Shown: positions 1-64,000 of the stretch, piece by piece
Layout: the number at the start of each line of letters is the position of its first letter
Numbering within the stretch: position 1 is the first letter of the stretch
Origin: Streptomyces sp. HUAS 15-9
GTDB lineage: Bacteria; Actinomycetota; Actinomycetes; Streptomycetales; Streptomycetaceae
NCBI RefSeq assembly: GCF_025642155.1
Contig: NZ_CP106798.1
Coordinates: forward strand, 6,076,001-6,140,000
Length of the DNA stretch: 64,000 nucleotides
Reading direction: 5' to 3'
The notes under the pieces: generated by a model
The model's input: only the letters and a program-made list of their open reading frames with translations
Databases searched by the model: none
What the model was told of the DNA's origin: nothing
Position numbers and translations under genes: made by a program

Positions 1-168
1 CTTCATCGGGGCGAGCAGCGACCGCAGCAGGGCGGCCGTGGCACCGGGCCGGGTGGGCAGGACGTCGCGGTCGAAGGGGTCGGTGCCGTCGGGCGGGCGG
101 GGGAGTTCGCCGTCGTCACCGGTCGCGGGGGAGGTGGAGGTGGACGTGGAGGTGGTGGGGGCGGTCAT
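1..168 (-). CDS. ABC transporter half (partial, N-terminus only)
   Basis: Only the first 56 residues are inside the window. They form a Thr/Ser/Pro-rich leader followed by a segment ending in LLRSLLAPMK, the usual hydrophilic N-terminus before the first membrane helix of a fused permease-ATPase exporter subunit. The ATG overlaps the TGA of the preceding ABC gene by four bases (ATGA), so the two are translationally coupled. The context suggests the second half of a heterodimeric exporter. No catalytic motif is visible here, so the call rests on coupling and on the character of the N-terminus. Confidence 0.6.
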   Translation of the reverse strand, partial: MTAPTTSTSTSTSPATGDDGELPRPPDGTDPFDRDVLPTRPGATAALLRSLLAPMK

Positions 169-2033
169 CGGTCGTCCTCCGCTTCCTCGGTCGGTTGCCC
201 GCTCGCTTCCTTGGCCAGCTGCTCGCCCGGTTCTCCGTCCGGATCCCCGGCCGGTTCCCTCGTTGGTTCGCCCGACATCAGATGGGCGTATTCGGCGTTC
301 GTGCGCAGCAGTTCGTGGTGGGTGCCGACCGCGGTGATGCGGCCTTCGGAGAGCAGGGCGACGCGGTCGGCGAGCAGCACCGTGGAGGGCCGGTGGGCCA
401 CGATGAGCGCGGTGGTGTCGGCGAGGACCTGTCGCAGCGCGGCCTCCACGGCGGCCTCCGTGTGCACGTCGAGCGCGGACAGCGGGTCGTCGAGGACCAG
501 GAACCCGGGCCGGCCGACGACGGCGCGGGCCAGCGCCAGTCGCTGCCGCTGCCCGCCGGACAGGCTCAGCCCCTGCTCACCGACCTGTGTCCCCGTGCCC
601 TGCGGCAGCCCGTGCGCGAACTCGGCCTGTGCGACGGCGAGCGCCCGCTCCAGCTCCGGCGCACCGGCGCCGTCGTCGGCCCCCATGAGCACGTTCTCCC
701 CGACGCTCGCCGAGAACAGGGTGGGCTCCTCGAAGGCGACCGCCACCTTGGAGCGCAGTTCCTCGCGGGACATCGCGGTGATGTCCTCGCCGTCCAGCGT
801 GATCCGCCCGGAGGTCACCTCGTGCAGCCGGGGGACGAGCGCGGTGAGCGTGGTCTTGCCACTGCCGGTGGCCCCGACCAGGGCCATGGACTCGCCGGGG
901 CGGATGTGGAGGTCGATGCGGTCGAGGACGGGCGGGGAGCCGGGCGGGGCGTCGGGGTAGCGGAACGTGACGCCGTCGAACCGCAGACCGGACCGTGCGG
1001 CCGCCGGTCTCCCGGTCCGGCCGGTGACGTGCGGGTCCTCCGGCCGGGCGTCCATCACCTCGAAGTACCGCTCTGTCGCGGTCGCCGCCTCCTGGGTCAT
1101 CGCCAGCAGGAACCCGATGGAGTCCACGGGCCAGCGCAGCGCGAGTGCCGTACTCAGAAAGGCGACCAGGGTCCCCGTCGACAGGTCCCCGTCCGCCACC
1201 TGTACGGCCCCCAGCACCAGCGCCGCGCCGATCGCCAGTTCCGGCAGTGTCACGATGACGCCCCAGATGGTCGCCAGCAGCCGGGCCTTGCGCAGCTCGG
1301 TGCCGCGCAGCGTCCACGACAGTGTGCGGAACACCCGCGCCTGGCTGCGGTGCCGGCCGAACCCCTTGATGATCCGGATCCCGAGCACGCTCTCCTCGAC
1401 GACCGTCGTCAGGTCGCCGACCTGGTCCTGGGCCAGCCGGGCCACCTCGGCGTACCGCCGCTCGAAGACGACGCAGGTCCACATCACGGGCACGGCGGGA
1501 CCCAGGACGACCAGCCCCAGGGTCCAATCCTGCTGGAGCATGATGACCAGGCCGACAAGGATCGTCACCCCGTTGACCAGCAGGAACGTCAGCGGAAAGG
1601 CGAGGAACATGCGCAGCAGCATCAGATCGGTCGTGGCGCGGGACAGCAACTGGCCGGAGGCCCACCGGTCGTGGAAGGCCACCGGCAGCCGTTGCAGATG
1701 CCGGTACAGGCCCGCCCGCATCTCCGCCTCGACGTTCGACAGCGGCCGCGCGACCAGCCACCGCCGCAGCCCGAACAGCCCCGCCTCCGCGACCCCGAGC
1801 AGCAGCAGATACAGCGCGCCGAGCCACACCCCGCCCGGATCCCGGTCGGCGACCGGCCCGTCCACCATCCACTTCAGGACGAGCGGGATCACCAGCCCCA
1901 GACAGGAGGCGACGACCGCGACGAACGCGGCGGTGAACAGCCGCACCCGCACCGGCCGGACGTACGGCCACAGCCGCAACAGGATGCGTACAGTTGAGCG
2001 ATCGCTGGTGGTTGCACGTGTCGTGGGCATCAC
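165..2033 (-). CDS. ABC exporter subunit, fused permease and ATPase (degenerate-site half)
   Basis: A 622-residue exporter half. Residues about 20-310 form a six-helix transmembrane domain of the type found in multidrug exporters, and residues about 350-585 form the nucleotide-binding domain. Walker A is GATGSGKT (387-394), the signature is LSGGQRQR (491-498) and Walker B is FLVLDD (511-516). The residue after the Walker B aspartate is Asp516, not the catalytic Glu, and the Q-loop reads FEEP where a Gln is expected. Such changes are typical of the non-catalytic site in heterodimeric exporters, which fits the coupled second half downstream. The start is GTG, followed at once by ATG. The substrate cannot be told from sequence. 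Confidence 0.9.
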   Translation of the reverse strand: MMPTTRATTSDRSTVRILLRLWPYVRPVRVRLFTAAFVAVVASCLGLVIPLVLKWMVDGPVADRDPGGVWLGALYLLLLGVAEAGLFGLRRWLVARPLSNVEAEMRAGLYRHLQRLPVAFHDRWASGQLLSRATTDLMLLRMFLAFPLTFLLVNGVTILVGLVIMLQQDWTLGLVVLGPAVPVMWTCVVFERRYAEVARLAQDQVGDLTTVVEESVLGIRIIKGFGRHRSQARVFRTLSWTLRGTELRKARLLATIWGVIVTLPELAIGAALVLGAVQVADGDLSTGTLVAFLSTALALRWPVDSIGFLLAMTQEAATATERYFEVMDARPEDPHVTGRTGRPAAARSGLRFDGVTFRYPDAPPGSPPVLDRIDLHIRPGESMALVGATGSGKTTLTALVPRLHEVTSGRITLDGEDITAMSREELRSKVAVAFEEPTLFSASVGENVLMGADDGAGAPELERALAVAQAEFAHGLPQGTGTQVGEQGLSLSGGQRQRLALARAVVGRPGFLVLDDPLSALDVHTEAAVEAALRQVLADTTALIVAHRPSTVLLADRVALLSEGRITAVGTHHELLRTNAEYAHLMSGEPTREPAGDPDGEPGEQLAKEASGQPTEEAEDDR

Positions 2034-2096
2034 TCGCGAGCCTACGGACCGCCACTGACAACGCCCACCGAGTTTTGGCCGGACCGCGATCGGCCG

Positions 2097-2112
2097 CTGG
2101 TCCTACGACCAG
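2097..2112. promoter_or_regulatory. Short hairpin or operator between exporter and glgX
   Basis: A perfect inverted repeat CTGGTC-CTAC-GACCAG lies about 65 bp upstream of the exporter start in the 149-bp gap before the end of glgX. It could be an operator for the exporter operon. No regulator gene lies next to it, so its role is unknown. Confidence 0.3.
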
Positions 2113-2149
2113 CGAGTTCGAGGGGTCGTACGGGAGCAATGGGGCGGGC

Positions 2150-2199
2150 CCTCAGCCCGCCTTCAGCACCCTCTGCCCACCCTCAGCCCACCTTCAGCA
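2150..2199. repeat. Duplicated terminal codons of glgX
   Basis: The last codons of glgX with its stop (2181-2199) are repeated almost exactly 31 bp further downstream (2150-2168), with one base changed. The copy is not translated as part of glgX. It looks like a small local duplication of the gene end. Confidence 0.4.
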
Positions 2200-4429
2200 A
2201 CAGTACCGCCTGTGCCGGCACCGTGATCGCAGTACCCGCCCCGTGCACCACCCCCGGTGCCTCCCCCTGCTCCTCCCGCGAGGTGTCGACCACGACCTCG
2301 TACCGCTCCGCCCACGGGGGGCCCGGCAGGACGAATGTCGCCGGGCGGTCGCCTGCGTGCAGGAGGGTGAGGAAGCTGTCGTCGGTGATGGGGGCGCCCT
2401 GTTCGTCGCGGCCCGGTATGTCGCGGCCGGAGAGGTACATGCCGAGCGTGGCCGCGGGGGCGTACCAGTCGCTTTCGGTCATCTCCTCGCCGCGTGCCGT
2501 GAACCAGGCCAGGTCCCGCAGGCCGTCCGCCGAGTGGGCGCGGCCGGAGAAGAAGGCGCGGCGGCGCAGGACCGGATGGCGGTGGCGCAGGGCGATGAGA
2601 CGGGAGGTCAGGTCGAAGAGCCGGCGCCAGGCCGGGTCGTCCAGGAGGGACCAGTCCAGCCAGCTGATCTCGTTGTCCTGGCAGTACGCGTTGTTGTTGC
2701 CGCGCTGTGTGCGGCCCAGCTCATCGCCCGCCACCAGCATCGGCACACCGGTCGACAGCAGCAGCGTGGTCAGCAGGTTGCGCAACTGGCGGCGGCGCAG
2801 CGCACGTACCGGCTCCTCGCCCGTCTCGCCCTCCGCGCCGCCGTTCCAGGAGCGGTTGTCGTTCGAGCCGTCGCGGTTGTTCTCGCCGTTCGCCTCGTTG
2901 TGCTTGCCCTCGTAGGAGACCAGGTCGCGCAGGGTGAAGCCGTCGTGGGCGGTGATGAAGTTGACCGAGGCGTAGGGGCGGCGGCCGCCCCAGGCGTACA
3001 GGTCGCTGGAGCCGGAGAGGCGGTAGCCGAGGTCGCGCACATCGGGGAGCGCGCCGCGCCAGAAGTCGCGGATCGCGTTGCGGTAGCGGTCGTTCCACTC
3101 CGTCCAGAGCGGGGGGAAGGCCCCCACCTGGTAGCCGCCGGAGCCGATGTCCCAGGGCTCGGCGATCAGCTTCACCCGGCGCAGCACCGGGTCCTGGGCG
3201 ATCACCGCGAGGAAGGGGGAGAGCATGTCGACGTCGTGCATGGAGCGCGCCAGCGCCGCCGCCAGGTCGAAGCGGAAGCCGTCCACGCCCATCTCCGTCA
3301 CCCAGTACCGCAGCGAGTCGGTGATGAGGCGCAGGACCTGCGGCTGCACCACGTGCAGCGTGTTGCCGCAGCCGGTGTAGTCGGCGTAGCGGCGGGCGTC
3401 GTCCTGGAGGCGGTAGTAGCCGCGGTTGTCGATGCCCTTGAGGGAGAGCGTCGGGCCCAGTTCGCCCGCCTCCGCGGTGTGGTTGTAGACCACGTCCAGG
3501 ATGACCTCGATGCCCGCCGCGTGCAGGGCGCGGACCATCCGCTTGAACTCGCCGACCTGCTGTCCCGTCGAACCGGAGGCCGCGTACGCCGCGTGCGGGG
3601 CGAAGTATCCGATCGAGTTGTAGCCCCAGTAGTTCTTCAGACCGCGGCGCAGCAGATGGTCCTCGTGCGCGAACTGGTGCACCGGGAGCAGCTCGACCGC
3701 CGTCACGCCCAGCTTCACCAGGTGCTCGACCGCCGCCGGGTGCGCCAGGCCCGCGTACGTGCCGCGCAGCTCGGGCGGGATGTCCGGGTGCAGTCGCGTG
3801 AAGCCGCGTACATGCAACTCGTAGATGACCGAGTCGGCCCACGGCGTCTTGGGGCGGCGGTCGTCCGCCCAGTCGTCGTCATCGTGGACGACCACGCCCT
3901 TGGGGACGTACGGCGCCGAGTCCCGGTCGTCGCGCACAGTGTCCGCGACATGCTGCTCCGGCCAGTCGCGGACATGCCCGTACACCTCCGGCGGCAGGCT
4001 GAACTCGCCGTCCACCGCGCGCGCGTACGGGTCGAGGAGCAGCTTCGCCGGGTTCCAGCGGGCGCCGATCCACGGGTCCCAGCGGCCGTCCACCCGATAG
4101 CCGTAGCGCTGTCCTGGCATCACCCCCGGCACGAAGCCGTGCCAGATCTCGTGCGTCAGCTCGGTCAGCCGCACCCCCGTCTCCCGGCCCCGCTCGTCGA
4201 ACAGACACAGCTGGACCGCCTCCGCCCCGGCCGCCCACAACGCGAAGTTGGTGCCCGCCACCCCGTCCGGGCCCGCCCGGAAACGGGCGCCCAGCGGCAT
4301 GGGCGCGCCCGGCCAAACGGGTGGAGTCGGCGCGGTGGCGCGCTGGGCGCCGTTCACCGCGGAGGCCGGGCGGCCGCCGTCGAGGGCCCGCTCCTGGGCC
4401 ACTGTCTGCTGCTCGGCTGCGCTCGTCAC
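2183..4429 (-). CDS. glgX: Glycogen debranching enzyme GlgX
   Basis: A 748-residue GH13 isoamylase-type enzyme that hydrolyses alpha-1,6 branches of limit dextrins during glycogen breakdown in the cytoplasm. An N-terminal CBM48-like domain (about 45-150) precedes the TIM barrel. The conserved GH13 regions are visible: DVVYNH (312-317), GFRFDLA with nucleophile Asp388, acid/base Glu424 in LIAEPWD, and AHD at 494-496 with the transition-state Asp496. The C-terminus is a beta domain. The length is normal for GlgX/TreX. The GTG start faces the L,D-transpeptidase gene across about 230 bp, so the two promoters are divergent. Confidence 0.95.
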   Translation of the reverse strand: MTSAAEQQTVAQERALDGGRPASAVNGAQRATAPTPPVWPGAPMPLGARFRAGPDGVAGTNFALWAAGAEAVQLCLFDERGRETGVRLTELTHEIWHGFVPGVMPGQRYGYRVDGRWDPWIGARWNPAKLLLDPYARAVDGEFSLPPEVYGHVRDWPEQHVADTVRDDRDSAPYVPKGVVVHDDDDWADDRRPKTPWADSVIYELHVRGFTRLHPDIPPELRGTYAGLAHPAAVEHLVKLGVTAVELLPVHQFAHEDHLLRRGLKNYWGYNSIGYFAPHAAYAASGSTGQQVGEFKRMVRALHAAGIEVILDVVYNHTAEAGELGPTLSLKGIDNRGYYRLQDDARRYADYTGCGNTLHVVQPQVLRLITDSLRYWVTEMGVDGFRFDLAAALARSMHDVDMLSPFLAVIAQDPVLRRVKLIAEPWDIGSGGYQVGAFPPLWTEWNDRYRNAIRDFWRGALPDVRDLGYRLSGSSDLYAWGGRRPYASVNFITAHDGFTLRDLVSYEGKHNEANGENNRDGSNDNRSWNGGAEGETGEEPVRALRRRQLRNLLTTLLLSTGVPMLVAGDELGRTQRGNNNAYCQDNEISWLDWSLLDDPAWRRLFDLTSRLIALRHRHPVLRRRAFFSGRAHSADGLRDLAWFTARGEEMTESDWYAPAATLGMYLSGRDIPGRDEQGAPITDDSFLTLLHAGDRPATFVLPGPPWAERYEVVVDTSREEQGEAPGVVHGAGTAITVPAQAVLLLKVG

Positions 4430-4659
4430 CTTGCGGCCCCTTTGTGTCGGCTCGTTCGCCTTCGGAGCGCTCTCAGCCAGTGCCCAGGCGGCCGCCGCGC
4501 CCGGCCCCCGGCGGGGCCGCTGCGCGCACGACCTCCCGGCGCCGGCTGTCCCCGCGGCTCACGGGCGCGGCTCCCCATCGCGTCGTCCTCCCACTGTTCT
4601 GCCCAGCGCTTGCGTCGCACTCACGTTTCCCCAGGGCGGGCCCGGTCGTTGAGCCGCTC

Positions 4660-5892
4660 GTGAGGTATGCACAAGGGCGCGCACGGCGCGCGGGGGCCGT
4701 GCTGGCCGCCGTACTGACATGGGCAGGACTGCTGGCGGGAGCCGCCGGCTGTACCGGGGACGGCTCGGGCGGCGACGCCCTCGACCGGATCTTCGGCAAA
4801 CCCCCGGCAGCCGCGGACATCATCCGCGTCTCCCCGGACGACGGCAGCAAGGCCGTTCGCTCCGGCGAGCCACTACGGGTACGGGTGTCCGACGGACGAC
4901 TCGAATCGGTGAGCGTGGTCCGGGTCCAGGACGCCCAGGACACCCCCGTGGCCGGACACATCACCGACGACGGCAGGACCTGGCAACCCGACGAGCGGAA
5001 GCTGGCGCTCGCCGCCAAGTACACCGTCGACGCGGTGGCGCTGGACGGGCACGGGCGCCGCTCGGCCCGGCACGCCACCTTCACGACGTACGTCCCCGAC
5101 AAGCGGTTCATCGGGTACGTCACCCCCGAGAACCGCTCCACGGTCGGCACCGGAATGATCGTCTCGCTGGCCTTCAACCGGCCGATCGAGAACCGCGCGG
5201 CCGTCGAACGCGCCGTCCGCGTCACGGCGAAGCCCCCCGTCGAGATCAGCCCGCACTGGTTCGGCAAGGACCGCCTCGACTTCCGCCCCCAGCAGTACTG
5301 GAAGCCCGGCACCAAGGTCACCGTCGGGCTGCGGCTGCGCGACGTCGAGGCGGCGCCCGGCGTCTACGGACTCCAGTACAGGACGGTGACCTTCACCATC
5401 GGCCGCAGCCAGGTCTCGCTGGTGGACGCGGCCGCGCACACCATGGAGGTCAAACGCGACGGCCGGCTGCTCACCACCGTGCCCATCACCGCGGGCGCCC
5501 CGAAGACCACCACCTACAACGGGAAGATGGTGGTGATGGAGATGCTCGAGGTCACCCGCATGAACAGCCAGACGGTCGGCTTCGGCGGCGAGTACGACAT
5601 CCCCGACGTCCCGCACGCCATCAAGCTCACCGACTCCGGGACCTTCCTGCACGGCAACTACTGGGCGGGGGACGCCTTCGGGAACAGCAATGTCAGCCAC
5701 GGCTGCGTGGGCCTGATGGACGTCAAGGGCGGCAGTGCGGACACGCCCGCGGGCTGGTTCTTCGACCGCACCCTGATCGGGGACGTCGTCGAAGTCGTCA
5801 ACAGCAATGACAAAAAGGTCTCTCCCGACAATGGGTTCGGAGGGTGGAACATGGGGTGGAACGAGTGGAAGGCGGGCAGCGCGGTCAAGTAA
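4660..5892 (+). CDS. L,D-transpeptidase lipoprotein, first of a pair
   Basis: About 410 residues. The enzyme makes 3-3 peptidoglycan cross-links outside the membrane. GTG 4660 is chosen because it puts a short basic N-region, a hydrophobic core and a lipobox ending AAGC at about residues 24-31. The open frame extends further upstream but would run into glgX on the other strand. Two bacterial Ig-like domains fill residues about 50-250 and a YkuD domain follows. The catalytic signature is complete: His331 in HGNYW and SHGC with nucleophile Cys349. It is a paralogue of the next gene, with the same domain order throughout. Confidence 0.9.
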   Translation: MRYAQGRARRAGAVLAAVLTWAGLLAGAAGCTGDGSGGDALDRIFGKPPAAADIIRVSPDDGSKAVRSGEPLRVRVSDGRLESVSVVRVQDAQDTPVAGHITDDGRTWQPDERKLALAAKYTVDAVALDGHGRRSARHATFTTYVPDKRFIGYVTPENRSTVGTGMIVSLAFNRPIENRAAVERAVRVTAKPPVEISPHWFGKDRLDFRPQQYWKPGTKVTVGLRLRDVEAAPGVYGLQYRTVTFTIGRSQVSLVDAAAHTMEVKRDGRLLTTVPITAGAPKTTTYNGKMVVMEMLEVTRMNSQTVGFGGEYDIPDVPHAIKLTDSGTFLHGNYWAGDAFGNSNVSHGCVGLMDVKGGSADTPAGWFFDRTLIGDVVEVVNSNDKKVSPDNGFGGWNMGWNEWKAGSAVK

Positions 5893-6057
5893 CCAGGAGG
5901 GGGACGAGGTTCGGGGCGACGACAAACCGCCGAAGTTGCGACGGAACGGTGACCTTTGCCTGACGCGAAGCTCAAAACCCTGCGGTTAATATGCGCCAGT
6001 GGGTGCGCGGGACGCGCCGGGTAGCGGGCCTGACCAGGCCCCGCGAGGGGAGAGAAC

Positions 6058-7299
6058 GTGAACGTGCGGCCGATATCGGGGGCGTCGGTTGACGCGCGGG
6101 GGCGGGGCCGGAAGGGGATGCCGGTGCTCATAGCCGGCGTCCTGCTCATGGCCGTGACCGCGTGCGGCGGGGGAGAGTCGGACTCGGGTTCCGGCTCCGG
6201 TGCCGGGAACGGCAAGGACGCGACGCAGCAGGGCAAGCAGTCCGAAGCGGTCGTCGGCATCGCGCCCAAGGACGGCGCGAAGTCGGTGAAGACCAGCGGG
6301 GCGCTCAAGGTGACCGCCGGTAAGGGCAAGTTGACCGTGGTCGAGGTCAAGGACGCCAAGGGCGGCAGGATAGACGGCAAGATATCCGACGGGGGCGCCA
6401 CCTGGACGCCCTCGTCCCACCTGGCCGCCTCCACCAAGTACACGGTGCACGCGGTCGCCAAGGACTCCGCGGGCCGCGAGGCGGCCGAGGACTCCAGCTT
6501 CACCACCCTGACGCCGCAGAACACCTTCGCCGGTTCGTTCACTCCCGAGGACGGCTCCACGGTCGGCGTCGGTATGCCGTTCTCCATCCGCTTCACCCGG
6601 GGCATCACGCACCCCGAGGACGTCGAGAAGGCCATCACCGTCAAGACCGAGCCGGCCGTCGACGTCGAGGGCCACTGGTTCGGCAACGACCGCCTGGACT
6701 TCCGGCCCGAGAAGTACTGGGCGGCGGGCACGAAGGTCACCGTCGACCTCAACCTCGACGGCGTCGAGGGCCGCCCCGGGGTCTACGGCAAGCAGGCCAA
6801 GACGGTGAAGTTCACCATCGGCCGCAACCAGGTCTCCGTCGTGGACGCCAAGAAGCACACGATGAAGGTCACCCAGGACGGCAAGGTCATCAAGACCGTC
6901 CCGGTCACCACCGGCAAGCCCGGCTACGAGACCTGGAACGGCCAGATGGTCATGAGCGAGAAGCTCACGGTGACCCGGATGAACGGCGACACCGTCGGCT
7001 ACGGCGGCGAGTACGACATCAAGGACGTCCCGCACGCCATCCGCCTGACCGACTCCGGCACCTTCGTGCACGGCAACTACTGGGGCGGCGGCGCCTTCGG
7101 CAACTTCAACGCCAGCCACGGCTGCGTGGGCCTGCGGGACGTGCGCGGCGGCTGGAGCAAGAGCGTGCCGGCGGCCTGGTTCTTCAACCACTCGATGATC
7201 GGCGACGTGCTGGTCGTCAAGAACTCCCACGACGACACCGTGGCCCCGGACAACGGCCTCAACGGCTGGAACATGTCCTGGGAGAAGTGGAAGTCGTAA
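6058..7299 (+). CDS. L,D-transpeptidase lipoprotein, second of a pair
   Basis: A 413-residue paralogue of the preceding gene with the same role in peptidoglycan 3-3 cross-linking. The GTG start follows a good GAGGGGAGAG ribosome site. The signal peptide ends in a lipobox AVTAC at about residue 35-39, then comes a Ser/Gly linker, two Ig-like domains and a YkuD domain. The catalytic motif HGNYW...SHGC is intact, with Cys356 as nucleophile. The two genes are about 165 bp apart, and an AT-rich TAATAT-like -10 element lies in the gap near 5987, so this copy probably has its own promoter. Confidence 0.92.
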   Translation: MNVRPISGASVDARGRGRKGMPVLIAGVLLMAVTACGGGESDSGSGSGAGNGKDATQQGKQSEAVVGIAPKDGAKSVKTSGALKVTAGKGKLTVVEVKDAKGGRIDGKISDGGATWTPSSHLAASTKYTVHAVAKDSAGREAAEDSSFTTLTPQNTFAGSFTPEDGSTVGVGMPFSIRFTRGITHPEDVEKAITVKTEPAVDVEGHWFGNDRLDFRPEKYWAAGTKVTVDLNLDGVEGRPGVYGKQAKTVKFTIGRNQVSVVDAKKHTMKVTQDGKVIKTVPVTTGKPGYETWNGQMVMSEKLTVTRMNGDTVGYGGEYDIKDVPHAIRLTDSGTFVHGNYWGGGAFGNFNASHGCVGLRDVRGGWSKSVPAAWFFNHSMIGDVLVVKNSHDDTVAPDNGLNGWNMSWEKWKS

Positions 7300-7312
7300 G
7301 AGGACGGGCGCG

Positions 7313-7335
7313 CCCGCGCCCCTCAGGGGCGCGGG
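7313..7335 (+). terminator. Terminator hairpin after the L,D-transpeptidase
   Basis: A 10-bp G/C stem with a TCA loop lies 14 bp after the stop codon. The sequence that follows (ggctctgcc...cggctccgccgcg) is, from memory, a common intergenic element in Streptomyces genomes. There is no T-run, as usual in this genus. Confidence 0.65.
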
Positions 7336-7444
7336 GCTCTGCCGACATGCGGCTCCGCCGCGAGGCGCGAGCGACCCACCACGGCCGGTGGTCGACGGCG
7401 TACCGGTGTCCCACGGCGCGTGAACGCCCGCTAACCTGCGGAGC

Positions 7445-8212
7445 ATGACCGTCTCTCTCGAAGTCGCCGAAGGCGTCGGTACGCTGCGCCTGGACCGGCC
7501 GCCCATGAACGCGCTGGACGTCGCCACCCAGGACCGGCTCAAGGAACTCGCCGAAGAGGCCACGCGGCGCGACGACGTGCGCGCCGTGGTGATCTACGGC
7601 GGCGAGAAGGTGTTCGCGGCGGGCGCGGACATCAAGGAGATGCAGGCCATGGACCACACCGCGATGGTCCTGCGCGCCCGCGCCCTTCAGGACTCCTTCA
7701 CCGCCGTGGCCCGCATCCCCAAGCCCGTCGTCGCCGCCGTCACCGGCTACGCGCTGGGCGGGGGCTGCGAACTGGCCCTGTGTGCCGACTACCGCATCGC
7801 CGCCGACAACGCCAAGCTGGGCCAGCCGGAGATCCTGCTCGGCCTCATCCCGGGCGCGGGCGGCACCCAGCGGCTGCCCCGGCTCGTCGGCCCCTCCAAG
7901 GCCAAGGACCTCATCTTCACGGGCCGGATGGTGAAGGCCGACGAGGCCCTGGCGATCGGCCTGGTGGACCGGGTCGTCCCGGCCGCCGACGTGTACACCG
8001 AGGCCCACGCCTGGGCGGCCCGGCTGGCGCAGGGTCCGGCGATCGCGCTGCGCGCGGCGAAGGAGTCGATCGACACGGGGGTGGAGACGGACCTCGACAC
8101 CGGTCTCGCCGTCGAACGGAACTGGTTCGCGGGCCTGTTCGCCACCGAGGACCGCGAGCGGGGCATGAAGAGCTTTGTGGAGGAAGGGCCCGGCAAGGCC
8201 AAGTTCCTCTGA
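7445..8212 (+). CDS. Enoyl-CoA hydratase/isomerase family protein
   Basis: A 255-residue crotonase-fold enzyme, probably hydrating trans-2-enoyl-CoA in fatty-acid beta-oxidation. The oxyanion-hole motif AAGADIKEM (58-66) and the second oxyanion segment YALGGGCELAL (102-112) are present. Both catalytic glutamates are kept, Glu109 and Glu129 (LGQPEILLGLIPGAGG). It stands alone, not in a fatty-acid operon, so the exact substrate is open. Confidence 0.9.
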   Translation: MTVSLEVAEGVGTLRLDRPPMNALDVATQDRLKELAEEATRRDDVRAVVIYGGEKVFAAGADIKEMQAMDHTAMVLRARALQDSFTAVARIPKPVVAAVTGYALGGGCELALCADYRIAADNAKLGQPEILLGLIPGAGGTQRLPRLVGPSKAKDLIFTGRMVKADEALAIGLVDRVVPAADVYTEAHAWAARLAQGPAIALRAAKESIDTGVETDLDTGLAVERNWFAGLFATEDRERGMKSFVEEGPGKAKFL

Positions 8213-8310
8213 GTTCCGCCGGGTTCCCGTACTTCGCCGGGTTTTCCGTGCAACCCCCTTGCAATTGACGTGACGTCTCACCCGGGTCCCTCGATGGGGC
8301 GGTTTATGGA

Positions 8311-8332
8311 AACCTTAAGGCAACCTTAAGCC
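8311..8332. promoter_or_regulatory. 11-bp direct repeat, candidate operator
   Basis: Two copies of AACCTTAAGG/C stand head to tail with a period of 11 bp (8311 and 8322), one helical turn. Each contains the palindrome CTTAAG. They lie in the 292-bp gap upstream of the ATPase gene at 8505. Spacing and position suit a regulator that binds one face of the DNA, such as a response regulator. No partner is identified. Confidence 0.4.
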
Positions 8333-8504
8333 TGTCTTGTCGAGGTGATCCGTCCCATGCCCGGATTCGGGCCGTCCGCGCAGGTGGGGTGTGCCGCCGA
8401 CGCCACCGAAATGCCACCGGCATATGCCGACCGGATGGCCCGGAATAGGGGTTTCCGGGGGTCGTATTCCTCAGGAACGCCCACGGAGGGCGCTCCGGGC
8501 GGCC

Positions 8505-9020
8505 ATGATGGGGGGCATGGCGGGGCTGGAGGGCATCGAACAGCCGCGGGGACACAGCCGTGCGGCCGCGGCGCGCTGGTCGCCCGCGGTCGAGGACGAA
8601 CGGGCACTCAAAGCACTGGAGCTGTTCGGCAATCCGACGGAGGCCGAAGTCCCGCTGCCGTCCCGCCCCGAGTCCGCGGCCACCGCGCGCCGGCTCGCCC
8701 AGGTCGTCGTTCTGCGCCACTGGGGACTCACCCCGAAGATGACGGAGGACGCGGTCCTGCTCGTCTCCGAACTCGTCGGCAACGCCGTACGGCACACCGG
8801 CGCCCGCGTCTTCGGGCTCCGGATGCGCCGCCGCCGTGGCTGGATCCGCGTCGAGATCCGCGATCCCTCCCGCGGGCTGCCCTGTCTGATGCCGGTTCAG
8901 GAGCTGGACATCAGCGGCCGGGGGCTGTTCCTGGTGGACAAGCTGGCCGACCGATGGGGCGTCGATCTGCTGCCCCGGGGCAAGACGACCTGGTTCGAGA
9001 TGAGGGTCGCCGACCGCTGA
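8505..9020 (+). CDS. Anti-sigma-factor-like ATP-binding protein (HATPase_c)
   Basis: About 171 residues from ATG 8505; ATG 8508 and 8517 are alternatives, and none has an ideally spaced ribosome site. It is a GHKL-fold protein like the serine kinase/anti-sigma factors RsbW and SpoIIAB, which Streptomyces carries in dozens. The N-box ELVGNAVRHTG and the G2 box SGRGLFLVDKLADRWG are clear. The G1 box reads RDPSRGLP and lacks the usual DxGxG, so ATP binding may be altered. No sigma factor or anti-anti-sigma gene lies nearby. Confidence 0.8.
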   Translation: MMGGMAGLEGIEQPRGHSRAAAARWSPAVEDERALKALELFGNPTEAEVPLPSRPESAATARRLAQVVVLRHWGLTPKMTEDAVLLVSELVGNAVRHTGARVFGLRMRRRRGWIRVEIRDPSRGLPCLMPVQELDISGRGLFLVDKLADRWGVDLLPRGKTTWFEMRVADR

Positions 9021-9100
9021 GCGCGCATGCGCGGAGGTGACGACCCGTACGGTTCCACCGAACGGGTCAATCGGCGGTTTTCTTACCCAATCGCCCTTAA

Positions 9101-9898
9101 ATGGTGCGGGTGACCACGACCGACCGCCGCGGGGCGTTGCGGGCGGGGGCCGGGCTCGTCGCCGGGGGCGCCCTCGTCGGCGGATGCTCGTCCGCCACCG
9201 GCCCCGTCGCGCAGCCCACGCCCGCCAGAGCCGCCCCCTCGCGCACCCCCGCGAAGCCCACCCCCCTCGCCGCCCCCGCCCCGCGCGCCTTCCCCCGGCA
9301 GCCCGCGCAGATCACCCACGGCTCCCGCGACCACCCCCGCGTCGCACTCACCTTCCACGGCCAGGGCGACCCCGCGCTGGCCCACGCCCTGCTCACCGAG
9401 GCCGAGCGGCACGGCGCCCGGATCACCGTGCTCGCCGTGGGCACCTGGCTGGACGAGCAGCCCGAGATCGCCCGCCGGATCCTGGACGGCGGCCACGACC
9501 TGGGCAACCACACCCAGCGGCACGTCGCCGTCAACACCATGCCGGAGACCGGCGCCCGCGCCGAGATCACCGAGTGCGCGGACCGGCTGAGACGGCTCAC
9601 CGGTTCGATCGGCACCTGGTTCCGCCCCTCCCGTGCCCCGACGGCCTCCCCGCTCGTTGTCCGGCTGGCCCGCGCCGCGGGCTACCCCCATGTGCTGTCG
9701 TACGACGTCGACTCGCTCGACTACACCCGGCCGGGCGCCCCCGCCGTCACCCGGAAGGTCCTGGCCGAGGTCCGAAACGGGTCCGTGGTGAGCATGCACT
9801 TCGGATACCCGGACACGGTCGCCGCCCTTCCCGCCGTACTCCAAGAACTCGACAGCCGCGGACTGCACGCGGTCACCACCACGGAGCTGCTGAGCTGA
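9101..9898 (+). CDS. Polysaccharide-deacetylase-like (CE4 fold) lipoprotein with altered motif 1
   Basis: 265 residues with a signal peptide and lipobox LVGGC, so exported and membrane-anchored. The CE4 NodB fold is recognisable from NHTQRH (metal-binding His pair), WFRPS, and SYDVDSLDYTRPG. Motif 1, normally TFDDG with the catalytic base and a metal-ligand Asp, is replaced by TFHGQGD. It may therefore be catalytically altered or a binding protein. Its stop overlaps the start of the beta-propeller gene (TGATG), so the two are co-translated and probably work together at the cell surface. Confidence 0.8.
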   Translation: MVRVTTTDRRGALRAGAGLVAGGALVGGCSSATGPVAQPTPARAAPSRTPAKPTPLAAPAPRAFPRQPAQITHGSRDHPRVALTFHGQGDPALAHALLTEAERHGARITVLAVGTWLDEQPEIARRILDGGHDLGNHTQRHVAVNTMPETGARAEITECADRLRRLTGSIGTWFRPSRAPTASPLVVRLARAAGYPHVLSYDVDSLDYTRPGAPAVTRKVLAEVRNGSVVSMHFGYPDTVAALPAVLQELDSRGLHAVTTTELLS

Positions 9899-11082
9899 TG
9901 CGTCCCACCAAAGCCGTCCGCGTCCTGGCCGCCGGCGCCGCCCTCGCCGCCCTGACGCTGCTGCCCGCGTGCAGCAGCGGGTCCGAGCGCCACGAGAACG
10001 AGGCCCTCGGCAGCAAGGCGCCCGCACCGCCCCAGAAGAAGCAACTGGTCGACGGACTGCCCGGGATGCCGCCCGTGCTCGACCCCCACGACGTCTACGC
10101 CGCCGACCGCCCCAACCTCTTCTCACCGGCTGTGAAGGACTTCCCGTCCCGGGTCTACGTCCCCAACACCAACTCCAACACCGTCTCCGTGATCGACCCG
10201 AAGACGTACAGGGTCATCGAGACGATCCCGGTCGGCTGGCAGCCCCAGCACGTCGTGCCCTCCTGGGACCTGCAGACGCTGTGGGTCAACAACGACAAGG
10301 GCAACACCCTCACCCCCATCGACCCGAGGACCGCGAAGGCGGGTAAGACGGTCTCCGTCCACGACCCGTACAACCTCTACTTCACACCCGACGGCAAGTA
10401 CGCCGTCGTCATGGCCTCCCTCGACCGCGAACTCGTCTTCCGCGACGCGCACACCATGAAGCGCGTGAAGACCGTGCCCGTCAGCTGTTACGGCGTCAAC
10501 CACGCCGACTTCTCCCTCGACGGGCGCTACTTCATCGTCTCCTGCGAGTTCAGCGGCGAGCTGCTCAAGGTCGACACCGCGCGGATGAAGGTCGTCGGCC
10601 AGGAGAAGCTGCCGTTCCAGGGCGCGATGCCGCAGGATGTCAAGGTGTCGCCCGACGGCAAGCGGTTCTACATCGCCGACATGATGGCCGACGGCGTGTG
10701 GATCCTGGACGGCGACCGGTTCACCAGACCCTCCCTCCTGCCCACCGGCAAGGGGGCCCACGGCCTGTACGTCAGCCGCGACTCCCGCGAGATGTACATC
10801 TCCAACCGGGGCGAGGGCACCATCTCCATCTTCGACTTCGCCCAGAACGGGCTCACCAAGAAGTGGCACCTGCCGGGCGGCGGCAGCCCCGACATGGGCG
10901 GGGTCTCGGCCGACGGCAAGGTCCTGTGGCTGTCCGGCCGCTACAACTCCGAGGTGTACGCCATCGACACCGCCACGGGGGCCGAACTGGCCCGCATCAG
11001 GGTCGGCAGCGGCCCGCACGGTCTCGCCGTCTACCCGCAGCCGGGCCGCTACTCGCTGGGCCACACCGGCATCTTCCGCTAG
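9898..11082 (+). CDS. YVTN-type beta-propeller lipoprotein
   Basis: About 394 residues. The signal peptide ends in lipobox LLPAC at about residue 25. The body is a seven-bladed propeller built of repeats such as VYVPNTNSNTVSVIDPKTY and MYISNRGEGTISIFD, the pattern of YVTN/lactonase-like surface propellers. The ATG overlaps the stop of the deacetylase-like gene by one base. No lactonase active-site residues can be assigned with confidence. A binding or scaffold role at the cell surface next to its partner is the likeliest reading. Confidence 0.85.
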   Translation: MRPTKAVRVLAAGAALAALTLLPACSSGSERHENEALGSKAPAPPQKKQLVDGLPGMPPVLDPHDVYAADRPNLFSPAVKDFPSRVYVPNTNSNTVSVIDPKTYRVIETIPVGWQPQHVVPSWDLQTLWVNNDKGNTLTPIDPRTAKAGKTVSVHDPYNLYFTPDGKYAVVMASLDRELVFRDAHTMKRVKTVPVSCYGVNHADFSLDGRYFIVSCEFSGELLKVDTARMKVVGQEKLPFQGAMPQDVKVSPDGKRFYIADMMADGVWILDGDRFTRPSLLPTGKGAHGLYVSRDSREMYISNRGEGTISIFDFAQNGLTKKWHLPGGGSPDMGGVSADGKVLWLSGRYNSEVYAIDTATGAELARIRVGSGPHGLAVYPQPGRYSLGHTGIFR

Positions 11083-11747
11083 GCACGGTCATCAGCCTGC
11101 CCGCAGGGCGCGAGGAGCAGCGCCTCCGCCCCCACCGGCAGGTATCCGGCCGCCTGGAACGCCCGCAGGCTGCGGGCGTTCCCCGGGGAGACCTGGGCCC
11201 ACACCGGTTCCCCGGCCAGGTGCAGGGCGGCCGTCACCAGCCGGCGTCCCAGCCCCCGGTGCCGTACCCCCTCGTCCACCTCGACCGCGACCTCCAGCCG
11301 GCCCGCGACCCCGCGTCCCAGGACGACCACACCGCCGTCCGCCTCCCACAGCCGCACGTCGTCACGGCGCGCACGGGCCCGTACGGCGCGCGGATGGCCG
11401 GGGTCGGCGATCTGCGTGAGCGCGAGCGGCGGCCGGCCCGGCAGGGGCGAGCCCACCACGAGGGCGTCGATGGTGTCGGTCGTACGGCCCGTGCGCTCCA
11501 CGAAGGCCGCCAGGAACCGCGCGTTCAGCGTCGCGGCGAGCGCGTCGCAGTCGCCCGCCACCGCCCGCAGCGTCTCGCGCACCCACCGCGGATCCTCGTC
11601 CGTGAAGACGACCGAGTGCGCCGTGAAGGCGATGACCCCGGCGTCCCGGCGCGTGTGCTGGGGCACGACCGTCGTACCGCCGTCGTCCGGCGGGAAGACA
11701 CCGCGCGCGGCCGCGTCGAGAATGTCCCGCAGAGTCTCTGCCACCAC
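11079..11747 (-). CDS. GNAT family N-acetyltransferase
   Basis: About 222 residues from GTG 11747, which follows an AAGGGG ribosome site at good spacing. A longer frame exists upstream but would cover the promoter of the divergent merR gene. The C-terminal half holds the acetyl-CoA signature GVRHRGLGRRLV followed by the typical beta-bulge segment VSPGNARSLRAFQAAGY. The N-terminal half is family-specific. Its 3' end overlaps the end of the beta-propeller gene by four bases (convergent). The substrate is unknown. Confidence 0.85.
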   Translation of the reverse strand: MVAETLRDILDAAARGVFPPDDGGTTVVPQHTRRDAGVIAFTAHSVVFTDEDPRWVRETLRAVAGDCDALAATLNARFLAAFVERTGRTTDTIDALVVGSPLPGRPPLALTQIADPGHPRAVRARARRDDVRLWEADGGVVVLGRGVAGRLEVAVEVDEGVRHRGLGRRLVTAALHLAGEPVWAQVSPGNARSLRAFQAAGYLPVGAEALLLAPCGQADDRA

Positions 11748-11755
11748 CGCGCCCC

Positions 11756-11787
11756 TTGAGTCTCCACCGACTGGAAGCCCCAGACTC
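11756..11787. promoter_or_regulatory. MerR-type promoter with 19-bp spacer and operator
   Basis: TTGAGT (11756-11761) and CAGACT (11781-11786) are separated by 19 bp, the long spacer characteristic of MerR-activated promoters. An inverted repeat GAGTCT...AGACTC (11758-11763 and 11782-11787) sits within it. The predicted start of transcription is at or next to ATG 11794, so the merR mRNA is probably leaderless. The element also lies upstream of the divergent GNAT gene, which may be the co-regulated target. Confidence 0.65.
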
Positions 11788-11793
11788 GCAGAC

Positions 11794-12705
11794 ATGATCG
11801 ACGACGGCACCGGACTTCTCACCATCGGCGAGCTGGCCCGGAGCACCGGACTCACGGTCCGCACCATCCGGTACTGGTCCGACGAGGGCGTGCTGTCCCC
11901 CGTGACCCGCTCCGCGGGCGGCTACCGCCTGTACGACGCCGAGTCCGTCGCCCGCCTGGAGCTGATCCGCACCCTGCGCGAGCTCGGCCTCGGCCTGGAC
12001 GACGTGCGCGCGGTGCCGACGGGCGAGACGACGGTGGCGCGGGTGGCGGCCGCCCATGTGGCCGCGCTGGACGCGCAGATCAGTTCGCTGCGGCTGACCC
12101 GTGCGGTGCTGTCGACCGTGGCGCGACGCGGTTCGACCGCAGAGGAGATGCCCCTGATGAACAAGCCGGCACGGCTGTCGGCGGCCGAGCGGAGGCGGAT
12201 CCTGGAGGAGTTCGTGGACGAGATGTTCCACGGACTGGCCACGGCGGACCCGGACATCCGCGAGCGGATGCGGAACACCGCGCTCTCGCTGCCGGACGAT
12301 CCGACGCCGGAGCAGGTCGACGCCTGGGTGGAGCTGGCCGAGCTGATCCAGGACCCCGAGTTCCGGGCGCTGATGCGCGGCGCGGCCGGGTTCAACGCCG
12401 CCGACCGGGGGCACGACGCGCGTGCCGGGGCGTCGATGTGGTTCTTCAAGCGGCTCGTCGAGCTGGTGGGCCGGGCCCGGGAGCGCGGGATCACCCCGGA
12501 GTCGCCGCAGGCCGAGCCGGTACTGCGGGATCTGCTCGGCACGGCCGACCGCGGCGACGTGCTCGCCCGCAGGAAGGCGACCCACAACGTCCGGGCCGCC
12601 CGCTACCGGGAACTGCTCGGCATCCTCAAGGGGACGGCCCAGCCCGCCCACGAGGAGGACCTCGCCTGGGTGGTCGCCGCACTGGAGTTTCGCGCGGGCC
12701 GTTAG
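11794..12705 (+). CDS. MerR family transcriptional regulator
   Basis: About 303 residues. The winged HTH at residues 9-75 (TIGELARSTGLTVRTIRYW...) is a clear MerR domain, followed by a helical dimerisation segment. The long C-terminal half is helical and charged and resembles the ligand-binding half of TipA-like activators, but I cannot name a ligand. ATG 11794 starts seven bases after the operator. It faces the GNAT gene across a 46-bp gap that holds a typical MerR promoter, so it probably controls both. Confidence 0.88.
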   Translation: MIDDGTGLLTIGELARSTGLTVRTIRYWSDEGVLSPVTRSAGGYRLYDAESVARLELIRTLRELGLGLDDVRAVPTGETTVARVAAAHVAALDAQISSLRLTRAVLSTVARRGSTAEEMPLMNKPARLSAAERRRILEEFVDEMFHGLATADPDIRERMRNTALSLPDDPTPEQVDAWVELAELIQDPEFRALMRGAAGFNAADRGHDARAGASMWFFKRLVELVGRARERGITPESPQAEPVLRDLLGTADRGDVLARRKATHNVRAARYRELLGILKGTAQPAHEEDLAWVVAALEFRAGR

Positions 12706-12764
12706 TCTGACCTGCGGCAGTACGCCTGTATGACCTAGAAAACGCGACAAAAAGGGGCGGATCG

Positions 12765-12977
12765 GTGGCGGACATCGAGGAAGCACGCAAGCAGTTCCAG
12801 CGGATCGATGCGAACGGCGACGGTTTCATCACCGCCGCCGAGCTCAAGTCCGCCATGGCCCAGGAGGGTGACTGGAACGTCACCGAGGCGGTGGCCGAGG
12901 CCATCATCAAGAGCCGTGACCTGAACGGCGACAAGGTCCTGTCGTTCGACGAGTTCTGGGCCTACCTGAACAAGTGA
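12765..12977 (+). CDS. Two-EF-hand calcium-binding protein
   Basis: A 70-residue calmodulin-like protein with exactly two EF-hands. The loops are residues 15-26 (D-N-D-F-T-E at the ligand positions) and 52-63 (D-N-D-V-S-E), and both end in the bidentate Glu, so both should bind calcium. It resembles the small Cab proteins of Streptomyces. GTG 12765 follows an AAAGGGG ribosome site. It is monocistronic and is closed by a strong terminator. Confidence 0.92.
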   Translation: MADIEEARKQFQRIDANGDGFITAAELKSAMAQEGDWNVTEAVAEAIIKSRDLNGDKVLSFDEFWAYLNK

Positions 12978-12986
12978 CGCCCGCAC

Positions 12987-13021
12987 GGAAGGGGGGCACC
13001 CGGCCCGGGTGCCCCCCTTCC
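12987..13021 (+). terminator. Strong palindromic terminator
   Basis: A perfect 17-bp G/C-rich inverted repeat with a one-base centre lies 9 bp after the EF-hand gene. It can form a very stable hairpin in either direction. Confidence 0.85.
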
Positions 13022-13103
13022 GCATCGGAATAGTCCACCGGCCCGCGGGGTTGACGCCGCACAGCAGACGCATGCACATGCATCGATCCTGGAAGGGCCT
13101 GTC

Positions 13104-13763
13104 ATGAAGATCGGCATCATCGGCGCGGGCAACATCGGCGGCAACCTCACCCGGCGGCTCACCGCCCTCGGTCACGACGTCTCGGTCGCCAACTCCCGTG
13201 GCCCGCACACGCTCACCGAACTCGCCCAGGAGACGGGCGCGACCCCCGTACCGGTCGAGGAGGCCGCGCGCGGCGCGCAGGTCGTCGTGGTCACGGTCCC
13301 GCTGAAGGCGGTCCCGGGCCTTCCGTCGGGGCTGCTGGACGGCGCGGCCGAGGGGGTCGCCGTGATCGACACCGGCAACTACTACCCCCAGCGCGACGGC
13401 AGGATCGCGGGCATCGAGGACGAGGGCCTCACTGAGAGCCGCTGGACCGAGCGGCACATCGGGCACCCTGTGATCAAGGCCTTCAACGGCACCTACGCCC
13501 AGGACATCCTGGACGGCCCCCGTCCCGTCGGCGACCCCGACCGGCTGGCCCTCCCGGTGGCAGGGGACGACGCGGCCGCCAAGCGGGTCGTACGCGACCT
13601 GATCCACGAGCTCGGCTTCGACACGGTCGACGCGGGCGGTATCGACGACTCCTGGCACCAGCAGCCCGGCACCCCGGTGTACGGCCTGCGCGCGGGCGTC
13701 GACGGGGTGACCGAGGCGCTGGCCGAGGCGCCGAAGGACAGGCCGGCGGACTTCAGGGGGTAG
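13104..13763 (+). CDS. NADP(H)/F420-dependent oxidoreductase-like protein
   Basis: 219 residues with an N-terminal Rossmann fold, GIIGAGNIGGNL (4-15), followed by the NSRGPHTL segment typical of the NADPH:F420 oxidoreductase (Fno) superfamily and its YrhI-like relatives. The family reduces or dehydrogenates small substrates or F420. The ATG follows a GGAAGGG ribosome site. There is no partner gene, so the substrate and F420 dependence remain open. Confidence 0.8.
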   Translation: MKIGIIGAGNIGGNLTRRLTALGHDVSVANSRGPHTLTELAQETGATPVPVEEAARGAQVVVVTVPLKAVPGLPSGLLDGAAEGVAVIDTGNYYPQRDGRIAGIEDEGLTESRWTERHIGHPVIKAFNGTYAQDILDGPRPVGDPDRLALPVAGDDAAAKRVVRDLIHELGFDTVDAGGIDDSWHQQPGTPVYGLRAGVDGVTEALAEAPKDRPADFRG

Positions 13764-13784
13764 AGGCGGGGACCGGTCCGGTCC

Positions 13785-15722
13785 TCAGCCCAGCGCCCTC
13801 GCCACGAACGTGTCCAGGACCCCCGCCCCCACCTCGACCGCACGGGTGCGCCCCTGCCAGTCGGTGATCGTGTGGGAACGGGCCGCCGTGCGCAGGGACC
13901 GGACCTGGGCCCCGGTGCCCTTGCCGTCCCGTAGGTCGAGGGCGGCGAGGGCGGCGCGGGCCCAGTCCCGGGTGGACGCCAGCCAGGGGGCGGCCGAGGT
14001 GCCCAGGGGCGCGGGGACCGTGTCCGGTACCCCGGCCAGGACGGTGAGCCTTTCCCGCAGGGCCGGTTCGGCCTTCGCGCCGCTTCGCCAGTAGGCCGCC
14101 ATGAGCGTCGCGAGCTGCGGTGCCTGTGTGGTGTTCAGGCGGGAGGCGCGGTTGACGTCGGCGAAGGCGCGCAGGGCGGTGAGCGCGCGCCGGTCGCCGC
14201 CGGCCAGCGCGGACAGGCCCGCGTCGAGTGCCGTGGCCGGCCGGTACGCGGTGGGGTTCCAGGCGTACGCGGCCATCGAGAACAGCGCCGGGTCGGAGGC
14301 GGCCGCCTGGTTCATCGGGTTGGCCAGGAGGCCCGCGACCGCGCCGGGCAGGCTGTCCTCGCGGCCCGTGTAGGGGCCGAGCAGCAGATGGTCCGCCGTG
14401 TAGTCGTTGACCGGGTAGTTGTCCCACACCAGCAGCGGGTGCCCGTACAGCCGCGCGGCCTCGCGGGCCTGCTCGGTGCGCAGTGCCGGTGAGACGACCA
14501 GGGGCCCGGTCCACATGACCCGTACGTCCCGGTCCAGACGCCCGGCCAGCGCGGTCTTGTACGCGCTCGCCCGCGCCCCGTCGTACTCGGTGGGTACGGT
14601 GATCAGCGGAGCGGCACCGGTGCGCGTGTCGAGGAACTGGCGCTGCACCTTGTTCAGCAGATCCGCCTGGGCCCGCCCGACCGCGCCCCGCCCGCTGCCG
14701 TACACGGAGGCGTCGCGCGCGCAGTTCCAGCGGTCGATCTCGATGTCGTCGAGCGGCACGGCGAAGGCCCGCACCCCGGCGCCGTCCCACAGCTGCCGGA
14801 ACTTGTGCACCAGCGCGGCCGTGTCCGAGGCCGACGAGTAGCAGATGGAAGGGCCGGGGGAGAGCGCGTACACGAAGGAGATGTGGTCGGCCGCGGCCCG
14901 CGCGGCCAGGGTGCGCAGTCCGGCGAGCCGGGGCTCGGGGTACGGGTCGCGCCAGCGGCCGCGCAGATAGGGGTCGTCCTTCGGGCTGTACAGGTACGTG
15001 TCGAGCTTCCAGCGTGCCGCGAAGTCCAGCTGATCCAGGCGCTCTTGCCGGGACCAGGGTGTGCCGTAGAAGCCCTCGACGATCCCGCGGGCGGCGGTGG
15101 CCGGCCAGTCCCGGATGCGGACGGCGGGCAGCGAGGTGCGCGCGGCCCGGGAACCGACGGGGCGCACCAACTGGGCGAGGGTCTGCGCGGCGTGGAAGGC
15201 ACCGTCCGGATCCACCCCGGCGAGGACGGCCCGGGGCTGCCCGTGGTCGGTGCCGACGGCGAGGACGTACCCGCCCGCGGCGAGACCGGTGGGTGGGGCG
15301 GCACGCAGCGGAGCCAGGGCGCCCGGCGTGCCGCCCGACGCCACCGTGACCAGCAGCTCGCCGGACTTCGGCGCGTCCCCCAGGCGTATCTCGCCCGCGC
15401 CGCCCGCGCGTAGCGCCCGGGTGACGGCGTCCAGGGTGGCCGCGTCCGTCCCCGCGTCCGCGCGCACGGCCACACCGCGCCCGATCCGCACCGAACCCGC
15501 GTCACGGCGCACGCTGCGCGGCGCGGGCCACAGGGCCGGTAGATCCGCCGGAGTGCTTCCGGCGCGGGTGGTACGCGCCTTGCCGTCGGCCGCCGAGGGG
15601 GCCGCGGCCGCGGCGCCGTCCGGGCCGGCGGGGCCGTCCCCGCAGGAGCGGGCGAACACCACGACCACCAGACCGAGGACGAAGCCGATCAGCAGCTGCG
15701 GCGGGACGCGGAACTGGCGCAC
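13785..15722 (-). CDS. GH84 beta-N-acetylglucosaminidase, membrane-anchored or secreted
   Basis: 645 residues. Residues 8-25 form an N-terminal signal anchor, then a low-complexity linker. A GH20b-like domain (about 60-200) precedes the GH84 barrel. The family signature GIVEGFYGTPW is at 213-223 and the catalytic Asp pair, at 325-326 in AVPLDDIEID, acts with substrate assistance. The enzyme removes terminal GlcNAc from chitin- or cell-wall-derived or glycoprotein substrates outside the cell. The C-terminus is helical, without an obvious carbohydrate-binding module. It is transcribed divergently from the accessory operon at 15999. Confidence 0.9.
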   Translation of the reverse strand: MRQFRVPPQLLIGFVLGLVVVVFARSCGDGPAGPDGAAAAAPSAADGKARTTRAGSTPADLPALWPAPRSVRRDAGSVRIGRGVAVRADAGTDAATLDAVTRALRAGGAGEIRLGDAPKSGELLVTVASGGTPGALAPLRAAPPTGLAAGGYVLAVGTDHGQPRAVLAGVDPDGAFHAAQTLAQLVRPVGSRAARTSLPAVRIRDWPATAARGIVEGFYGTPWSRQERLDQLDFAARWKLDTYLYSPKDDPYLRGRWRDPYPEPRLAGLRTLAARAAADHISFVYALSPGPSICYSSASDTAALVHKFRQLWDGAGVRAFAVPLDDIEIDRWNCARDASVYGSGRGAVGRAQADLLNKVQRQFLDTRTGAAPLITVPTEYDGARASAYKTALAGRLDRDVRVMWTGPLVVSPALRTEQAREAARLYGHPLLVWDNYPVNDYTADHLLLGPYTGREDSLPGAVAGLLANPMNQAAASDPALFSMAAYAWNPTAYRPATALDAGLSALAGGDRRALTALRAFADVNRASRLNTTQAPQLATLMAAYWRSGAKAEPALRERLTVLAGVPDTVPAPLGTSAAPWLASTRDWARAALAALDLRDGKGTGAQVRSLRTAARSHTITDWQGRTRAVEVGAGVLDTFVARALG

Positions 15723-15791
15723 CCGGAGCCCCCTCCATCATCCGTCTGCGCGGGCAGTAGGCAGTCAACTACCATCTGTCGCATCGATTAT

Positions 15792-15868
15792 GACGGAACG
15801 GCGGTTTCCGTTCGGGGGGTTACGTGAACGTCGTCGCGGCATGTTGCGCAGCAGTGTGACGTTCCGTC
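15792..15868. promoter_or_regulatory. Divergent promoter region with paired inverted sites
   Basis: The 276-bp gap between the GH84 gene and the accessory operon contains GACGGAACG at 15792-15800 and its exact reverse complement CGTTCCGTC at 15860-15868. A local inverted repeat GAACGG/CCGTTC also lies at 15796-15813. This suggests a dimeric regulator that binds twice with looping or cooperative contact. No candidate regulator is encoded in the operon itself. Confidence 0.4.
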
Positions 15869-15998
15869 GGATACGGCGGCGAAGGCGTCGACAAGAGGGC
15901 ACTGTGCGCCAGTTGGCGTAGACACTGCCGACAGCAGGTTCTATCCAGAGATGCGTGGGGCGGACGCGGCCCCTGCTACAGGCACGGGGAGGTCGCAC

Positions 15999-16874
15999 AT
16001 GGTGGTGGTTCCGGAAGATCCGCACAGCCACTGGATCGTGCTCCTCGACATCGAGGACTTCAGTCTGCGCGCGGAGACCACCCAGGCGACGCTGCACGAC
16101 GACCTGTACCACGTGGTCGAGTTCGGGTTACGGCGGGCCGGGCTCGGCCTGGACGGATGCGAGGTGCAGGACCGCGGGGACGGCATGCTGCTGCTGGCCC
16201 CGCCGGACACCAGACCCACCCTGCTGCTCAGGGAGTTGGTGCGGGGCCTGGAGGACGCGCTGGTCCACCACCGGGACACCTACAACCACGACCACCGGAT
16301 GCGGCTGCGGGTCGGGTTCGAGCAGGGGCTGGTCAGCAGGCGCGGCGAGCGGTGGACCAGCAATGCCATCAACGACCTCTCCCGGCTGGTCGACGCCGGC
16401 CCTGTCAAGCAGGTGCTGGCCCGGGCCGGCCGGGCCCATCTGGTGGTGGTCGTCTCCGAGGACATCCACCGCAAGGTGGTGCTGGGCCGCTACCCGGGCA
16501 TCGACCCGGCGGCGTATCTGCCCGCCGACTTCGTCACCAAGCACGGCGAACCGCGCCGGGGCTGGGTCACCGTGCCCGGCTATCCGGCGCCACCAGGACT
16601 TCCCGCGGAATCGGGGGAGCCGCCACGTGGCAGAACGAGACCGGGGGCGGACCCCGGCACGGGCGGTACCGCGGGAGGAGCGGGCGGTGGGGCCGAACCG
16701 GGGAGCCCGGTCCTGCCGCCCTCACTCCACGTCGGCGATGTGACGCACGCTCAGATCGCCGTGGGGGAGGGGGCGATGGCCGTGGGCGGTGACTATGTGC
16801 ACGGCAACAAGATCGAGCATCACCACGGCTCCCGCGACGTACCCCACCGCGGCACCTCGGCGGACGGCTCATGA
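15999..16874 (+). CDS. Nucleotide-cyclase-like protein with C-terminal glycine-rich motif (first gene of the TerY-P-linked operon)
   Basis: About 291 residues. ATG 15999 is preferred over the upstream GTG because GGGGAGG lies 6 bases ahead of it. Residues 10-175 look like a class III nucleotide cyclase domain: LLDIEDFS (Asp17), RGDGMLLLAP (Asp61) and NAINDLSRLVDA match the two metal-binding aspartates and the helix that follows. The base-recognition residues cannot be confirmed, so activity is unproven. A Pro/Gly linker (about 190-240) leads to the C-terminal motif GGDYVHGNKIEHHHG, which resembles one near the start of the next gene. The gene has an in-frame TTA codon at 16128 (Leu44) and ends with an ATGA overlap. 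Confidence 0.72.
   Translation: MVVVPEDPHSHWIVLLDIEDFSLRAETTQATLHDDLYHVVEFGLRRAGLGLDGCEVQDRGDGMLLLAPPDTRPTLLLRELVRGLEDALVHHRDTYNHDHRMRLRVGFEQGLVSRRGERWTSNAINDLSRLVDAGPVKQVLARAGRAHLVVVVSEDIHRKVVLGRYPGIDPAAYLPADFVTKHGEPRRGWVTVPGYPAPPGLPAESGEPPRGRTRPGADPGTGGTAGGAGGGAEPGSPVLPPSLHVGDVTHAQIAVGEGAMAVGGDYVHGNKIEHHHGSRDVPHRGTSADGS
16128..16130 (+). other. TTA leucine codon (possible bldA control point)
   Basis: TTA is in frame, as codon 44 of the cyclase-like gene. In Streptomyces TTA is read by the bldA tRNA, which matures late in development, so translation of this gene and of the coupled genes downstream may depend on bldA. Confidence 0.75.
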
Positions 16875-17264
16875 CCACACCGCCCGCCCCCGCGCCGCCG
16901 CCCCTGCCCCCACCCCCACGACGACGGCGCCCACCGGGGGAGGGGCGCCGTCCCCGCAGGGCGCACCTCCGCCCGGCGGCGGCACACCGGGCAGGGCGGT
17001 GCCGCGGGCAGCGGCAACAGCGGCTCGCCCCAGCCCGGCACCGCAGGCGGCGCGGACGGCGGTACGCCCCAGCCTGGCGGCACACCCCAACCGGCGGCCC
17101 CCGACAACACCGTCGGCGGCAGCGACAGCGCCAGCCAGGCCACCGCCCGTACCGGACAGGGCAGTCTGCGCGCCGGGCTGCTGCGCACCGCCTGGACCCA
17201 CATCGGCGGCGACCGGGTCGAGGGCGACAAGATCGTCATCCATGCCGGGGGCGAACACCGTGTC
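16871..17264 (+). other. Frame-disrupted N-terminal part of the STAND-like NTPase
   Basis: An ATG overlaps the previous stop (ATGA, 16871) and opens a Pro/Ala-rich sequence. Codon bias and composition then move to the next frame around the C-run at 16906-16918, and again around the G-run near 16989, after which the frame is continuous with the NTPase. Adding one C and one G would give one unbroken Pro/Thr/Gly linker. In the final frame the segment encodes HIGGDRVEGDKIVIHAG just before 17265, which matches the motif ending the preceding protein. No ATG, GTG or TTG exists in the NTPase frame between 16875 and 17264. Confidence 0.6.
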
Positions 17265-19208
17265 GTGCTGCGCACCCTGGCCGCCATGGACGTGGAAGCC
17301 GTCCAGCACACCTTCCGGGCCCCGCCCCGCTGGGACGACGTCGTCGTCGACGCCTGGCAGCGCCGCTCGGTCGTACTGCGCGGCCCCGGCGGCGCGGGCA
17401 AGACCGCGGCCGCCGTACGCCTGCTGATATCCGCCCGGGCCAAGGCCTTCTATCTGATCGACTCGGTGGCCGAACTGACCCGGCTGACCGACCTCAGACA
17501 GATCGCCGGCGCCGGCCTGCTGCTCGACCGGCCCGTCGACCTCGGTCTGCTGCGCGGCCCCCAGCTGGCCGGCCTGGAGAGCCTGCTGCGGGACGCCGAC
17601 GCCCATGTCGTCGTGACCGCGGGACCGGAGGCCGAACTCGACCGCGACCTCGGCGAGTACGTGCAGCGCATCGCCCACCCCGAGGCCCTGGACACCGTGC
17701 TCGCCGCCCATCTCGCCCACCGGATCGGCGAATCGGAGGCCGAACTCGTCCTCGCCACGAACGGCGTCGCCGAACTCACCGCCGAACTCCTGGACCAGGG
17801 CGCCGCCTGCCGGATCGCCGCCCAGCTGGCCTGGATCCTCGAACAGGAACACCGCGACGGCGCCGTCGACCCGCGGCGGATCCGCTCCCGCATGGAACAG
17901 ACCGGCGGAGAGGGCCCCGAGGAGTGGTTCGAGGGACTCGGCGACATGGGACTGCGCACCCAGGCCATCGCCCTCGCCGTCCTCGGCGGACTGCCCCAGG
18001 AGTATGTCTCCCTGGCCGCGAGCTCCCTCCTCGACCGGTTCCGCAGCGACCGCGGCGTCCTTGCCGCCAGCGTCGAGCAAGGACCCGTACCGCTGCGCCA
18101 GGACCCCTTCAGCCAGTCCCGCCGGCAGTTCGCCGAGAAACTCCGGGCGCGCACCTACTCCGCCGTCACCCGGGGCGACTTCGGCTGGCTGCCGTGCACC
18201 GTCGCCGAGTACCGCAACCTCGAGTACCCGGCGCGGATCATCCGGCACGTCTGGTCGGAGTACCGCATCCAGCAGGAACTCGTCGCCTGGCTCGGCGAGT
18301 TGGTCGACCGGCCCTCCCAACAGGTGCGCAGCTTCGCCGGGACCGCGCTCGGTCTGATCGCCACCGAGTCCTTCGACCACATCGCCACCCAGATCTTCCC
18401 CGGCTGGGTCATGGACGAGGACACCGGCCCGCAGCGCCGCGAGGCCATCGCCTACGCCCTGCGCGTGTGCGCCCGCGACCCCGCGCTGCGCACCGGCGTG
18501 CGCAACCTCGTCGACGGCTGGTACATGAGCGGCACCTGGCAGTTCCAGGCCGCGGCCGCCCGCGCCCACGGCCTGTGCCTGGGCGGCGCCGACCTCCCGA
18601 CGGCCCTGCAGACCCTCACCCGGCTCGGCACCGTCGACCACATCCAGGTCGCCATCGAGATCGGCGACGCCTTCGCCGACCTGATGGAGGAGGACGTCGA
18701 CACCCACGCCCCCCTGGTGCTGCGCGCCATCGCCGAGATGTCGCACGAGCCCGCCAGCCGCCCCTCCGGCCACCTCGCGTTCCTCATCCTCGCCGACGCC
18801 CTGGCCACCGACGAGCCGGCGGCGGGCGGCGCCCCTCCGCGCAGCCGCCCCACCCTGCTCCGGCTGGCCGCCCAGGCCCCGCCCGGCGGCGAACTGCGCC
18901 GCCTGCTCGGCTATCTGTGGTCCGAGGCGATCGGCGGCGAACTCTTCGCCGACCAGGCAGGGACCGTGCTGGAGGCCTGGGCCGCCCAGGCCGAGGCCGA
19001 CCCCCAGCTCCTCGACGACCTGGTTCGCATCCTCGTGGAGGACGTGGCTGCGCGCAGTCCCCGGGCCGGAATGCTCCTGGAGCGCTACGCCCGGCACTGG
19101 ACCGACCGCGACCGCTTCCGCCCGCTGCCCCGCTCCGCCCGGGTCCTCGGCGCCCGACTGAACACCGCCCCGCCCGCCCGACCCACTCAGCCAGGAGGTG
19201 GCCGGTGA
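17265..19208 (+). CDS. STAND-like P-loop NTPase with helical-repeat C-terminus
   Basis: 647 residues from the first in-frame GTG; the real protein probably starts at 16871 (see the frame-disrupted segment). Walker A is GPGGAGKT (40-47). A short Walker B-like strand GLLLD ends at Asp88, and a sensor-like strand AHVVVTAGPE follows at about 114-123. After a winged-helix-like region, residues about 250-620 are rich in amphipathic helices in the manner of HEAT-like repeats. This is the layout of NLR-type signalling ATPases, in which repeats sense and the P-loop oligomerises. It ends with GTGA overlapping the next start, so it is coupled. The family assignment is by motif only. Confidence 0.7.
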   Translation: MLRTLAAMDVEAVQHTFRAPPRWDDVVVDAWQRRSVVLRGPGGAGKTAAAVRLLISARAKAFYLIDSVAELTRLTDLRQIAGAGLLLDRPVDLGLLRGPQLAGLESLLRDADAHVVVTAGPEAELDRDLGEYVQRIAHPEALDTVLAAHLAHRIGESEAELVLATNGVAELTAELLDQGAACRIAAQLAWILEQEHRDGAVDPRRIRSRMEQTGGEGPEEWFEGLGDMGLRTQAIALAVLGGLPQEYVSLAASSLLDRFRSDRGVLAASVEQGPVPLRQDPFSQSRRQFAEKLRARTYSAVTRGDFGWLPCTVAEYRNLEYPARIIRHVWSEYRIQQELVAWLGELVDRPSQQVRSFAGTALGLIATESFDHIATQIFPGWVMDEDTGPQRREAIAYALRVCARDPALRTGVRNLVDGWYMSGTWQFQAAAARAHGLCLGGADLPTALQTLTRLGTVDHIQVAIEIGDAFADLMEEDVDTHAPLVLRAIAEMSHEPASRPSGHLAFLILADALATDEPAAGGAPPRSRPTLLRLAAQAPPGGELRRLLGYLWSEAIGGELFADQAGTVLEAWAAQAEADPQLLDDLVRILVEDVAARSPRAGMLLERYARHWTDRDRFRPLPRSARVLGARLNTAPPARPTQPGGGR

Positions 19209-21088
19209 CCGAGCCGGTCTCATTGATCGTCAACCGGAGTCCGGTGCCCCGCATGGCGGTGGGGCCCACCAAGGCGACCCAGCCGCACCTGGCGGTCGTG
19301 TACGCCACCGCCGCCGGCGAGGTGGAGTGCTTCGAGGGCCGCCCGATGACCCCCTCGCAGCAGGTCTTCTCCAAGTACCGCACCCGCTACGAGGTCGATC
19401 TGCGCGGCTACCGGCGCAGCGCCGTCCTCGGCCGGAACCCGCTGGTCTCCCGGGACGGCGTGCACGCCTTCGAGGTGAAGGTCGACTTCGCCTTCCGCGT
19501 GGACGGCTGGGACGGCGCCAAGGCCCTGGTCCGCTCCGGCATCGACAACCCGCTGCCCCTGGTGCACACCTACCTCACCAGCCTGTTCCACGCCGCCGGA
19601 CAGCGCTTCGCCATCGAGGACTCCTTCGGCCTCCAGCACTACCTGGGCCAGCGGTGCGGACAGCAGGTGACCCTCGCCGAAGGGCTGGTCGTCTACGGCT
19701 GTCAGGTGTCGGTGCAGCCCGACGCCAAGTCCAAGGCCTACCTGGAGTCCCTGATCGAGGCGGGCCGCCGGGAGGCACTGGGCCAGGCCGAACACGTGCC
19801 CAACATGGGCGATGTGCTGCGCGAGGGGCAGATCGCGGCCAAGAAGCAGGAACAGGAGATGGAGGCCGCCGCCCGCCAGGCCGAGGCCCTCAGGCATGTC
19901 GCCATGGACAGCGAGGGCCTGATCCGGCAGTACATGAACACGCACCCGGAGGACGCCGCGGGCGCGTTCGACATGCTGCGCAAGCTGGAGGAGGCCCGTT
20001 TCGCCACCGCCGAACTGCAGAACCAGCGCGCGCTGGCCCTCTTCCAGGCGATGGCCGACAAGAACCTGGTCCAGGCCGGTGACCTGGAGGTGATGCGGCA
20101 GCTGCTGACCGACGTGGTCGGCCGCGCCACCGGCGGCGCAGCCCAGCTCCCCTCAGCCACCACCCCGCAGCTTCCCGGCGCCCGGCCCTGGGACGCCCCG
20201 GCCGCCCAGCTCCCCTCGGCGTCCACCGCCGGATCCGCCCAGACACAGACCCAGGCACCGCCGCCCCGGCCCGCGGACCAAGGGTCCGGCTTCGCTGGCC
20301 AGGGGCCCGGGTTCACCGGCCAAGGGCCCGGCTTCACCGTGCAAGGCGCCGGATTCACCGGCCAAGGCCCCGGGTCGACCGTCGTGGGCGACTCGCTCCC
20401 CCCGTACGCCGGACGGCCCGCCGTTCCCACCTACGCCGCCCTGATCTACCTGGTGCTCGACGAGTCCCTCGACCGCGACAGCCTGCAGGAGCTCAACCGC
20501 GGCCTGAACGACCTGCACGCCGCGCTCTCCGGCGCACCGGAGGTCGCCAGGTCCCTGCGGCTGTCCGTGCTCGGCATGGCCGCCACCGCGGAACCTCGCC
20601 TCCAGCTGGAGACCGTCACCCACGGCACCCGGACGCCCATCCTCACCGGCCGCCCGGGGCTGTCGTACAGCAGCGCCTTCCAGCTGCTGAAGACCGTCGT
20701 CGGACAGGACGTCGCCGTCGTCAAGGCCGAGGGCGTCCAGGTGCTGCGGCCGATCGTGTACTTCCTCACCGGCGGCGTCCCCGACGAGGGCAACGGCTGG
20801 CGCGAGGCCCATCAGCGGCTGACCGACACCGGCGGCAACCCGGCCGCGCCGAACGTGATCGCCCTCGGCCTCGGCCGGGCCGACGCCTTCGCGGTCCGTG
20901 CCGTCGCCACCCGGCCCGAGTTCGGCTTCATGGCACCGCCGAACCAGGACGCCGTGTCGGCCGCCCACAGCTGTGCCGGGTTCCTGCGCGACAGCGTCGT
21001 CGGCTACGCCCGGCGCCTCGCCTCCGGCGACCCGCAGTTCTCGGTCAACCCGCCCGACGGCTTCCGGCGGGCCGAGGACGCCTACTGA
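19205..21088 (+). CDS. SPFH/band-7-like protein fused to a degenerate vWA domain
   Basis: 627 residues. The GTG start follows an ideal AGGAGGTG site and overlaps the previous stop. Residues about 25-180 resemble an SPFH/band-7 domain. Residues 205-300 are charged and helical, probably coiled coil, as in flotillin-like scaffolds. Residues 360-392 are repeats of the type GFxGQGP. Residues 405-605 form a vWA domain similar to the next protein, but the metal site DxSxS is changed to DESLDRD (419-425). This second vWA is therefore probably a structural pseudo-domain. There is no transmembrane helix. It may be a scaffold that clusters the other components. Confidence 0.65.
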   Translation: MTEPVSLIVNRSPVPRMAVGPTKATQPHLAVVYATAAGEVECFEGRPMTPSQQVFSKYRTRYEVDLRGYRRSAVLGRNPLVSRDGVHAFEVKVDFAFRVDGWDGAKALVRSGIDNPLPLVHTYLTSLFHAAGQRFAIEDSFGLQHYLGQRCGQQVTLAEGLVVYGCQVSVQPDAKSKAYLESLIEAGRREALGQAEHVPNMGDVLREGQIAAKKQEQEMEAAARQAEALRHVAMDSEGLIRQYMNTHPEDAAGAFDMLRKLEEARFATAELQNQRALALFQAMADKNLVQAGDLEVMRQLLTDVVGRATGGAAQLPSATTPQLPGARPWDAPAAQLPSASTAGSAQTQTQAPPPRPADQGSGFAGQGPGFTGQGPGFTVQGAGFTGQGPGSTVVGDSLPPYAGRPAVPTYAALIYLVLDESLDRDSLQELNRGLNDLHAALSGAPEVARSLRLSVLGMAATAEPRLQLETVTHGTRTPILTGRPGLSYSSAFQLLKTVVGQDVAVVKAEGVQVLRPIVYFLTGGVPDEGNGWREAHQRLTDTGGNPAAPNVIALGLGRADAFAVRAVATRPEFGFMAPPNQDAVSAAHSCAGFLRDSVVGYARRLASGDPQFSVNPPDGFRRAEDAY

Positions 21089-21139
21089 TCCGTACCACCT
21101 CCCACGCAGTCAGTCCCACCACGCAAGAACGGAAAGACG

Positions 21140-21820
21140 ATGATGGAAAGCAATCGGGGGCACTTGCTCCCCATCTACGTCCTGGCCGACGAGTCGGGCT
21201 CGATGACCGAGCACATAGACGACCTCAACGACGGTCTGCGCTCACTGCACCAGGCGCTGCTCGGTGAACCGATGGCCGCGGCCAAGGTGCGCTTCTCGGT
21301 CCTGGGCTTCTCGGACGACGTGGTCGAACGGGTCCACCTGGTCGACCTGCGCAGCGCCAATGAGTTCCCACTGCTGCGCACCCGCGGCATGACCAGCTAC
21401 CTCGCCGCCTTCGAGGACCTGATCAACCGCATCCCGGGCGATGTCAACGCCCTCAAGAGCGAGGGCTACCAGGTGCACCGGCCCGCGGTGTTCTTCCTCA
21501 GCGACGGACTGCCCAACCACGGCGAGGACTGGCAGGACGCCCACCGCAGGCTCACCGACCGCTCGGTCACGCTCGGCGCGCCGAACATCATCGCGTGCGG
21601 CATCGTGGACGCCGACGCGCAGACCATCGACCAGGTGGCCACGGAACCGCAGTTCGGGTTCGTCGCCAACAAGGGCGTCGATGTGGGCGGTGCCATCGCG
21701 AAGTTCTGCACCGCTCTCACCAAGAGCGTGATCTCCTCGGGCCGTTCGCTGGGCTCGGCGTCCCCGCAGCTGGTGGTCGACAAGCCGGAAGGCTTCACCG
21801 TCGCGATCGATGTGATCTGA
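21140..21820 (+). CDS. TerY-like von Willebrand A domain protein
   Basis: 226 residues, almost entirely one vWA domain. The metal-ion-dependent adhesion site is complete: DESGS (17-21), Thr85 and Asp122 in FFLSDG. The protein resembles TerY of tellurite-resistance-linked systems, which acts with a PP2C phosphatase and a kinase (the TerY-P triad). ATG 21140 is used; ATG 21143 is spaced better from GGAAAG. The next gene begins one base after its stop. It is likely to be an adaptor whose partner binding is switched by phosphorylation. Confidence 0.85.
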   Translation: MMESNRGHLLPIYVLADESGSMTEHIDDLNDGLRSLHQALLGEPMAAAKVRFSVLGFSDDVVERVHLVDLRSANEFPLLRTRGMTSYLAAFEDLINRIPGDVNALKSEGYQVHRPAVFFLSDGLPNHGEDWQDAHRRLTDRSVTLGAPNIIACGIVDADAQTIDQVATEPQFGFVANKGVDVGGAIAKFCTALTKSVISSGRSLGSASPQLVVDKPEGFTVAIDVI

Positions 21821-21821
21821 C

Positions 21822-22093
21822 GTGACCTGGATTCCCAACCGGCACCCCGACGACGACCGGGAGGGGCAGCGGCCCGTGCCGCCGCCTCCCCGGCCCGCGC
21901 CCGACCTGTACCCGCAGCAACCGGCCGAGCCCTACGACCGGCCGGATCCGGCGGGCTCCTACGGCCACGACTGGCCGGTGGGCGGCCCTGGCCGCCCGTC
22001 GGCCGGCCCGCCCAGCCGCCCCCGCCCCCCGACCCGGCACCGGCTTCCGCCACCCGGTCCGACGCTTTCGCCGAGGGATGGCAGACGATCAGC
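21822..22093 (+). other. Frame-disrupted N-terminal linker of the PP2C phosphatase
   Basis: GTG 21822, one base after the vWA stop, opens a Pro-rich sequence that runs well to about 21995. The coding signal then moves to the frame of the phosphatase. One extra C in the run near 22010 would join them through a continuous proline-rich linker. Without it, translation would have to start at GTG 22094. Confidence 0.55.
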
Positions 22094-22957
22094 GTGGACG
22101 GCGCCGTTCCCGAGTTCGACCCGAGACCGCCGATCGGAGCCCTGTCGTACCGCCCCGACACCGTCTGCGACGGCTGGTCCACCGAGGCGCTCGACCTGCG
22201 GCTCGCCTCGGTGCGCGGCTATGCCCACCGGGCCGAGGGCCGGCCGCGGGAGGACGACGCGGCCGCGGCCTGGGACGAGCACACGCGCACCGTGGTGTTC
22301 GCCGTCGCCGACGGTGTCTCCGACGCCCGCCAGCCGCACATCGGCTCCCAGCTCGCCTGCCGCAGCGCGGTCGACGAGATGCTCGGGCAGGTGCGCGCGA
22401 GTGGCGGGTTCGTCACCGACTGGCCCAAGCTGCTGAGCACCGTCCACTGGCAGCTGCGGGTGCAGGCCCGCCGGCTGCTGCACCAGGAGGACGCCACCGT
22501 CGACGAGACGGCCGACCTGCTGGCCACCACGCTGGTCGCCGGGGCGGCCACGCCCACGCCGGCGGGGGTACGCGTGGCGCTGGTGTCGGTCGGCGACTCC
22601 GGGGTGTGGCTGATCAAGAACGGGGCGCTGTATCCGCTCCAGGGCGGCAAGACGGTCGGCGCGGACGGCCTGGTCTCCTCCGCCGTACGGCCCCTGCCGT
22701 ACGTTCCCGCCGAGGTCGTCCCGTTCGAGTACGTCCTGGAGCCGCCCTGTGTGCTGCTGATCGGCACGGACGGATTCGGTGACCCGGTCGGCGACGGGCG
22801 GGGCGTGGTGGCCCAGCTGCTCTGCCGTGAACTGGAGCGCCCGGTACCGCCGTTGGGCTTCGCCCATCTGCTCGACTTCTACCGGGAGACCTTTGACGAC
22901 GACCGCACGCTGGTGGCCCTGTGGCCGCGCGGGGGCGCGGCGGGGGGTCCGCGATGA
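22094..22957 (+). CDS. PP2C-type protein phosphatase
   Basis: 287 residues from GTG 22094; the true start is probably 21822. The PP2C metal-binding pattern is present: RPREDD (51-55), VADGVSD (71-77, the first metal Asp), VGDSGVW (166-172), GTDGFGD (224-230) and DDDRT (268-272). The enzyme removes phosphate from Ser/Thr and would oppose the kinase encoded immediately downstream, with which it shares an ATGA overlap. With the vWA gene before it, this forms the TerY-P triad. It has no membrane segment. Confidence 0.85.
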   Translation: MDGAVPEFDPRPPIGALSYRPDTVCDGWSTEALDLRLASVRGYAHRAEGRPREDDAAAAWDEHTRTVVFAVADGVSDARQPHIGSQLACRSAVDEMLGQVRASGGFVTDWPKLLSTVHWQLRVQARRLLHQEDATVDETADLLATTLVAGAATPTPAGVRVALVSVGDSGVWLIKNGALYPLQGGKTVGADGLVSSAVRPLPYVPAEVVPFEYVLEPPCVLLIGTDGFGDPVGDGRGVVAQLLCRELERPVPPLGFAHLLDFYRETFDDDRTLVALWPRGGAAGGPR

Positions 22958-24651
22958 GCGCGGTCACGGTGCCCTGGGTACTGCCGGACAAGCTGGGCAC
23001 CTACACCGGGCACCAGCTGGGCGACGGCGGGCAGGGCATCGTGTACGGGGTGCCCGACCCGCCGGGCAAGTTCGCGGGCGAGTATCTGGCGTACAAGGAG
23101 TACCGGCCGACGGAGGCGTACGACAGCGACGTCCTGTACGACATGGTGTGCTTCCGCCAGCTGCTGTCCCCGGCCGACCGTGCCTTCCTGGACGAGCGGC
23201 TGACCTGGCCGCTCGCCCTGGTCTACCTGGGCGACACCCCGACGGACCCCCGCCCGTCACGGAACCCGCGCAGCAGGGTCGTCGGCTTCCTCATGCGGCG
23301 CGTCACCCAGGACTACGAGCTGCGCATGCCGAGCGGCGAGGTGAAGCTGCAGGCGCTGGAGTTCCTGCTCAACTCGGACGCCTACATGACCCGGGTCGGC
23401 CTGTTCGTCGACGACGCGCACCGCGTGGAACTCCTGCTCGATCTGGCCCGCACCCTCGACTGGCTGCACCGGCGCGGGGTGATGGTGGGCGACCTCTCGC
23501 CGAAGAACGTCCTGTTCACCCTGCGGGGCCAGGCCCGCTGCCGGTTCATCGACTGCGACTCCATGCGCTACACCGGCAAGGACGTGCTTCAGCAGGTGGA
23601 GACCACCGGCTGGGAGGCGCCGGAGCCGGAGAAGGCCACGGTCGCCTCAGACTCGTGGAAGTTCGGTCTGCTCGCCGCACGGGTCTTCAACCGGGACCAG
23701 CACAGTCCCGACCTCGGCCCGCTGCGGGCCGTGTCCACCGAGCTCGCCCAGCTCGCCAGCCTCGCCCAGAGCCGCGATCCGCAGCGACGGCCGCCGATGT
23801 CCGACTGGCTGACCGCGCTGGAACTGGTGCACAACCGTGTCAAGCGGACCCGGCGCGCCACGGCGCACACCACGCAGCCGCCGGCCCCGACCCCGACGCC
23901 CGCGGGCCCCTACCGGCCCCAGCCCCAGCCGCAGCCGCAGCCGGTGTCCCCTCCCCAGGGGTTCACCTTCCCCACCCAGCCCCAGCCCCGCCGCCCGGCC
24001 CAGAGCGGCTCGATGGGCAACAGGGTGGCCGGCTGGCTGCTGGGCGCGGTCCTGGTGGGCGGCCTCGTCGGCTACGCGGCGACCCACATGGACTCCACGG
24101 ACGCCTCGGCGTCGGCATCCCCGGGCGGGCCCTCGGCGACGGCCACCGATGACGTGCACACCAGCGGTGACTCGGACGACGGCGTCAACACCCCGGACTC
24201 CGGCGAGGACACCCCGTCCGACCGGGCCGTGGCCCCCGGAGCCACCGTCGACTACTCCCAGGTCGCGGACGACCCCGAGGCCGAGGACGTGGCCACCATG
24301 TTCGCCCGCTTCTTCGGCGCGATCAACAAGCACGACTACGACACGGCCCTGGACCACTACGATCCCAGCACCTCGGTGGTGAACCTCGGCTCCACGTCGG
24401 CCCGGAACCAGTGGAAGGACGTCATGTCCACCACCCAGGACAGCGACTTCGTCCTGAGCGACCTGTCCTCGGACGGCACCTACACGCTGGCCACCCTGAA
24501 CTTCACCAGCCACCAGGACGCCGGATACGGCCCCGCCTCCAGCCCGTCCGACACCTGCGACCAGTGGACGATCACCTACCAGCTGACCGACTCGAGCGGC
24601 TACCGGATCTACAAGGCGCCCAGGGACGGGGTGAGTTACACCTCCTGCTGA
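22954..24651 (+). CDS. Membrane-anchored Ser/Thr kinase with extracellular NTF2-like domain
   Basis: About 565 residues; ATG 22954 overlaps the phosphatase stop. The kinase domain covers about 15-300: glycine loop LGDGGQGIVYG (22-32), Lys48 in AYKEY, a catalytic loop VGDLSPKNVLF with Asp180 and Asn185 in place of HRD, and the metal site IDCDS with Asp200 in place of DFG. These variants are typical of the divergent kinases of TerY-P systems. A Pro/Gln linker, one transmembrane helix (358-377) and an acidic linker follow. The last about 130 residues look like an NTF2-like fold outside the membrane, a possible sensor. It closes the six-gene operon. Confidence 0.85.
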   Translation: MSAVTVPWVLPDKLGTYTGHQLGDGGQGIVYGVPDPPGKFAGEYLAYKEYRPTEAYDSDVLYDMVCFRQLLSPADRAFLDERLTWPLALVYLGDTPTDPRPSRNPRSRVVGFLMRRVTQDYELRMPSGEVKLQALEFLLNSDAYMTRVGLFVDDAHRVELLLDLARTLDWLHRRGVMVGDLSPKNVLFTLRGQARCRFIDCDSMRYTGKDVLQQVETTGWEAPEPEKATVASDSWKFGLLAARVFNRDQHSPDLGPLRAVSTELAQLASLAQSRDPQRRPPMSDWLTALELVHNRVKRTRRATAHTTQPPAPTPTPAGPYRPQPQPQPQPVSPPQGFTFPTQPQPRRPAQSGSMGNRVAGWLLGAVLVGGLVGYAATHMDSTDASASASPGGPSATATDDVHTSGDSDDGVNTPDSGEDTPSDRAVAPGATVDYSQVADDPEAEDVATMFARFFGAINKHDYDTALDHYDPSTSVVNLGSTSARNQWKDVMSTTQDSDFVLSDLSSDGTYTLATLNFTSHQDAGYGPASSPSDTCDQWTITYQLTDSSGYRIYKAPRDGVSYTSC

Positions 24652-24654
24652 CCC

Positions 24655-25392
24655 TCACCCGCCGAAGGCCTGCGCCTTCAGCTGATCCACCGCCCGGATC
24701 GACAGGTACTGACGCCCCGTCACCACCCATCCTCTGCCTCGCCATTGCTCCAGCACACGGCTCACCGTGCGCCGGGAGGTCAGCAGCAGGCCGGCCAGGT
24801 CGTCCTGGGACAGGGCGAGGGCGAGACGGCGGCCGGTGCCGTCCGGCTCCGGCATGCCGCACCGCTCCACGAGGTCGAGCAGGAGCGCGGCGAGCCGGGC
24901 GGGCACCGGCTCGGTGATGCCGACGCGCTGGAGATCGGCCTCGCGCAGCCGCCGCGACAGGGTCTGTTCCAGGGAGGCGGCGATGCCCGGCCGGGCGCGG
25001 GCGAGGACGTGGAAGCGGGTGGCGGGCAGCTGCAGCAGTTCGGCCGGGGTCGCCGTGACGAGCGAGGCCGAGCGCCGCCCGCTCTCCACCGAGGCCTGTT
25101 CGCCCAGGAGTTCGCCGGGACCGCGCAGCGCGAGCAGGGCCCGATACCCGGCGTGCGACTGGGCGATCACCTTGACCCAGCCGCGCACCAGCACGACCAG
25201 ATGGTCCGAGTCCTCGCCCTGCGTCAGGAACTGCCGCTCGGCCGCCACCACGACCCGGGTCGCCGCCCGGAGCACCGCGGCCCGGTCATCGGCGTCGAGC
25301 GCCTCCCAGAAGGGGGCGGGGCGAAGACCCACGGCGGTCAGCCCAACGGCCGTACGGCCAGGGACCCAAGTGCGGACGCCCACCGCGCCCAC
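24655..25392 (-). CDS. Crp/Fnr family transcriptional regulator
   Basis: 245 residues as given. An N-terminal cyclic-nucleotide-binding-type beta barrel (about 30-150) contains RGPGELLGEQASV, where the phosphate-binding cassette would be. The second half is a Crp winged helix with LSQDDLAGLLLTSRRTVSRVL. It is convergent with the kinase gene, with three bases between the stops. The start is uncertain: GTG 25392 lacks a ribosome site, whereas ATG 25427 has a strong GGGAGGA site but in the neighbouring frame, which hints at a single-base error between the two. A link to the cyclase-like gene in the adjacent operon is tempting but unproven. Confidence 0.85.
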   Translation of the reverse strand: MGAVGVRTWVPGRTAVGLTAVGLRPAPFWEALDADDRAAVLRAATRVVVAAERQFLTQGEDSDHLVVLVRGWVKVIAQSHAGYRALLALRGPGELLGEQASVESGRRSASLVTATPAELLQLPATRFHVLARARPGIAASLEQTLSRRLREADLQRVGITEPVPARLAALLLDLVERCGMPEPDGTGRRLALALSQDDLAGLLLTSRRTVSRVLEQWRGRGWVVTGRQYLSIRAVDQLKAQAFGG

Positions 25393-25482
25393 CGCCGCCC
25401 GACCCGTATCGAACCCGTCCTCGCCATGCCCCGTCCTCCCGTCGTCGGGCCACCGTACCGGGACCGCACCAGTGTGGCCCGA

Positions 25483-26040
25483 TCAGTCGTCGCCCGCCCA
25501 CTCCCGGAGCGCGGCCCTGCTCTCGAACGCGGCGACGTCCTTGTCGTGCGGCTCGCTGGTGTACTGGTGGAAGAGCCACTTGGCCTTGATGCGGGGCTTG
25601 CCCGCGCTGACGTAGTCGGCGATCCACAGGCCGTCACCTGCGTACGAGGTGACGTCGACATCCAGCCAGTAGTTCCGGTTGGCGTACAGCACGACCTTGT
25701 TGTGCGGCCTCAGTTCCTTGACCTTCCGGATGAACAGGTCCTTCTCCGCGTTGCTCGCGTGCGTTCCGTCGCTCGTCGTCTCCCAGTCGACGGCGAGGAT
25801 GTCGCCCGCGCGCTCGGGGGCGTGCCGGACGAAGTGCTCGGCCTGCGCGGTGAGATGGCCGGGCCACAGGAAGTGGTAGAAGCCGACGACCAGTCCGGCG
25901 TCACGGGCGGTCTTGGTCTGGGCGGTGAGCCTGGGGTTGATGTACGAACGCCCCTCCGTCGCCTTGATGAAGGCGAAGGAGAGGCCGTCCGTGCCGTACG
26001 AGGAGGACTGGAACGCGCTCACGTCGATGCCGTGCAACAT
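25483..26040 (-). CDS. GH25 muramidase-like protein without signal peptide
   Basis: About 185 residues, a complete GH25 lysozyme barrel of the type that cleaves beta-1,4 MurNAc-GlcNAc bonds. GIDVSAF (4-10) holds the first catalytic Asp6, and AVDWETT holds the Asp85/Glu87 pair. ATG 26040 is chosen because GGGAG stands six bases upstream; the open frame continues further but has no better start. No signal peptide or wall-binding domain is visible, so export is unexplained. It may be a phage-endolysin-like protein or may need a holin or lysis. Confidence 0.88.
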   Translation of the reverse strand: MLHGIDVSAFQSSSYGTDGLSFAFIKATEGRSYINPRLTAQTKTARDAGLVVGFYHFLWPGHLTAQAEHFVRHAPERAGDILAVDWETTSDGTHASNAEKDLFIRKVKELRPHNKVVLYANRNYWLDVDVTSYAGDGLWIADYVSAGKPRIKAKWLFHQYTSEPHDKDVAAFESRAALREWAGDD

Positions 26041-26236
26041 GCGGAACTCCCTGAAGTGCCAGTGGGGTGACAGGAGCTGATGTGTTGTCAGTCCCACCTT
26101 TGCACGAGTGATCCGTTCGCGCGCCTGGATTGTCAGCAAAGCTGTCCATGCTCACCGATGTCAGGCTGTAGTCCTGTCCGGCACGTTCGCCGTTGACCGG
26201 GGATACCCGCGTTCCGTTGAGACGCGGCCTACATAC

Positions 26237-26374
26237 TCAGACCTTGACGACGCGGATGCCGCGGCCGCACAGCATGAGGAGGTCCTCGGGGGCCGACATC
26301 AGGACGCTTACGGGGGCGGGTGAGGCGAGTGCGGTTGCTGCCACGATGGCGTCGAGGGCGTACGCAGGATGCCC
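26237..26374 (-). pseudogene. VapC-like PIN toxin remnant (C-terminus only)
   Basis: On the minus strand about 45 codons read GHPAYALDAIVAAT, then a strand and helix, and end in RGIRVVKV and TGA. This is the C-terminal end of a PIN-domain ribonuclease toxin. The first two thirds, with the catalytic acids, are missing. The fragment joins directly, out of frame, to the antitoxin remnant. An internal deletion of the operon explains this best. Confidence 0.6.
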
Positions 26375-26559
26375 CGCTTGGTCTCGACCGCTACCTGGCC
26401 CACCGGGCCGTGTTCGGCTTCCGCGTCTTCGATGAGTTCGCGCAGTCGTTCGCGCTCCAACTGGCGCTGGATGAGGGCTTCGACGCAGGCGGACATGCCG
26501 CGCTTGCCCGTACGCGCCCTGTGAGCCGCGATCGTGCCTTCATGGAGAGAGACGGAGAC
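26370..26559 (-). pseudogene. VapB/CopG-like antitoxin remnant
   Basis: The minus-strand frame encodes VSVSLHEGTIAAHRARTGKRG and then a basic helical antitoxin-like tail with RQLERERLRELIEDAEAEHG. The pattern is that of short antitoxins paired with PIN toxins. No start codon exists at the expected place, just before VSVSL. The frame runs on past the deletion junction into the toxin remnant in the wrong frame. It is therefore probably not functional. Confidence 0.55.
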
Positions 26560-26667
26560 AGGCCGGACGGGCCTTCGCCGGGAGCCGAGGACGTGGTCAT
26601 GCAGCGATTTCAGAACTCTTGTTATTGAGGTGGGGTGACACGAACGCGCTGGTCAGGGCCTACTTCC

Positions 26668-28035
<1,368 letters not shown>

Positions 28036-28134
28036 GGTGACTCCTCAGTACGGGGGTGGTGCGAAGGGGTGGGGCACCGCGCCCACGGAAGAAACGTGCG
28101 CTTCCAGTGTGCGCGGTGCCCGCGCCGGGGTGAA

Positions 28135-29397
<1,263 letters not shown>

Positions 29398-29411
29398 ACG
29401 TCTACGACTCC

Positions 29412-29789
29412 TCAGCCGGCGGTGTGGGCGGCGTACTCGTCGGCGGAGAGCAGGTCGGCCGGCTCGTCCGCGACGCGCACCTTGAACAGCCAGCCGCCCT
29501 CGAAGGGGGCCGAGTTCACCAGGGAGGGGTCGTTGACGACGTCCTCGTTGATCTCGGTGACCTCACCCGTGACCGGCGAGTACAGGTCGGAGACCGACTT
29601 CGTGGACTCCAGCTCGCCGCAGGACTCGCCCGCGGTGACCGTGGAGCCGACCTCGGGGAGCTGGGCGTAGACGACATCGCCGAGCGCGTTGGCCGCGAAC
29701 TCGGTGATGCCGACCGTCGAGACGCCGTCCTCGGCGCCCGACAGCCACTCGTGCTCCTTGCTGTAGCGCAGCTGCTGGGGGTTGCTCAT
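29412..29789 (-). CDS. gcvH: Glycine cleavage system H protein
   Basis: 125 residues, the lipoyl carrier that shuttles the aminomethyl group between the P, T and L proteins. Lys64 in [15 protein letters not shown] is the lipoylated residue, in the standard lipoyl-domain hairpin. The length and fold are normal. It is second in the operon after gcvT. The P protein (gcvP) is not in the window, so it must be encoded elsewhere. Confidence 0.97.
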
Positions 29790-29911
29790 GGCCTGAATTC
29801 TCCTGTACGCGGGGATGTGCTGATGACTGGGGGAGTACTGAAACCGCAGGTGAGCAGGGTGATGTGCCCGGCATCACAAACGGGCGGGGTGAGGGCCCCG
29901 GTGATCAGTCT

Positions 29912-31069
29912 CTACTTATGGCGCTTGTAGAAGGGCAGTGCCACGACCTCGTACGGTTCATGGCTGCCGCGGATGTCCACGCCGACGCCCGCCGTACCGG
30001 GCGCCGAGTGCGCCGCGTCGACGTAGGCCATCGCGACGGGCTTGCCCAGCGTCGGGGAGGGGGCACCCGAGGTGACCTCGCCGATCACCGCGCCGCCGGC
30101 GACGACCGCGTACCCCGCACGGGGGACCCGACGCCCCTCGGCGACCAGGCCGACCAGGACGCGCGGCGGGTTCTGCTCGGCGCGGGCGGCGGCCTCGGTG
30201 AGGGCCTCGCGCCCCACGAAGTCGCCCTCCTTCTCGAACTTCACCACCCGGCCGAGTCCGGCGTCGAAGGGAGTGAGGGAGGCCGTCAGCTCGTGCCCGT
30301 ACAGCGGCATGCCCGCCTCCAGGCGGAGCGTGTCACGGCAGGACAGGCCACAGGGGACCAGACCGACGCCCTCGCCGGCCTTGGTCAGCGCCTGCCACAG
30401 CTCGACGGCGTGCTCCGGCTTCACGAACAGCTCGAAGCCGTCCTCGCCGGTGTAGCCGGTGCGGGCGATCAGCGCGGGGACACCGGCGACGGTGCCGGGC
30501 AGGCCCGCGTAGTACTTCAGGCCGTCCAGGTCGGCGATGGGGGCACCTCCCTGCACGAGCGGAGTCGAGTGCTTGGGGGAGAGGGACTTCAGGATGCCGG
30601 GGGACTCGGGGCCCTGGACGGCGATCAGGGCGTACGCGTCGCGGTCGTCGCGAACCTCGGCGTCGAAGCCGGACGAACGTTCCAGCAGCGCGTCCAGGAC
30701 CACCTGAGCGTTGGAGGCGTTGGCCACGACCATGTACTCGGTCTCGGCCAGCCGGTAGACGATCAGGTCGTCCAGGATGCCGCCGTCGGCCTGGCAGATC
30801 ATGGTGTAGCGGGCACGGCCCACCCCGACGGAGCCGATGTTGCCGACGAGCGCGAAGTTCAGGAACTTCGCCGCCTCCGCGCCGGTCACCGTGATCTCGC
30901 CCATGTGCGAGAGGTCGAAGAGGCCGGCCTTCGTGCGCACGGCGATGTGCTCGTCGCGCTCCGAGCCGTAACGCAGCGGCATGTCCCAGCCGGCGAAGTC
31001 GGTCATGGTCGCACCGAGCGAGCGATGCAGCGCATCGAGCGCGGTATGACGGAGTTCGGTACTGCTCAT
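29912..31069 (-). CDS. gcvT: Glycine cleavage system T protein (aminomethyltransferase), with an inserted repeat
   Basis: About 385 residues. It transfers the methylene group from the H protein to tetrahydrofolate. ATG 31069 opens MSSTELRHTALD; the open frame extends upstream through the leader but is not coding there. The folate-binding features FAGWDMPLRYG, ARTGYTGEDGFELFV and LRLEAGMPLYG are present. Residues about 163-178 (LSPKHSTPLVQGGAPI) are encoded by a copy of a dispersed Streptomyces palindrome inserted in frame between a helix and DLDGLKYY. The family normally has no such segment there. Expression is under the tandem glycine riboswitch upstream. Confidence 0.95.
   Translation of the reverse strand: MSSTELRHTALDALHRSLGATMTDFAGWDMPLRYGSERDEHIAVRTKAGLFDLSHMGEITVTGAEAAKFLNFALVGNIGSVGVGRARYTMICQADGGILDDLIVYRLAETEYMVVANASNAQVVLDALLERSSGFDAEVRDDRDAYALIAVQGPESPGILKSLSPKHSTPLVQGGAPIADLDGLKYYAGLPGTVAGVPALIARTGYTGEDGFELFVKPEHAVELWQALTKAGEGVGLVPCGLSCRDTLRLEAGMPLYGHELTASLTPFDAGLGRVVKFEKEGDFVGREALTEAAARAEQNPPRVLVGLVAEGRRVPRAGYAVVAGGAVIGEVTSGAPSPTLGKPVAMAYVDAAHSAPGTAGVGVDIRGSHEPYEVVALPFYKRHK
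30540..30587. repeat. Dispersed palindromic element inside gcvT
   Basis: The pattern cacctccc-TGCACGAGC-ggagt-CGAGTGC-ttgggggag matches the small Streptomyces palindrome also found at 31094, 37209 and 44196. It lies inside the gcvT reading frame, preserves it, and adds about 16 residues. Confidence 0.7.
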
Positions 31070-31093
31070 CGGTCGGTCGTCTCCCAAGGCGAT

Positions 31094-31131
31094 GGGGTCC
31101 CCCGCGCGAGCCGAATTCGAGCGTGGGGGAG
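31094..31131. repeat. Dispersed palindromic element in the gcvT leader
   Basis: GGGGTCCCCCGCGCGAGC followed by a short loop and GAGCGTGGGGGAG is a copy of the same palindromic family. It lies between the glycine riboswitch and the gcvT start, where it could add a stable hairpin to the leader RNA. Confidence 0.65.
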
Positions 31132-31141
31132 GGCGAGGTCG

Positions 31142-31350
31142 TTCCTCCCCATCTGTCATCGGAACCTGAGAGGTTCGCCATGACCACCCCTGTCGGGACG
31201 ACCAGGACTTGCACCTTGGGTGGGGCCACCTCACGGCGGCCCGCTTTTCAGATGTGCCTCGCCCGCGCGGTAACGGTGCCTGAGAGATTCAAGGGAGGGA
31301 CTTGCTCCTTCGGCGCCCCGGCAGTGTTGCCGAGGACTCTCCCGCGCGGA
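31142..31350 (-). promoter_or_regulatory. Tandem glycine riboswitch
   Basis: On the minus strand two glycine aptamers follow each other. The first runs from GCGGGAGAGTC through GCGCCGAAGGAGCAA to AATCTCTCAGGCACCG (about 31350-31260). The second runs from GGGCGAGGCACATCTGAAAA through AAGGTGCAAG to CCTCTCAGGTTCCGATGACAG (about 31258-31145). The paired core strings GCAA and CTCTCAGG are the hallmark. It lies directly upstream of gcvT and should control gcvT, gcvH, glyA and sdaA in response to glycine. Confidence 0.93.
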
Positions 31351-31530
31351 TTCAAACGGCCGGTATGCAGTTGGCGGCCACATCATTGCACGCCTCGCCC
31401 GCGTGCGGCAGGTCGGCTTCTGTAACCGGGCTGTGGCAGTACGCGCACGAAAACGCGAGACACCAGGCATTACCTTCTCTTTACACTCGACGGGCAGGCG
31501 GTCTCCGAGCCCAAGGGGAGGACGATCACG

Positions 31531-32199
31531 GTGAACAGGACCACGGCGTACGCCACGACCACGGGCATGGCACTGCCGAAGCGGCCCGCGGCCCAGGCCC
31601 GTGGACGCTGCGACGAGCACCCGGCACCGGTCGTCCGCGATCTGCGCGACCGTGCGGGGCACAGCCCGCACGGCCTGCTCTTCGGCCCCCGCGACCTGGT
31701 CGTGATCACCGGCCTGCCGGGCAGCGGCAAGTCCACCCTGATGCGGCGCGCGGTCCGCGGCGCGCGCATCGACTCCCAGGACACCCGCGACCGCTGGGAC
31801 GCCCGCATGCCCCGCCTCCTGCCGTACGCGCTCTACCGCCCCCTGGTCCGCCTCGCTCATTACGCAGGGCTGCGCCGCGCCCTGCGCTCCGGCGAGGGGG
31901 TCGTCGTGCACGACTGCGGCGCCCAGACCTGGGTGCGCGACTGGCTGGCCCGCGAGGCCCGCCGCCGCGGCGGCACCCTGCACCTGCTGCTGCTCGACGT
32001 CACCCCGGGCACCGCGCTGGAGGGCCAGCGCGAGCGCGGCCGCGGCGTCTCCCGCTACGCCTTCCTGCGCCACCGCGGGGCCGCCGCCCGCCTCCTGCGC
32101 ACGGTGGAACGGGGCGAGCTGCCCCCGGGCTGCGGCTCGGCGGTGCTGCTGGACCGGGCGGCGGCGGACGTCCTGCACCGGATCGGCTTCGCGGGGTGA
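31531..32199 (+). CDS. P-loop AAA/kinase-like NTP-binding protein
   Basis: 222 residues. Walker A is GLPGSGKS (61-68) in a VVITGLPGSGKSTL context, typical of small zeta-toxin-like or polynucleotide-kinase-like P-loop kinases. A second strand GVVVHDCGAQ and a basic helical region RERGRGVSRYAFLRHR follow, which could be the lid. GTG 31531 follows GGGGAGGA. The substrate is not evident. It faces the riboswitch operon across about 180 bp that hold the two divergent promoters. Confidence 0.75.
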   Translation: MNRTTAYATTTGMALPKRPAAQARGRCDEHPAPVVRDLRDRAGHSPHGLLFGPRDLVVITGLPGSGKSTLMRRAVRGARIDSQDTRDRWDARMPRLLPYALYRPLVRLAHYAGLRRALRSGEGVVVHDCGAQTWVRDWLAREARRRGGTLHLLLLDVTPGTALEGQRERGRGVSRYAFLRHRGAAARLLRTVERGELPPGCGSAVLLDRAAADVLHRIGFAG

Positions 32200-32265
32200 A
32201 ACCGGGTCACCGGAACCCGCTAGCCTTTCGAGCCATACCAGTGGTTCCCAGCAGGCGGTAGGCAG

Positions 32266-33057
32266 ATGGACTTCCCGGCGGACTTCCCCACGGACTTCCC
32301 GGCACAGGCGCACCCCCATCCGCACGGCGGATGGCCCGGCAACGAGCTGGAGGAGGTGCTGTCGGCGTCCCTCGGCGTGCCGTCGGCCGGCGCCCGGATC
32401 GTCGAGGTCCTGAGCCGCGCCTTCGTATGGATTCCGCTGCCCAACGGCGGCGGCCCGGACAGCGGTCCCCTCGATCTGCCCACGCTGGAGATAGAGGGCC
32501 AGGTGTACGTCCCGGTGTTCAGCTCCGAGGAGCAGTTCCGCCAGGTCGTCGGCTCCCACATGTCGTACACCATCGCGCCCGCCGTGGAGTTCGCCCGCGG
32601 TCTGCCCCCGCAGGTCGGCCTCGCCGTCAACCCGGACGGCGTGGTCGGCGTCCCGCTCCCGCCGGCCGCGGTCGCCGAGCTGTGCCGGGCCGGGCGCACC
32701 GCACTCGACGGACCCTCGACCGGCGGCCGCGTCCGCCTCTTCGAACCCGACTGGCAGGACGACCCGGTCGACTTCCTCACCGCGGCCTCGGCGGAGTTCG
32801 CCGCGGCGGGCGTGGTCGCCACGGCCCGCCGCTGCCTGGCCGCGATCGAGACCGCGGACCCGGTGATGTTCGTGGGCGTCGAACTGTCCCAGTGGGAGGG
32901 CGACCTGCGAGCCCTCCCCCTGGAAGCCCTGGGCAAGGCCCTGGGAAAGGTCCCGGTGCGCTGGCCGGTCAACCTCGTACTGCTCGACGTGGCGGAGGAC
33001 CCGGTGGGCCACTGGATGAGGGCGAACGTCCGCCCCTTCTATCAGCACGGCCACTGA
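32266..33057 (+). CDS. SseB family protein
   Basis: 263 residues matching the enhanced serine sensitivity (SseB) family: an N-terminal domain with LEEVLSASLG and a VYVPVFSSEEQFRQVV strand-helix unit, and a C-terminal half ending in PVGHWMRANVRPFY. The family name comes from a serine-sensitivity phenotype in E. coli; its biochemical role is unknown. It is followed 94 bp later by a related gene, and both sit next to the serine/glycine operon, a suggestive but unproven link. Confidence 0.8.
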   Translation: MDFPADFPTDFPAQAHPHPHGGWPGNELEEVLSASLGVPSAGARIVEVLSRAFVWIPLPNGGGPDSGPLDLPTLEIEGQVYVPVFSSEEQFRQVVGSHMSYTIAPAVEFARGLPPQVGLAVNPDGVVGVPLPPAAVAELCRAGRTALDGPSTGGRVRLFEPDWQDDPVDFLTAASAEFAAAGVVATARRCLAAIETADPVMFVGVELSQWEGDLRALPLEALGKALGKVPVRWPVNLVLLDVAEDPVGHWMRANVRPFYQHGH

Positions 33058-33151
33058 AGCGCGCTTCCCCGACGCGCACCGGGTCTCGAGCCATTGGGCG
33101 CTTAAGCTGTTTCCATACGCGGGGCAACTTCTCGAAGAGGCGGTAAACCAG

Positions 33152-33949
33152 GTGAGCGCGAGCGGCAGCGGCACCGCGACCGGACAGGTCGAGCACATGC
33201 TGCGGCAAGTCACGCCCGGGCGTTACGACGCCTACGAGGCGCTGCTGCGCGCACTCGCGACCCCGTCCTCCGGCCAGGTGTGGATGCTCCTGTGGCACGG
33301 CCAGGGCGGCTCACCGGACGCCCAGTACGGAAACATGGAGGTCGACGGGTACGGCTACGCCCCCTGCGTCACCTCCGCCCAGGAGCTGTCGGCCAGCGGC
33401 TGGAACAGATCGTACGAGGTCGTCGACGGCCTCGACGTGGCCCGCACGCTCTACCCCGACCAGTACGGCCTCTGGCTGAACCCGCACGCGCCCGGCGGCG
33501 GCGTGGGCATCCCCTGGCTCGACCTGCGCCGCATCGCCACGGGCCTGGACCGCCAGCCCGCGGGCCCGCTGCGGCTGACCGAACCGGCCATCGAGATCCC
33601 CCAGTTCTACGCCCTGCTCGCGCAGAACGCCCACCGCACCCCCGCGGTCCGCTCGCTGCGCCGGGCCTGGGTGCAGCCGGCGCTGGGGGCGCCGTACCTG
33701 GCCATCGGCCTGGACGTGTACGACACCTCCCCGCCCGCGGTCGACTCGGTGCGGGCGATGATGCAGCAGTCCGTCGGCGCGGTACCGGACGGGCTGCCGG
33801 TGTCGACGGTGGCGATGACGGACGAGTACGACCCGGTCGTGATGTGGATGCGAGCGGGCGCCCGCCCGTTCTACGACCGCGAGGCACACGCGGCTCCCGC
33901 CGCAGGCGGGGGCTACTGGGCCCAGCTGCCACAGAGCGGAGCGTACTGA
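33152..33949 (+). CDS. SseB family protein, second copy
   Basis: 265 residues. It shares the C-terminal layout with the preceding protein, including a closing DPVVMWMRAGARPFYDR that parallels it. The N-terminal half is different and rich in Trp and Tyr. GTG 33152 starts after a weak GAGGCGGT site. The two genes are probably one transcription unit. No catalytic residues can be named. Confidence 0.75.
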   Translation: MSASGSGTATGQVEHMLRQVTPGRYDAYEALLRALATPSSGQVWMLLWHGQGGSPDAQYGNMEVDGYGYAPCVTSAQELSASGWNRSYEVVDGLDVARTLYPDQYGLWLNPHAPGGGVGIPWLDLRRIATGLDRQPAGPLRLTEPAIEIPQFYALLAQNAHRTPAVRSLRRAWVQPALGAPYLAIGLDVYDTSPPAVDSVRAMMQQSVGAVPDGLPVSTVAMTDEYDPVVMWMRAGARPFYDREAHAAPAAGGGYWAQLPQSGAY

Positions 33950-34163
33950 GCCCCGCGGCCAACTTCAGCATGTATGTCCGGGTTTGTCGCTTTGGAGAGA
34001 TCTTCGCGCGTAGATTTGGGTGAATTTTCGGCTTTTGTTCATCCATAGGCGGTTTGGCGGTGTCCGCCCCCCGCAACTTCCCGTCCGCATAACGGGTAAC
34101 CACAGCCTGCATCACGGTTGCGCATCCATTCACTGTCAAGTCTGGCAACTGATCGGCGAAGCG

Positions 34164-34195
34164 TTGAAGACTCCCACTTCAAGGGGTTCGCCCCT
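34164..34195 (+). promoter_or_regulatory. Leader with inverted repeat and UUCG hairpin before the peptide importer
   Basis: The 325-bp gap upstream of the importer contains TTGAAG-N7-CTTCAA (34164-34182), followed at once by GGGG-TTCG-CCCC (34183-34194), a hairpin with a very stable UUCG tetraloop. The first may be an operator and the second an RNA structure at the 5' end of the operon mRNA. I see no gene elsewhere in this gap. Confidence 0.4.
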
Positions 34196-34274
34196 GTGTA
34201 CGACGGACTGAATGAGGCCGCTACCAGCGGCAAGTGCGGGCCGGCTACCGCCGGTTGAGAGGGGTCCCTGCCAG

Positions 34275-35282
34275 ATGACGGCACCATTGCACGAGCCGAC
34301 TGCGGAAGCGGCCCCGAGCGCGGCCGAAGAAGCGGCGGCTGCCGCTGTCGGTGAAAAGGCCGTACAGGGACGTTCCCTGGGCCGGATCGCCTGGGAGCGC
34401 CTCAAGCGGGACAAACTCGCCCTCACGGGTGGCGTGGTCGTGCTTGCCCTCATCGCGCTCGCCCTGCTCGCGCCGGTGATCACCAACCTGCTCGGGCAGG
34501 ACCCGGACGCCTACCACGAGGGCCTGATCGACCCGCTGTTCGGCACCCCGAAGGGGTCGCTGGGCGGCATCAGCGGAGACCATCTGCTGGGTGTCGAGCC
34601 GGTCAACGGCCGCGACATCTTCGCCCGCATCCTCTACGGTGCTCAGGTCTCGCTCCTGGTCGGCTTCCTGTCCGCCATGGTCGCCGTCGTTCTCGGCACC
34701 GTGCTGGGCATCCTGGCCGGCTTCTTCGGCGGCTGGGTGGACTCCCTCATCAGCCGCGTCATGGACGGTCTGCTGGCCTTCCCGCAGCTCCTGTTCACCA
34801 TCGCCCTGGTCTCCGTCATGCCGAACGACATGCTCGGCCTGACCGGCTCCAGCGTGCGGGTGTTCGTGATGATCCTGGTCATCGGGTTCTTCGGCTGGCC
34901 GTACATCGGGCGCGTGGTGCGAGGACAGACCCTCTCGCTGCGTGAGCGCGAGTACGTCGAGGCCGCCCGGTCGCTGGGCGCCGGCCGCTTCTACATCCTC
35001 TTCAAGGAACTGCTGCCCAACCTCGTCGCGCCCATCGTCGTGTACACGACGATGATGATCCCGACCAACATCCTCACCGAGGCGGCACTCAGCTTCCTTG
35101 GCGTAGGCGTCAAGCCGCCTACCGCCTCCTGGGGGCAGATGCTCTCGAGCGCGATCGACTACTACGAGTCGGACCCCATGTACATGGTGGTTCCGGGCGT
35201 GGCGATCTTCGTGACCGTTCTTGCCTTCAACCTCTTCGGCGACGGCGTGCGGGACGCGCTGGACCCGAAGGGCTCCCGCTGA
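34275..35282 (+). CDS. Oligopeptide ABC transporter permease (DppC-like)
   Basis: About 335 residues with a cytoplasmic Ala/Glu-rich N-terminus, then six membrane helices. The ATPase-contact loop YVEAARSLGAGRFYILFKELLPN is the conserved EAA motif. ATG 34275 lies 10 bases after GAGAGGGG. It is the first gene of a five-gene importer (permease, binding protein, permease, two ATPases). The usual order has DppB before DppC; here the C-type permease leads and is separated from its partner by the binding-protein gene. Confidence 0.93.
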   Translation: MTAPLHEPTAEAAPSAAEEAAAAAVGEKAVQGRSLGRIAWERLKRDKLALTGGVVVLALIALALLAPVITNLLGQDPDAYHEGLIDPLFGTPKGSLGGISGDHLLGVEPVNGRDIFARILYGAQVSLLVGFLSAMVAVVLGTVLGILAGFFGGWVDSLISRVMDGLLAFPQLLFTIALVSVMPNDMLGLTGSSVRVFVMILVIGFFGWPYIGRVVRGQTLSLREREYVEAARSLGAGRFYILFKELLPNLVAPIVVYTTMMIPTNILTEAALSFLGVGVKPPTASWGQMLSSAIDYYESDPMYMVVPGVAIFVTVLAFNLFGDGVRDALDPKGSR

Positions 35283-35301
35283 ACCGCCTTACCCCAAGCG
35301 T

Positions 35302-35320
35302 CCCGTGGCACTGCCACGGG
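35302..35320 (+). terminator. Intercistronic hairpin before the binding-protein gene
   Basis: A perfect 9-bp stem (CCCGTGGCA/TGCCACGGG) with a one-base centre lies between the permease and the binding-protein gene. It may act as a partial terminator or RNA-stabilising element, which would allow unequal expression of the two genes. Confidence 0.55.
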
Positions 35321-35351
35321 GTCTCTCATCAAATCCGGAGGATCCGAGATC

Positions 35352-37151
35352 GTGACTACCCAACGCACCTCAGGGCGGCGGAAGCAGGCGTTGGCCGCTG
35401 CTGTCGCGGTCGCCGCGCTGATGACCACGGCAGCGTGCGGCGGCGGCAACAGCGATGACGGCGACAAGGGCTCGAAGACGGGCGCAGCCGGTTTCGACGC
35501 GGCCAACAACAAGGTTGCCCAGGCCGACCTCGCCAAGAAGGGCGGCACGCTGCGGTTCGGTGGTGCCCAGGACGCCGACTCGTGGGACACCACGCGTGGC
35601 TACTACGGCTTCATGTGGAACTTCGCGCGCTACTACAGCCGTCAGCTCGTCACGAACAAGACCGAGCCCGGCAAGGACGGCGCCACGCTGACCCCGGACC
35701 TCGCCACCGGTCTCGCCAAGGTCACCGACAAGGGCAAGACCTACACGTACACCCTGCGTGACGGCGTCACCTGGGAAGACGGCAAGCCGATCACGTCCAA
35801 GGACATCAAGTACGGCATCGAGCGCGTGTGGGCGCAGGACGTGCTGTCCGGTGGTCCGGTGTACCTGAAGGACGTCCTCGACCCCAAGGGCGCGTACAAG
35901 GGCCCGTACAAGGACTCCGCCAAGGACAAGCTGGGTCTGAAGGCGATCGACACGCCGGACGACAAGACCATCGTCTTCCACCTCCCGAAGGCCAACTCGG
36001 ACTTCGAGGAGATGCTGGCCCTGGTCTCGGCGTCCCCGGTCCGCCAGGACATGGACACCAAGTCCAAGTACGGTCTGCACCCGTTCTCCTCCGGCCCGTA
36101 CAAGTTCGCCTCGTACAGCCCGGGCAAGGACCTCACCCTGGTCCGCAACGACAAGTGGAGCCAGGCCTCGGACCCGATCCGCAAGGCCTACCCGGACAAG
36201 ATCACCGTCCAGTTCTTCTCGGACGCCAACCAGCTGGACCAGCGTCTGATCAACGGTGACCTGGACCTGGACATCAACCAGACCGGCATGTCGCCGCAGG
36301 GCCGCACGACCGCCCTGAAGGAGCACAAGGCCAACCTGGACAACCCGGTCTCCGGCTACATCCGCTACGCGGTCTTCCCGCAGAGCGTGAAGCCGTTCGA
36401 CAACATCGAGTGCCGCAAGGCCGTCATCCTGGGCGCCGACCACGTGTCGCTGCAGACCGCCCGTGGTGGCCCGATCGCCGGTGGCGACATCGGCACCAAC
36501 ATGCTCCCGCCGTCCGTCGCGGGCGCCGAGGGCCAGAAGTACGACCCGTACAAGCTGGCCGGCGCCAACAAGAGCGGCAACGAGGCCGACGCCAAGGCCG
36601 CGCTGAAGGCCTGCGGCAAGCCGAACGGCTTCAAGACCACCATCGCCGTCCGCAACAACAAGCCGGTCGAGGTGGCCACCGCCCAGTCCCTGCAGGCGTC
36701 GCTGAAGAAGATCGGCATCACCGCCGAGATCGACCAGTACGACGGTTCGCAGACCACCGGCATCATCGGCAGCCCCGCCAACGTGAAGAAGAAGAACTAC
36801 GGCATCATCATCATGGGCTGGGGTCCGGACTTCCCGTCCGTCCAGGGCTTCGGTCTGCCGCTGTGGGACAGCAAGTACATCCTGGACAGCGGTAACTCCA
36901 ACTACGCGCTGATCAAGGACAAGACGATCGACGGCCTGTTCGACCAGTACACCACCACGCTGGACGACGCGGGCAAGACCAAGATCTCCACGGAGATCAA
37001 CCACAAGGTCATGGAGGGCGCGTACTACCTGCCCTTCGTCTTCGAGAAGTTCATCAACTGGCGCGGGGACAACCTGGCGAACGTGTACACCACCGACGGC
37101 TACAGCGGTACGTACGACTTCGTCAACCTCGGCCTGAAGTCAGCGAAGTAA
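35352..37151 (+). CDS. Oligopeptide-binding lipoprotein (SBP family 5)
   Basis: 599 residues. GTG 35352 follows GGAGGA at good spacing. The signal peptide ends in lipobox TTAAC at about residue 29, so the protein is anchored outside the membrane. The rest is a peptide/nickel-type binding protein with YTYTLRDGVTWEDGKPITSKD near residue 130, the hallmark region of family 5. It captures peptides and presents them to the permeases encoded on either side. Hairpins flank the gene on both sides, suggesting separate control of its abundance. Confidence 0.95.
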   Translation: MTTQRTSGRRKQALAAAVAVAALMTTAACGGGNSDDGDKGSKTGAAGFDAANNKVAQADLAKKGGTLRFGGAQDADSWDTTRGYYGFMWNFARYYSRQLVTNKTEPGKDGATLTPDLATGLAKVTDKGKTYTYTLRDGVTWEDGKPITSKDIKYGIERVWAQDVLSGGPVYLKDVLDPKGAYKGPYKDSAKDKLGLKAIDTPDDKTIVFHLPKANSDFEEMLALVSASPVRQDMDTKSKYGLHPFSSGPYKFASYSPGKDLTLVRNDKWSQASDPIRKAYPDKITVQFFSDANQLDQRLINGDLDLDINQTGMSPQGRTTALKEHKANLDNPVSGYIRYAVFPQSVKPFDNIECRKAVILGADHVSLQTARGGPIAGGDIGTNMLPPSVAGAEGQKYDPYKLAGANKSGNEADAKAALKACGKPNGFKTTIAVRNNKPVEVATAQSLQASLKKIGITAEIDQYDGSQTTGIIGSPANVKKKNYGIIIMGWGPDFPSVQGFGLPLWDSKYILDSGNSNYALIKDKTIDGLFDQYTTTLDDAGKTKISTEINHKVMEGAYYLPFVFEKFINWRGDNLANVYTTDGYSGTYDFVNLGLKSAK

Positions 37152-37208
37152 ACCCGGCACACCCGCCGAACGGCACGAAAGGCAGGTGAAGGCCGGCGAC
37201 GTGTGATC

Positions 37209-37271
37209 GCGGGCCACCTGGGGGTACCTCCCACGCCCATAAGGCAGTGGGGGAGACCGTAGGTGGCCCGC
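37209..37271. repeat. Dispersed palindromic element between binding protein and permease
   Basis: The outer arms GCGGGCCACCT and AGGTGGCCCGC (37209-37219 and 37261-37271) enclose ctgggggtacctcccac...gcagtgggggag, the core of the dispersed Streptomyces palindrome. The whole can fold into one long hairpin and may reduce read-through from the binding-protein gene. Confidence 0.7.
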
Positions 37272-37293
37272 GGTCCGCGGCGGGCCGAGAGCT

Positions 37294-38292
37294 GTGCTCG
37301 CTTACCTCATCAGGCGGCTGTTCGCCGCCGCAGTGATGCTCGTGGTCATCGTCATGGTGGTCTTCGGCATCTTCTTCCTCATCCCCAAGTGGGCAGGGGT
37401 GGACATCGCCTCGAGCTTCGTGGGCAAGCAGGCCGACCCGGCCGCCGTCGAAGCCGTGCGCGTGAAGCTGGGACTCGGCGACCCGATCTACACCCAGGTC
37501 TGGCACTTCTTCAAGGGCATCTTCGCGGGCCGCACCTACGCGGCCGGCGGTGACGTCACCCACTGTGCCGCGCCGTGCTTCGGCTACTCCTTCCGCAGCG
37601 AGCAGGCCGTCTGGCCGGTGCTGACCGACCGCTTCCCGGTGACCCTGGGTCTCGCGCTCGGTGCCGCCGTGCTGTGGCTGGTCTTCGGTATCGCGGCGGG
37701 TGTGCTCTCCGCGCTCAAGCGGGGCAGCCTCTGGGACCGCGGCGCGATGCTCGTGGCGCTGTCGGGTGTCTCGCTCCCCATCTACTTCACCGGCATGCTC
37801 TCCCTGGCGATCTTCGCCTTCGGTCTGAAGTGGCTCGACGCGAAGTACGTGCCCCTCGACCAGAGCCTCGGCGGCTGGTTCGGCGGCATGATCCTCCCCT
37901 GGATCACCCTCGCCTTCCTCTACGCGGCGATGTACGCCCGGATCACGCGCGCCACCATGATGGAGATCCTCGGCGAGGACTACATCCGCACGGCGCGGGC
38001 GAAGGGCCTCAAGGAGCAGGTCGTCATCGGCAAGCACGCGATGCGCTCCACGATGACGCCGATCCTGACCATGCTCGGCATGGACCTCGGCGCCCTCATC
38101 GGCGGTGCCATCCTGACGGAGTCGACGTTCAGTCTGCCCGGTCTGGGCCAGGCGGTGCTCAACGCCATCAAGAACCAGGACCTGCCCATCATCCTGGGCG
38201 TCACCCTGATCACTTCTCTCGCGGTGCTCATCGCCAACCTCCTGGTGGACATCCTGTACGCCGTGATCGACCCCCGCGTGAGGCTGTCATGA
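37294..38292 (+). CDS. Oligopeptide ABC transporter permease (DppB-like)
   Basis: 332 residues, GTG start. The first helix (about 10-28) is followed by the large external loop of B-type permeases, then five more helices. The EAA loop is EDYIRTARAKGLKEQVVIGKHAMR. The stop overlaps the next ATG by four bases. The external loop contains a close Cys pair (THCAAPC), which could form a disulfide. Confidence 0.95.
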   Translation: MLAYLIRRLFAAAVMLVVIVMVVFGIFFLIPKWAGVDIASSFVGKQADPAAVEAVRVKLGLGDPIYTQVWHFFKGIFAGRTYAAGGDVTHCAAPCFGYSFRSEQAVWPVLTDRFPVTLGLALGAAVLWLVFGIAAGVLSALKRGSLWDRGAMLVALSGVSLPIYFTGMLSLAIFAFGLKWLDAKYVPLDQSLGGWFGGMILPWITLAFLYAAMYARITRATMMEILGEDYIRTARAKGLKEQVVIGKHAMRSTMTPILTMLGMDLGALIGGAILTESTFSLPGLGQAVLNAIKNQDLPIILGVTLITSLAVLIANLLVDILYAVIDPRVRLS

Positions 38293-39383
38293 CCGAACTC
38301 AGCAAGACCGGAGCCGCCGTGGGCGAGCCCACCTCCGCGCACACCCCGACCGCCTTCCTCGAAGTGCGCGACCTGAAGGTGCACTTCCCGACCGACGACG
38401 GCCTGGTCAAGTCCGTGGACGGGCTCAACTTCACGCTGGAGAAGGGCAAGACCCTCGGCATCGTGGGCGAGTCCGGCTCCGGCAAGTCGGTGACCTCGCT
38501 CGGCATCATGGGCCTGCACACCGCCGGCCAGTACGGCAAGCGCAAGGCGCGGATATCCGGAGAGATCTGGCTGGACGGCACCGAGCTGCTGTCCGCGGAC
38601 CCCGACCACGTACGCAAGCTGCGCGGCCGCGAGATGGCGATGATCTTCCAGGATCCGCTGTCGGCCCTGCACCCGTACTACACGATCGGCCAGCAGATCG
38701 TGGAGGCGTACCGGACCCACCACAAGGTCGACAAGAAGACCGCGCGCAGGCGAGCGGTCGAGATGCTCGACCGGGTGGGCATTCCGCAGCCCGACAAGCG
38801 CGTCGACAACTACCCGCACGAGTTCTCCGGCGGTATGCGTCAGCGCGCGATGATCGCGATGTCGCTGGTCAACAACCCCGAGCTGCTCATCGCGGACGAG
38901 CCGACGACCGCCCTGGACGTGACCGTCCAGGCGCAGATCCTCGACCTGATCCGTGATCTGCAGAAGGAGTTCGGCTCCGCGGTCATCATCATCACCCACG
39001 ACCTGGGCGTCGTCGCCGAGCTGGCCGACGACATCCTGGTGATGTACGGCGGCCGCTGCGTCGAGCGGGGACCGGCGGACAAGGTGTTCTACGAGCCCCG
39101 GCACCCCTACACCTGGGGCCTGCTCGGCTCGATGCCGCGCCTCGACCGTGAGCAGCAGGACCGCCTGATCCCGGTCAAGGGCTCCCCGCCCTCCCTCATC
39201 AACATCCCGTCCGGCTGCGCCTTCCACCCCCGCTGCCCGTACGCGGACATCCCGAAGGACAACGTCACCCGCACGGTCCGCCCCGAGCTGACCGAGGTCG
39301 GCAGCAAGCACTGGGCCGCCTGCCACTTGAGCAAGGAGCAGCGGGAGCGTATCTGGACCGAAGAGATTGCGCCGAAGCTGTGA
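38289..39383 (+). CDS. Oligopeptide ABC transporter ATPase (DppD-like)
   Basis: About 364 residues. Walker A GESGSGKS, signature FSGGMRQR, Walker B LLIADEPT and the switch His in IITHDLG are all complete. The C-terminal extension has the Cys-rich motif FHPRCPYAD typical of peptide-importer ATPases. It starts within the previous stop (ATGA) and ends in GTGA with the next gene, so the three are tightly coupled. Confidence 0.95.
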
Positions 39384-40672
39384 GTGACAAGAAAGCAGTG
39401 ACGATTCCTGCGCAGAGCAACGGCGCCGACCGCGCCGACGGCGAGGTCCTGCTGAAGGTCACCGGCCTGCAGAAGCACTTCCCCATCAAGAAGGGGCTGC
39501 TTCAGCGGCAGGTCGGCGCGGTGCACGCGGTCGACGGCATCGACTTCGAGGTCCGGGCCGGTGAGACCCTGGGCGTCGTGGGCGAGTCGGGCTGCGGCAA
39601 GTCCACGATGGGCCGGCTGATCACCCGGCTGCTCGAACCGACCGCCGGCAAGGTCGAGTTCGAGGGCAAGGACATCACGCACCTCGGTGTCGGGGGCATG
39701 CGCCCGCTGCGCCGCGATGTGCAGATGATCTTCCAGGACCCGTACTCGTCGCTGAACCCGCGCCACACGATCGGCACGATCGTCGGCGCCCCCTTCCGGC
39801 TGCAGGGCGTCGAGCCCGAGGGCGGCATCAAGAAGGAGGTCCAGCGACTGCTGTCGGTGGTCGGTCTCAACCCCGAGCACTACAACCGCTACCCGCACGA
39901 GTTCTCCGGCGGTCAGCGCCAGCGCATCGGCATCGCCCGTGCCCTGGCCCTGAAGCCCAAGCTGGTGGTCGCCGACGAGCCGGTCTCCGCGCTGGACGTG
40001 TCGATCCAGGCGCAGGTGGTCAACCTGATGGACGACCTCCAGGAGGAGCTCGGCCTGACGTACGTGATCATCGCGCACGACCTCTCGGTCGTCCGGCACG
40101 TCTCGGACCGGATCGCGGTGATGTACCTCGGCAAGATCGTCGAGCTGGCGGACCGGGAGTCGCTGTACAAGGCGCCGATGCACCCGTACACCAAGGCGCT
40201 GATGTCGGCCGTGCCGATCCCGGACCCGAAGCGGAGGTCCGCGAAGAGCGAGCGCATCCTGCTCAAGGGCGATGTGCCGTCCCCCATCGCGCCTCCCTCC
40301 GGCTGCCGGTTCCACACCCGCTGCTGGAAGGCGACGGAGATCTGCAAGACGACCGAGCCGCAGCTCATCGAGCTGAAGCCCGGTCAGCGGGTCGCCTGCC
40401 ACCACCCGGAGAACTTCGCCGACCAGGCCCCCCAGGACACGGTCCTCATCACCGCCGCCAAGGAGGCGTCGGAACTGGTGCCGGACGCGGTCCTGGAGGA
40501 GTCGGCGGAGACCTCCACCGCGGTGGCGGCGGCGGTCGCCGAGGCGGAGGCCCCGGAGACCGGGGACGAGCCCGCGGCCGTGGCCAAGGACACCGTCGTG
40601 TCCGAGGACGCCGCCGAGGCGCCTGCCGGCGAGTCCGCCGCTGACAACTCCCAGGAGTCAACCGACAAGTAA
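39380..40672 (+). CDS. Oligopeptide ABC transporter ATPase (DppF-like) with acidic tail
   Basis: 430 residues. Walker A GESGCGKS, signature FSGGQRQR, Walker B LVVADEPV and His in IIAHDLS are complete, and [12 protein letters not shown] marks the oligopeptide-importer C-terminal domain. The last about 75 residues are an Ala/Glu-rich acidic tail, beyond the usual end of the family. It forms the second half of the ATPase heterodimer with the preceding protein. Confidence 0.95.
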
Positions 40673-40769
40673 CGCATGACAACTGGCAAAGTCATGTACA
40701 TGCCGAACGGGAGAGCGCAGAGTCGACCGTGTCCGTCCACTGACAGACACCGCTCGAAAGGGACGACTC

Positions 40770-42161
40770 ATGGCACTCTCCCGTTCGGCACGTTCAGGCG
40801 CGGTCGCCACCGCGGCCGCCTCCTTCCTGGTCATCGCCGCCTCCTCCGCCCCCACCCCGGGCGCCCCCGGCATCGGTGACCCGTACTTCCCGCAGCTCGG
40901 CAACGGCGGCTTCGACGCCCGGCACTACGCCCTCGACATCGCGTACGACCCGGCCACCGGCCGCCTCGACGGCCGTACGACCCTCACCGCCCGTGCCACC
41001 CAGAACCTCTCCTCCTTCGACCTCGACCTCCAGAAACTGGAGGTCACCCAGGTCGAAGTGAACGGCAGACGGGCCCAGTTCACCCGCGACGGCGACGAAC
41101 TCGTCGTCGCCCCGCGAGGCCCCCTGCGAAGGGGCCGGGACTTCACCGCCACCGTCACCTACGGCGGCATCCCCCAGCCCCTCAACGGCCCCATCGTGTT
41201 CGGCTCCGACTACGGCTGGATGAAGACCGGCGACGGGGTCTTCGTCGCCTGCGAACCCAACGCGGCCTCCACCTGGTTCCCGTCCAGCGACCACCCCGCC
41301 GACAAGGCCACCTACGACATCCGGATCAAGGCCCCCAGAGGCCTGACCGCGGTGTCCAACGGCCGGCTCGTGTCGACGTACGACAAGGGCGGCTCGACGT
41401 ATACCCATTGGCGAGAGCGCAGGCCCATGGCGACCTACCTCGCCACCGCCACCATCGGGAAGTTCGACGTGCGCACCGGGCGGACCCCCGGTGGCATCCC
41501 GATCTATGTCGCCATCGATCCGACCCTCGCGGGCGGCAACGCCGTCGACGTGTACGCCGTCACCGCGGCCGCCACCGACTACTGGTCCCAGGTCTTCGGG
41601 CCGTACCCGTTCGAGGAGACCGGCGCGATCGTCGACGACATGCCCGAGGCGGGATTCTCGCTGGAGGTGCAGTCCAAGCCCGCCTACTCGGCCGTGCGCA
41701 ACGAGACGACGATCGTGCACGAGCTGGCCCACCAGTGGTTCGGCGACTCGGTCAGCGTGGCACGGTGGAAGGACATCTGGCTCAACGAGGGCTTCGCCAC
41801 CTACGCCCAGTGGCTGTGGGCGGAACACCAGGGCACCCGCTCGGCGCACGACTCCTTCCTCGCCGCCTACGACGCCCGCCCCGCCGGCTCGGCCTTCTGG
41901 CAGACCGAGGTCGCCGACCCGCGGCGCGACACCATGTTCGCCTCCGCCGTCTACCAGCGCGGCGCGATGACGCTCCAGATGCTGCGGGAGCGGATCGGTG
42001 ACGCGGCCTTCTTCAGGCTGCTGCCCGCCTGGACCTGGCTGCACCGTTACGGCAACGCGGACACGGACGACTTCATCCGGCTCGCGGAGCGGATCAGTGG
42101 GCGGCAGCTTGACGACCTGTTCCGGACGTGGCTGTTCACGACAGGGAAACCTGCCGCCTGA
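40770..42161 (+). CDS. Secreted M1 family metallopeptidase
   Basis: 463 residues with a signal peptide (about 1-30). The zinc site HELAH (317-321) with the third ligand Glu340 in NEGFATY is intact, and the upstream beta-saddle domain resembles that of aminopeptidase N. It is shorter than the full 850-residue enzymes and lacks the C-terminal helical domain. The peptidase follows the oligopeptide importer, which would fit a path of external peptide trimming then uptake, though it has its own upstream region (GAAAGGGA ribosome site). Confidence 0.92.
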   Translation: MALSRSARSGAVATAAASFLVIAASSAPTPGAPGIGDPYFPQLGNGGFDARHYALDIAYDPATGRLDGRTTLTARATQNLSSFDLDLQKLEVTQVEVNGRRAQFTRDGDELVVAPRGPLRRGRDFTATVTYGGIPQPLNGPIVFGSDYGWMKTGDGVFVACEPNAASTWFPSSDHPADKATYDIRIKAPRGLTAVSNGRLVSTYDKGGSTYTHWRERRPMATYLATATIGKFDVRTGRTPGGIPIYVAIDPTLAGGNAVDVYAVTAAATDYWSQVFGPYPFEETGAIVDDMPEAGFSLEVQSKPAYSAVRNETTIVHELAHQWFGDSVSVARWKDIWLNEGFATYAQWLWAEHQGTRSAHDSFLAAYDARPAGSAFWQTEVADPRRDTMFASAVYQRGAMTLQMLRERIGDAAFFRLLPAWTWLHRYGNADTDDFIRLAERISGRQLDDLFRTWLFTTGKPAA

Positions 42162-42208
42162 TCCTTGCATTGCAAGGTGCACGCCGTTCTCTGAGTAAGA
42201 ATAGAAGG

Positions 42209-42865
42209 GTGCTCCAGCAACTCTTCACTCCCTCCGTCCAGCACACGCTCGATGTCATCGGCATCTTCGTCTTCGCGATCTCCGGCGCGCTGCTGGCCGT
42301 CCGCAAGAACTTCGACGTCTTCGGCATCGCCGTGCTAGCCGAGGTCACCGCGCTGGGCGGAGGGATCTTCCGGGATGTGATCATCGGGGCGGTGCCCCCG
42401 GCCGCCTTCACGGACCTGGGGTACTTCCTCACTCCGCTGTTCGCCGCGCTGATGGTGTTCTTCCTGCACCCGCACGTGGAGCGGATCCAGTCGGCTGTCC
42501 TCGTGTTCGACGCGGCCGGCCTCGGCCTGTTCGCCGTCAGCGGTACGACGAAGGCGTACGACTTCGGCCTCAACCTCACCGCGTCGGCGGCCCTGGGCCT
42601 GGCCACCGCGGTCGGCGGCGGTGTGCTCAGGGACGTGCTGGCCAACGAGGTGCCCTCGCTGCTGCGCTGGGACCGCGACCTGTACGCGGTCCCAGCGATC
42701 GTCGGCGCCACCATGGTGGTGCTGTGCATCCACTACGACGCGCTGACCCCGTTCACCACCGGGCTCGCGGTCGTCACCGCCTTCGTCCTGCGCCTGCTCG
42801 CGATGCGGTACCACTGGCGAGCGCCGCGTGCGTGGAATCGGCGGTCGACGGTGACCGAGGAGTAG
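42209..42865 (+). CDS. TRIC-like (UPF0126) membrane protein
   Basis: About 218 residues from GTG 42209. It has seven hydrophobic helices in two repeats, each with the GGGxxRD signature: ALGGGIFRDVIIGAVPP and AVGGGVLRDVLANEVPS. This is the trimeric intracellular cation channel family of bacteria. The substrate in bacteria is uncertain, with cations and glycine both proposed for the family. The last 92 bp overlap the 3' end of the convergent esterase gene. Confidence 0.9.
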   Translation: MLQQLFTPSVQHTLDVIGIFVFAISGALLAVRKNFDVFGIAVLAEVTALGGGIFRDVIIGAVPPAAFTDLGYFLTPLFAALMVFFLHPHVERIQSAVLVFDAAGLGLFAVSGTTKAYDFGLNLTASAALGLATAVGGGVLRDVLANEVPSLLRWDRDLYAVPAIVGATMVVLCIHYDALTPFTTGLAVVTAFVLRLLAMRYHWRAPRAWNRRSTVTEE

Positions 42866-44054
42866 TCCCGGTCCTGACCCGGCTCTGGCCCATCTGCAGG
42901 GTCAGCCAGCGGAAGACCGGCTCCACCTGGGGCTTCCACAGCGCCATGGTGTGGCCGCCCGCGCTGCGCGGCAGGAACACCACGTGCACGGTCGTCGGCG
43001 CCTTGGCGACCGATTCGAGGGCCACGCCCGCCTCGTAGCCGTCGTGGGGCTGGCCGGAGATGTAGAGGGAGATCCTGGGCGGCACGGCCGCCTTCTTGAG
43101 GATCAGGTAAGGATTGTTCTCGGCCCGCACCCTCGGGTTCTGCGCGGCCAGCGAGTTGCGCTCGCCGATCGGGTCGTTGTAGCCGGACAGGCCGACCGCG
43201 GCCCGGAAGCGGTCGGGGTGGGCGACCGCCAGCTTGACCGCGCAGTGCGCGCCCGCCGAGTACCCGGCGACGGCCCAGCCGGCCGGGGCGGGGTCGGCGC
43301 GGAAGTTGTCCATGACCATCTTCGGCACGTCGATGCTGAGCCAGCTGTCGGCGTTCACCTCCCCGGGGGTGTTCGCGCAGCCGGTGTCCACTCCGGCCAG
43401 CAGATTGGTGCGGGGCGCCACCAGGATGAACGGCGCCACCTGGCCGCTCCTCATCAGCGGCAGCAGCTGCTCGTGCGCCTTCAGCGACCCGAACCAGGCC
43501 TTCGCCGAGCCGGGGTAGCCGGGCAGCACCTCCACCACCGGGAACTTCTTGTGTCGGTAGGCGGGTTCGCCGTACTGCGGCGGCAGCCAGACGTAGACCT
43601 CGGCGTTCACGCCGGACACCCGGCCCTTGAGCTGGGTGACCTGGACGCCGCCGGCCTGGCGCATACCCGGTCCGTCGGCCGCCCTGAACGTCTGCTTCAC
43701 TTTGGGCAGCTTCTTCAGTGCTATCCCGCCGGTGCCGTCCCGGCCGAGGTCCGCGGCCCGCTGGACGTGGTTGCCGGTGCCCAGCAGGTCGGCCCAGTTG
43801 TCGTACAGGTTGTTCTGGTTGTTGACCAGGACGAAGACCAGGGTGACGGCCGTGCCCTGGGCGAACAGCAGCATCAGGACCCGGGCCGTGGCGCGCAGGA
43901 CCTTGGGCCCCGGCATCCTCGACCACAGGACGAGCGGCAGTATGAGGGCGACGACGGACAACACGAGGGTCGTGTAGAGGAACGGAGTCCCGGTGAGGCT
44001 CATGTCCTCATAGAGGGGATCGAGCGGCTCGGGGTTGTGGACGTGTCCTGACAC
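42774..44054 (-). CDS. Membrane-anchored esterase (alpha/beta hydrolase, esterase D-like)
   Basis: 426 residues from GTG 44054; ATG 44003 (MSLTGTPFLY) is an alternative. Two or three N-terminal helices (about 25-80) anchor the enzyme. The catalytic domain has the nucleophile elbow GYSAGAH and resembles the antigen-85/esterase D fold; the acid and His lie towards the C-terminus (GGHTMALW). The last about 35 residues are a basic Ser/Thr/Arg tail encoded opposite the end of the TRIC-like gene, so the tail may not be essential. Confidence 0.82.
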   Translation of the reverse strand: MSGHVHNPEPLDPLYEDMSLTGTPFLYTTLVLSVVALILPLVLWSRMPGPKVLRATARVLMLLFAQGTAVTLVFVLVNNQNNLYDNWADLLGTGNHVQRAADLGRDGTGGIALKKLPKVKQTFRAADGPGMRQAGGVQVTQLKGRVSGVNAEVYVWLPPQYGEPAYRHKKFPVVEVLPGYPGSAKAWFGSLKAHEQLLPLMRSGQVAPFILVAPRTNLLAGVDTGCANTPGEVNADSWLSIDVPKMVMDNFRADPAPAGWAVAGYSAGAHCAVKLAVAHPDRFRAAVGLSGYNDPIGERNSLAAQNPRVRAENNPYLILKKAAVPPRISLYISGQPHDGYEAGVALESVAKAPTTVHVVFLPRSAGGHTMALWKPQVEPVFRWLTLQMGQSRVRTGTTPRSPSTADSTHAALASGTASRAGAGRRR

Positions 44055-44174
44055 TTACCGAGAAATTGCCGGAACCTCACCCGGCAGGGCGATCACCGGA
44101 CGAGCGTCAGGCCGGCTGCGTCGCCCACCACTCCAAAGCTACCGCTTAGTAATTTCGTGTTGTACCGTTCAGGC

Positions 44175-45101
44175 ATGCCAGAAGCAGCTACCGCACCCTC
44201 CCCCGCTCTCGGTTTCGCTCGAGCGGGGGGACTCTCATCGTCGCGGGCCGTGATCGGCGACAGCGAGTTCGACCGCGACACCGCGGTCGCCCGGCGCGAG
44301 CCCGGCGTCTACGACATCGACCTCTCGGCCGGCTGGACGATCATCAACGCCGTCAACGGCGGCTATCTGCTGGCCGTGCTGGGCCGAGCCCTTGCCGACG
44401 CCCTGCCGCACCCGGACCCCTTCACCATCTCCGCGCACTACCTGACGGCGTCCCAGCCGGGCCCGGCGGTCGTCCGCACCGAGACCGTGCGCAGCGGCCG
44501 CGGCCTGTCCACCGGCCAGGCCTCCCTCTTCCAGTACGACGAGCAGGGCAACGAGGTCGAGCGCATCCGCGTCCTCGCCTCCTACGGCGACCTCGACACC
44601 CTCCCCGACGACGTCCGTACGACGGCGACGCCGCCCGCGATCCCACCCATGGACCAGTGCTTCGGCCCCGAGGCCGCATCCGATATCCGACTACCGTCGG
44701 GTGGTCCCGCCCCGGTCGACGGCAGCTCCGCCATCGCCGACCGTCTGATGCTCAAGCTCGACCCCTCCACCCTGGGCTGGGCCCTCGGCGCGCCCTCCGG
44801 CAAGGGGGAGATGCGCGCCTGGTTCGGTCTCGCGGACGGCCGCGACGCCGACCCCTTCTCCCTCCTCCTCGCGGTGGACGCCCTGCCGCCCACCGCGTTC
44901 GAGATCGGCCTCAAGGGCTGGGTCCCCACGGTCGAACTCACCGTCCACGTGCGCCACCGCCCGGCCCCTGGCCCCCTGCGGATCTCGATCACCACCCGCA
45001 ATCTGGCGGGCGGCTTCCTGGAGGAGGACGCCGAGGTCTGGGACAGCGAGGGCCGTCTGGTCGCCCAGTCCCGTCAGCTGGCCCGCGTCAGGCTGCCCTG
45101 A
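44175..45101 (+). CDS. Acyl-CoA thioesterase (double hot-dog) with N-terminal insertion
   Basis: About 308 residues of a TesB-like double hot-dog thioesterase that cleaves acyl-CoA. GWTIINAVNGGYLLAVLGRAL and PFTISAHYLTASQPGPAVV are characteristic of the first half. ATG 44175 opens MPEAATAPSPALGFARAGGL, and residues about 8-20 are encoded by a copy of the dispersed palindrome (44196-44236), so the N-terminus has been lengthened. The 3' end overlaps the next, convergent gene by 14 bp. Confidence 0.85.
   Translation: MPEAATAPSPALGFARAGGLSSSRAVIGDSEFDRDTAVARREPGVYDIDLSAGWTIINAVNGGYLLAVLGRALADALPHPDPFTISAHYLTASQPGPAVVRTETVRSGRGLSTGQASLFQYDEQGNEVERIRVLASYGDLDTLPDDVRTTATPPAIPPMDQCFGPEAASDIRLPSGGPAPVDGSSAIADRLMLKLDPSTLGWALGAPSGKGEMRAWFGLADGRDADPFSLLLAVDALPPTAFEIGLKGWVPTVELTVHVRHRPAPGPLRISITTRNLAGGFLEEDAEVWDSEGRLVAQSRQLARVRLP
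44196..44236. repeat. Dispersed palindromic element in the thioesterase N-terminus
   Basis: Perfect 9-bp arms CCCCCGCTC (44200-44208) and GAGCGGGGG (44221-44229) flank tcggtttcgctc. This is the best-preserved of the four copies in the window. It lies just inside the coding sequence and keeps the frame. Confidence 0.75.
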
Positions 45102-45705
45102 TCGGCTCGCGCCCCAGCCAGGCCGCCAGCTGCCGGTAGGGGTCGGCTCCCTCGGGGGCCGGACGGGCCGAGGCGAAGGGGGTCTGCGAGTCGCGCTCCG
45201 GGTCGGGCAGGACACGCCGGGCCGTGGCGAGCGCGGCCTCGGCGAGCTCCGGGTCGAGTGCGTGCGGGTGACCGAGGGACTCGGAGAGGTCCCAGGTGTG
45301 GGTCACCAGTTCCATCAGGTACCCGGACAGGGCCGCGTGGCCGGGGGCCTCGCCCCAGGGCACGCGGACCGTCGCCGTCATGCGCTCGTCGGAGGCCCAG
45401 GCCTTCAGCACCCGCTCCCGGACCTCGTCGTACGCGGCCGCCCAGCCGTCGTCCTCGACGCCGTCCGCGAACGGGTGCACGGCCATGCCGTCGCCGCCCT
45501 CGCCGACCACCGCGATCCGCCGGGAGCCTCCGACGACATGGCTCAGCAGGGTGCGGACGTCGAACTCGGCACAGGGAGTCGGTCCGGACAGCTGCTCCGG
45601 CCGTACGGTCCTGATGAGGGCGGCCGCCTGTTCGGTGGCGCGGGCGTAGAGCGGACGGGGGTCCATGGGCAGGGCGTTGGTGGCGTTCACGTTCGTGGCG
45701 TTCAT
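45088..45705 (-). CDS. TIGR03086-type metal-binding (DinB/MDMPI-like) protein
   Basis: 205 residues of the four-helix maleylpyruvate-isomerase-like/DinB superfamily. PTPCAEFDVRTLLSHVVGG holds the first metal His, and MELVTHTWDLSESLG gives the second metal-binding motif. Members of this group bind a divalent metal and some use thiol cofactors such as mycothiol; the substrate is unknown here. It is divergent from a WYL regulator gene, which probably controls it. Confidence 0.85.
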   Translation of the reverse strand: MNATNVNATNALPMDPRPLYARATEQAAALIRTVRPEQLSGPTPCAEFDVRTLLSHVVGGSRRIAVVGEGGDGMAVHPFADGVEDDGWAAAYDEVRERVLKAWASDERMTATVRVPWGEAPGHAALSGYLMELVTHTWDLSESLGHPHALDPELAEAALATARRVLPDPERDSQTPFASARPAPEGADPYRQLAAWLGREPIRAA

Positions 45706-45750
45706 ACGAGCCTCTCCTTGGGTCGGTGAGCCGAGGATCCCCGGATAACC

Positions 45751-45765
45751 TGACAGTTTCCGTCA
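45751..45765. promoter_or_regulatory. Inverted repeat between the DinB-like and WYL genes
   Basis: TGAC-AGTTTCC-GTCA lies in the 100-bp divergent gap. It is a likely operator for the YafY/WYL regulator encoded alongside. Confidence 0.45.
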
Positions 45766-45805
45766 ACATTTGCGTCCGGGCCCCGGGCGGCGCGATCGTG
45801 GCCGG

Positions 45806-46795
45806 GTGAAGTCCGACCGCCTGCTGTCGATCCTGCTGCTCCTGCAGACCCGGGGCCGCGTCCCGGCGCGTGAACTCGCCGACCGCCTCGAGGTGTCGGT
45901 GCGCACCGTCTACCGCGACATCGAGGCCCTGTCGGCCTCCGGCGTCCCCGTGTACGCCGAGCGCGGCCGGCACGGCGGCATCGAACTGCTCGCCGGGTTC
46001 CGCACGGACGTCACCGGCCTGACCGCCGACGAGTCCCGGGCCCTGTTCATCCTGGCCGCCCAGGGGGCGCACGCGGCGCTCGGCCTGGACGCGGCGCTCG
46101 CGTCGGCGCTGCGCAAGGTGATGGCGGCCCTGCCGGCGCCGTACCGCCCGGCGGCCGAGGTCGCTTCGCGGCGCGTCCTGGTCGACGCCACGCGCTGGAA
46201 GGGCGGCCCGCAGAAGGCCGTCGACCTGGAGGTGCTGCAGGACGCGGTGTTCGCCGACCGGCGGCTCAGGCTGCGGTACCGGCACAGCGGGGAGCGGGAG
46301 GCGCGGACGTACACCGTCGACCCGTACGGCCTCGTCGCCAAGGCGGGCGTCTGGTACCTGGTCGCGGACCGGCGGGCGAGGCCGCGGCTGTTCCGGGCCG
46401 ACCGGGTGCGTTCGGCGCGTCTGCTGGACGACCCGGTACGGCGCCGGAGCGGTGTCGAACTCGCCGATGTCTGGGAGGTGTTGCGGCGCCAGGTCGAGGA
46501 GCGGCCGGCCGGGATCGACGTCACGGTACGGGTCCGCAGGGACCGTCTCGACATGTTCCAGCGCGTGGCGGCTTCCTCTCTCACCGAACTCCCCGATGGC
46601 GAGGGCGATGAGGAGGGCGACGAGGGGTGGGTCACCGCCCGGCTGTCGTACCCGTTTCTCCCCGCGACCCGTCAACTCCTCGCGTTCTCCGACTCGGTGG
46701 AGGTGCTCTCCCCGCCCGAGGTGCGCGCGGAGCTGGCGTCCGCGGCGCGTTCTGTCACGGAGCTGTACCAGACGGCGGCCGAGGGTCACGACTGA
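45806..46795 (+). CDS. YafY/WYL family transcriptional regulator
   Basis: About 329 residues. The N-terminal HTH_11 domain (SDRLLSILLLLQTRGRVPA...VSVRTVYRDIEALS) is followed by a WYL ligand-sensing domain (about 140-215), where the triad reads WYLV, and a C-terminal WCX-like extension. GTG 45806 is preferred over the upstream GTG because the helix-turn-helix begins directly after it. It faces the DinB-like gene, and such pairs are commonly co-regulated. Confidence 0.9.
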   Translation: MKSDRLLSILLLLQTRGRVPARELADRLEVSVRTVYRDIEALSASGVPVYAERGRHGGIELLAGFRTDVTGLTADESRALFILAAQGAHAALGLDAALASALRKVMAALPAPYRPAAEVASRRVLVDATRWKGGPQKAVDLEVLQDAVFADRRLRLRYRHSGEREARTYTVDPYGLVAKAGVWYLVADRRARPRLFRADRVRSARLLDDPVRRRSGVELADVWEVLRRQVEERPAGIDVTVRVRRDRLDMFQRVAASSLTELPDGEGDEEGDEGWVTARLSYPFLPATRQLLAFSDSVEVLSPPEVRAELASAARSVTELYQTAAEGHD

Positions 46796-46935
46796 AAGAC
46801 CAGGTCGACGCGGTTCCTTGGGGTGCCCTTTACCCGATTGACAGGCCGTCGACAGGGAGGACGCAAGAACGGCCTAAGCGCCGTTGATTGAGTGCCCGCC
46901 TCAGGACTTCCTCAGCATCCGTGGAGCTGTCTGTC

Positions 46936-47295
46936 ATGAAGCGTGCACGCCTCGTCCCCGCCGTCGCCCTGCTGGCGCTGTCCCCGCTGCTGCTGACCGC
47001 GTGCGGCTCGGGCGACTCGTCGTCCTCGAACGGCACCTTTGGGCAACAGGGTTGCCGAACACCGTCCGGCATGCCCTCCGGCGGTGTGTCGGGCCGCCCG
47101 AGCGGCGCCCCGTCCGGCGCGCCCTCGGGCAGGCCGACCGGCACTCCCACCGGCGTCCCCTCGGGCATGCCGAGCGGCGGCCCGAGTGGTGCCCCCGGCG
47201 GCGGTCAGGGCGGCCCGGGTGGCGGTCAGGGCGGCGACTGCGGCGGTCCGGGCGGCGGGCAGCCCGGCCAGGGGCAGCAGGCCCAGCAGGGCTGA
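46936..47295 (+). CDS. Small lipoprotein with Pro/Ser/Gly repeats
   Basis: About 119 residues. The signal peptide ends in lipobox LLTAC (about residue 20-24). The mature part consists almost entirely of repeats of the type PSGx/PTGx followed by GGGQGG units, so it should be disordered and surface-exposed. There are two Cys residues in the mature part besides the lipid-bearing one. No function can be assigned; a spacer or wall-associated role is possible. A strong bidirectional terminator follows. Confidence 0.75.
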   Translation: MKRARLVPAVALLALSPLLLTACGSGDSSSSNGTFGQQGCRTPSGMPSGGVSGRPSGAPSGAPSGRPTGTPTGVPSGMPSGGPSGAPGGGQGGPGGGQGGDCGGPGGGQPGQGQQAQQG

Positions 47296-47312
47296 GACGG
47301 GATCGCGTACGA

Positions 47313-47351
47313 CAGGGGCGGCGCGCCCGGTGAACGGGCGCGCCGCCCCTG
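47313..47351. terminator. Bidirectional terminator
   Basis: A perfect 17-bp G/C-rich inverted repeat (47313-47329 and 47335-47351) with a 5-base loop separates the convergent lipoprotein and TetR genes. It ends both transcripts. Confidence 0.88.
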
Positions 47352-47376
47352 TGTGCTGTGCCGTGCCGTGCCGGGG

Positions 47377-48009
47377 TCAGTCCAGCCAGTGCCGTCGGCC
47401 GAGGCTGACCAGCCGCAGCTGACGGGCCGCGACCTGGGCGACGCGCTCCCGCTCCTGCTCCGAGGCCGAGGTTTCCAGGGCCTCCAGGAACAGGGAGGCC
47501 GTGATGAGCATCTGGTCGACGTAGAGGTGCGCGAGCATCAGCAGGTCGTCCTCGTTCCAGCCGACCGCCTCCGGGTCCTTGGCCAGTTCGGTCCGTACCT
47601 CCTCGGCGAACCTGGTCAGCTGGGCCCGGATGGCCTCCCGCACCGGCTGGACGCCGCCGTGCCGCTCGCGGGCGATGAAGCGGACGTGGGCGGGGTGCGT
47701 CTGAACGTGCCGGGCGATCAGACGGATGGCGCGGGTGATGCGTTCGTCGCTGTCGCCGGCCGTGGACACCGTGGTCCGCACCATCGGGTGCAGACTGCCC
47801 AGCGCCTCGTCGACGAGGGCCACGCCGAGGTCCGCGGTGGAGCGGAAATGCCGGTAGAAGGCGGTGGGGGCGACGCCGACGGCCCGGGTGACCTCACGCA
47901 GGCCCAGGCTGCTCAGGCTCTGCTCCTCCAGCAGGCCCAACGCGGCGTCCAGGAGCGCCTGCCGGGTCTTCTGCTTCTGGGCCTGCCGGATGCCGAGGGT
48001 GTGACTCAT
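47377..48009 (-). CDS. TetR family transcriptional regulator
   Basis: 210 residues. The N-terminal HTH SLGLREVTRAVGVAPTAFYRHF is typical of TetR regulators with FatR-like spacing. The C-terminal ligand domain is helical without recognisable ligand. A 13-bp operator-like palindrome sits seven bases upstream of its ATG, and a second copy stands before the divergent membrane protein gene, so it probably represses itself and its neighbour. Confidence 0.92.
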   Translation of the reverse strand: MSHTLGIRQAQKQKTRQALLDAALGLLEEQSLSSLGLREVTRAVGVAPTAFYRHFRSTADLGVALVDEALGSLHPMVRTTVSTAGDSDERITRAIRLIARHVQTHPAHVRFIARERHGGVQPVREAIRAQLTRFAEEVRTELAKDPEAVGWNEDDLLMLAHLYVDQMLITASLFLEALETSASEQERERVAQVAARQLRLVSLGRRHWLD

Positions 48010-48015
48010 GTCATC

Positions 48016-48084
48016 CAGTTAACAACTGTTCTCCGGAATTGAAAAGCCGTAGGAGGCGCTAGACTCAAAGTCAGTGAACAACTG
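48016..48084. promoter_or_regulatory. Two 13-bp TetR-type operators in the divergent gap
   Basis: CAGTTAACAACTG (48016-48028) and CAGTGAACAACTG (48072-48084) differ by one base and are 56 bp apart. The first lies just upstream of the tetR ATG and the second upstream of the small membrane-protein operon. They are the obvious binding sites for the encoded TetR. Confidence 0.7.
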
Positions 48085-48131
48085 TTACTACAACCGTTCA
48101 CCGAAACTTCATGGAGGGGGGATCGAATCCC

Positions 48132-48299
48132 ATGCTGTTCCTTGTCGCCGCGCTCATGCTGTTCGGTGTCGTGCTGGGCACCGTGGCCCACGCGCCGCTG
48201 ACCGTCAGCCTCGCCGTGGCCGCCGCCATCGCCGTCTGGCTCGGCATCTTCGCGCTCCGCGAGCGCCACGGCCGCCGTCGTCACTCATCGGTCAACTGA
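48132..48299 (+). CDS. Small two-helix membrane protein
   Basis: About 55 residues: two hydrophobic helices (about 1-19 and 24-44) and a basic tail ERHGRRRH. ATG 48132 stands nine bases after GGAGGGGGG; an ATG at 48111 is possible but overlaps that ribosome site. It is divergent from the TetR gene and is followed 32 bp later by another small membrane protein. Its function is unknown; being the probable target of the TetR regulator, it may respond to a membrane-active compound. Confidence 0.7.
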   Translation: MLFLVAALMLFGVVLGTVAHAPLTVSLAVAAAIAVWLGIFALRERHGRRRHSSVN

Positions 48300-48331
48300 C
48301 CGCCCGCATCGATCCGCAGGAGCTGAGCACC

Positions 48332-48610
48332 ATGCAACTCACCGCACCGGCCACGCCTCGCACCGACACCCGCTCGGGCACGCGCGACGCCGACGGCATG
48401 GCCGTGGCGTCCTTCATCCTCGGCCTCGTCGGCCTTCTCGTCCTCAACATCTTCCTCGGCCCGGTCGCCCTCGTCCTCGCGAGTGTCGCCCTGTGGCGCG
48501 GCACGGCCCGTCGCGGCCGCGCGTATCTCGGCCTCGCGCTGGGCGTTGCCGACCTGGCGGTCCTGGCGTTCGCCATGGAGGTGTCCAACACGGTTTCGTG
48601 GAGCCTGTGA
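48332..48610 (+). CDS. DUF4190-like membrane protein
   Basis: About 92 residues from ATG 48332, which follows AGGAG. After a 25-residue hydrophilic start, two membrane helices frame GLVGLLVLNIFLGPVALVLA and ARRGRAYLGLALGVADL, the pattern of DUF4190 proteins. It probably shares the transcript of the preceding small gene and thus TetR control. The family has no known activity. Confidence 0.78.
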   Translation: MQLTAPATPRTDTRSGTRDADGMAVASFILGLVGLLVLNIFLGPVALVLASVALWRGTARRGRAYLGLALGVADLAVLAFAMEVSNTVSWSL

Positions 48611-48729
48611 GCCCTCAGAACGTGCCTTGACCAACGGCTGACGCCCCGAGGACGACGGGGCACGGCCGCCGGCAACGCCCGGCCCTGGCCTCCGCGCCGC
48701 CCCCAAGGGTCCGTAGAATCGGGCTCACC

Positions 48730-49893
48730 ATGGCTTACCTCGACCACGCCGCGACGACACCGATGCTCCCGGAGGCGGCAGAGGCGCTGACCGCCGCGCT
48801 GAGCGTCACCGGCAACGCCTCCTCCCTTCACGCGTCCGGCCGCAAGGCCCGCCGTGCGGTCGAGGAGTCCCGCGAGACGCTCGCCGAAGCGCTCGGCGCC
48901 CGCCCCAGCGAGGTCGTCTTCACCTCTGGCGGCACCGAGGCCGACAACCTCGCGGTCAAGGGCCTGTACTGGTCCCGCCGTGACGCCGACCCGGTCAGAA
49001 CCCGGGTCCTCGCCAGCCCCGTCGAACACCACGCGGTCCTCGACGCCGTCCACTGGCTCGGTGAACACGAGGGCGCCACCGTCGAGTACCTCCCCGTCGA
49101 CACCTACGGCCGGGTGCACCCTCAGGCCCTGCGCGAGGCGATCGCCCGCAACCCCGACGACGTCGCCCTGGCGACGGTGATGTGGGCCAACAACGAGATC
49201 GGCACGATCATGCCGGTCCGTGAACTCGCCGACGTCACCGCCGAGTTCGGTATCCCGCTGCACGCGGACGCGGTCCAGGCCGTCGGCCAGGTCCCGGTCG
49301 ACTTCGCCGCCTCCGGCCTCGCCGCGATGACGGTCTCCGGCCACAAGATCGGCGGACCCTACGGCATCGGGGCGCTCCTCCTCGGCCGTGAGTACACCCC
49401 CGTCCCCGTCCTGCACGGCGGCGGCCAGGAGCGCCACGTCCGCTCCGGCACCCTCGACGTCCCGGCGATCGCCGCGTTCGCGGTCGCCGCCCGGCTCGCC
49501 GCCGAGCAGCGCGAGTGGTTCGCCCGGGAGATCGGCGCCCTGCGGGACCACCTGATCGAGGCGGTCCGTACGGCGGTTCCGGACGCGATCCTCGGCGGTG
49601 ACCCGGTGGACCGCCTCCCGGCCAACGCCCACTTCACCTTCCCGGGCTGCGAGGGCGACTCCCTGCTCCTGCTGCTGGACGCCCAGGGCATCGAGTGCTC
49701 CACCGGCTCCGCCTGCACGGCCGGCGTCGCCCAGCCCAGCCACGTCCTCCTCGCCACCGGCACCACCCCCGACCTGGCCCGCGGCACCCTCCGCTTCTCC
49801 CTGGGCCACACCTCCACGGAGGCGGACGTGGAGGCGGTGGCGAAGGCGATCGGCCCGGCGGTCGAGCGTGCCCGAGCCGCGGGGCTCACCTGA
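48730..49893 (+). CDS. Cysteine desulfurase (NifS/IscS family)
   Basis: 387 residues. A PLP enzyme that takes sulfur from cysteine to form a persulfide. The PLP lysine is Lys206 in [11 protein letters not shown], and the persulfide cysteine is probably Cys329 in STGSACTAG. The sulfur acceptor is likely to be MnmA, encoded 1 kb downstream; such pairing is common in Actinobacteria for tRNA 2-thiouridine synthesis. The ATG start is clear. Confidence 0.95.
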
Positions 49894-49921
49894 GAGGCTG
49901 AGGGGCCGGCAGGCCCAAGAG

Positions 49922-50150
49922 CTAACTCTCCGTCACCATCAGGGACGCCATCATGCCCTCGTCCTCGTGTTGCAGGAGATGGCAGTGGAGCATGTACATG
50001 TACGTGTCATCGGCGAAGTCGGTGAACTCCATCGCGATCTCGATGGAGCCGCCGCCGACCACCTCGTAGGTGTCGTACCAGCCGAGTTCGACCCCGCTGG
50101 GATCCTCGCCGTTGACGGAGATCTGTGACGTGCGCCATACAGGCTCGGGC
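49922..50150 (-). pseudogene. Multicopper oxidase remnant (C-terminal copper motif)
   Basis: About 76 codons on the minus strand encode [19 protein letters not shown] and then the copper-ligand signature MLHCHLLQHEDEGMM and a stop. This is the C-terminal end of a three-domain multicopper oxidase, with the T1/T3 ligands His-Cys-His...His...Met. The other domains are absent: upstream sequence changes directly into the amidase gene. There is no start codon of its own. It is a decayed fragment. Confidence 0.7.
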
Positions 50151-50183
50151 CCGCCCCAGGGGCTCGGATCCGCTGCACCAGCC

Positions 50184-50843
50184 TCAGGCCCGCCGCACGA
50201 GCCCCAGGTACCGGTCCCAGTCCCAGTGCCGTCCCGGATCCGTGTGGTCCGTACCCGGGACCTCCACATGCCCGATGATGTGCTCCCGGTCCACGGGTAT
50301 GTCGTACCGACGGCATATCGCGGCCGTCAGCCGCGCCGAGGACGCGTACATCGCGTCCGTGAAGGACGAGGCATGCTCCACGAATCCCTCGTGTTCGATG
50401 CCGACGCTCCGCTCGTTGTACTCCCGGTTCCCCGCGTGGAACGCCACGTCCAGCTCGCGGATCAGCTGGGTGACCCGCCCGTCCTTGCGCACGATGTAGT
50501 GCGCGGCCGCCTTGTGCGCCGGGTCCTGGAAGACCTTGACCGCGGTTTTGTAGTCGCCCTGCGTGACATGGATGACCACCCGGTCGATCGGATAGTCGTC
50601 CGGCCGGTCCGCCCGCCGGTAGTTCGCCGGGGACGCGGCCACCCAGCGCGCGCCCCGGAAGTCCACCGCGCCCTCGACCCGCGACTTCTCCACCCCCGGC
50701 AGCCGCCACCACAGATGGGAGAGCTCATCCCGGGCCAGCGCCGCGGTCCCCACGGCCGCCGCGACACCCCCGACGAGCAGCGCCCGCCGCCCCAGCCGCC
50801 GATCCGAGTCGCCGCTCGCCGTGTCCGCCCGTGTCTCCCCCAT
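50184..50843 (-). CDS. N-acetylmuramoyl-L-alanine amidase, Tat-exported
   Basis: About 219 residues. The N-terminus [18 protein letters not shown] is a twin-arginine signal. The body is an Amidase_2/PGRP domain: [10 protein letters not shown] gives the first zinc His, and [17 protein letters not shown] the others. It cleaves the bond between MurNAc and L-Ala in peptidoglycan. No wall-binding domain is present. ATG 50843 has no clear ribosome site. The gene lies on the opposite strand between the desulfurase and mnmA. Confidence 0.9.
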
Positions 50844-50903
50844 GTGATCGTCAACGGATACTCGCGGGCTCCGGTTCCCGCGCCCCCGTACTCTGGAAGG
50901 GCT

Positions 50904-52058
50904 ATGACTGATACCCCGCAGCGCACCCGTCCCCTCCGCGTCCTCGCCGCCATGTCGGGCGGCGTGGACTCCGCCGTCGCCGCCGCCCGCGCGGCCGAGG
51001 CGGGCCACGACGTGACCGGCGTCCACCTCGCGCTCTCCGCGAACCCGCAGTCGTTCCGCACCGGAGCGCGGGGCTGCTGCACCATCGAGGACTCCCGCGA
51101 CGCCCGCCGCGCCGCCGACGTCATCGGCATCCCGTTCTACGTCTGGGACCTCGCCGACCGCTTCCGCGAGGACGTCGTCGAGGACTTCATCGCCGAGTAC
51201 GAGGCCGGCCGCACGCCGAACCCGTGTCTGCGCTGCAACGAGAAGATCAAGTTCGCCGCGCTCCTGGACAAGGCCCTGGCCCTCGGCTTCGACGCCGTCT
51301 GCACCGGCCACTACGCCAAGGTGCTCGTGAACGAGGACGGCAGCCGCGAGCTGCACCGCGCCTCCGACATGGCCAAGGACCAGTCGTACGTCCTCGGCGT
51401 CCTGGACGAGCAGCAGCTCGCGCATGCGCTGTTCCCGCTGGGCGACACGGTGACGACCAAGGACGAGATCCGTGCCGAGGCCGAGCGCCGCGGCCTCGCG
51501 GTCGCCAAGAAGCCCGACTCGCACGACATCTGCTTCATCGCCGACGGCGACACCCAGGGCTTCCTCGCCTCCCGCCTCGGCAGGGCCGAGGGTGACATCG
51601 TCGACGAGTCCGGCGCCAAGGTGGGCACGCACGAGGGCGCGTTCGGCTTCACCATCGGCCAGCGCAAGGGCCTGCGGATCGGCATCCCGGCGGCCGACGG
51701 CAAGCCCCGCTACGTCCTCGACATCTCCCCGGTGAACAACACGGTGACCGTCGGCCCGGCCGCCGCGCTGGACGTGACCGCACTGACCGCGATCAAGCCC
51801 CGCTGGTGCGGCGTGGCCCCGGCCGGTCCCGGCACCTACACCGCCCAGCTCCGGGCGCACGGCGGCGAGACCGAGGTGACGGCGGAGCCGGTCGACGGCG
51901 AGCTGCGGGTCACCTTCACCGAGCCGGTCCGCGGCGTCGCCCCCGGCCAGGCGATCGTGCTGTACGACGGCACGCGCGTGGTGGGTTCGGCGACGATCGC
52001 GTCGACGGTCAGGGCCACGGCCGCGTCGGTCCAGTCACCGGCCAGGAACTCCGCCTAG
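50904..52058 (+). CDS. mnmA: tRNA 2-thiouridylase MnmA
   Basis: About 384 residues. It adds sulfur to U34 of certain tRNAs. The PP-loop is SGGVDS (18-23), the catalytic cysteines are Cys108 in NPCLRCN and Cys210 in HDICFI, and GHYAK and DQSYVLG are conserved. The last residues (PARNSA) and the TAG stop come from the first unit of a 24-bp tandem repeat, so the natural C-terminus may once have been different. Confidence 0.96.
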
Positions 52059-52200
52059 CCACCGGCCAGGAACTCCGCCTAGCCATCGGCCAGGAACTCC
52101 GCCTAGCCATCGGCCAGGAACTCCGCCTAGCCATCGGCCAGGAACTCCGCCTAGCCATCGGCCAGGAACTCCGCCTAGCCATCGGCCAGGAACTCCGCCA
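52034..52200. repeat. 24-bp tandem repeat spanning two gene ends
   Basis: About seven copies with a 24-bp period start at 52040, 52064, 52088, 52112, 52136, 52160 and 52184 (last one partial). Each unit reads ggccaggaactccgcctag plus ccayc. Every full unit has a TAG on both strands, thanks to its CTAG. On the minus strand each encodes AEFLADG and a stop, the exact C-terminus of the hydrolase, so the array is a multiplication of that gene's last eight codons. Confidence 0.95.
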
Positions 52201-52957
52201 GCACCGGTGCCAGGACGTCCGGGTCGACCATGTGGGTCTGGCCCTCCAGGGTGCGGTACGTCCCCTCGGGGACCGCTTCCGCCACCGCCCGTGCCGCCTC
52301 GCGCAGCCAGGAAGGGCTCGCACCGCCCGCGACCGTCAGCACGGGCACGGTGATCGCGGCGAGCCGCTCCCGGGGCACCAGGCCGTCGCCCATCGCGGCG
52401 TCGTCGTACGCCAGCGTCGGGGCGATCGCCTCCATGTCGGCCCACATCGGGGACCGGCGGGCGCCCTGGATCATCGCCTCGGCCAGGCCCGTCAGCCGCA
52501 GGAAGTGCTCCACCGCGTCTCCCCTGTGGCCCTGCGCGAGCGCCTCGGTCAGGTTCCGGGTGTACTCCGCCCGCTCCTCGGCGCCGCCCTCGTAGACGGC
52601 GAACGGCGGCTCGTACACGGCCACCTGACTGACCGGCAGCCCGCTCGCCGCCGCCTCCAGCGCCAGTGCGCCGCCCGACGAGATGCCGTACAGCGCCGCT
52701 TCCCCGCCCACGGCCTCGATCAGCGCCGCCAGGTCCTCCACCTCGCGGGCGACGGCGTACGGCGCCGTGTCCCCGCTTGCGCCGCGTCCCCGCCGGTCGT
52801 ACGGGACGACCGTGAAGCGCCCGGCGAGCCGTGCGGCCAGCGGGGCCAGCGTGGCGCCCGTGGACATCGCACCGCTCACAAGGACGACCGCCGGACCCTG
52901 CCCGCCGCGCTCGTACGCGATCCGGGTGCCGTCGCGCGAAATGATCTGCTTGTCCAT
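52175..52957 (-). CDS. Alpha/beta hydrolase
   Basis: About 260 residues. The nucleophile elbow GISSGG has Ser93, the oxyanion region is VLVSGAMSTG and the C-terminal His lies in GQTHMVD. The fold and size match small esterase/epoxide-hydrolase-like enzymes; the substrate is unknown. ATG 52957 (MDKQIIS) is used, with an in-frame ATG six codons upstream as alternative; neither has a strong ribosome site. Its stop is the innermost TAG of the tandem repeat. Confidence 0.85.
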   Translation of the reverse strand: MDKQIISRDGTRIAYERGGQGPAVVLVSGAMSTGATLAPLAARLAGRFTVVPYDRRGRGASGDTAPYAVAREVEDLAALIEAVGGEAALYGISSGGALALEAAASGLPVSQVAVYEPPFAVYEGGAEERAEYTRNLTEALAQGHRGDAVEHFLRLTGLAEAMIQGARRSPMWADMEAIAPTLAYDDAAMGDGLVPRERLAAITVPVLTVAGGASPSWLREAARAVAEAVPEGTYRTLEGQTHMVDPDVLAPVLAEFLADG

Positions 52958-52994
52958 GCCTGAGGAGACTGCCATCGGGCACGCGACTAATCGG

Positions 52995-53339
52995 TCACGA
53001 CACCGCGCGTGTCTCCTCCTGGACCTCCACGTCGTAGAAGCACAGGTGGTCCTTGATCTGCGCGACCCCGTCCTTGGGCTCGGGATAGGACCATACGAGG
53101 TCGGGGGCGTCCGGCAGGGACCAGTAGGACGCCGTCCCCTTGAAGGGACAGACGGTGTGGGTTTCGGAGGGGGTGAGGAGGTCGAGGCGCACGTCCTCGG
53201 CCGGGATGTAGTAGCGCACGGGACAGCCGGTCTCGCGCAGCACCAGGGGGCGCCGGCTCTCCGCCAGCACCAAGTCCCCGCGCACCACGCGTACGGGCCG
53301 GTCGCCCTGCTCGATCGTGATCGTGTGTCCATCGGCCAT
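52995..53339 (-). CDS. DUF427 domain protein
   Basis: 114 residues of the DUF427 beta fold, with GDLVLAESRRPLVLRE, YYIPAEDV and CPFKGTASYW, the hallmark segment. The family is common in Actinobacteria and has no settled function. It lies 37 bp upstream of the hydrolase gene on the same strand and is probably co-transcribed. Confidence 0.9.
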   Translation of the reverse strand: MADGHTITIEQGDRPVRVVRGDLVLAESRRPLVLRETGCPVRYYIPAEDVRLDLLTPSETHTVCPFKGTASYWSLPDAPDLVWSYPEPKDGVAQIKDHLCFYDVEVQEETRAVS

Positions 53340-53389
53340 ACCTGGAAAGCGCTCGCGGGCCCCCGGTTCTTCCCGCCTAGGCTGACCTC

Positions 53390-53926
53390 ATGCGTATCTG
53401 TGTCTTCCTCTCCTCCGCCGACCTCGACGACCGCTACACGCGTCCCGCGCGCGAGTTCGCGAAACTGATCGGCAAGGGGGGCCACACGCTGGTGTGGGGT
53501 GGGTCCGACGTCGGTCTGATGAAGGTCGTCGCCGACGGCGTCCAGGAGGCGGGCGGCAGACTGCTCGGCGTCTCCGTGGGGTTTCTCGCGGCCAAGGCGC
53601 GGCCCGGCGCCGAGATGGTGATCGCCAAGGACCTGGCGGAGCGCAAGCGGCTGCTGCTGGAGCAGGCCGACGCGGTGGTGGTCATGGTGGGCGGCACCGG
53701 GACGCTGGACGAGGCCACCGAGATCCTGGAGCTGAAGAAGCACGGGCACACGGACAAGCCCGTCGTCCTGCTCAACACCGAAGGCTTCTACGACGGCCTG
53801 AAGGAGCAGTTCCGCCGGATGGAGGACGAGGGCTTCCTGCCCCGCCCGCTCACCGACCTGGTGTTCTTCGCGGACGAGCCCGTGGGCGTACTGGCGTACC
53901 TGGAGGAGAGCCTGGGCGTGCGGTGA
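53390..53926 (+). CDS. LOG family protein (nucleotide phosphoribohydrolase-like)
   Basis: 178 residues with a Rossmann-like fold of the LOG/TIGR00730 family. The motif VGGTGTLDEATE corresponds to PGGxGTxxE, with the catalytic Arg in AERKRLLLEQAD upstream. Known members release the base from cytokinin or other nucleoside monophosphates. The first Pro of the motif is replaced by Val. It is divergent from the DUF427 gene with a 50-bp gap. Confidence 0.9.
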   Translation: MRICVFLSSADLDDRYTRPAREFAKLIGKGGHTLVWGGSDVGLMKVVADGVQEAGGRLLGVSVGFLAAKARPGAEMVIAKDLAERKRLLLEQADAVVVMVGGTGTLDEATEILELKKHGHTDKPVVLLNTEGFYDGLKEQFRRMEDEGFLPRPLTDLVFFADEPVGVLAYLEESLGVR

Positions 53927-53933
53927 TGCGAGC

Positions 53934-54632
53934 ATGGCGGACATGGCTACTCATGTGATCACCGGCGCGGGCTCCGGCATCGGCGCGGCCGTGGCCCGCC
54001 GTCTGCACGCGCGCGGGGACGAACTCGTGCTTCACGCGCGCGACGCGGGCCGGGCGAAGGAACTGGCCGCCGAGTACCCGGGGGCGCGCACCCTGGTCGG
54101 CGACCTCTCCGACCCGGACAAGCTCTCCTGGGCCTTCTCCCACCAGACGCTCCCCGACCGCGTGGACTCGCTGCTGCACATCGCCGGGGTCGTCGACCTG
54201 GGCGACGTCGGTGACCTCACCCCCAAGTCCTGGCGCCACCAGCTCAACGTCAACCTGGTCGCCCCCGCCGAGCTGACCCGCCACTTCCTGCCCCAACTGC
54301 GCGCCGCCCGCGGTCACGTGGTCTTCGTGAACTCCGGCGCGGGCCTGAGCGCCCACGCCGGCTGGTCCGCGTACGCCGCCTCCAAGCACGGCCTCAAGGC
54401 CCTGGCCGACTCCCTGCGCCACGAGGAGCACGGCAACGGCGTCCGCGTCACCTCCGTCTACCCCGGCCGCACCGCCAGCCCCATGCAGGCCAAGGTCCAC
54501 CAGCAGGAGGGCAAGGACTACGACGCCTCCCACTGGATCGACCCCGAATCGGTGGCGACGACGATCCTGCTGGCCATCGACCTGCCCAGGGACGCGGAGA
54601 TCAACGACCTGACGGTGCGCCCCGGGCGATGA
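53934..54632 (+). CDS. Short-chain dehydrogenase/reductase
   Basis: 232 residues, classical SDR. The nucleotide motif is TGAGSGIG, with LLHIAGVV for NNAG, Ser in VFVNSGAGL and the catalytic YAASK. It starts eight bases after the LOG gene, and the next gene overlaps its end (ATGA), so all three are one transcript. The substrate is unknown. Confidence 0.92.
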   Translation: MADMATHVITGAGSGIGAAVARRLHARGDELVLHARDAGRAKELAAEYPGARTLVGDLSDPDKLSWAFSHQTLPDRVDSLLHIAGVVDLGDVGDLTPKSWRHQLNVNLVAPAELTRHFLPQLRAARGHVVFVNSGAGLSAHAGWSAYAASKHGLKALADSLRHEEHGNGVRVTSVYPGRTASPMQAKVHQQEGKDYDASHWIDPESVATTILLAIDLPRDAEINDLTVRPGR

Positions 54633-55045
54633 ACGCGCACGCCGACGACGTCCGGGCCTGGCTGGACGAGGTCTGGGACCGCACCGAGGCCGCGCTGATC
54701 CTGCGGGGCGGCGACGGCGCCGGGCCGCTCGGCCGTCGCCCGGTGCCGGCCGAGATCTACGACGACGACGCCCTCGCGGAGCTGTGCGTCCTGACCACGA
54801 CCGGCGACTTCACGGGCGACATCTGCCGCTGCCTCGGCAGCCTGACCGTCGCCCTGCTGGACGCTGAGGGCGAGTTCCTCGGCGGCGGGAGCTTGCATGG
54901 GGAGGCCGTCGCCCGGGAGCGCGGCCGCTTTCGCAATGACCTCACGGTCGCCGATCCGGCCGGGCTGCTCGCGTTCCTGGAACGGCACGTGGCACACCCG
55001 TTGAAGCCACCCCCGGTGGAATACGTAGGCTTTCGGGGTGAGTGA
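54629..55045 (+). CDS. Conserved hypothetical protein
   Basis: 138 residues that I cannot place in a named family. It has an N-terminal acidic helix (VRAWLDEVWDRTEAALILRG), a central segment with two Cys (ELCVLTTTGDFTGDICRCLG) and a final helix ending in HPLKPPPVEYVGF. It has no signal peptide or membrane helix. It overlaps the SDR gene before it and the MetE-like gene after it (8 bases), so it belongs to a tightly coupled operon. Confidence 0.7.
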   Translation: MNAHADDVRAWLDEVWDRTEAALILRGGDGAGPLGRRPVPAEIYDDDALAELCVLTTTGDFTGDICRCLGSLTVALLDAEGEFLGGGSLHGEAVARERGRFRNDLTVADPAGLLAFLERHVAHPLKPPPVEYVGFRGE

Positions 55046-56045
55046 AAACAGCCAGTTCAGGTTCGGCGCCGCCACCGGGGTCGGGTCCATGCCCGGTGAT
55101 GACGCGCGGGAGGCCGCCAAGACCGTCACCGGGTCCTTCGAGGACTTCCCGTTCCTGCCCGAGCTGCCGGCCCGCGGACCCGGCGCGGACATGATCGGCC
55201 GTACCGCCGGAATGCTCGTCGAGCTGTACGCGCGCGTGGAGCCCAGCGGCTGGCGGATCGGCGACCGGCCGGGCCGGGACACCAAGCGGGCCCGCTCCTG
55301 GCTCGGGGAAGACCTCGACGCCCTTGAGGAGTTCACCCAGGGGTACGAGGGCCCGCTGAAGGTGCAGGCCGTCGGCCCGTGGACGCTGGCCACCGCCGTC
55401 GAGCTGAAGAACGGCGAGGCCGCCCTCTCCGACCCCGGCGCCTGCCGCGACCTCGCCGCCTCCCTCGCCGAGGGCCTGCGCCTGCACCTCGCCGAGGTAC
55501 AGCGCCGCGTCCCGGGCGCACGGCTCGTCCTGCAGCTGGACGAGCCCTCCCTCACCGCCGTACTGCGCGGCCAGGTCAAGTCCGCCAGCGGCTACCGGAC
55601 CCACCGGGCCGTGGACCGGCAGATCGTCGAGGCCGCCCTCCGCGACCTCGTCGCGGTGCACCGCACCGGCCCGGTCGTCGTCCACTCCTGTGCCCCGGAC
55701 GTGCCCATCGCCCTGCTGCGCCGCACGGGTGCCGCCGCGGTCTCCCTCGACTTCTCACTCCTCACCGAGCGTGACGACGACACCATCGGCGAGGCCGTGG
55801 AAGGCGGCACGCGACTGTTCGCCGGTGTCGTGCCCGGCACGGACGGCCCGTTGTCAGACCCTGCCGGTAGCGTCATGGGTGTCAGGACGCTGTGGCGCAG
55901 GCTGGGGCTGCATCCGGGGCTTCTCGCGGAGGCGGTCACCATCACCCCCTCGTGCGGCCTCGCGGGCGCTTCCCCCGCGTACGCACGCAAGGCTCTCGCC
56001 CATTGCGTCCGGGCGGCGAGATCACTTGCGGACAACCCAGAGTAA
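55038..56045 (+). CDS. Cobalamin-independent methionine synthase-like protein
   Basis: 335 residues that match the C-terminal catalytic barrel of MetE: GVGSMPG at the start, VHSCAPD with the zinc His and Cys, and TPSCGLAG with the second zinc Cys. It is less than half the length of full MetE and lacks the N-terminal barrel, like the archaeal-type core enzymes, so its methyl donor may differ. GTG 55038 lies inside the end of the previous gene. ligA follows after 15 bp. Confidence 0.88.
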   Translation: MSENSQFRFGAATGVGSMPGDDAREAAKTVTGSFEDFPFLPELPARGPGADMIGRTAGMLVELYARVEPSGWRIGDRPGRDTKRARSWLGEDLDALEEFTQGYEGPLKVQAVGPWTLATAVELKNGEAALSDPGACRDLAASLAEGLRLHLAEVQRRVPGARLVLQLDEPSLTAVLRGQVKSASGYRTHRAVDRQIVEAALRDLVAVHRTGPVVVHSCAPDVPIALLRRTGAAAVSLDFSLLTERDDDTIGEAVEGGTRLFAGVVPGTDGPLSDPAGSVMGVRTLWRRLGLHPGLLAEAVTITPSCGLAGASPAYARKALAHCVRAARSLADNPE

Positions 56046-58256
<2,211 letters not shown>

Positions 58257-58265
58257 CGGTTGAAG

Positions 58266-58303
58266 GCCACCCGATCGGTGCATATCAGATGCATACGGGT
58301 GGC
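58266..58303 (+). terminator. Hairpin after ligA
   Basis: Arms GCCACCCG (58266-58273) and CGGGTGGC (58296-58303) enclose a second pair TGCAT/ATGCA. It lies 10 bp past the ligA stop and probably ends the operon. Confidence 0.6.
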
Positions 58304-58405
58304 TGGGGCGCATTCGGGCAACCGTGGACGACCGCTGCCCGTGGAAGCCTTCTGCGGCCTACTGTTGAGATGTGCGCCTGCCGTGCCCAGCTGCGGTCGG
58401 GGCAT

Positions 58406-58440
58406 CCCCGTGCTCTTGATGAGCACGGGGAAGGGTTTTC
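58406..58440 (+). terminator. Hairpin with T-run upstream of rmdB
   Basis: A perfect 10-bp stem CCCCGTGCTC/GAGCACGGGG with a 5-base loop is followed by aagggttttc. It looks like an intrinsic terminator or attenuator in the rmdB leader, about 76 bp before the start codon. A T-run is unusual in this GC-rich genome. Confidence 0.55.
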
Positions 58441-58515
58441 CAACGCGGAGCCGTTGATGGTCGTCGGGCATCGGACCGCGTGGCGTGGGCACCGCCGGCT
58501 GTGAGAGGGACGGGA

Positions 58516-58680
58516 ATGGAACCGACCGAGAGCGCCGCCCCTGACGCACGGCTGCGCCTGCGCCTGAAGATGGGCGCCTGGCGCGGGAGCCGGTGGACGG
58601 GACGGGCCGCGGAGCGGGCGGGCGCGGCGGTCCGCGCCGCGGGACCGCGTGTCGCGACGGACCCGCTCGGCCCCGCCCCC
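58516..58680 (+). other. Frame-disrupted N-terminus of rmdB
   Basis: ATG 58516 has a very good GAGAGGGA ribosome site and opens MEPTESAAPDARLRLRL in a frame that does not match the rest of the gene. The frames cross at the run GGCCCCGCCCCC (58670-58681). One extra C there would give a continuous protein reading [10 protein letters not shown] at the join. The alternative start, GTG 58593, has no ribosome site. Confidence 0.65.
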
Positions 58681-60779
58681 TGGCCATCGAGGCCGCCCCG
58701 GAACTCCCGGGCGCGGACCACGAACGCCGACTGTCCTGGCCCGCGCTGCCCGCGGCCGTCGTCGCGGCCGCCGGGTTCGCGCTGGGCGCCGGCTTCCTGC
58801 AGGCGTTCACCGACGGTCACGCCCTCTTCCCGTCCGGCACGGTCGGCTGGTCGCTGGCCGTGCTGACCGGCATCATCGTCGGCCACCTCGTCATGCTCGG
58901 CCGCTCCCGCTGGTGGGGCGGCACCGGCTCCGGCGCCGCCCTCACCCTCGCCGTACTCCTGCTCTACGGCTGGGTGCCCGCCGGCATGGTCAGCCTCACC
59001 GTCGTCGTCCTGGTCGGCACAGCCCGCCGCAACCGCTGGCGACAGGGCGTGCTGCAGGGCGCGGTGGACATCCTCGGCATCGGCGCCGGCGCCCTGGTGC
59101 TGGGCGCCTTCGGTCGCGTACCGACCGTCGAGTCGCCCTGGAACCCCGACAGCTGGACCTTCGCCACCGCCCCCGAGGTCGTCCTCGTCGCGGCCGCCTA
59201 TCTCGCCGTCACCCGCGGTCTGCTGTGGTTCCTGCACGCCCCGCGCGGCGGCGGACTGCCCACCGTCGCCCGGACGGCCCTGGTCAGACAGGGCCTGGTC
59301 GCGGTCGCGCTGCTCGGCATCGCACCCCTGGTCTGTGTGGTCGCCGACGCCCAGCCGGTCCTGCTCCCGCTGTTCTCCATCCCCCTCGTCGCCCTCGACT
59401 CCACCCTGTGGATAGCCCGGGCCCGGGCGGAGGAGCAGCTGCGCGACCCGCTGACGGGCCTGCCCAACCGGCAGTGGCTCCTGGAGCGGATCTGGACGGC
59501 CCTCGACGACGCCGAACGCATCGGCGCCCGGGCCGCCCTGATGCTCATCGACCTCGACCGCTTCCGCTCGGTCAACGACACCCTCGGTCATCTCGCCGGT
59601 GACCGGCTGCTGCTGCAGATCGCCGACCGGCTGCGGTTGGCACTGCCCCGCGGTGCGGAGGCCGCCCGGCTCGGCGGCGACGAGTTCGCCGTCTTACTGC
59701 CCGTCGCCGACTCCACGACGTCGGCGACCCGGGTCGCCCGCGGCCTGGTGGCCGCCCTCAGCTCCCCGCTCGACCTCGACGGACTCACCCTGGTCCTGGA
59801 GGCCAGCGCGGGTGTCGCCGTCTTCCCCGACCACGCCCTGGACGCCGAAGGGCTGCTGCGCCGGGCGGACGTGGCCATGTACCAGGCGAAGCGGGACCGT
59901 ACGGGCGTCGAGGTGTACGAGTCGAAGCGGGACTCCAACACCCCGGACCGGCTCGGCCTGCTCGGCGATCTGCGCCGGGCCCTGGACGCGCACGAGGTCC
60001 AGCTGCACTACCAGCCCAAGGTCCGCTTCGACGGCCAGGTCGCCGGGCTCGAGGCGCTGGTCCGCTGGGTGCACCCCGAGCGCGGCAAGGTGCCGCCGGA
60101 CGAGTTCATAGCGATCGCCGAGTCCTCGGGGCTGATGCCCCATCTGACGGAGTACGTGCTGGAGACGGCGCTCGCGCAGGTCGCCCGGTGGCGCGCTCAG
60201 GGCCTGTGCGTGCCGGTCGCGGTCAACGTCTCCCCGCGTGACGTCCACACGCCCGGCTTCGCCGGATCCGTGGCCGCGCGGCTCGCCCGGCACGGCGTTC
60301 CGGCGGGAGCGCTCCAACTGGAGATAACGGAGCACGTGCTGCTGGAGGACCCGCAGCGGGCCGCCGACACCCTCGCCGGGCTGACCGGGCACGGCGTGAA
60401 GATGTCGCTGGACGACTTCGGCACCGGCTACTCCTCGCTGGTGCATCTGCGCCGGCTGCCGGTCAGCGAACTGAAGATCGACCGCTCGTTCGTCGCCCGG
60501 CTGGCCGTGGACACGGAGGACGCGGAGATCGTGCGGTGCACGGTCGACCTGGCGCACTCCCTCGGGCTGCTGGTCGTCGCCGAGGGCGTCGAGGACGACG
60601 AGACCTGGGAGCGGCTGCGCGACCTGGGGTGCGACGCCGTACAGGGCTGGCTGGTCGCCGCGGCGATGCCGCCGGAGGAGACCACGGCGTGGCTGCGTGC
60701 CCGCGGCTCGCGGGGCTGGCAGCGTCCGAGGGCAGCCCTCCCGGCGGCCGCCGCGGACGACCCGGGGCGGATCGGCTAG
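58593..60779 (+). CDS. rmdB: Membrane GGDEF-EAL cyclic-di-GMP protein RmdB
   Basis: About 728 residues in the open frame; the true start is probably ATG 58516. Six or more membrane helices (about 50-270) precede a GGDEF domain with an intact GGDEF motif and an EAL domain in which the motif reads EALVRW; the metal and loop-6 residues ([26 protein letters not shown]) are present. Its position next to ligA identifies it as the orthologue of S. coelicolor RmdB, a c-di-GMP phosphodiesterase that affects development. It carries an in-frame TTA codon. Confidence 0.93.
59694..59696 (+). other. TTA leucine codon in rmdB (possible bldA control)
   Basis: TTA is in frame, encoding the first Leu after GGDEFAV. 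It would make RmdB synthesis depend on the bldA tRNA. Confidence 0.8.
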
Positions 60780-60836
60780 CCCGGCACGGCCGCCGCGGCC
60801 GTCGCGGGACCGGTACGGGGCCCGTACAGAAAGACG

Positions 60837-61355
60837 ATGCCACCAGCCATGTCCCTGATCGTTCCGACATTCGACGAGACCGTGGTCGTCCGGCAGGCGG
60901 AGGCCGAGGTCGTCGGCCGTGCGCCCACCACCGTCCGGCTGCTGGCCGACAGCGGCAGTACCGGCGGGGCCCTGTCCACGCAGCGCGTCGCCCTCACCCA
61001 GGGCGCCGACGGCGCCTCCCCGCACCGCCACGACGGCTCGGCCGAGATGTTCTTCGTGCTCGACGGCGCCGCCGAACTGCTCTCCGGCGACGAGGTCGTC
61101 ACCGCCGGGCCCGGGGACCTGGTCGTCGTCCCGCCCGGCAGGCCGCACGCCTTCGCCGCCGTCCCCGGCTGCGACGCCGACCTGCTCATCGTCATCACGC
61201 CGGGCGTCGAGCGCTTCGAGTACTTCCGTCATCTGCGGCGCATCGCCCTCGGCGAGGCCACCCCGGAGAGCCTTCTGGGGGTGCAGGACCTGTACGACAA
61301 CCACTTCCTGCGCAGCCCGGCCTGGGACGCCCACCGCCGAGGGCCCGAGCGCTGA
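60837..61355 (+). CDS. Cupin domain protein
   Basis: 172 residues. It is a single cupin-2 barrel with [15 protein letters not shown] as motif 1 (two metal His and Glu) and [15 protein letters not shown] as motif 2. The C-terminal 50 residues form a helical extension. ATG 60837 is used; ATG 60849 is an alternative. No substrate can be deduced. It lies between rmdB and the gat genes on the same strand. Confidence 0.85.
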
Positions 61356-61435
61356 GCAAACCGTTTAACGGTCTTCGCACCCCGCCCCATAGGATTGGGC
61401 CCAAACCACAAACTCTCACCCCAGAGGATCGCTGC

Positions 61436-61732
61436 ATGCCTGGCATCACGCGCGAGGAGGTCGCCCACCTCGCCCGGCTGGCGCGTCTGGAGCTGAAGCC
61501 CGAAGAACTCGAACACTTCGCAGGCCAGCTGGACGACATCATCGGCGCGGTCGCACGCGTCAGCGAGGTCGCCGACCAAGACGTACCGCCGACCTCTCAC
61601 CCGCTCCCGCTGACGAACGTCATGCGCGCGGACGAGGTCCGTCCCTCGCTCACCCCCGCGCAGGCGCTCTCCGGCGCCCCGGCCCAGGAGCAGCAGCGTT
61701 TCAAGGTGCCGCAGATCCTGGGGGAGGACTGA
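61436..61732 (+). CDS. gatC: Asp-tRNA(Asn)/Glu-tRNA(Gln) amidotransferase subunit C
   Basis: 98 residues of the small helical subunit that holds GatA and GatB together. [20 protein letters not shown] and the conserved [13 protein letters not shown] segment MRADEVRPS are typical. It starts after AGAGGAT and lies three bases before gatA. Confidence 0.95.
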
Positions 61733-61735
61733 TCC

Positions 61736-63229
61736 ATGACGGACATCATCAAGCTCACGGCCGCCGAGACCGCGGAGAAGATCGCCTCCGGTGAGCTCAC
61801 GGCCGTCCAGGTCACCGAGGCCCACCTCGCCCGGATCGAGGCCGTCGACGAGAAGGTGCACGCCTTCCTGCACGTCGACCGCGAGGGCGCCCTGGCGCAG
61901 GCCCGTGCCGTCGACGAGAAGCGGGCGAAGGGGGAGAAGCTCGGGCCGCTGGCCGGCGTTCCCCTCGCGCTCAAGGACATCTTCACCACCGAGGGCGTTC
62001 CGACGACCGTCGGTTCGAAGATCCTCGAGGGCTGGATCCCGCCGTACGACGCGACGCTCACCAAGCGGCTGAAGGCCGCCGACGTGGTCATCCTCGGCAA
62101 GACCAACATGGACGAGTTCGCCATGGGGTCCTCGACGGAGAACAGCGCCTTCGGGCCCACCGGCAACCCCTGGGACCTCACCAAGATCCCCGGCGGTTCC
62201 GGCGGCGGCTCCAGCGCCGCCCTCGCCTCCTTCCAGGCCCCGCTCGCCATCGGCACCGACACCGGCGGCTCCATCCGTCAGCCGGCCGCCGTCACCGGCA
62301 CGGTCGGTGTGAAGCCGACCTACGGCGCGGTCTCCCGGTTCGGCATGGTCGCCTTCTCGTCCTCCCTCGACCAGGGTGGGCCCTGCGCCCGTACGGTCCT
62401 GGACGCGGCGCTGCTGCACGAGGTGATCGCCGGACACGACCCGCTCGACTCCACCTCCATCGACGCCCCGGTGCCGCCGGTGGTCGAGGCCGCCCGCAAC
62501 GGCAGCGTCCAGGGCATGCGGATCGGTGTGGTCAAGCAGTTCCGCGGCGAGGGCTACCAGGCCGGCGTCATCCAGCGCTTCGACGAGTCCGTCGAACTGC
62601 TGAAGGAGCTGGGCGCCGAGATCGTCGAGCTGGACTGCCCGTCCTTCGACCTCGCCCTGTCGGCGTACTACCTGATCGCCCCGTCCGAGTGCTCGTCCAA
62701 CCTCGCCCGCTTCGACGGCCTGCGCTACGGCCTGCGGACCGGCGACGACGGCAGCCACTCGGCCGAGGAGGTCACCTCCCTCACCCGTGAGGAGGGTTTC
62801 GGCCCCGAGGTCAAGCGCCGCATCATGCTGGGCACGTACGCGCTGAGCTCCGGCTACTACGACGCGTACTACGGCTCCGCGCAGAAGGTCCGCACGCTGA
62901 TCACGCGCGACTTCGAGAAGGCCTTCGAGCAGGTCGACGTGATGGTCTCCCCGACGACGCCGACCACCGCCTTCGCGATCGGCGAGCGCGCCGACGACCC
63001 GATGGCGATGTACCTCGCCGACCTGTGCACCATCCCCACCAACCTGGCGGGCAACGCGGCCATGTCGCTGCCCTGCGGTCTGGCCCCGGAGGACGGCCTC
63101 CCGGTCGGTCTGCAGATCATCGCCCCGGCGCTGAAGGACGACCGTCTTTACAAGGTCGGCGCCGCTGTCGAGGCCGCGTTCGTGGAAAAGTGGGGTCACC
63201 CGCTGCTCGAGGAGGCTCCGTCGCTGTGA
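61736..63229 (+). CDS. gatA: Asp-tRNA(Asn)/Glu-tRNA(Gln) amidotransferase subunit A
   Basis: 497 residues, the amidase that frees ammonia from glutamine for Gln-tRNA synthesis. The catalytic triad is complete: Lys80 in LALKDIF, cis-Ser155 in PGGSGGGSS and nucleophile Ser179 in [11 protein letters not shown]. Its stop overlaps the GTG of the small membrane protein gene (GTGA). Confidence 0.97.
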
Positions 63230-63468
63230 GCAATGCACTGTCGAAGGCCAAGGGCTTCAAGAAGTCCAAGTCCGGTACGTACCTGTCGATGGCAACGACC
63301 GCGTTCGGCGCGATCGGTGTCACCAAGCAGATCAAGAAGGCTCGCGCCGAGCACGACACGCTGCGGCTCATCGACGCCACCGTCTCCGCGGTCGCGATCG
63401 TCACCGGCCTCGCCATCCTGTACCGCGAGCTGAAGCGGCTGGGCGACGACGACGTCCTGCTGGGCTGA
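63226..63468 (+). CDS. Small membrane protein within the gat operon
   Basis: 80 residues. A basic N-terminus ([18 protein letters not shown]) precedes one weak and one clear hydrophobic helix (about 48-65), then a charged C-terminus. GTG 63226 lies inside the gatA stop and has GAGGAGG 9 bases upstream. It separates gatA and gatB, which are usually adjacent. From memory, the same small gene stands here in other streptomycetes. Its function is unknown. Confidence 0.8.
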
Positions 63469-63483
63469 GAGGGAAGTTTCACC

Positions 63484-64000
63484 GTGACCACCACGACCGA
63501 CCTGGTGTCGTACGAAGATGCGCTGGCGTCGTACGACCCCGTCATGGGCCTCGAGGTCCATGTCGAACTCGGCACCAAGACCAAGATGTTCTGCGGGTGT
63601 TCGACCGAGCTGGGCGCCGAGCCCAACTCGCAGACCTGCCCGACCTGCCTCGGCCTGCCCGGCTCGCTCCCGGTCGTCAACGCGACCGGCGTCGAGTCCG
63701 CGATCAAGATCGGTCTCGCGCTGCACTGCGAGATCGCCGAGTGGTGCCGCTTCGCCCGGAAGAACTACTTCTATCCGGACATGCCGAAGAACTTCCAGAC
63801 CTCCCAGTACGACGAGCCGATCGCCTACAACGGCTACCTCGACGTACAGCTGGAGGACGGCGAGACCTTCCGCGTGGAGATCGAGCGCGCCCACATGGAG
63901 GAGGACACCGGCAAGTCGACGCACGTCGGCGGCGCCACCGGCCGCATCCACGGCGCGCAGCACTCGCTGCTGGACTACAACCGCGCCGGCATCCCGCTCA
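63484..64000 (+). CDS. gatB: Asp-tRNA(Asn)/Glu-tRNA(Gln) amidotransferase subunit B (partial)
   Basis: The first 172 codons are in the window. [21 protein letters not shown] is the classic GatB start, followed by the zinc-binding Cys residues (FCGCS...[12 protein letters not shown]) and [22 protein letters not shown] 63484 lies 15 bases after the preceding stop. The enzyme kinases the misacylated tRNA and receives ammonia from GatA. Confidence 0.96.

Follow-up and report, generated by a model that had tools for sequence, protein, structure and literature searches.

A conserved Streptomyces gene set combining a class III cyclase-like protein, a STAND-like NTPase and a vWA-PP2C-kinase triad: a candidate cyclic-nucleotide signalling cassette

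Results

Organization of the locus

The window analysed here is a stretch of 64,000 nucleotides from Streptomyces sp. HUAS 15-9 (contig NZ_CP106798.1). Six plus-strand open reading frames were confirmed at window positions 15999..24651, encoding in this order a cyclase, a STAND protein, an SPFH-vWA fusion, a stand-alone vWA protein, a PP2C phosphatase and a membrane kinase (Table 1). As read from the sequence, the coding regions are tightly coupled: the cyclase and STAND genes overlap by ATGA at 16871 and the STAND and SPFH-vWA genes by GTGA at 19205, a 51-bp gap precedes the stand-alone vWA gene (21140), a 1-bp gap precedes the PP2C gene (21822), and the PP2C and kinase genes overlap by ATGA at 22954. 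The coupled six-gene operon proposed in a preliminary description is therefore present, with every junction confirmed; the unit does not, however, end at 24651 as had been thought, and the convergent Crp-like gene also belongs to it. A GC position bias of the coding type was found for five of the six genes, the SPFH-vWA frame being omitted from the listing because its open frame spans the STAND gene.

Table 1. Features of the locus, in window positions
Feature	Position	Strand	Evidence
Class III nucleotidyl cyclase-like protein; P/G-rich linker and C-terminal motif	15999..16874	+	A3 profile, residues
Cyclase C-terminal motif VGGDYVHGNKIEHH	16782..16823	+	Pattern in 16/17 window-type cyclases
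STAND-like P-loop NTPase with HEAT-type repeats	16871..19208	+	Weak nSTAND3, HEAT_2, fold
Frame break(s) in GC-rich linker of STAND gene	16880..16990	+	Relatives read through in one frame
STAND N-terminal motif IGGDRVEGDKIVIH, pairs with cyclase motif	17202..17243	+
SPFH-vWA fusion	19205..21088	+	AlphaFold model, Foldseek
SPFH domain; P/G linker; degenerate-MIDAS vWA	~19223-20119 (SPFH); ~20429-21085 (vWA)	+
Stand-alone vWA, MIDAS intact	21140..21820	+	PF00092
PP2C-type phosphatase, N-terminus disordered	21822..22957	+	PP2C_2
Ser/Thr kinase, transmembrane helix, weak SnoaL/NTF2-like C-terminal region	22954..24651	+	Pkinase, SnoaL_2
Crp/Fnr-like cNMP-binding transcription regulator, convergent	24655..25392	-	cNMP_binding, HTH_Crp_2

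The frame of the STAND body has no ATG, GTG or TTG before 17265, and the start codon of its relatives (16871) lies in another frame. Likewise, the GTG start of the PP2C gene at 21822 is out of frame with the PP2C body, the break falling at about 21950-22010. With start codons off-frame from the bodies, the window copy is thus frame-broken in two genes; both breaks are in GC-rich linkers and may reflect either sequencing error or decay.

Domain assignment and catalytic residues

The window cyclase has no Pfam match. The profile of cyclase alignment A3 matches the solved class III cyclases 3mr7 (E = 6e-4) and Ma1120 (E = 3e-3), as well as the adenylate cyclase 1wc0 (E = 0.09). Both metal-binding Asp residues and the Arg are kept in all 15 aligned window-type, that is triad-bearing, cyclases, and the Asn in 14; on these residues the window cyclase is predicted to be catalytically competent. 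With respect to the cCMP or cUMP product of Pycsar, position D-4 is Q in 11 of the 15 window-type cyclases, E in three and L in one, instead of the Lys that adenylyl cyclases carry there. Metal ligands are lost in two extra cyclase copies (loci L031 and L033), and the Asn is replaced in 8/8 cyclases of a third, distant group. None of the PADLOC PycC families was matched by the cyclases of the window, L038, L039, L069, L072, L040 and L029, nor by the CATRA-cyclase of L073.

For the STAND protein, nSTAND3 gave weak matches in 12 of 16 members, all below the cut-off, and HEAT_2 was matched in seven; the structure model (pLDDT 80) resembles SAMD9, Avs4 and Avs5 at low TM-scores. Weak sequence and moderate fold evidence thus suggest a STAND/NLR receptor with repeats. 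A DS41 match, partial or far below the curated cut-off where one exists, was taken as shared fold. The P-loop reads GPGGAGKT, and its Walker A Lys is kept in 18/20 window-type STAND proteins versus 0/19 triad-free ones (see below), so that NTP competence goes with the triad-bearing type. Within that type, L028, L043 and L069 no longer have the Walker A Thr, and three of 18 proteins lack the Walker B Asp.

The SPFH alignment found nothing usable among PDB sequences, whereas Foldseek with the AlphaFold model of the SPFH-vWA fusion matched prohibitin and erlin complexes and vWA domains. The distal MIDAS Asp of the fusion is replaced in 17/17 loci. Matches to a Death effector domain in this protein (E = 0.04-0.09) were below the cut-off and were taken as chance. 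The stand-alone vWA protein (PF00092, E = 2e-4, just under the cut-off) keeps the MIDAS residues DxSxS, T and D in 17/17 loci, and the phosphatase (PP2C_2, E = 2e-17) its catalytic Asp set in 17/17. The kinase (Pkinase, E = 7e-7, just under the Pfam cut-off) has the catalytic K, D, N and D in 16/16, followed by a transmembrane helix, identified by eye, and a further C-terminal region (SnoaL_2, E = 7e-3). Models for MADS6, MkoA and lanthionine synthetase also matched the kinase, only in part or, where there is a curated cut-off, far below it; these matches were taken as shared folds. The domain calls of the preliminary description hold throughout, by profile for the cyclase, weak Pfam matches and fold for the STAND protein, fold for SPFH and vWA, and Pfam for PP2C and the kinase.

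Cyclic-nucleotide readers and genomic neighbourhood

The Crp-like regulator has strong matches to cNMP_binding (E = 2e-13) and HTH_Crp_2 (E = 6e-15). It lies directly 3' of the kinase gene, in convergent orientation, in 18 of the 21 SPFH-vWA loci (window included), and all 18 window-type Crp proteins carry the phosphate-binding GE..RSA/RTA motif, which is found in 3/8 of the third, distant group. PycTM follows in 11/21 SPFH-vWA loci by tblastn, in L040 and L029 also by Pfam; it is absent at the window locus. The presence of these reader and effector genes makes cyclic-nucleotide signalling the likely output. The window locus is flanked by NAGidase, GH25, serine dehydratase, SHMT and glycine-cleavage genes, and no defence-like Pfam name occurs among the 14 flanking ORFs scanned (window up to about 31 kb). 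The GH25 neighbour recurs in 10/19 window-type loci searched (window included, L078 and L079 left out); in L038, L040 and L056 the NAGidase/GH25 neighbour was not found and Crp and PycTM are kept.

Distribution and triad-free relatives

The six genes occur as a conserved unit in other actinobacteria, and the outcome that would have refuted the preliminary description, a lack of such conservation, did not arise: by tblastn, 13 of the 20 other SPFH-vWA loci have all six in the same order and on the same strand, L056 being a fourteenth when its divergent SPFH part, recognised by eye, is included. Two relatives (L043 and L069) depart from this order. Such co-occurrence exceeds chance. The window-type STAND protein was matched strongly in two of 40 other genomes of the genus and weakly in one more.

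The genome of HUAS 15-9 itself and other Streptomyces also harbor compact relatives devoid of the triad, composed of Crp, cyclase, STAND and SPFH genes and often PycTM. Their STAND protein was matched in 27/60 other genomes, and the 19 triad-free loci examined comprise that of the own genome and regions from 18 of these 27. All 19 are collinear for Crp-cyclase-STAND-SPFH, with a PycTM match in 11, and 10 of the 11 close triad-free loci (10/19 of all those examined) are located at a fixed site, between rpoC and rpsL. The existence of these relatives indicates that the triad is an add-on rather than part of the core. Loci with only the triad were rejected as members: all 25, several of them short, are without matches for cyclase, STAND, SPFH, Crp or PycTM.

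A motif common to the cyclase and the STAND protein

A short Gly-rich motif is common to the cyclase C-terminus and the STAND N-terminus. In the close triad-free loci the pair was reached in 0/300 shuffles in 12/12 cases by two methods (L083, with its cyclase cut by the contig, and L097 and L106, with partial cyclases, were left out), and in L091 the cyclase and the STAND protein alike carry GGDQHGVSGGQVTG. In the window type, a pattern finds the motif in 16/17 cyclases (not in L069) and 17/17 STAND proteins; this count is circular and illustrative only, the pattern being drawn from the same sequences (background 5/596 proteins). A pattern-free gapped test gave at most 1/300 shuffles in 5/17 window-type loci, most being weak. 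For the window pair itself, the counts were 0/300 gapped and 6/300 ungapped; an ungapped control against the fused linker gave 7/300 in two loci. Pro/Gly/Ala linkers confound the alignment of whole tails in loci of the window type. The paired motif is thus conserved but statistically weak in the window type, and decisive in the close triad-free versions. No partner specificity emerged, the own STAND protein scoring highest for 8/36 cyclase tails. Related loci score alike in this ranking.

Discussion

Several described systems share parts of this architecture. According to PMC11224242, Pycsar pairs PycC with PycTM or PycTIR. The loci described here are Pycsar-like in having a class III cyclase with its catalytic residues, PycTM in about half of the SPFH-vWA loci, and in Crp a CNBD-type reader comparable to the PycTIR sensor domain. 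They differ in their additional STAND, SPFH-vWA and kinase components and, for the window, in lacking PycTM; the lack of a PycC match rules out filing them as Pycsar by cyclase models. The cyclase/STAND motif layout corresponds to that of amyloid NLR signalosomes, where BASS motifs connect NLR proteins to effectors that include Bell, CHAT and TIR (PMC7889193, PMC9815663, PMC8086366): in both cases actinobacterial genes lie side by side, and the effector ends in a short Gly-rich motif that matches one at the N-terminus of the NLR protein. The effector here, by contrast, would be a nucleotidyl cyclase, and the triad-free STAND proteins lack the Walker A Lys. The row of MIDAS vWA, catalytic PP2C and catalytic Ser/Thr kinase resembles TerY-P, to which it had been assigned; the row stands, but the kinase C-terminus is transmembrane and SnoaL/NTF2-like instead of the zinc ribbon or OB-fold given in PMC11090510, and the row was not filed as classical TerY-P for this reason. 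Section 29 of PMC7159879 describes a GAP1-N2 theme with an actinobacterial kinase, sometimes with TM helices, PP2C and stand-alone vWA, in that section alongside GTPase/GAP1 genes rather than cyclase, STAND and SPFH. The same source reports VMAP/iSTAND ternary systems in which vWA, cNMP cyclase and Band 7 domains and inactive STAND proteins recur. Here the domains are on separate polypeptides and no MoxR AAA+ ATPase was found among the six genes and the 14 flanking ORFs scanned, which argues against such a system. A literature search covering mostly papers free of subscription, bioRxiv preprints excepted, returned no description of this gene combination.

We favor, at a probability of about 0.5, a Pycsar-like cNMP cassette in which the STAND receptor switches the cyclase and the TerY-P-like triad is an added gate. 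The STAND protein would sense a trigger or be held off by its partners; once activated, it may oligomerise and expose its N-terminal Gly/Asp-rich motif, which would pair with, and probably template, the C-terminal motif of the cyclase, so that the cyclase chains join as an active dimer. The adjacent Crp-like regulator would respond to the cyclic mononucleotide thus made, as would the membrane effector PycTM in the relatives, about half, that have it. For the SPFH-vWA protein we envisage a ring- or cage-like scaffold that would gather the complex, while the triad would set the threshold, the membrane kinase phosphorylating and PP2C resetting, probably via the MIDAS vWA. Support for this reading comes from the Crp and PycTM genes of the SPFH-vWA loci, with none in the triad-only loci, from the collinear triad-free loci, the paired motif, the conserved cyclase residues and the STAND fold; the broken frames and missing PycTM of the window copy, the lack of PycC matches, the mostly weak motif tests and the missing partner specificity, the residue losses in the third group and in some window-type STAND proteins, and the two relatives with a different order weigh against it. 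A more specific version is tentative and, we think, somewhat unlikely: prion-like templating of the shared motif would let the NLR-like STAND protein activate the cyclase, with the triad gating an ATP-competent receptor in the window type and a pseudo-NTPase acting in the triad-free relatives. The cassette may serve immunity or programmed cell death, and an antiphage function is plausible; a mobile defence element is made less likely by the fixed chromosomal sites and the ordinary genes nearby.

These same sites and neighbours lend weight to a different function, which is a real possibility even if the balance is against it: a housekeeping or developmental cassette instead of an immune one, in which cyclase and Crp would govern a regulon for stress or morphogenesis, the state of the envelope would be signalled by the SPFH scaffold and the membrane kinase, and PycTM would serve as an ion-leak valve. 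The fixed rpoC-rpsL site of the close triad-free loci, the absence of defence-like Pfam names among the flanking ORFs scanned, the recurrent GH25 neighbour and the fact that the most constant reader is a transcription factor are all consistent with it. Its weakness is the patchy distribution of both STAND types, together with the PycTM effector, the STAND fold and the matched receptor/effector motifs, which are features of conflict systems. Decay of the window copy, which would leave the intact system to its relatives alone, is unlikely: the two broken frames and the lack of PycTM point that way, but both breaks fall in GC- or homopolymer-rich linkers, where we infer indels from sequencing to be common, catalytic or MIDAS residues are kept in those genes that have them, and the coding-type GC bias persists in five of six genes.

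The preliminary description envisaged a membrane-sensed, phosphorylation-gated switch for defence or stress. In a version of this, the TerY-P switch would act through a complex of SPFH-vWA protein and NTPase, and the cyclase-like protein would be a non-catalytic adaptor. The transmembrane kinase with a region beyond its helix, the invariant catalytic and MIDAS residues of kinase, PP2C and vWA (16-17 aligned loci) and the degenerate extra and third-group cyclases are compatible with this version, yet we consider it very unlikely, as the metal ligands are retained in the main cyclase (15/15) and genes for cNMP readers occur beside the cyclase whether or not the triad is present, but were not found in the 25 loci with the triad alone. 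The combination of a phosphorylation module with NLR-like protein, cyclase and SPFH in the preliminary description survives; Crp, PycTM, the triad-free relatives and the paired motif had been missed.

Triad-bearing loci mostly retain the Walker A Lys and triad-free ones have lost it, a natural contrast that makes the roles of ATP and phosphorylation experimentally separable. If the cassette functions as we propose, amyloid NLR signalosomes and cyclic-nucleotide alarms, immune currencies usually treated apart, would become linked, and this link would carry a eukaryote-like kinase/phosphatase gate. It would also provide a reading for the gene block at the rpoC-rpsL site and a testable candidate for what triggers the orphan class III cyclases and Crp paralogues of actinobacteria.

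Results

The six genes of the preliminary description (cyclase, STAND, SPFH-vWA, vWA, PP2C and membrane kinase) were all found where it had placed them, and their tight coupling is borne out by successive junctions of a 4-bp overlap, a 4-bp overlap, a 51-bp gap, a 1-bp gap and a 4-bp overlap. However, that inventory had overlooked a convergent Crp-like gene directly 3' of the kinase (cNMP_binding, E 2e-13; HTH_Crp_2, E 6e-15). Reading frames are broken in the window STAND and PP2C genes. In relatives the STAND start codon overlaps the cyclase stop and opens a single continuous frame; in the window, ATG 16871 is out of frame with the STAND body, whose first possible start codon is at 17265. Translated from GTG 21822, the PP2C N-terminus has recognisable homology to relatives and switches frame before about 22010. 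Both breaks may be indel errors of this assembly; since they lie within GC-rich linkers, decay and sequencing error are equally likely, and they were left uncorrected. A 1011-aa ORF antisense to the serine dehydratase and SHMT genes is probably a high-GC artefact.

Features of the 9.6-Mb genome (G000, three contigs) and of related loci
Feature	Location	Strand	Context
Window	C1:6076001-6140000	+	
Six-gene unit	window 15999-24651	+	
STAND frame break	window 16880-16990		GC-rich linker
PP2C frame break	window 21950-22010		GC-rich linker
Crp-like gene	window 24655-25392	-	
1011-aa ORF	window 26635-29670	+	
Paralogous Crp-cyclase-STAND-SPFH-PycTM block with M48-type peptidase-like gene (by eye)	G000:C1 about 5.1461-5.1536 Mb (L072:6103-13591)	-	between rpoC and rpsL
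CATRA-N/C protein	L073:5841-8272 (G000:C1 about 2.618 Mb)		
Second cyclase-like copy, then second kinase	L031:15484-16962; L033:15633-17114		
CHAT-domain protein	L041:6063-9602		directly upstream of triad

By its closest protein relatives the genome belongs to Streptomyces. GTDB genomes, scanned once with an alignment of SPFH-vWA, yielded 43 loci, of which 18 encode this protein (only its tail in L044) and 25 only vWA and PP2C, 21 of the latter with a kinase match; cyclase, STAND, SPFH, Crp and PycTM had no match in any of these 25 triad-only loci. Together with L078 and L079, from a search of same-genus genomes (taken to be Streptomyces), the relatives number 20, with possible species overlap between the two sources, and range over Streptomyces, Kitasatospora, a Pseudonocardiales MAG, Actinoplanes and Dactylosporangium. 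The six-gene unit is conserved beyond the window, all genes standing in the same order on one strand in 14 of the 20 (13 by tblastn; in L056 the SPFH part was recognised by eye). Contig ends truncate four relatives (L027, L030, L032, L044), and two deviate, the kinase being reversed in L043 and no triad adjoining in L069. Excluded from these counts are L008 and L009, two short loci from a different family within the order that show STAND, SPFH-vWA and vWA in a row. In L041 the CHAT-domain protein adjoins a triad whose vWA is 81% identical to that of the window; the triad is therefore reused with other partners.

The window cyclase has no Pfam or PADLOC match, and its family gave only two Pfam matches, both at chance level. 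The cyclase-like call is upheld by the family profile, whose top matches are class III cyclases of solved structure (3mr7, E 6e-4; Ma1120, E 3e-3; the adenylate cyclase 1wc0, E 0.09). In window-type loci (those with SPFH-vWA), both metal Asp residues and the Arg are conserved in 15/15 main copies and the Asn in 14/15; the position occupied by Lys in adenylyl cyclases is Gln, Glu or Leu. A second cyclase-like copy, without metal ligands, lies 3' of the main six-gene set in L031 and L033.

The STAND model (pLDDT 80) matches SAMD9, Avs4 and Avs5 folds at E 6e-6 to 6e-5, and nSTAND3 and HEAT_2 matches occur in 12/16 (below cut-off) and 7/16 members; because TM-scores are low and AAA+ matches are intermixed, evidence for the proposed STAND-like NTPase is moderate. 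Pfam found almost nothing in SPFH-vWA, and the proposed fusion is supported by matches of its model (pLDDT 76) to complexes of prohibitin (E 1e-6) and of erlin (E 2e-5) and to vWA domains (E 1e-7); from match output without ranges, we infer that the former correspond to the N-terminal half and the vWA to the C-terminal half. The distal MIDAS Asp of the fused vWA is replaced in 17/17; all MIDAS residues tested are kept in the stand-alone vWA (17/17), as are catalytic residues in PP2C (17/17) and kinase (16/16). In the kinase, a transmembrane helix was recognised by eye, and a SnoaL-like region is weakly matched (E 7e-3).

With the window counted, tblastn detected Crp in 18 of 21 loci (none in L043 and L069; the L039 sequence ends before its position), and the cNMP phosphate-binding motif is kept in all 18. 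A PycTM gene was found in 11 of the 21, mostly by tblastn (L040: Pfam E 2e-17, PADLOC E 1e-36; L029: Pfam E 6e-16), and not in the window, L027, L028, L032, L037, L039, L043, L044, L069 or L079. Since L038, L040 and L056 keep both genes with no NAGidase or GH25 neighbour found, Crp and PycTM look like system components rather than bystanders.

In the genome that contains the window, a PycTM gene lies at 5.147 Mb, after a triad-free Crp-cyclase-STAND-SPFH run. Its STAND was matched in 28/61 genomes, own included (E 1e-5). Of the 27 other genomes with a match, 18 supplied regions that, with the own locus, make 19 triad-free loci; the remaining nine offered only short loci with part of the array visible. 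The rpoC-rpsL site holds such a block in 9/18 other fetched regions. Crp, cyclase, STAND and SPFH are collinear in 19/19, with PycTM matches in 11 (three weak). The 19 divide into 11 closely related loci, 10 of which lie between rpoC and rpsL, and a third, more distant group of 8 with no rpoC or rpsL found nearby. All 11 close loci retain the cyclase catalytic residues; third-group cyclases have another residue in place of the Asn (8/8), and that of L126 lacks metal ligands as well. The Crp phosphate-binding pattern occurs in 10/11 and 3/8, respectively. The STAND Walker A Lys is present in 18/20 window-type loci (window included, L044 not covered; missing in L039 and L043, kept in L069 without adjoining triad), whereas it occurs in 0/19 triad-free loci; L043 and L069 have lost both Walker A Thr and Walker B Asp, L028 the Thr and L039 the Asp. 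Judged by the Lys, predicted NTP competence is associated with the triad-bearing type. Elsewhere in the genome, at L073, a PycTM gene overlaps that of a CATRA-N/C protein, which in addition resembles the cyclase in sequence (28%, E 3e-10) and has no PADLOC PycC match; the two are a candidate further cNMP pair.

A short Gly-rich motif is common to the cyclase C-terminus and the STAND N-terminus: VGGDYVHGNKIEHH and IGGDRVEGDKIVIH in the window, HGDQVGGDKT and RGDQVGGDKL in Actinoplanes L043, and GGDQHGVSGGQVTG on both proteins in L091. Scored against 300 composition shuffles by a gapped and an ungapped method, the pairing exceeded all shuffles by both in 12/12 close triad-free loci (L083 was left out because its cyclase is cut) and, gapped, in one of seven third-group pairs tested (L101). 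Among window-type loci, 5/17 pairs reached 1/300 or less gapped, and L035, L039 and L043 did so ungapped (window, 6/300); the motif was the top ungapped segment in 8/17, a weak result owing to Pro/Gly/Ala-rich linkers. Control comparisons of cyclase tails with the fused SPFH-vWA linker reached 7/300 in L028 and L038; every other locus tested gave at least 47/300.

Discussion

The closest known systems are Pycsar, amyloid NLR signalosomes and TerY-P. Relatives share the PycTM effector with Pycsar, but the cyclase is unmatched by PycC models. Passages of two studies give matched motifs on adjacent effector C-termini and NLR N-termini as a hallmark of bacterial amyloid signalling motifs (PMC7889193; PMC9815663); the anatomy here is alike, the effector different. 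That the STAND switches on the cyclase by templating through the motif is nevertheless doubtful, at roughly 0.3, lowered from 0.33 because a cyclase tail found its own STAND as top match in only 8 of 36 cases, so that locus-level specificity is not supported. The proposed TerY-P triad stands as to vWA, PP2C and kinase with their key residues, but the kinase tail departs from TerY-P. In section 29 and passages of Kaur et al. 2020 (PMC7159879), GTPase/GAP1 genes accompany kinase-PP2C-vWA, and vWA components of MoxR systems include cyclase and Band 7 domains; the present array is not described there.

As to the order and direction of signalling, we infer that the STAND would activate the cyclase via the paired motif and that Crp and PycTM would read its product, with the SPFH protein as putative scaffold and the vWA-PP2C-kinase triad as putative gate. 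PycTM, the STAND fold and the patchy distribution suggest a role in defence; the fixed chromosomal positions and the ordinary genes around the loci weaken that case.
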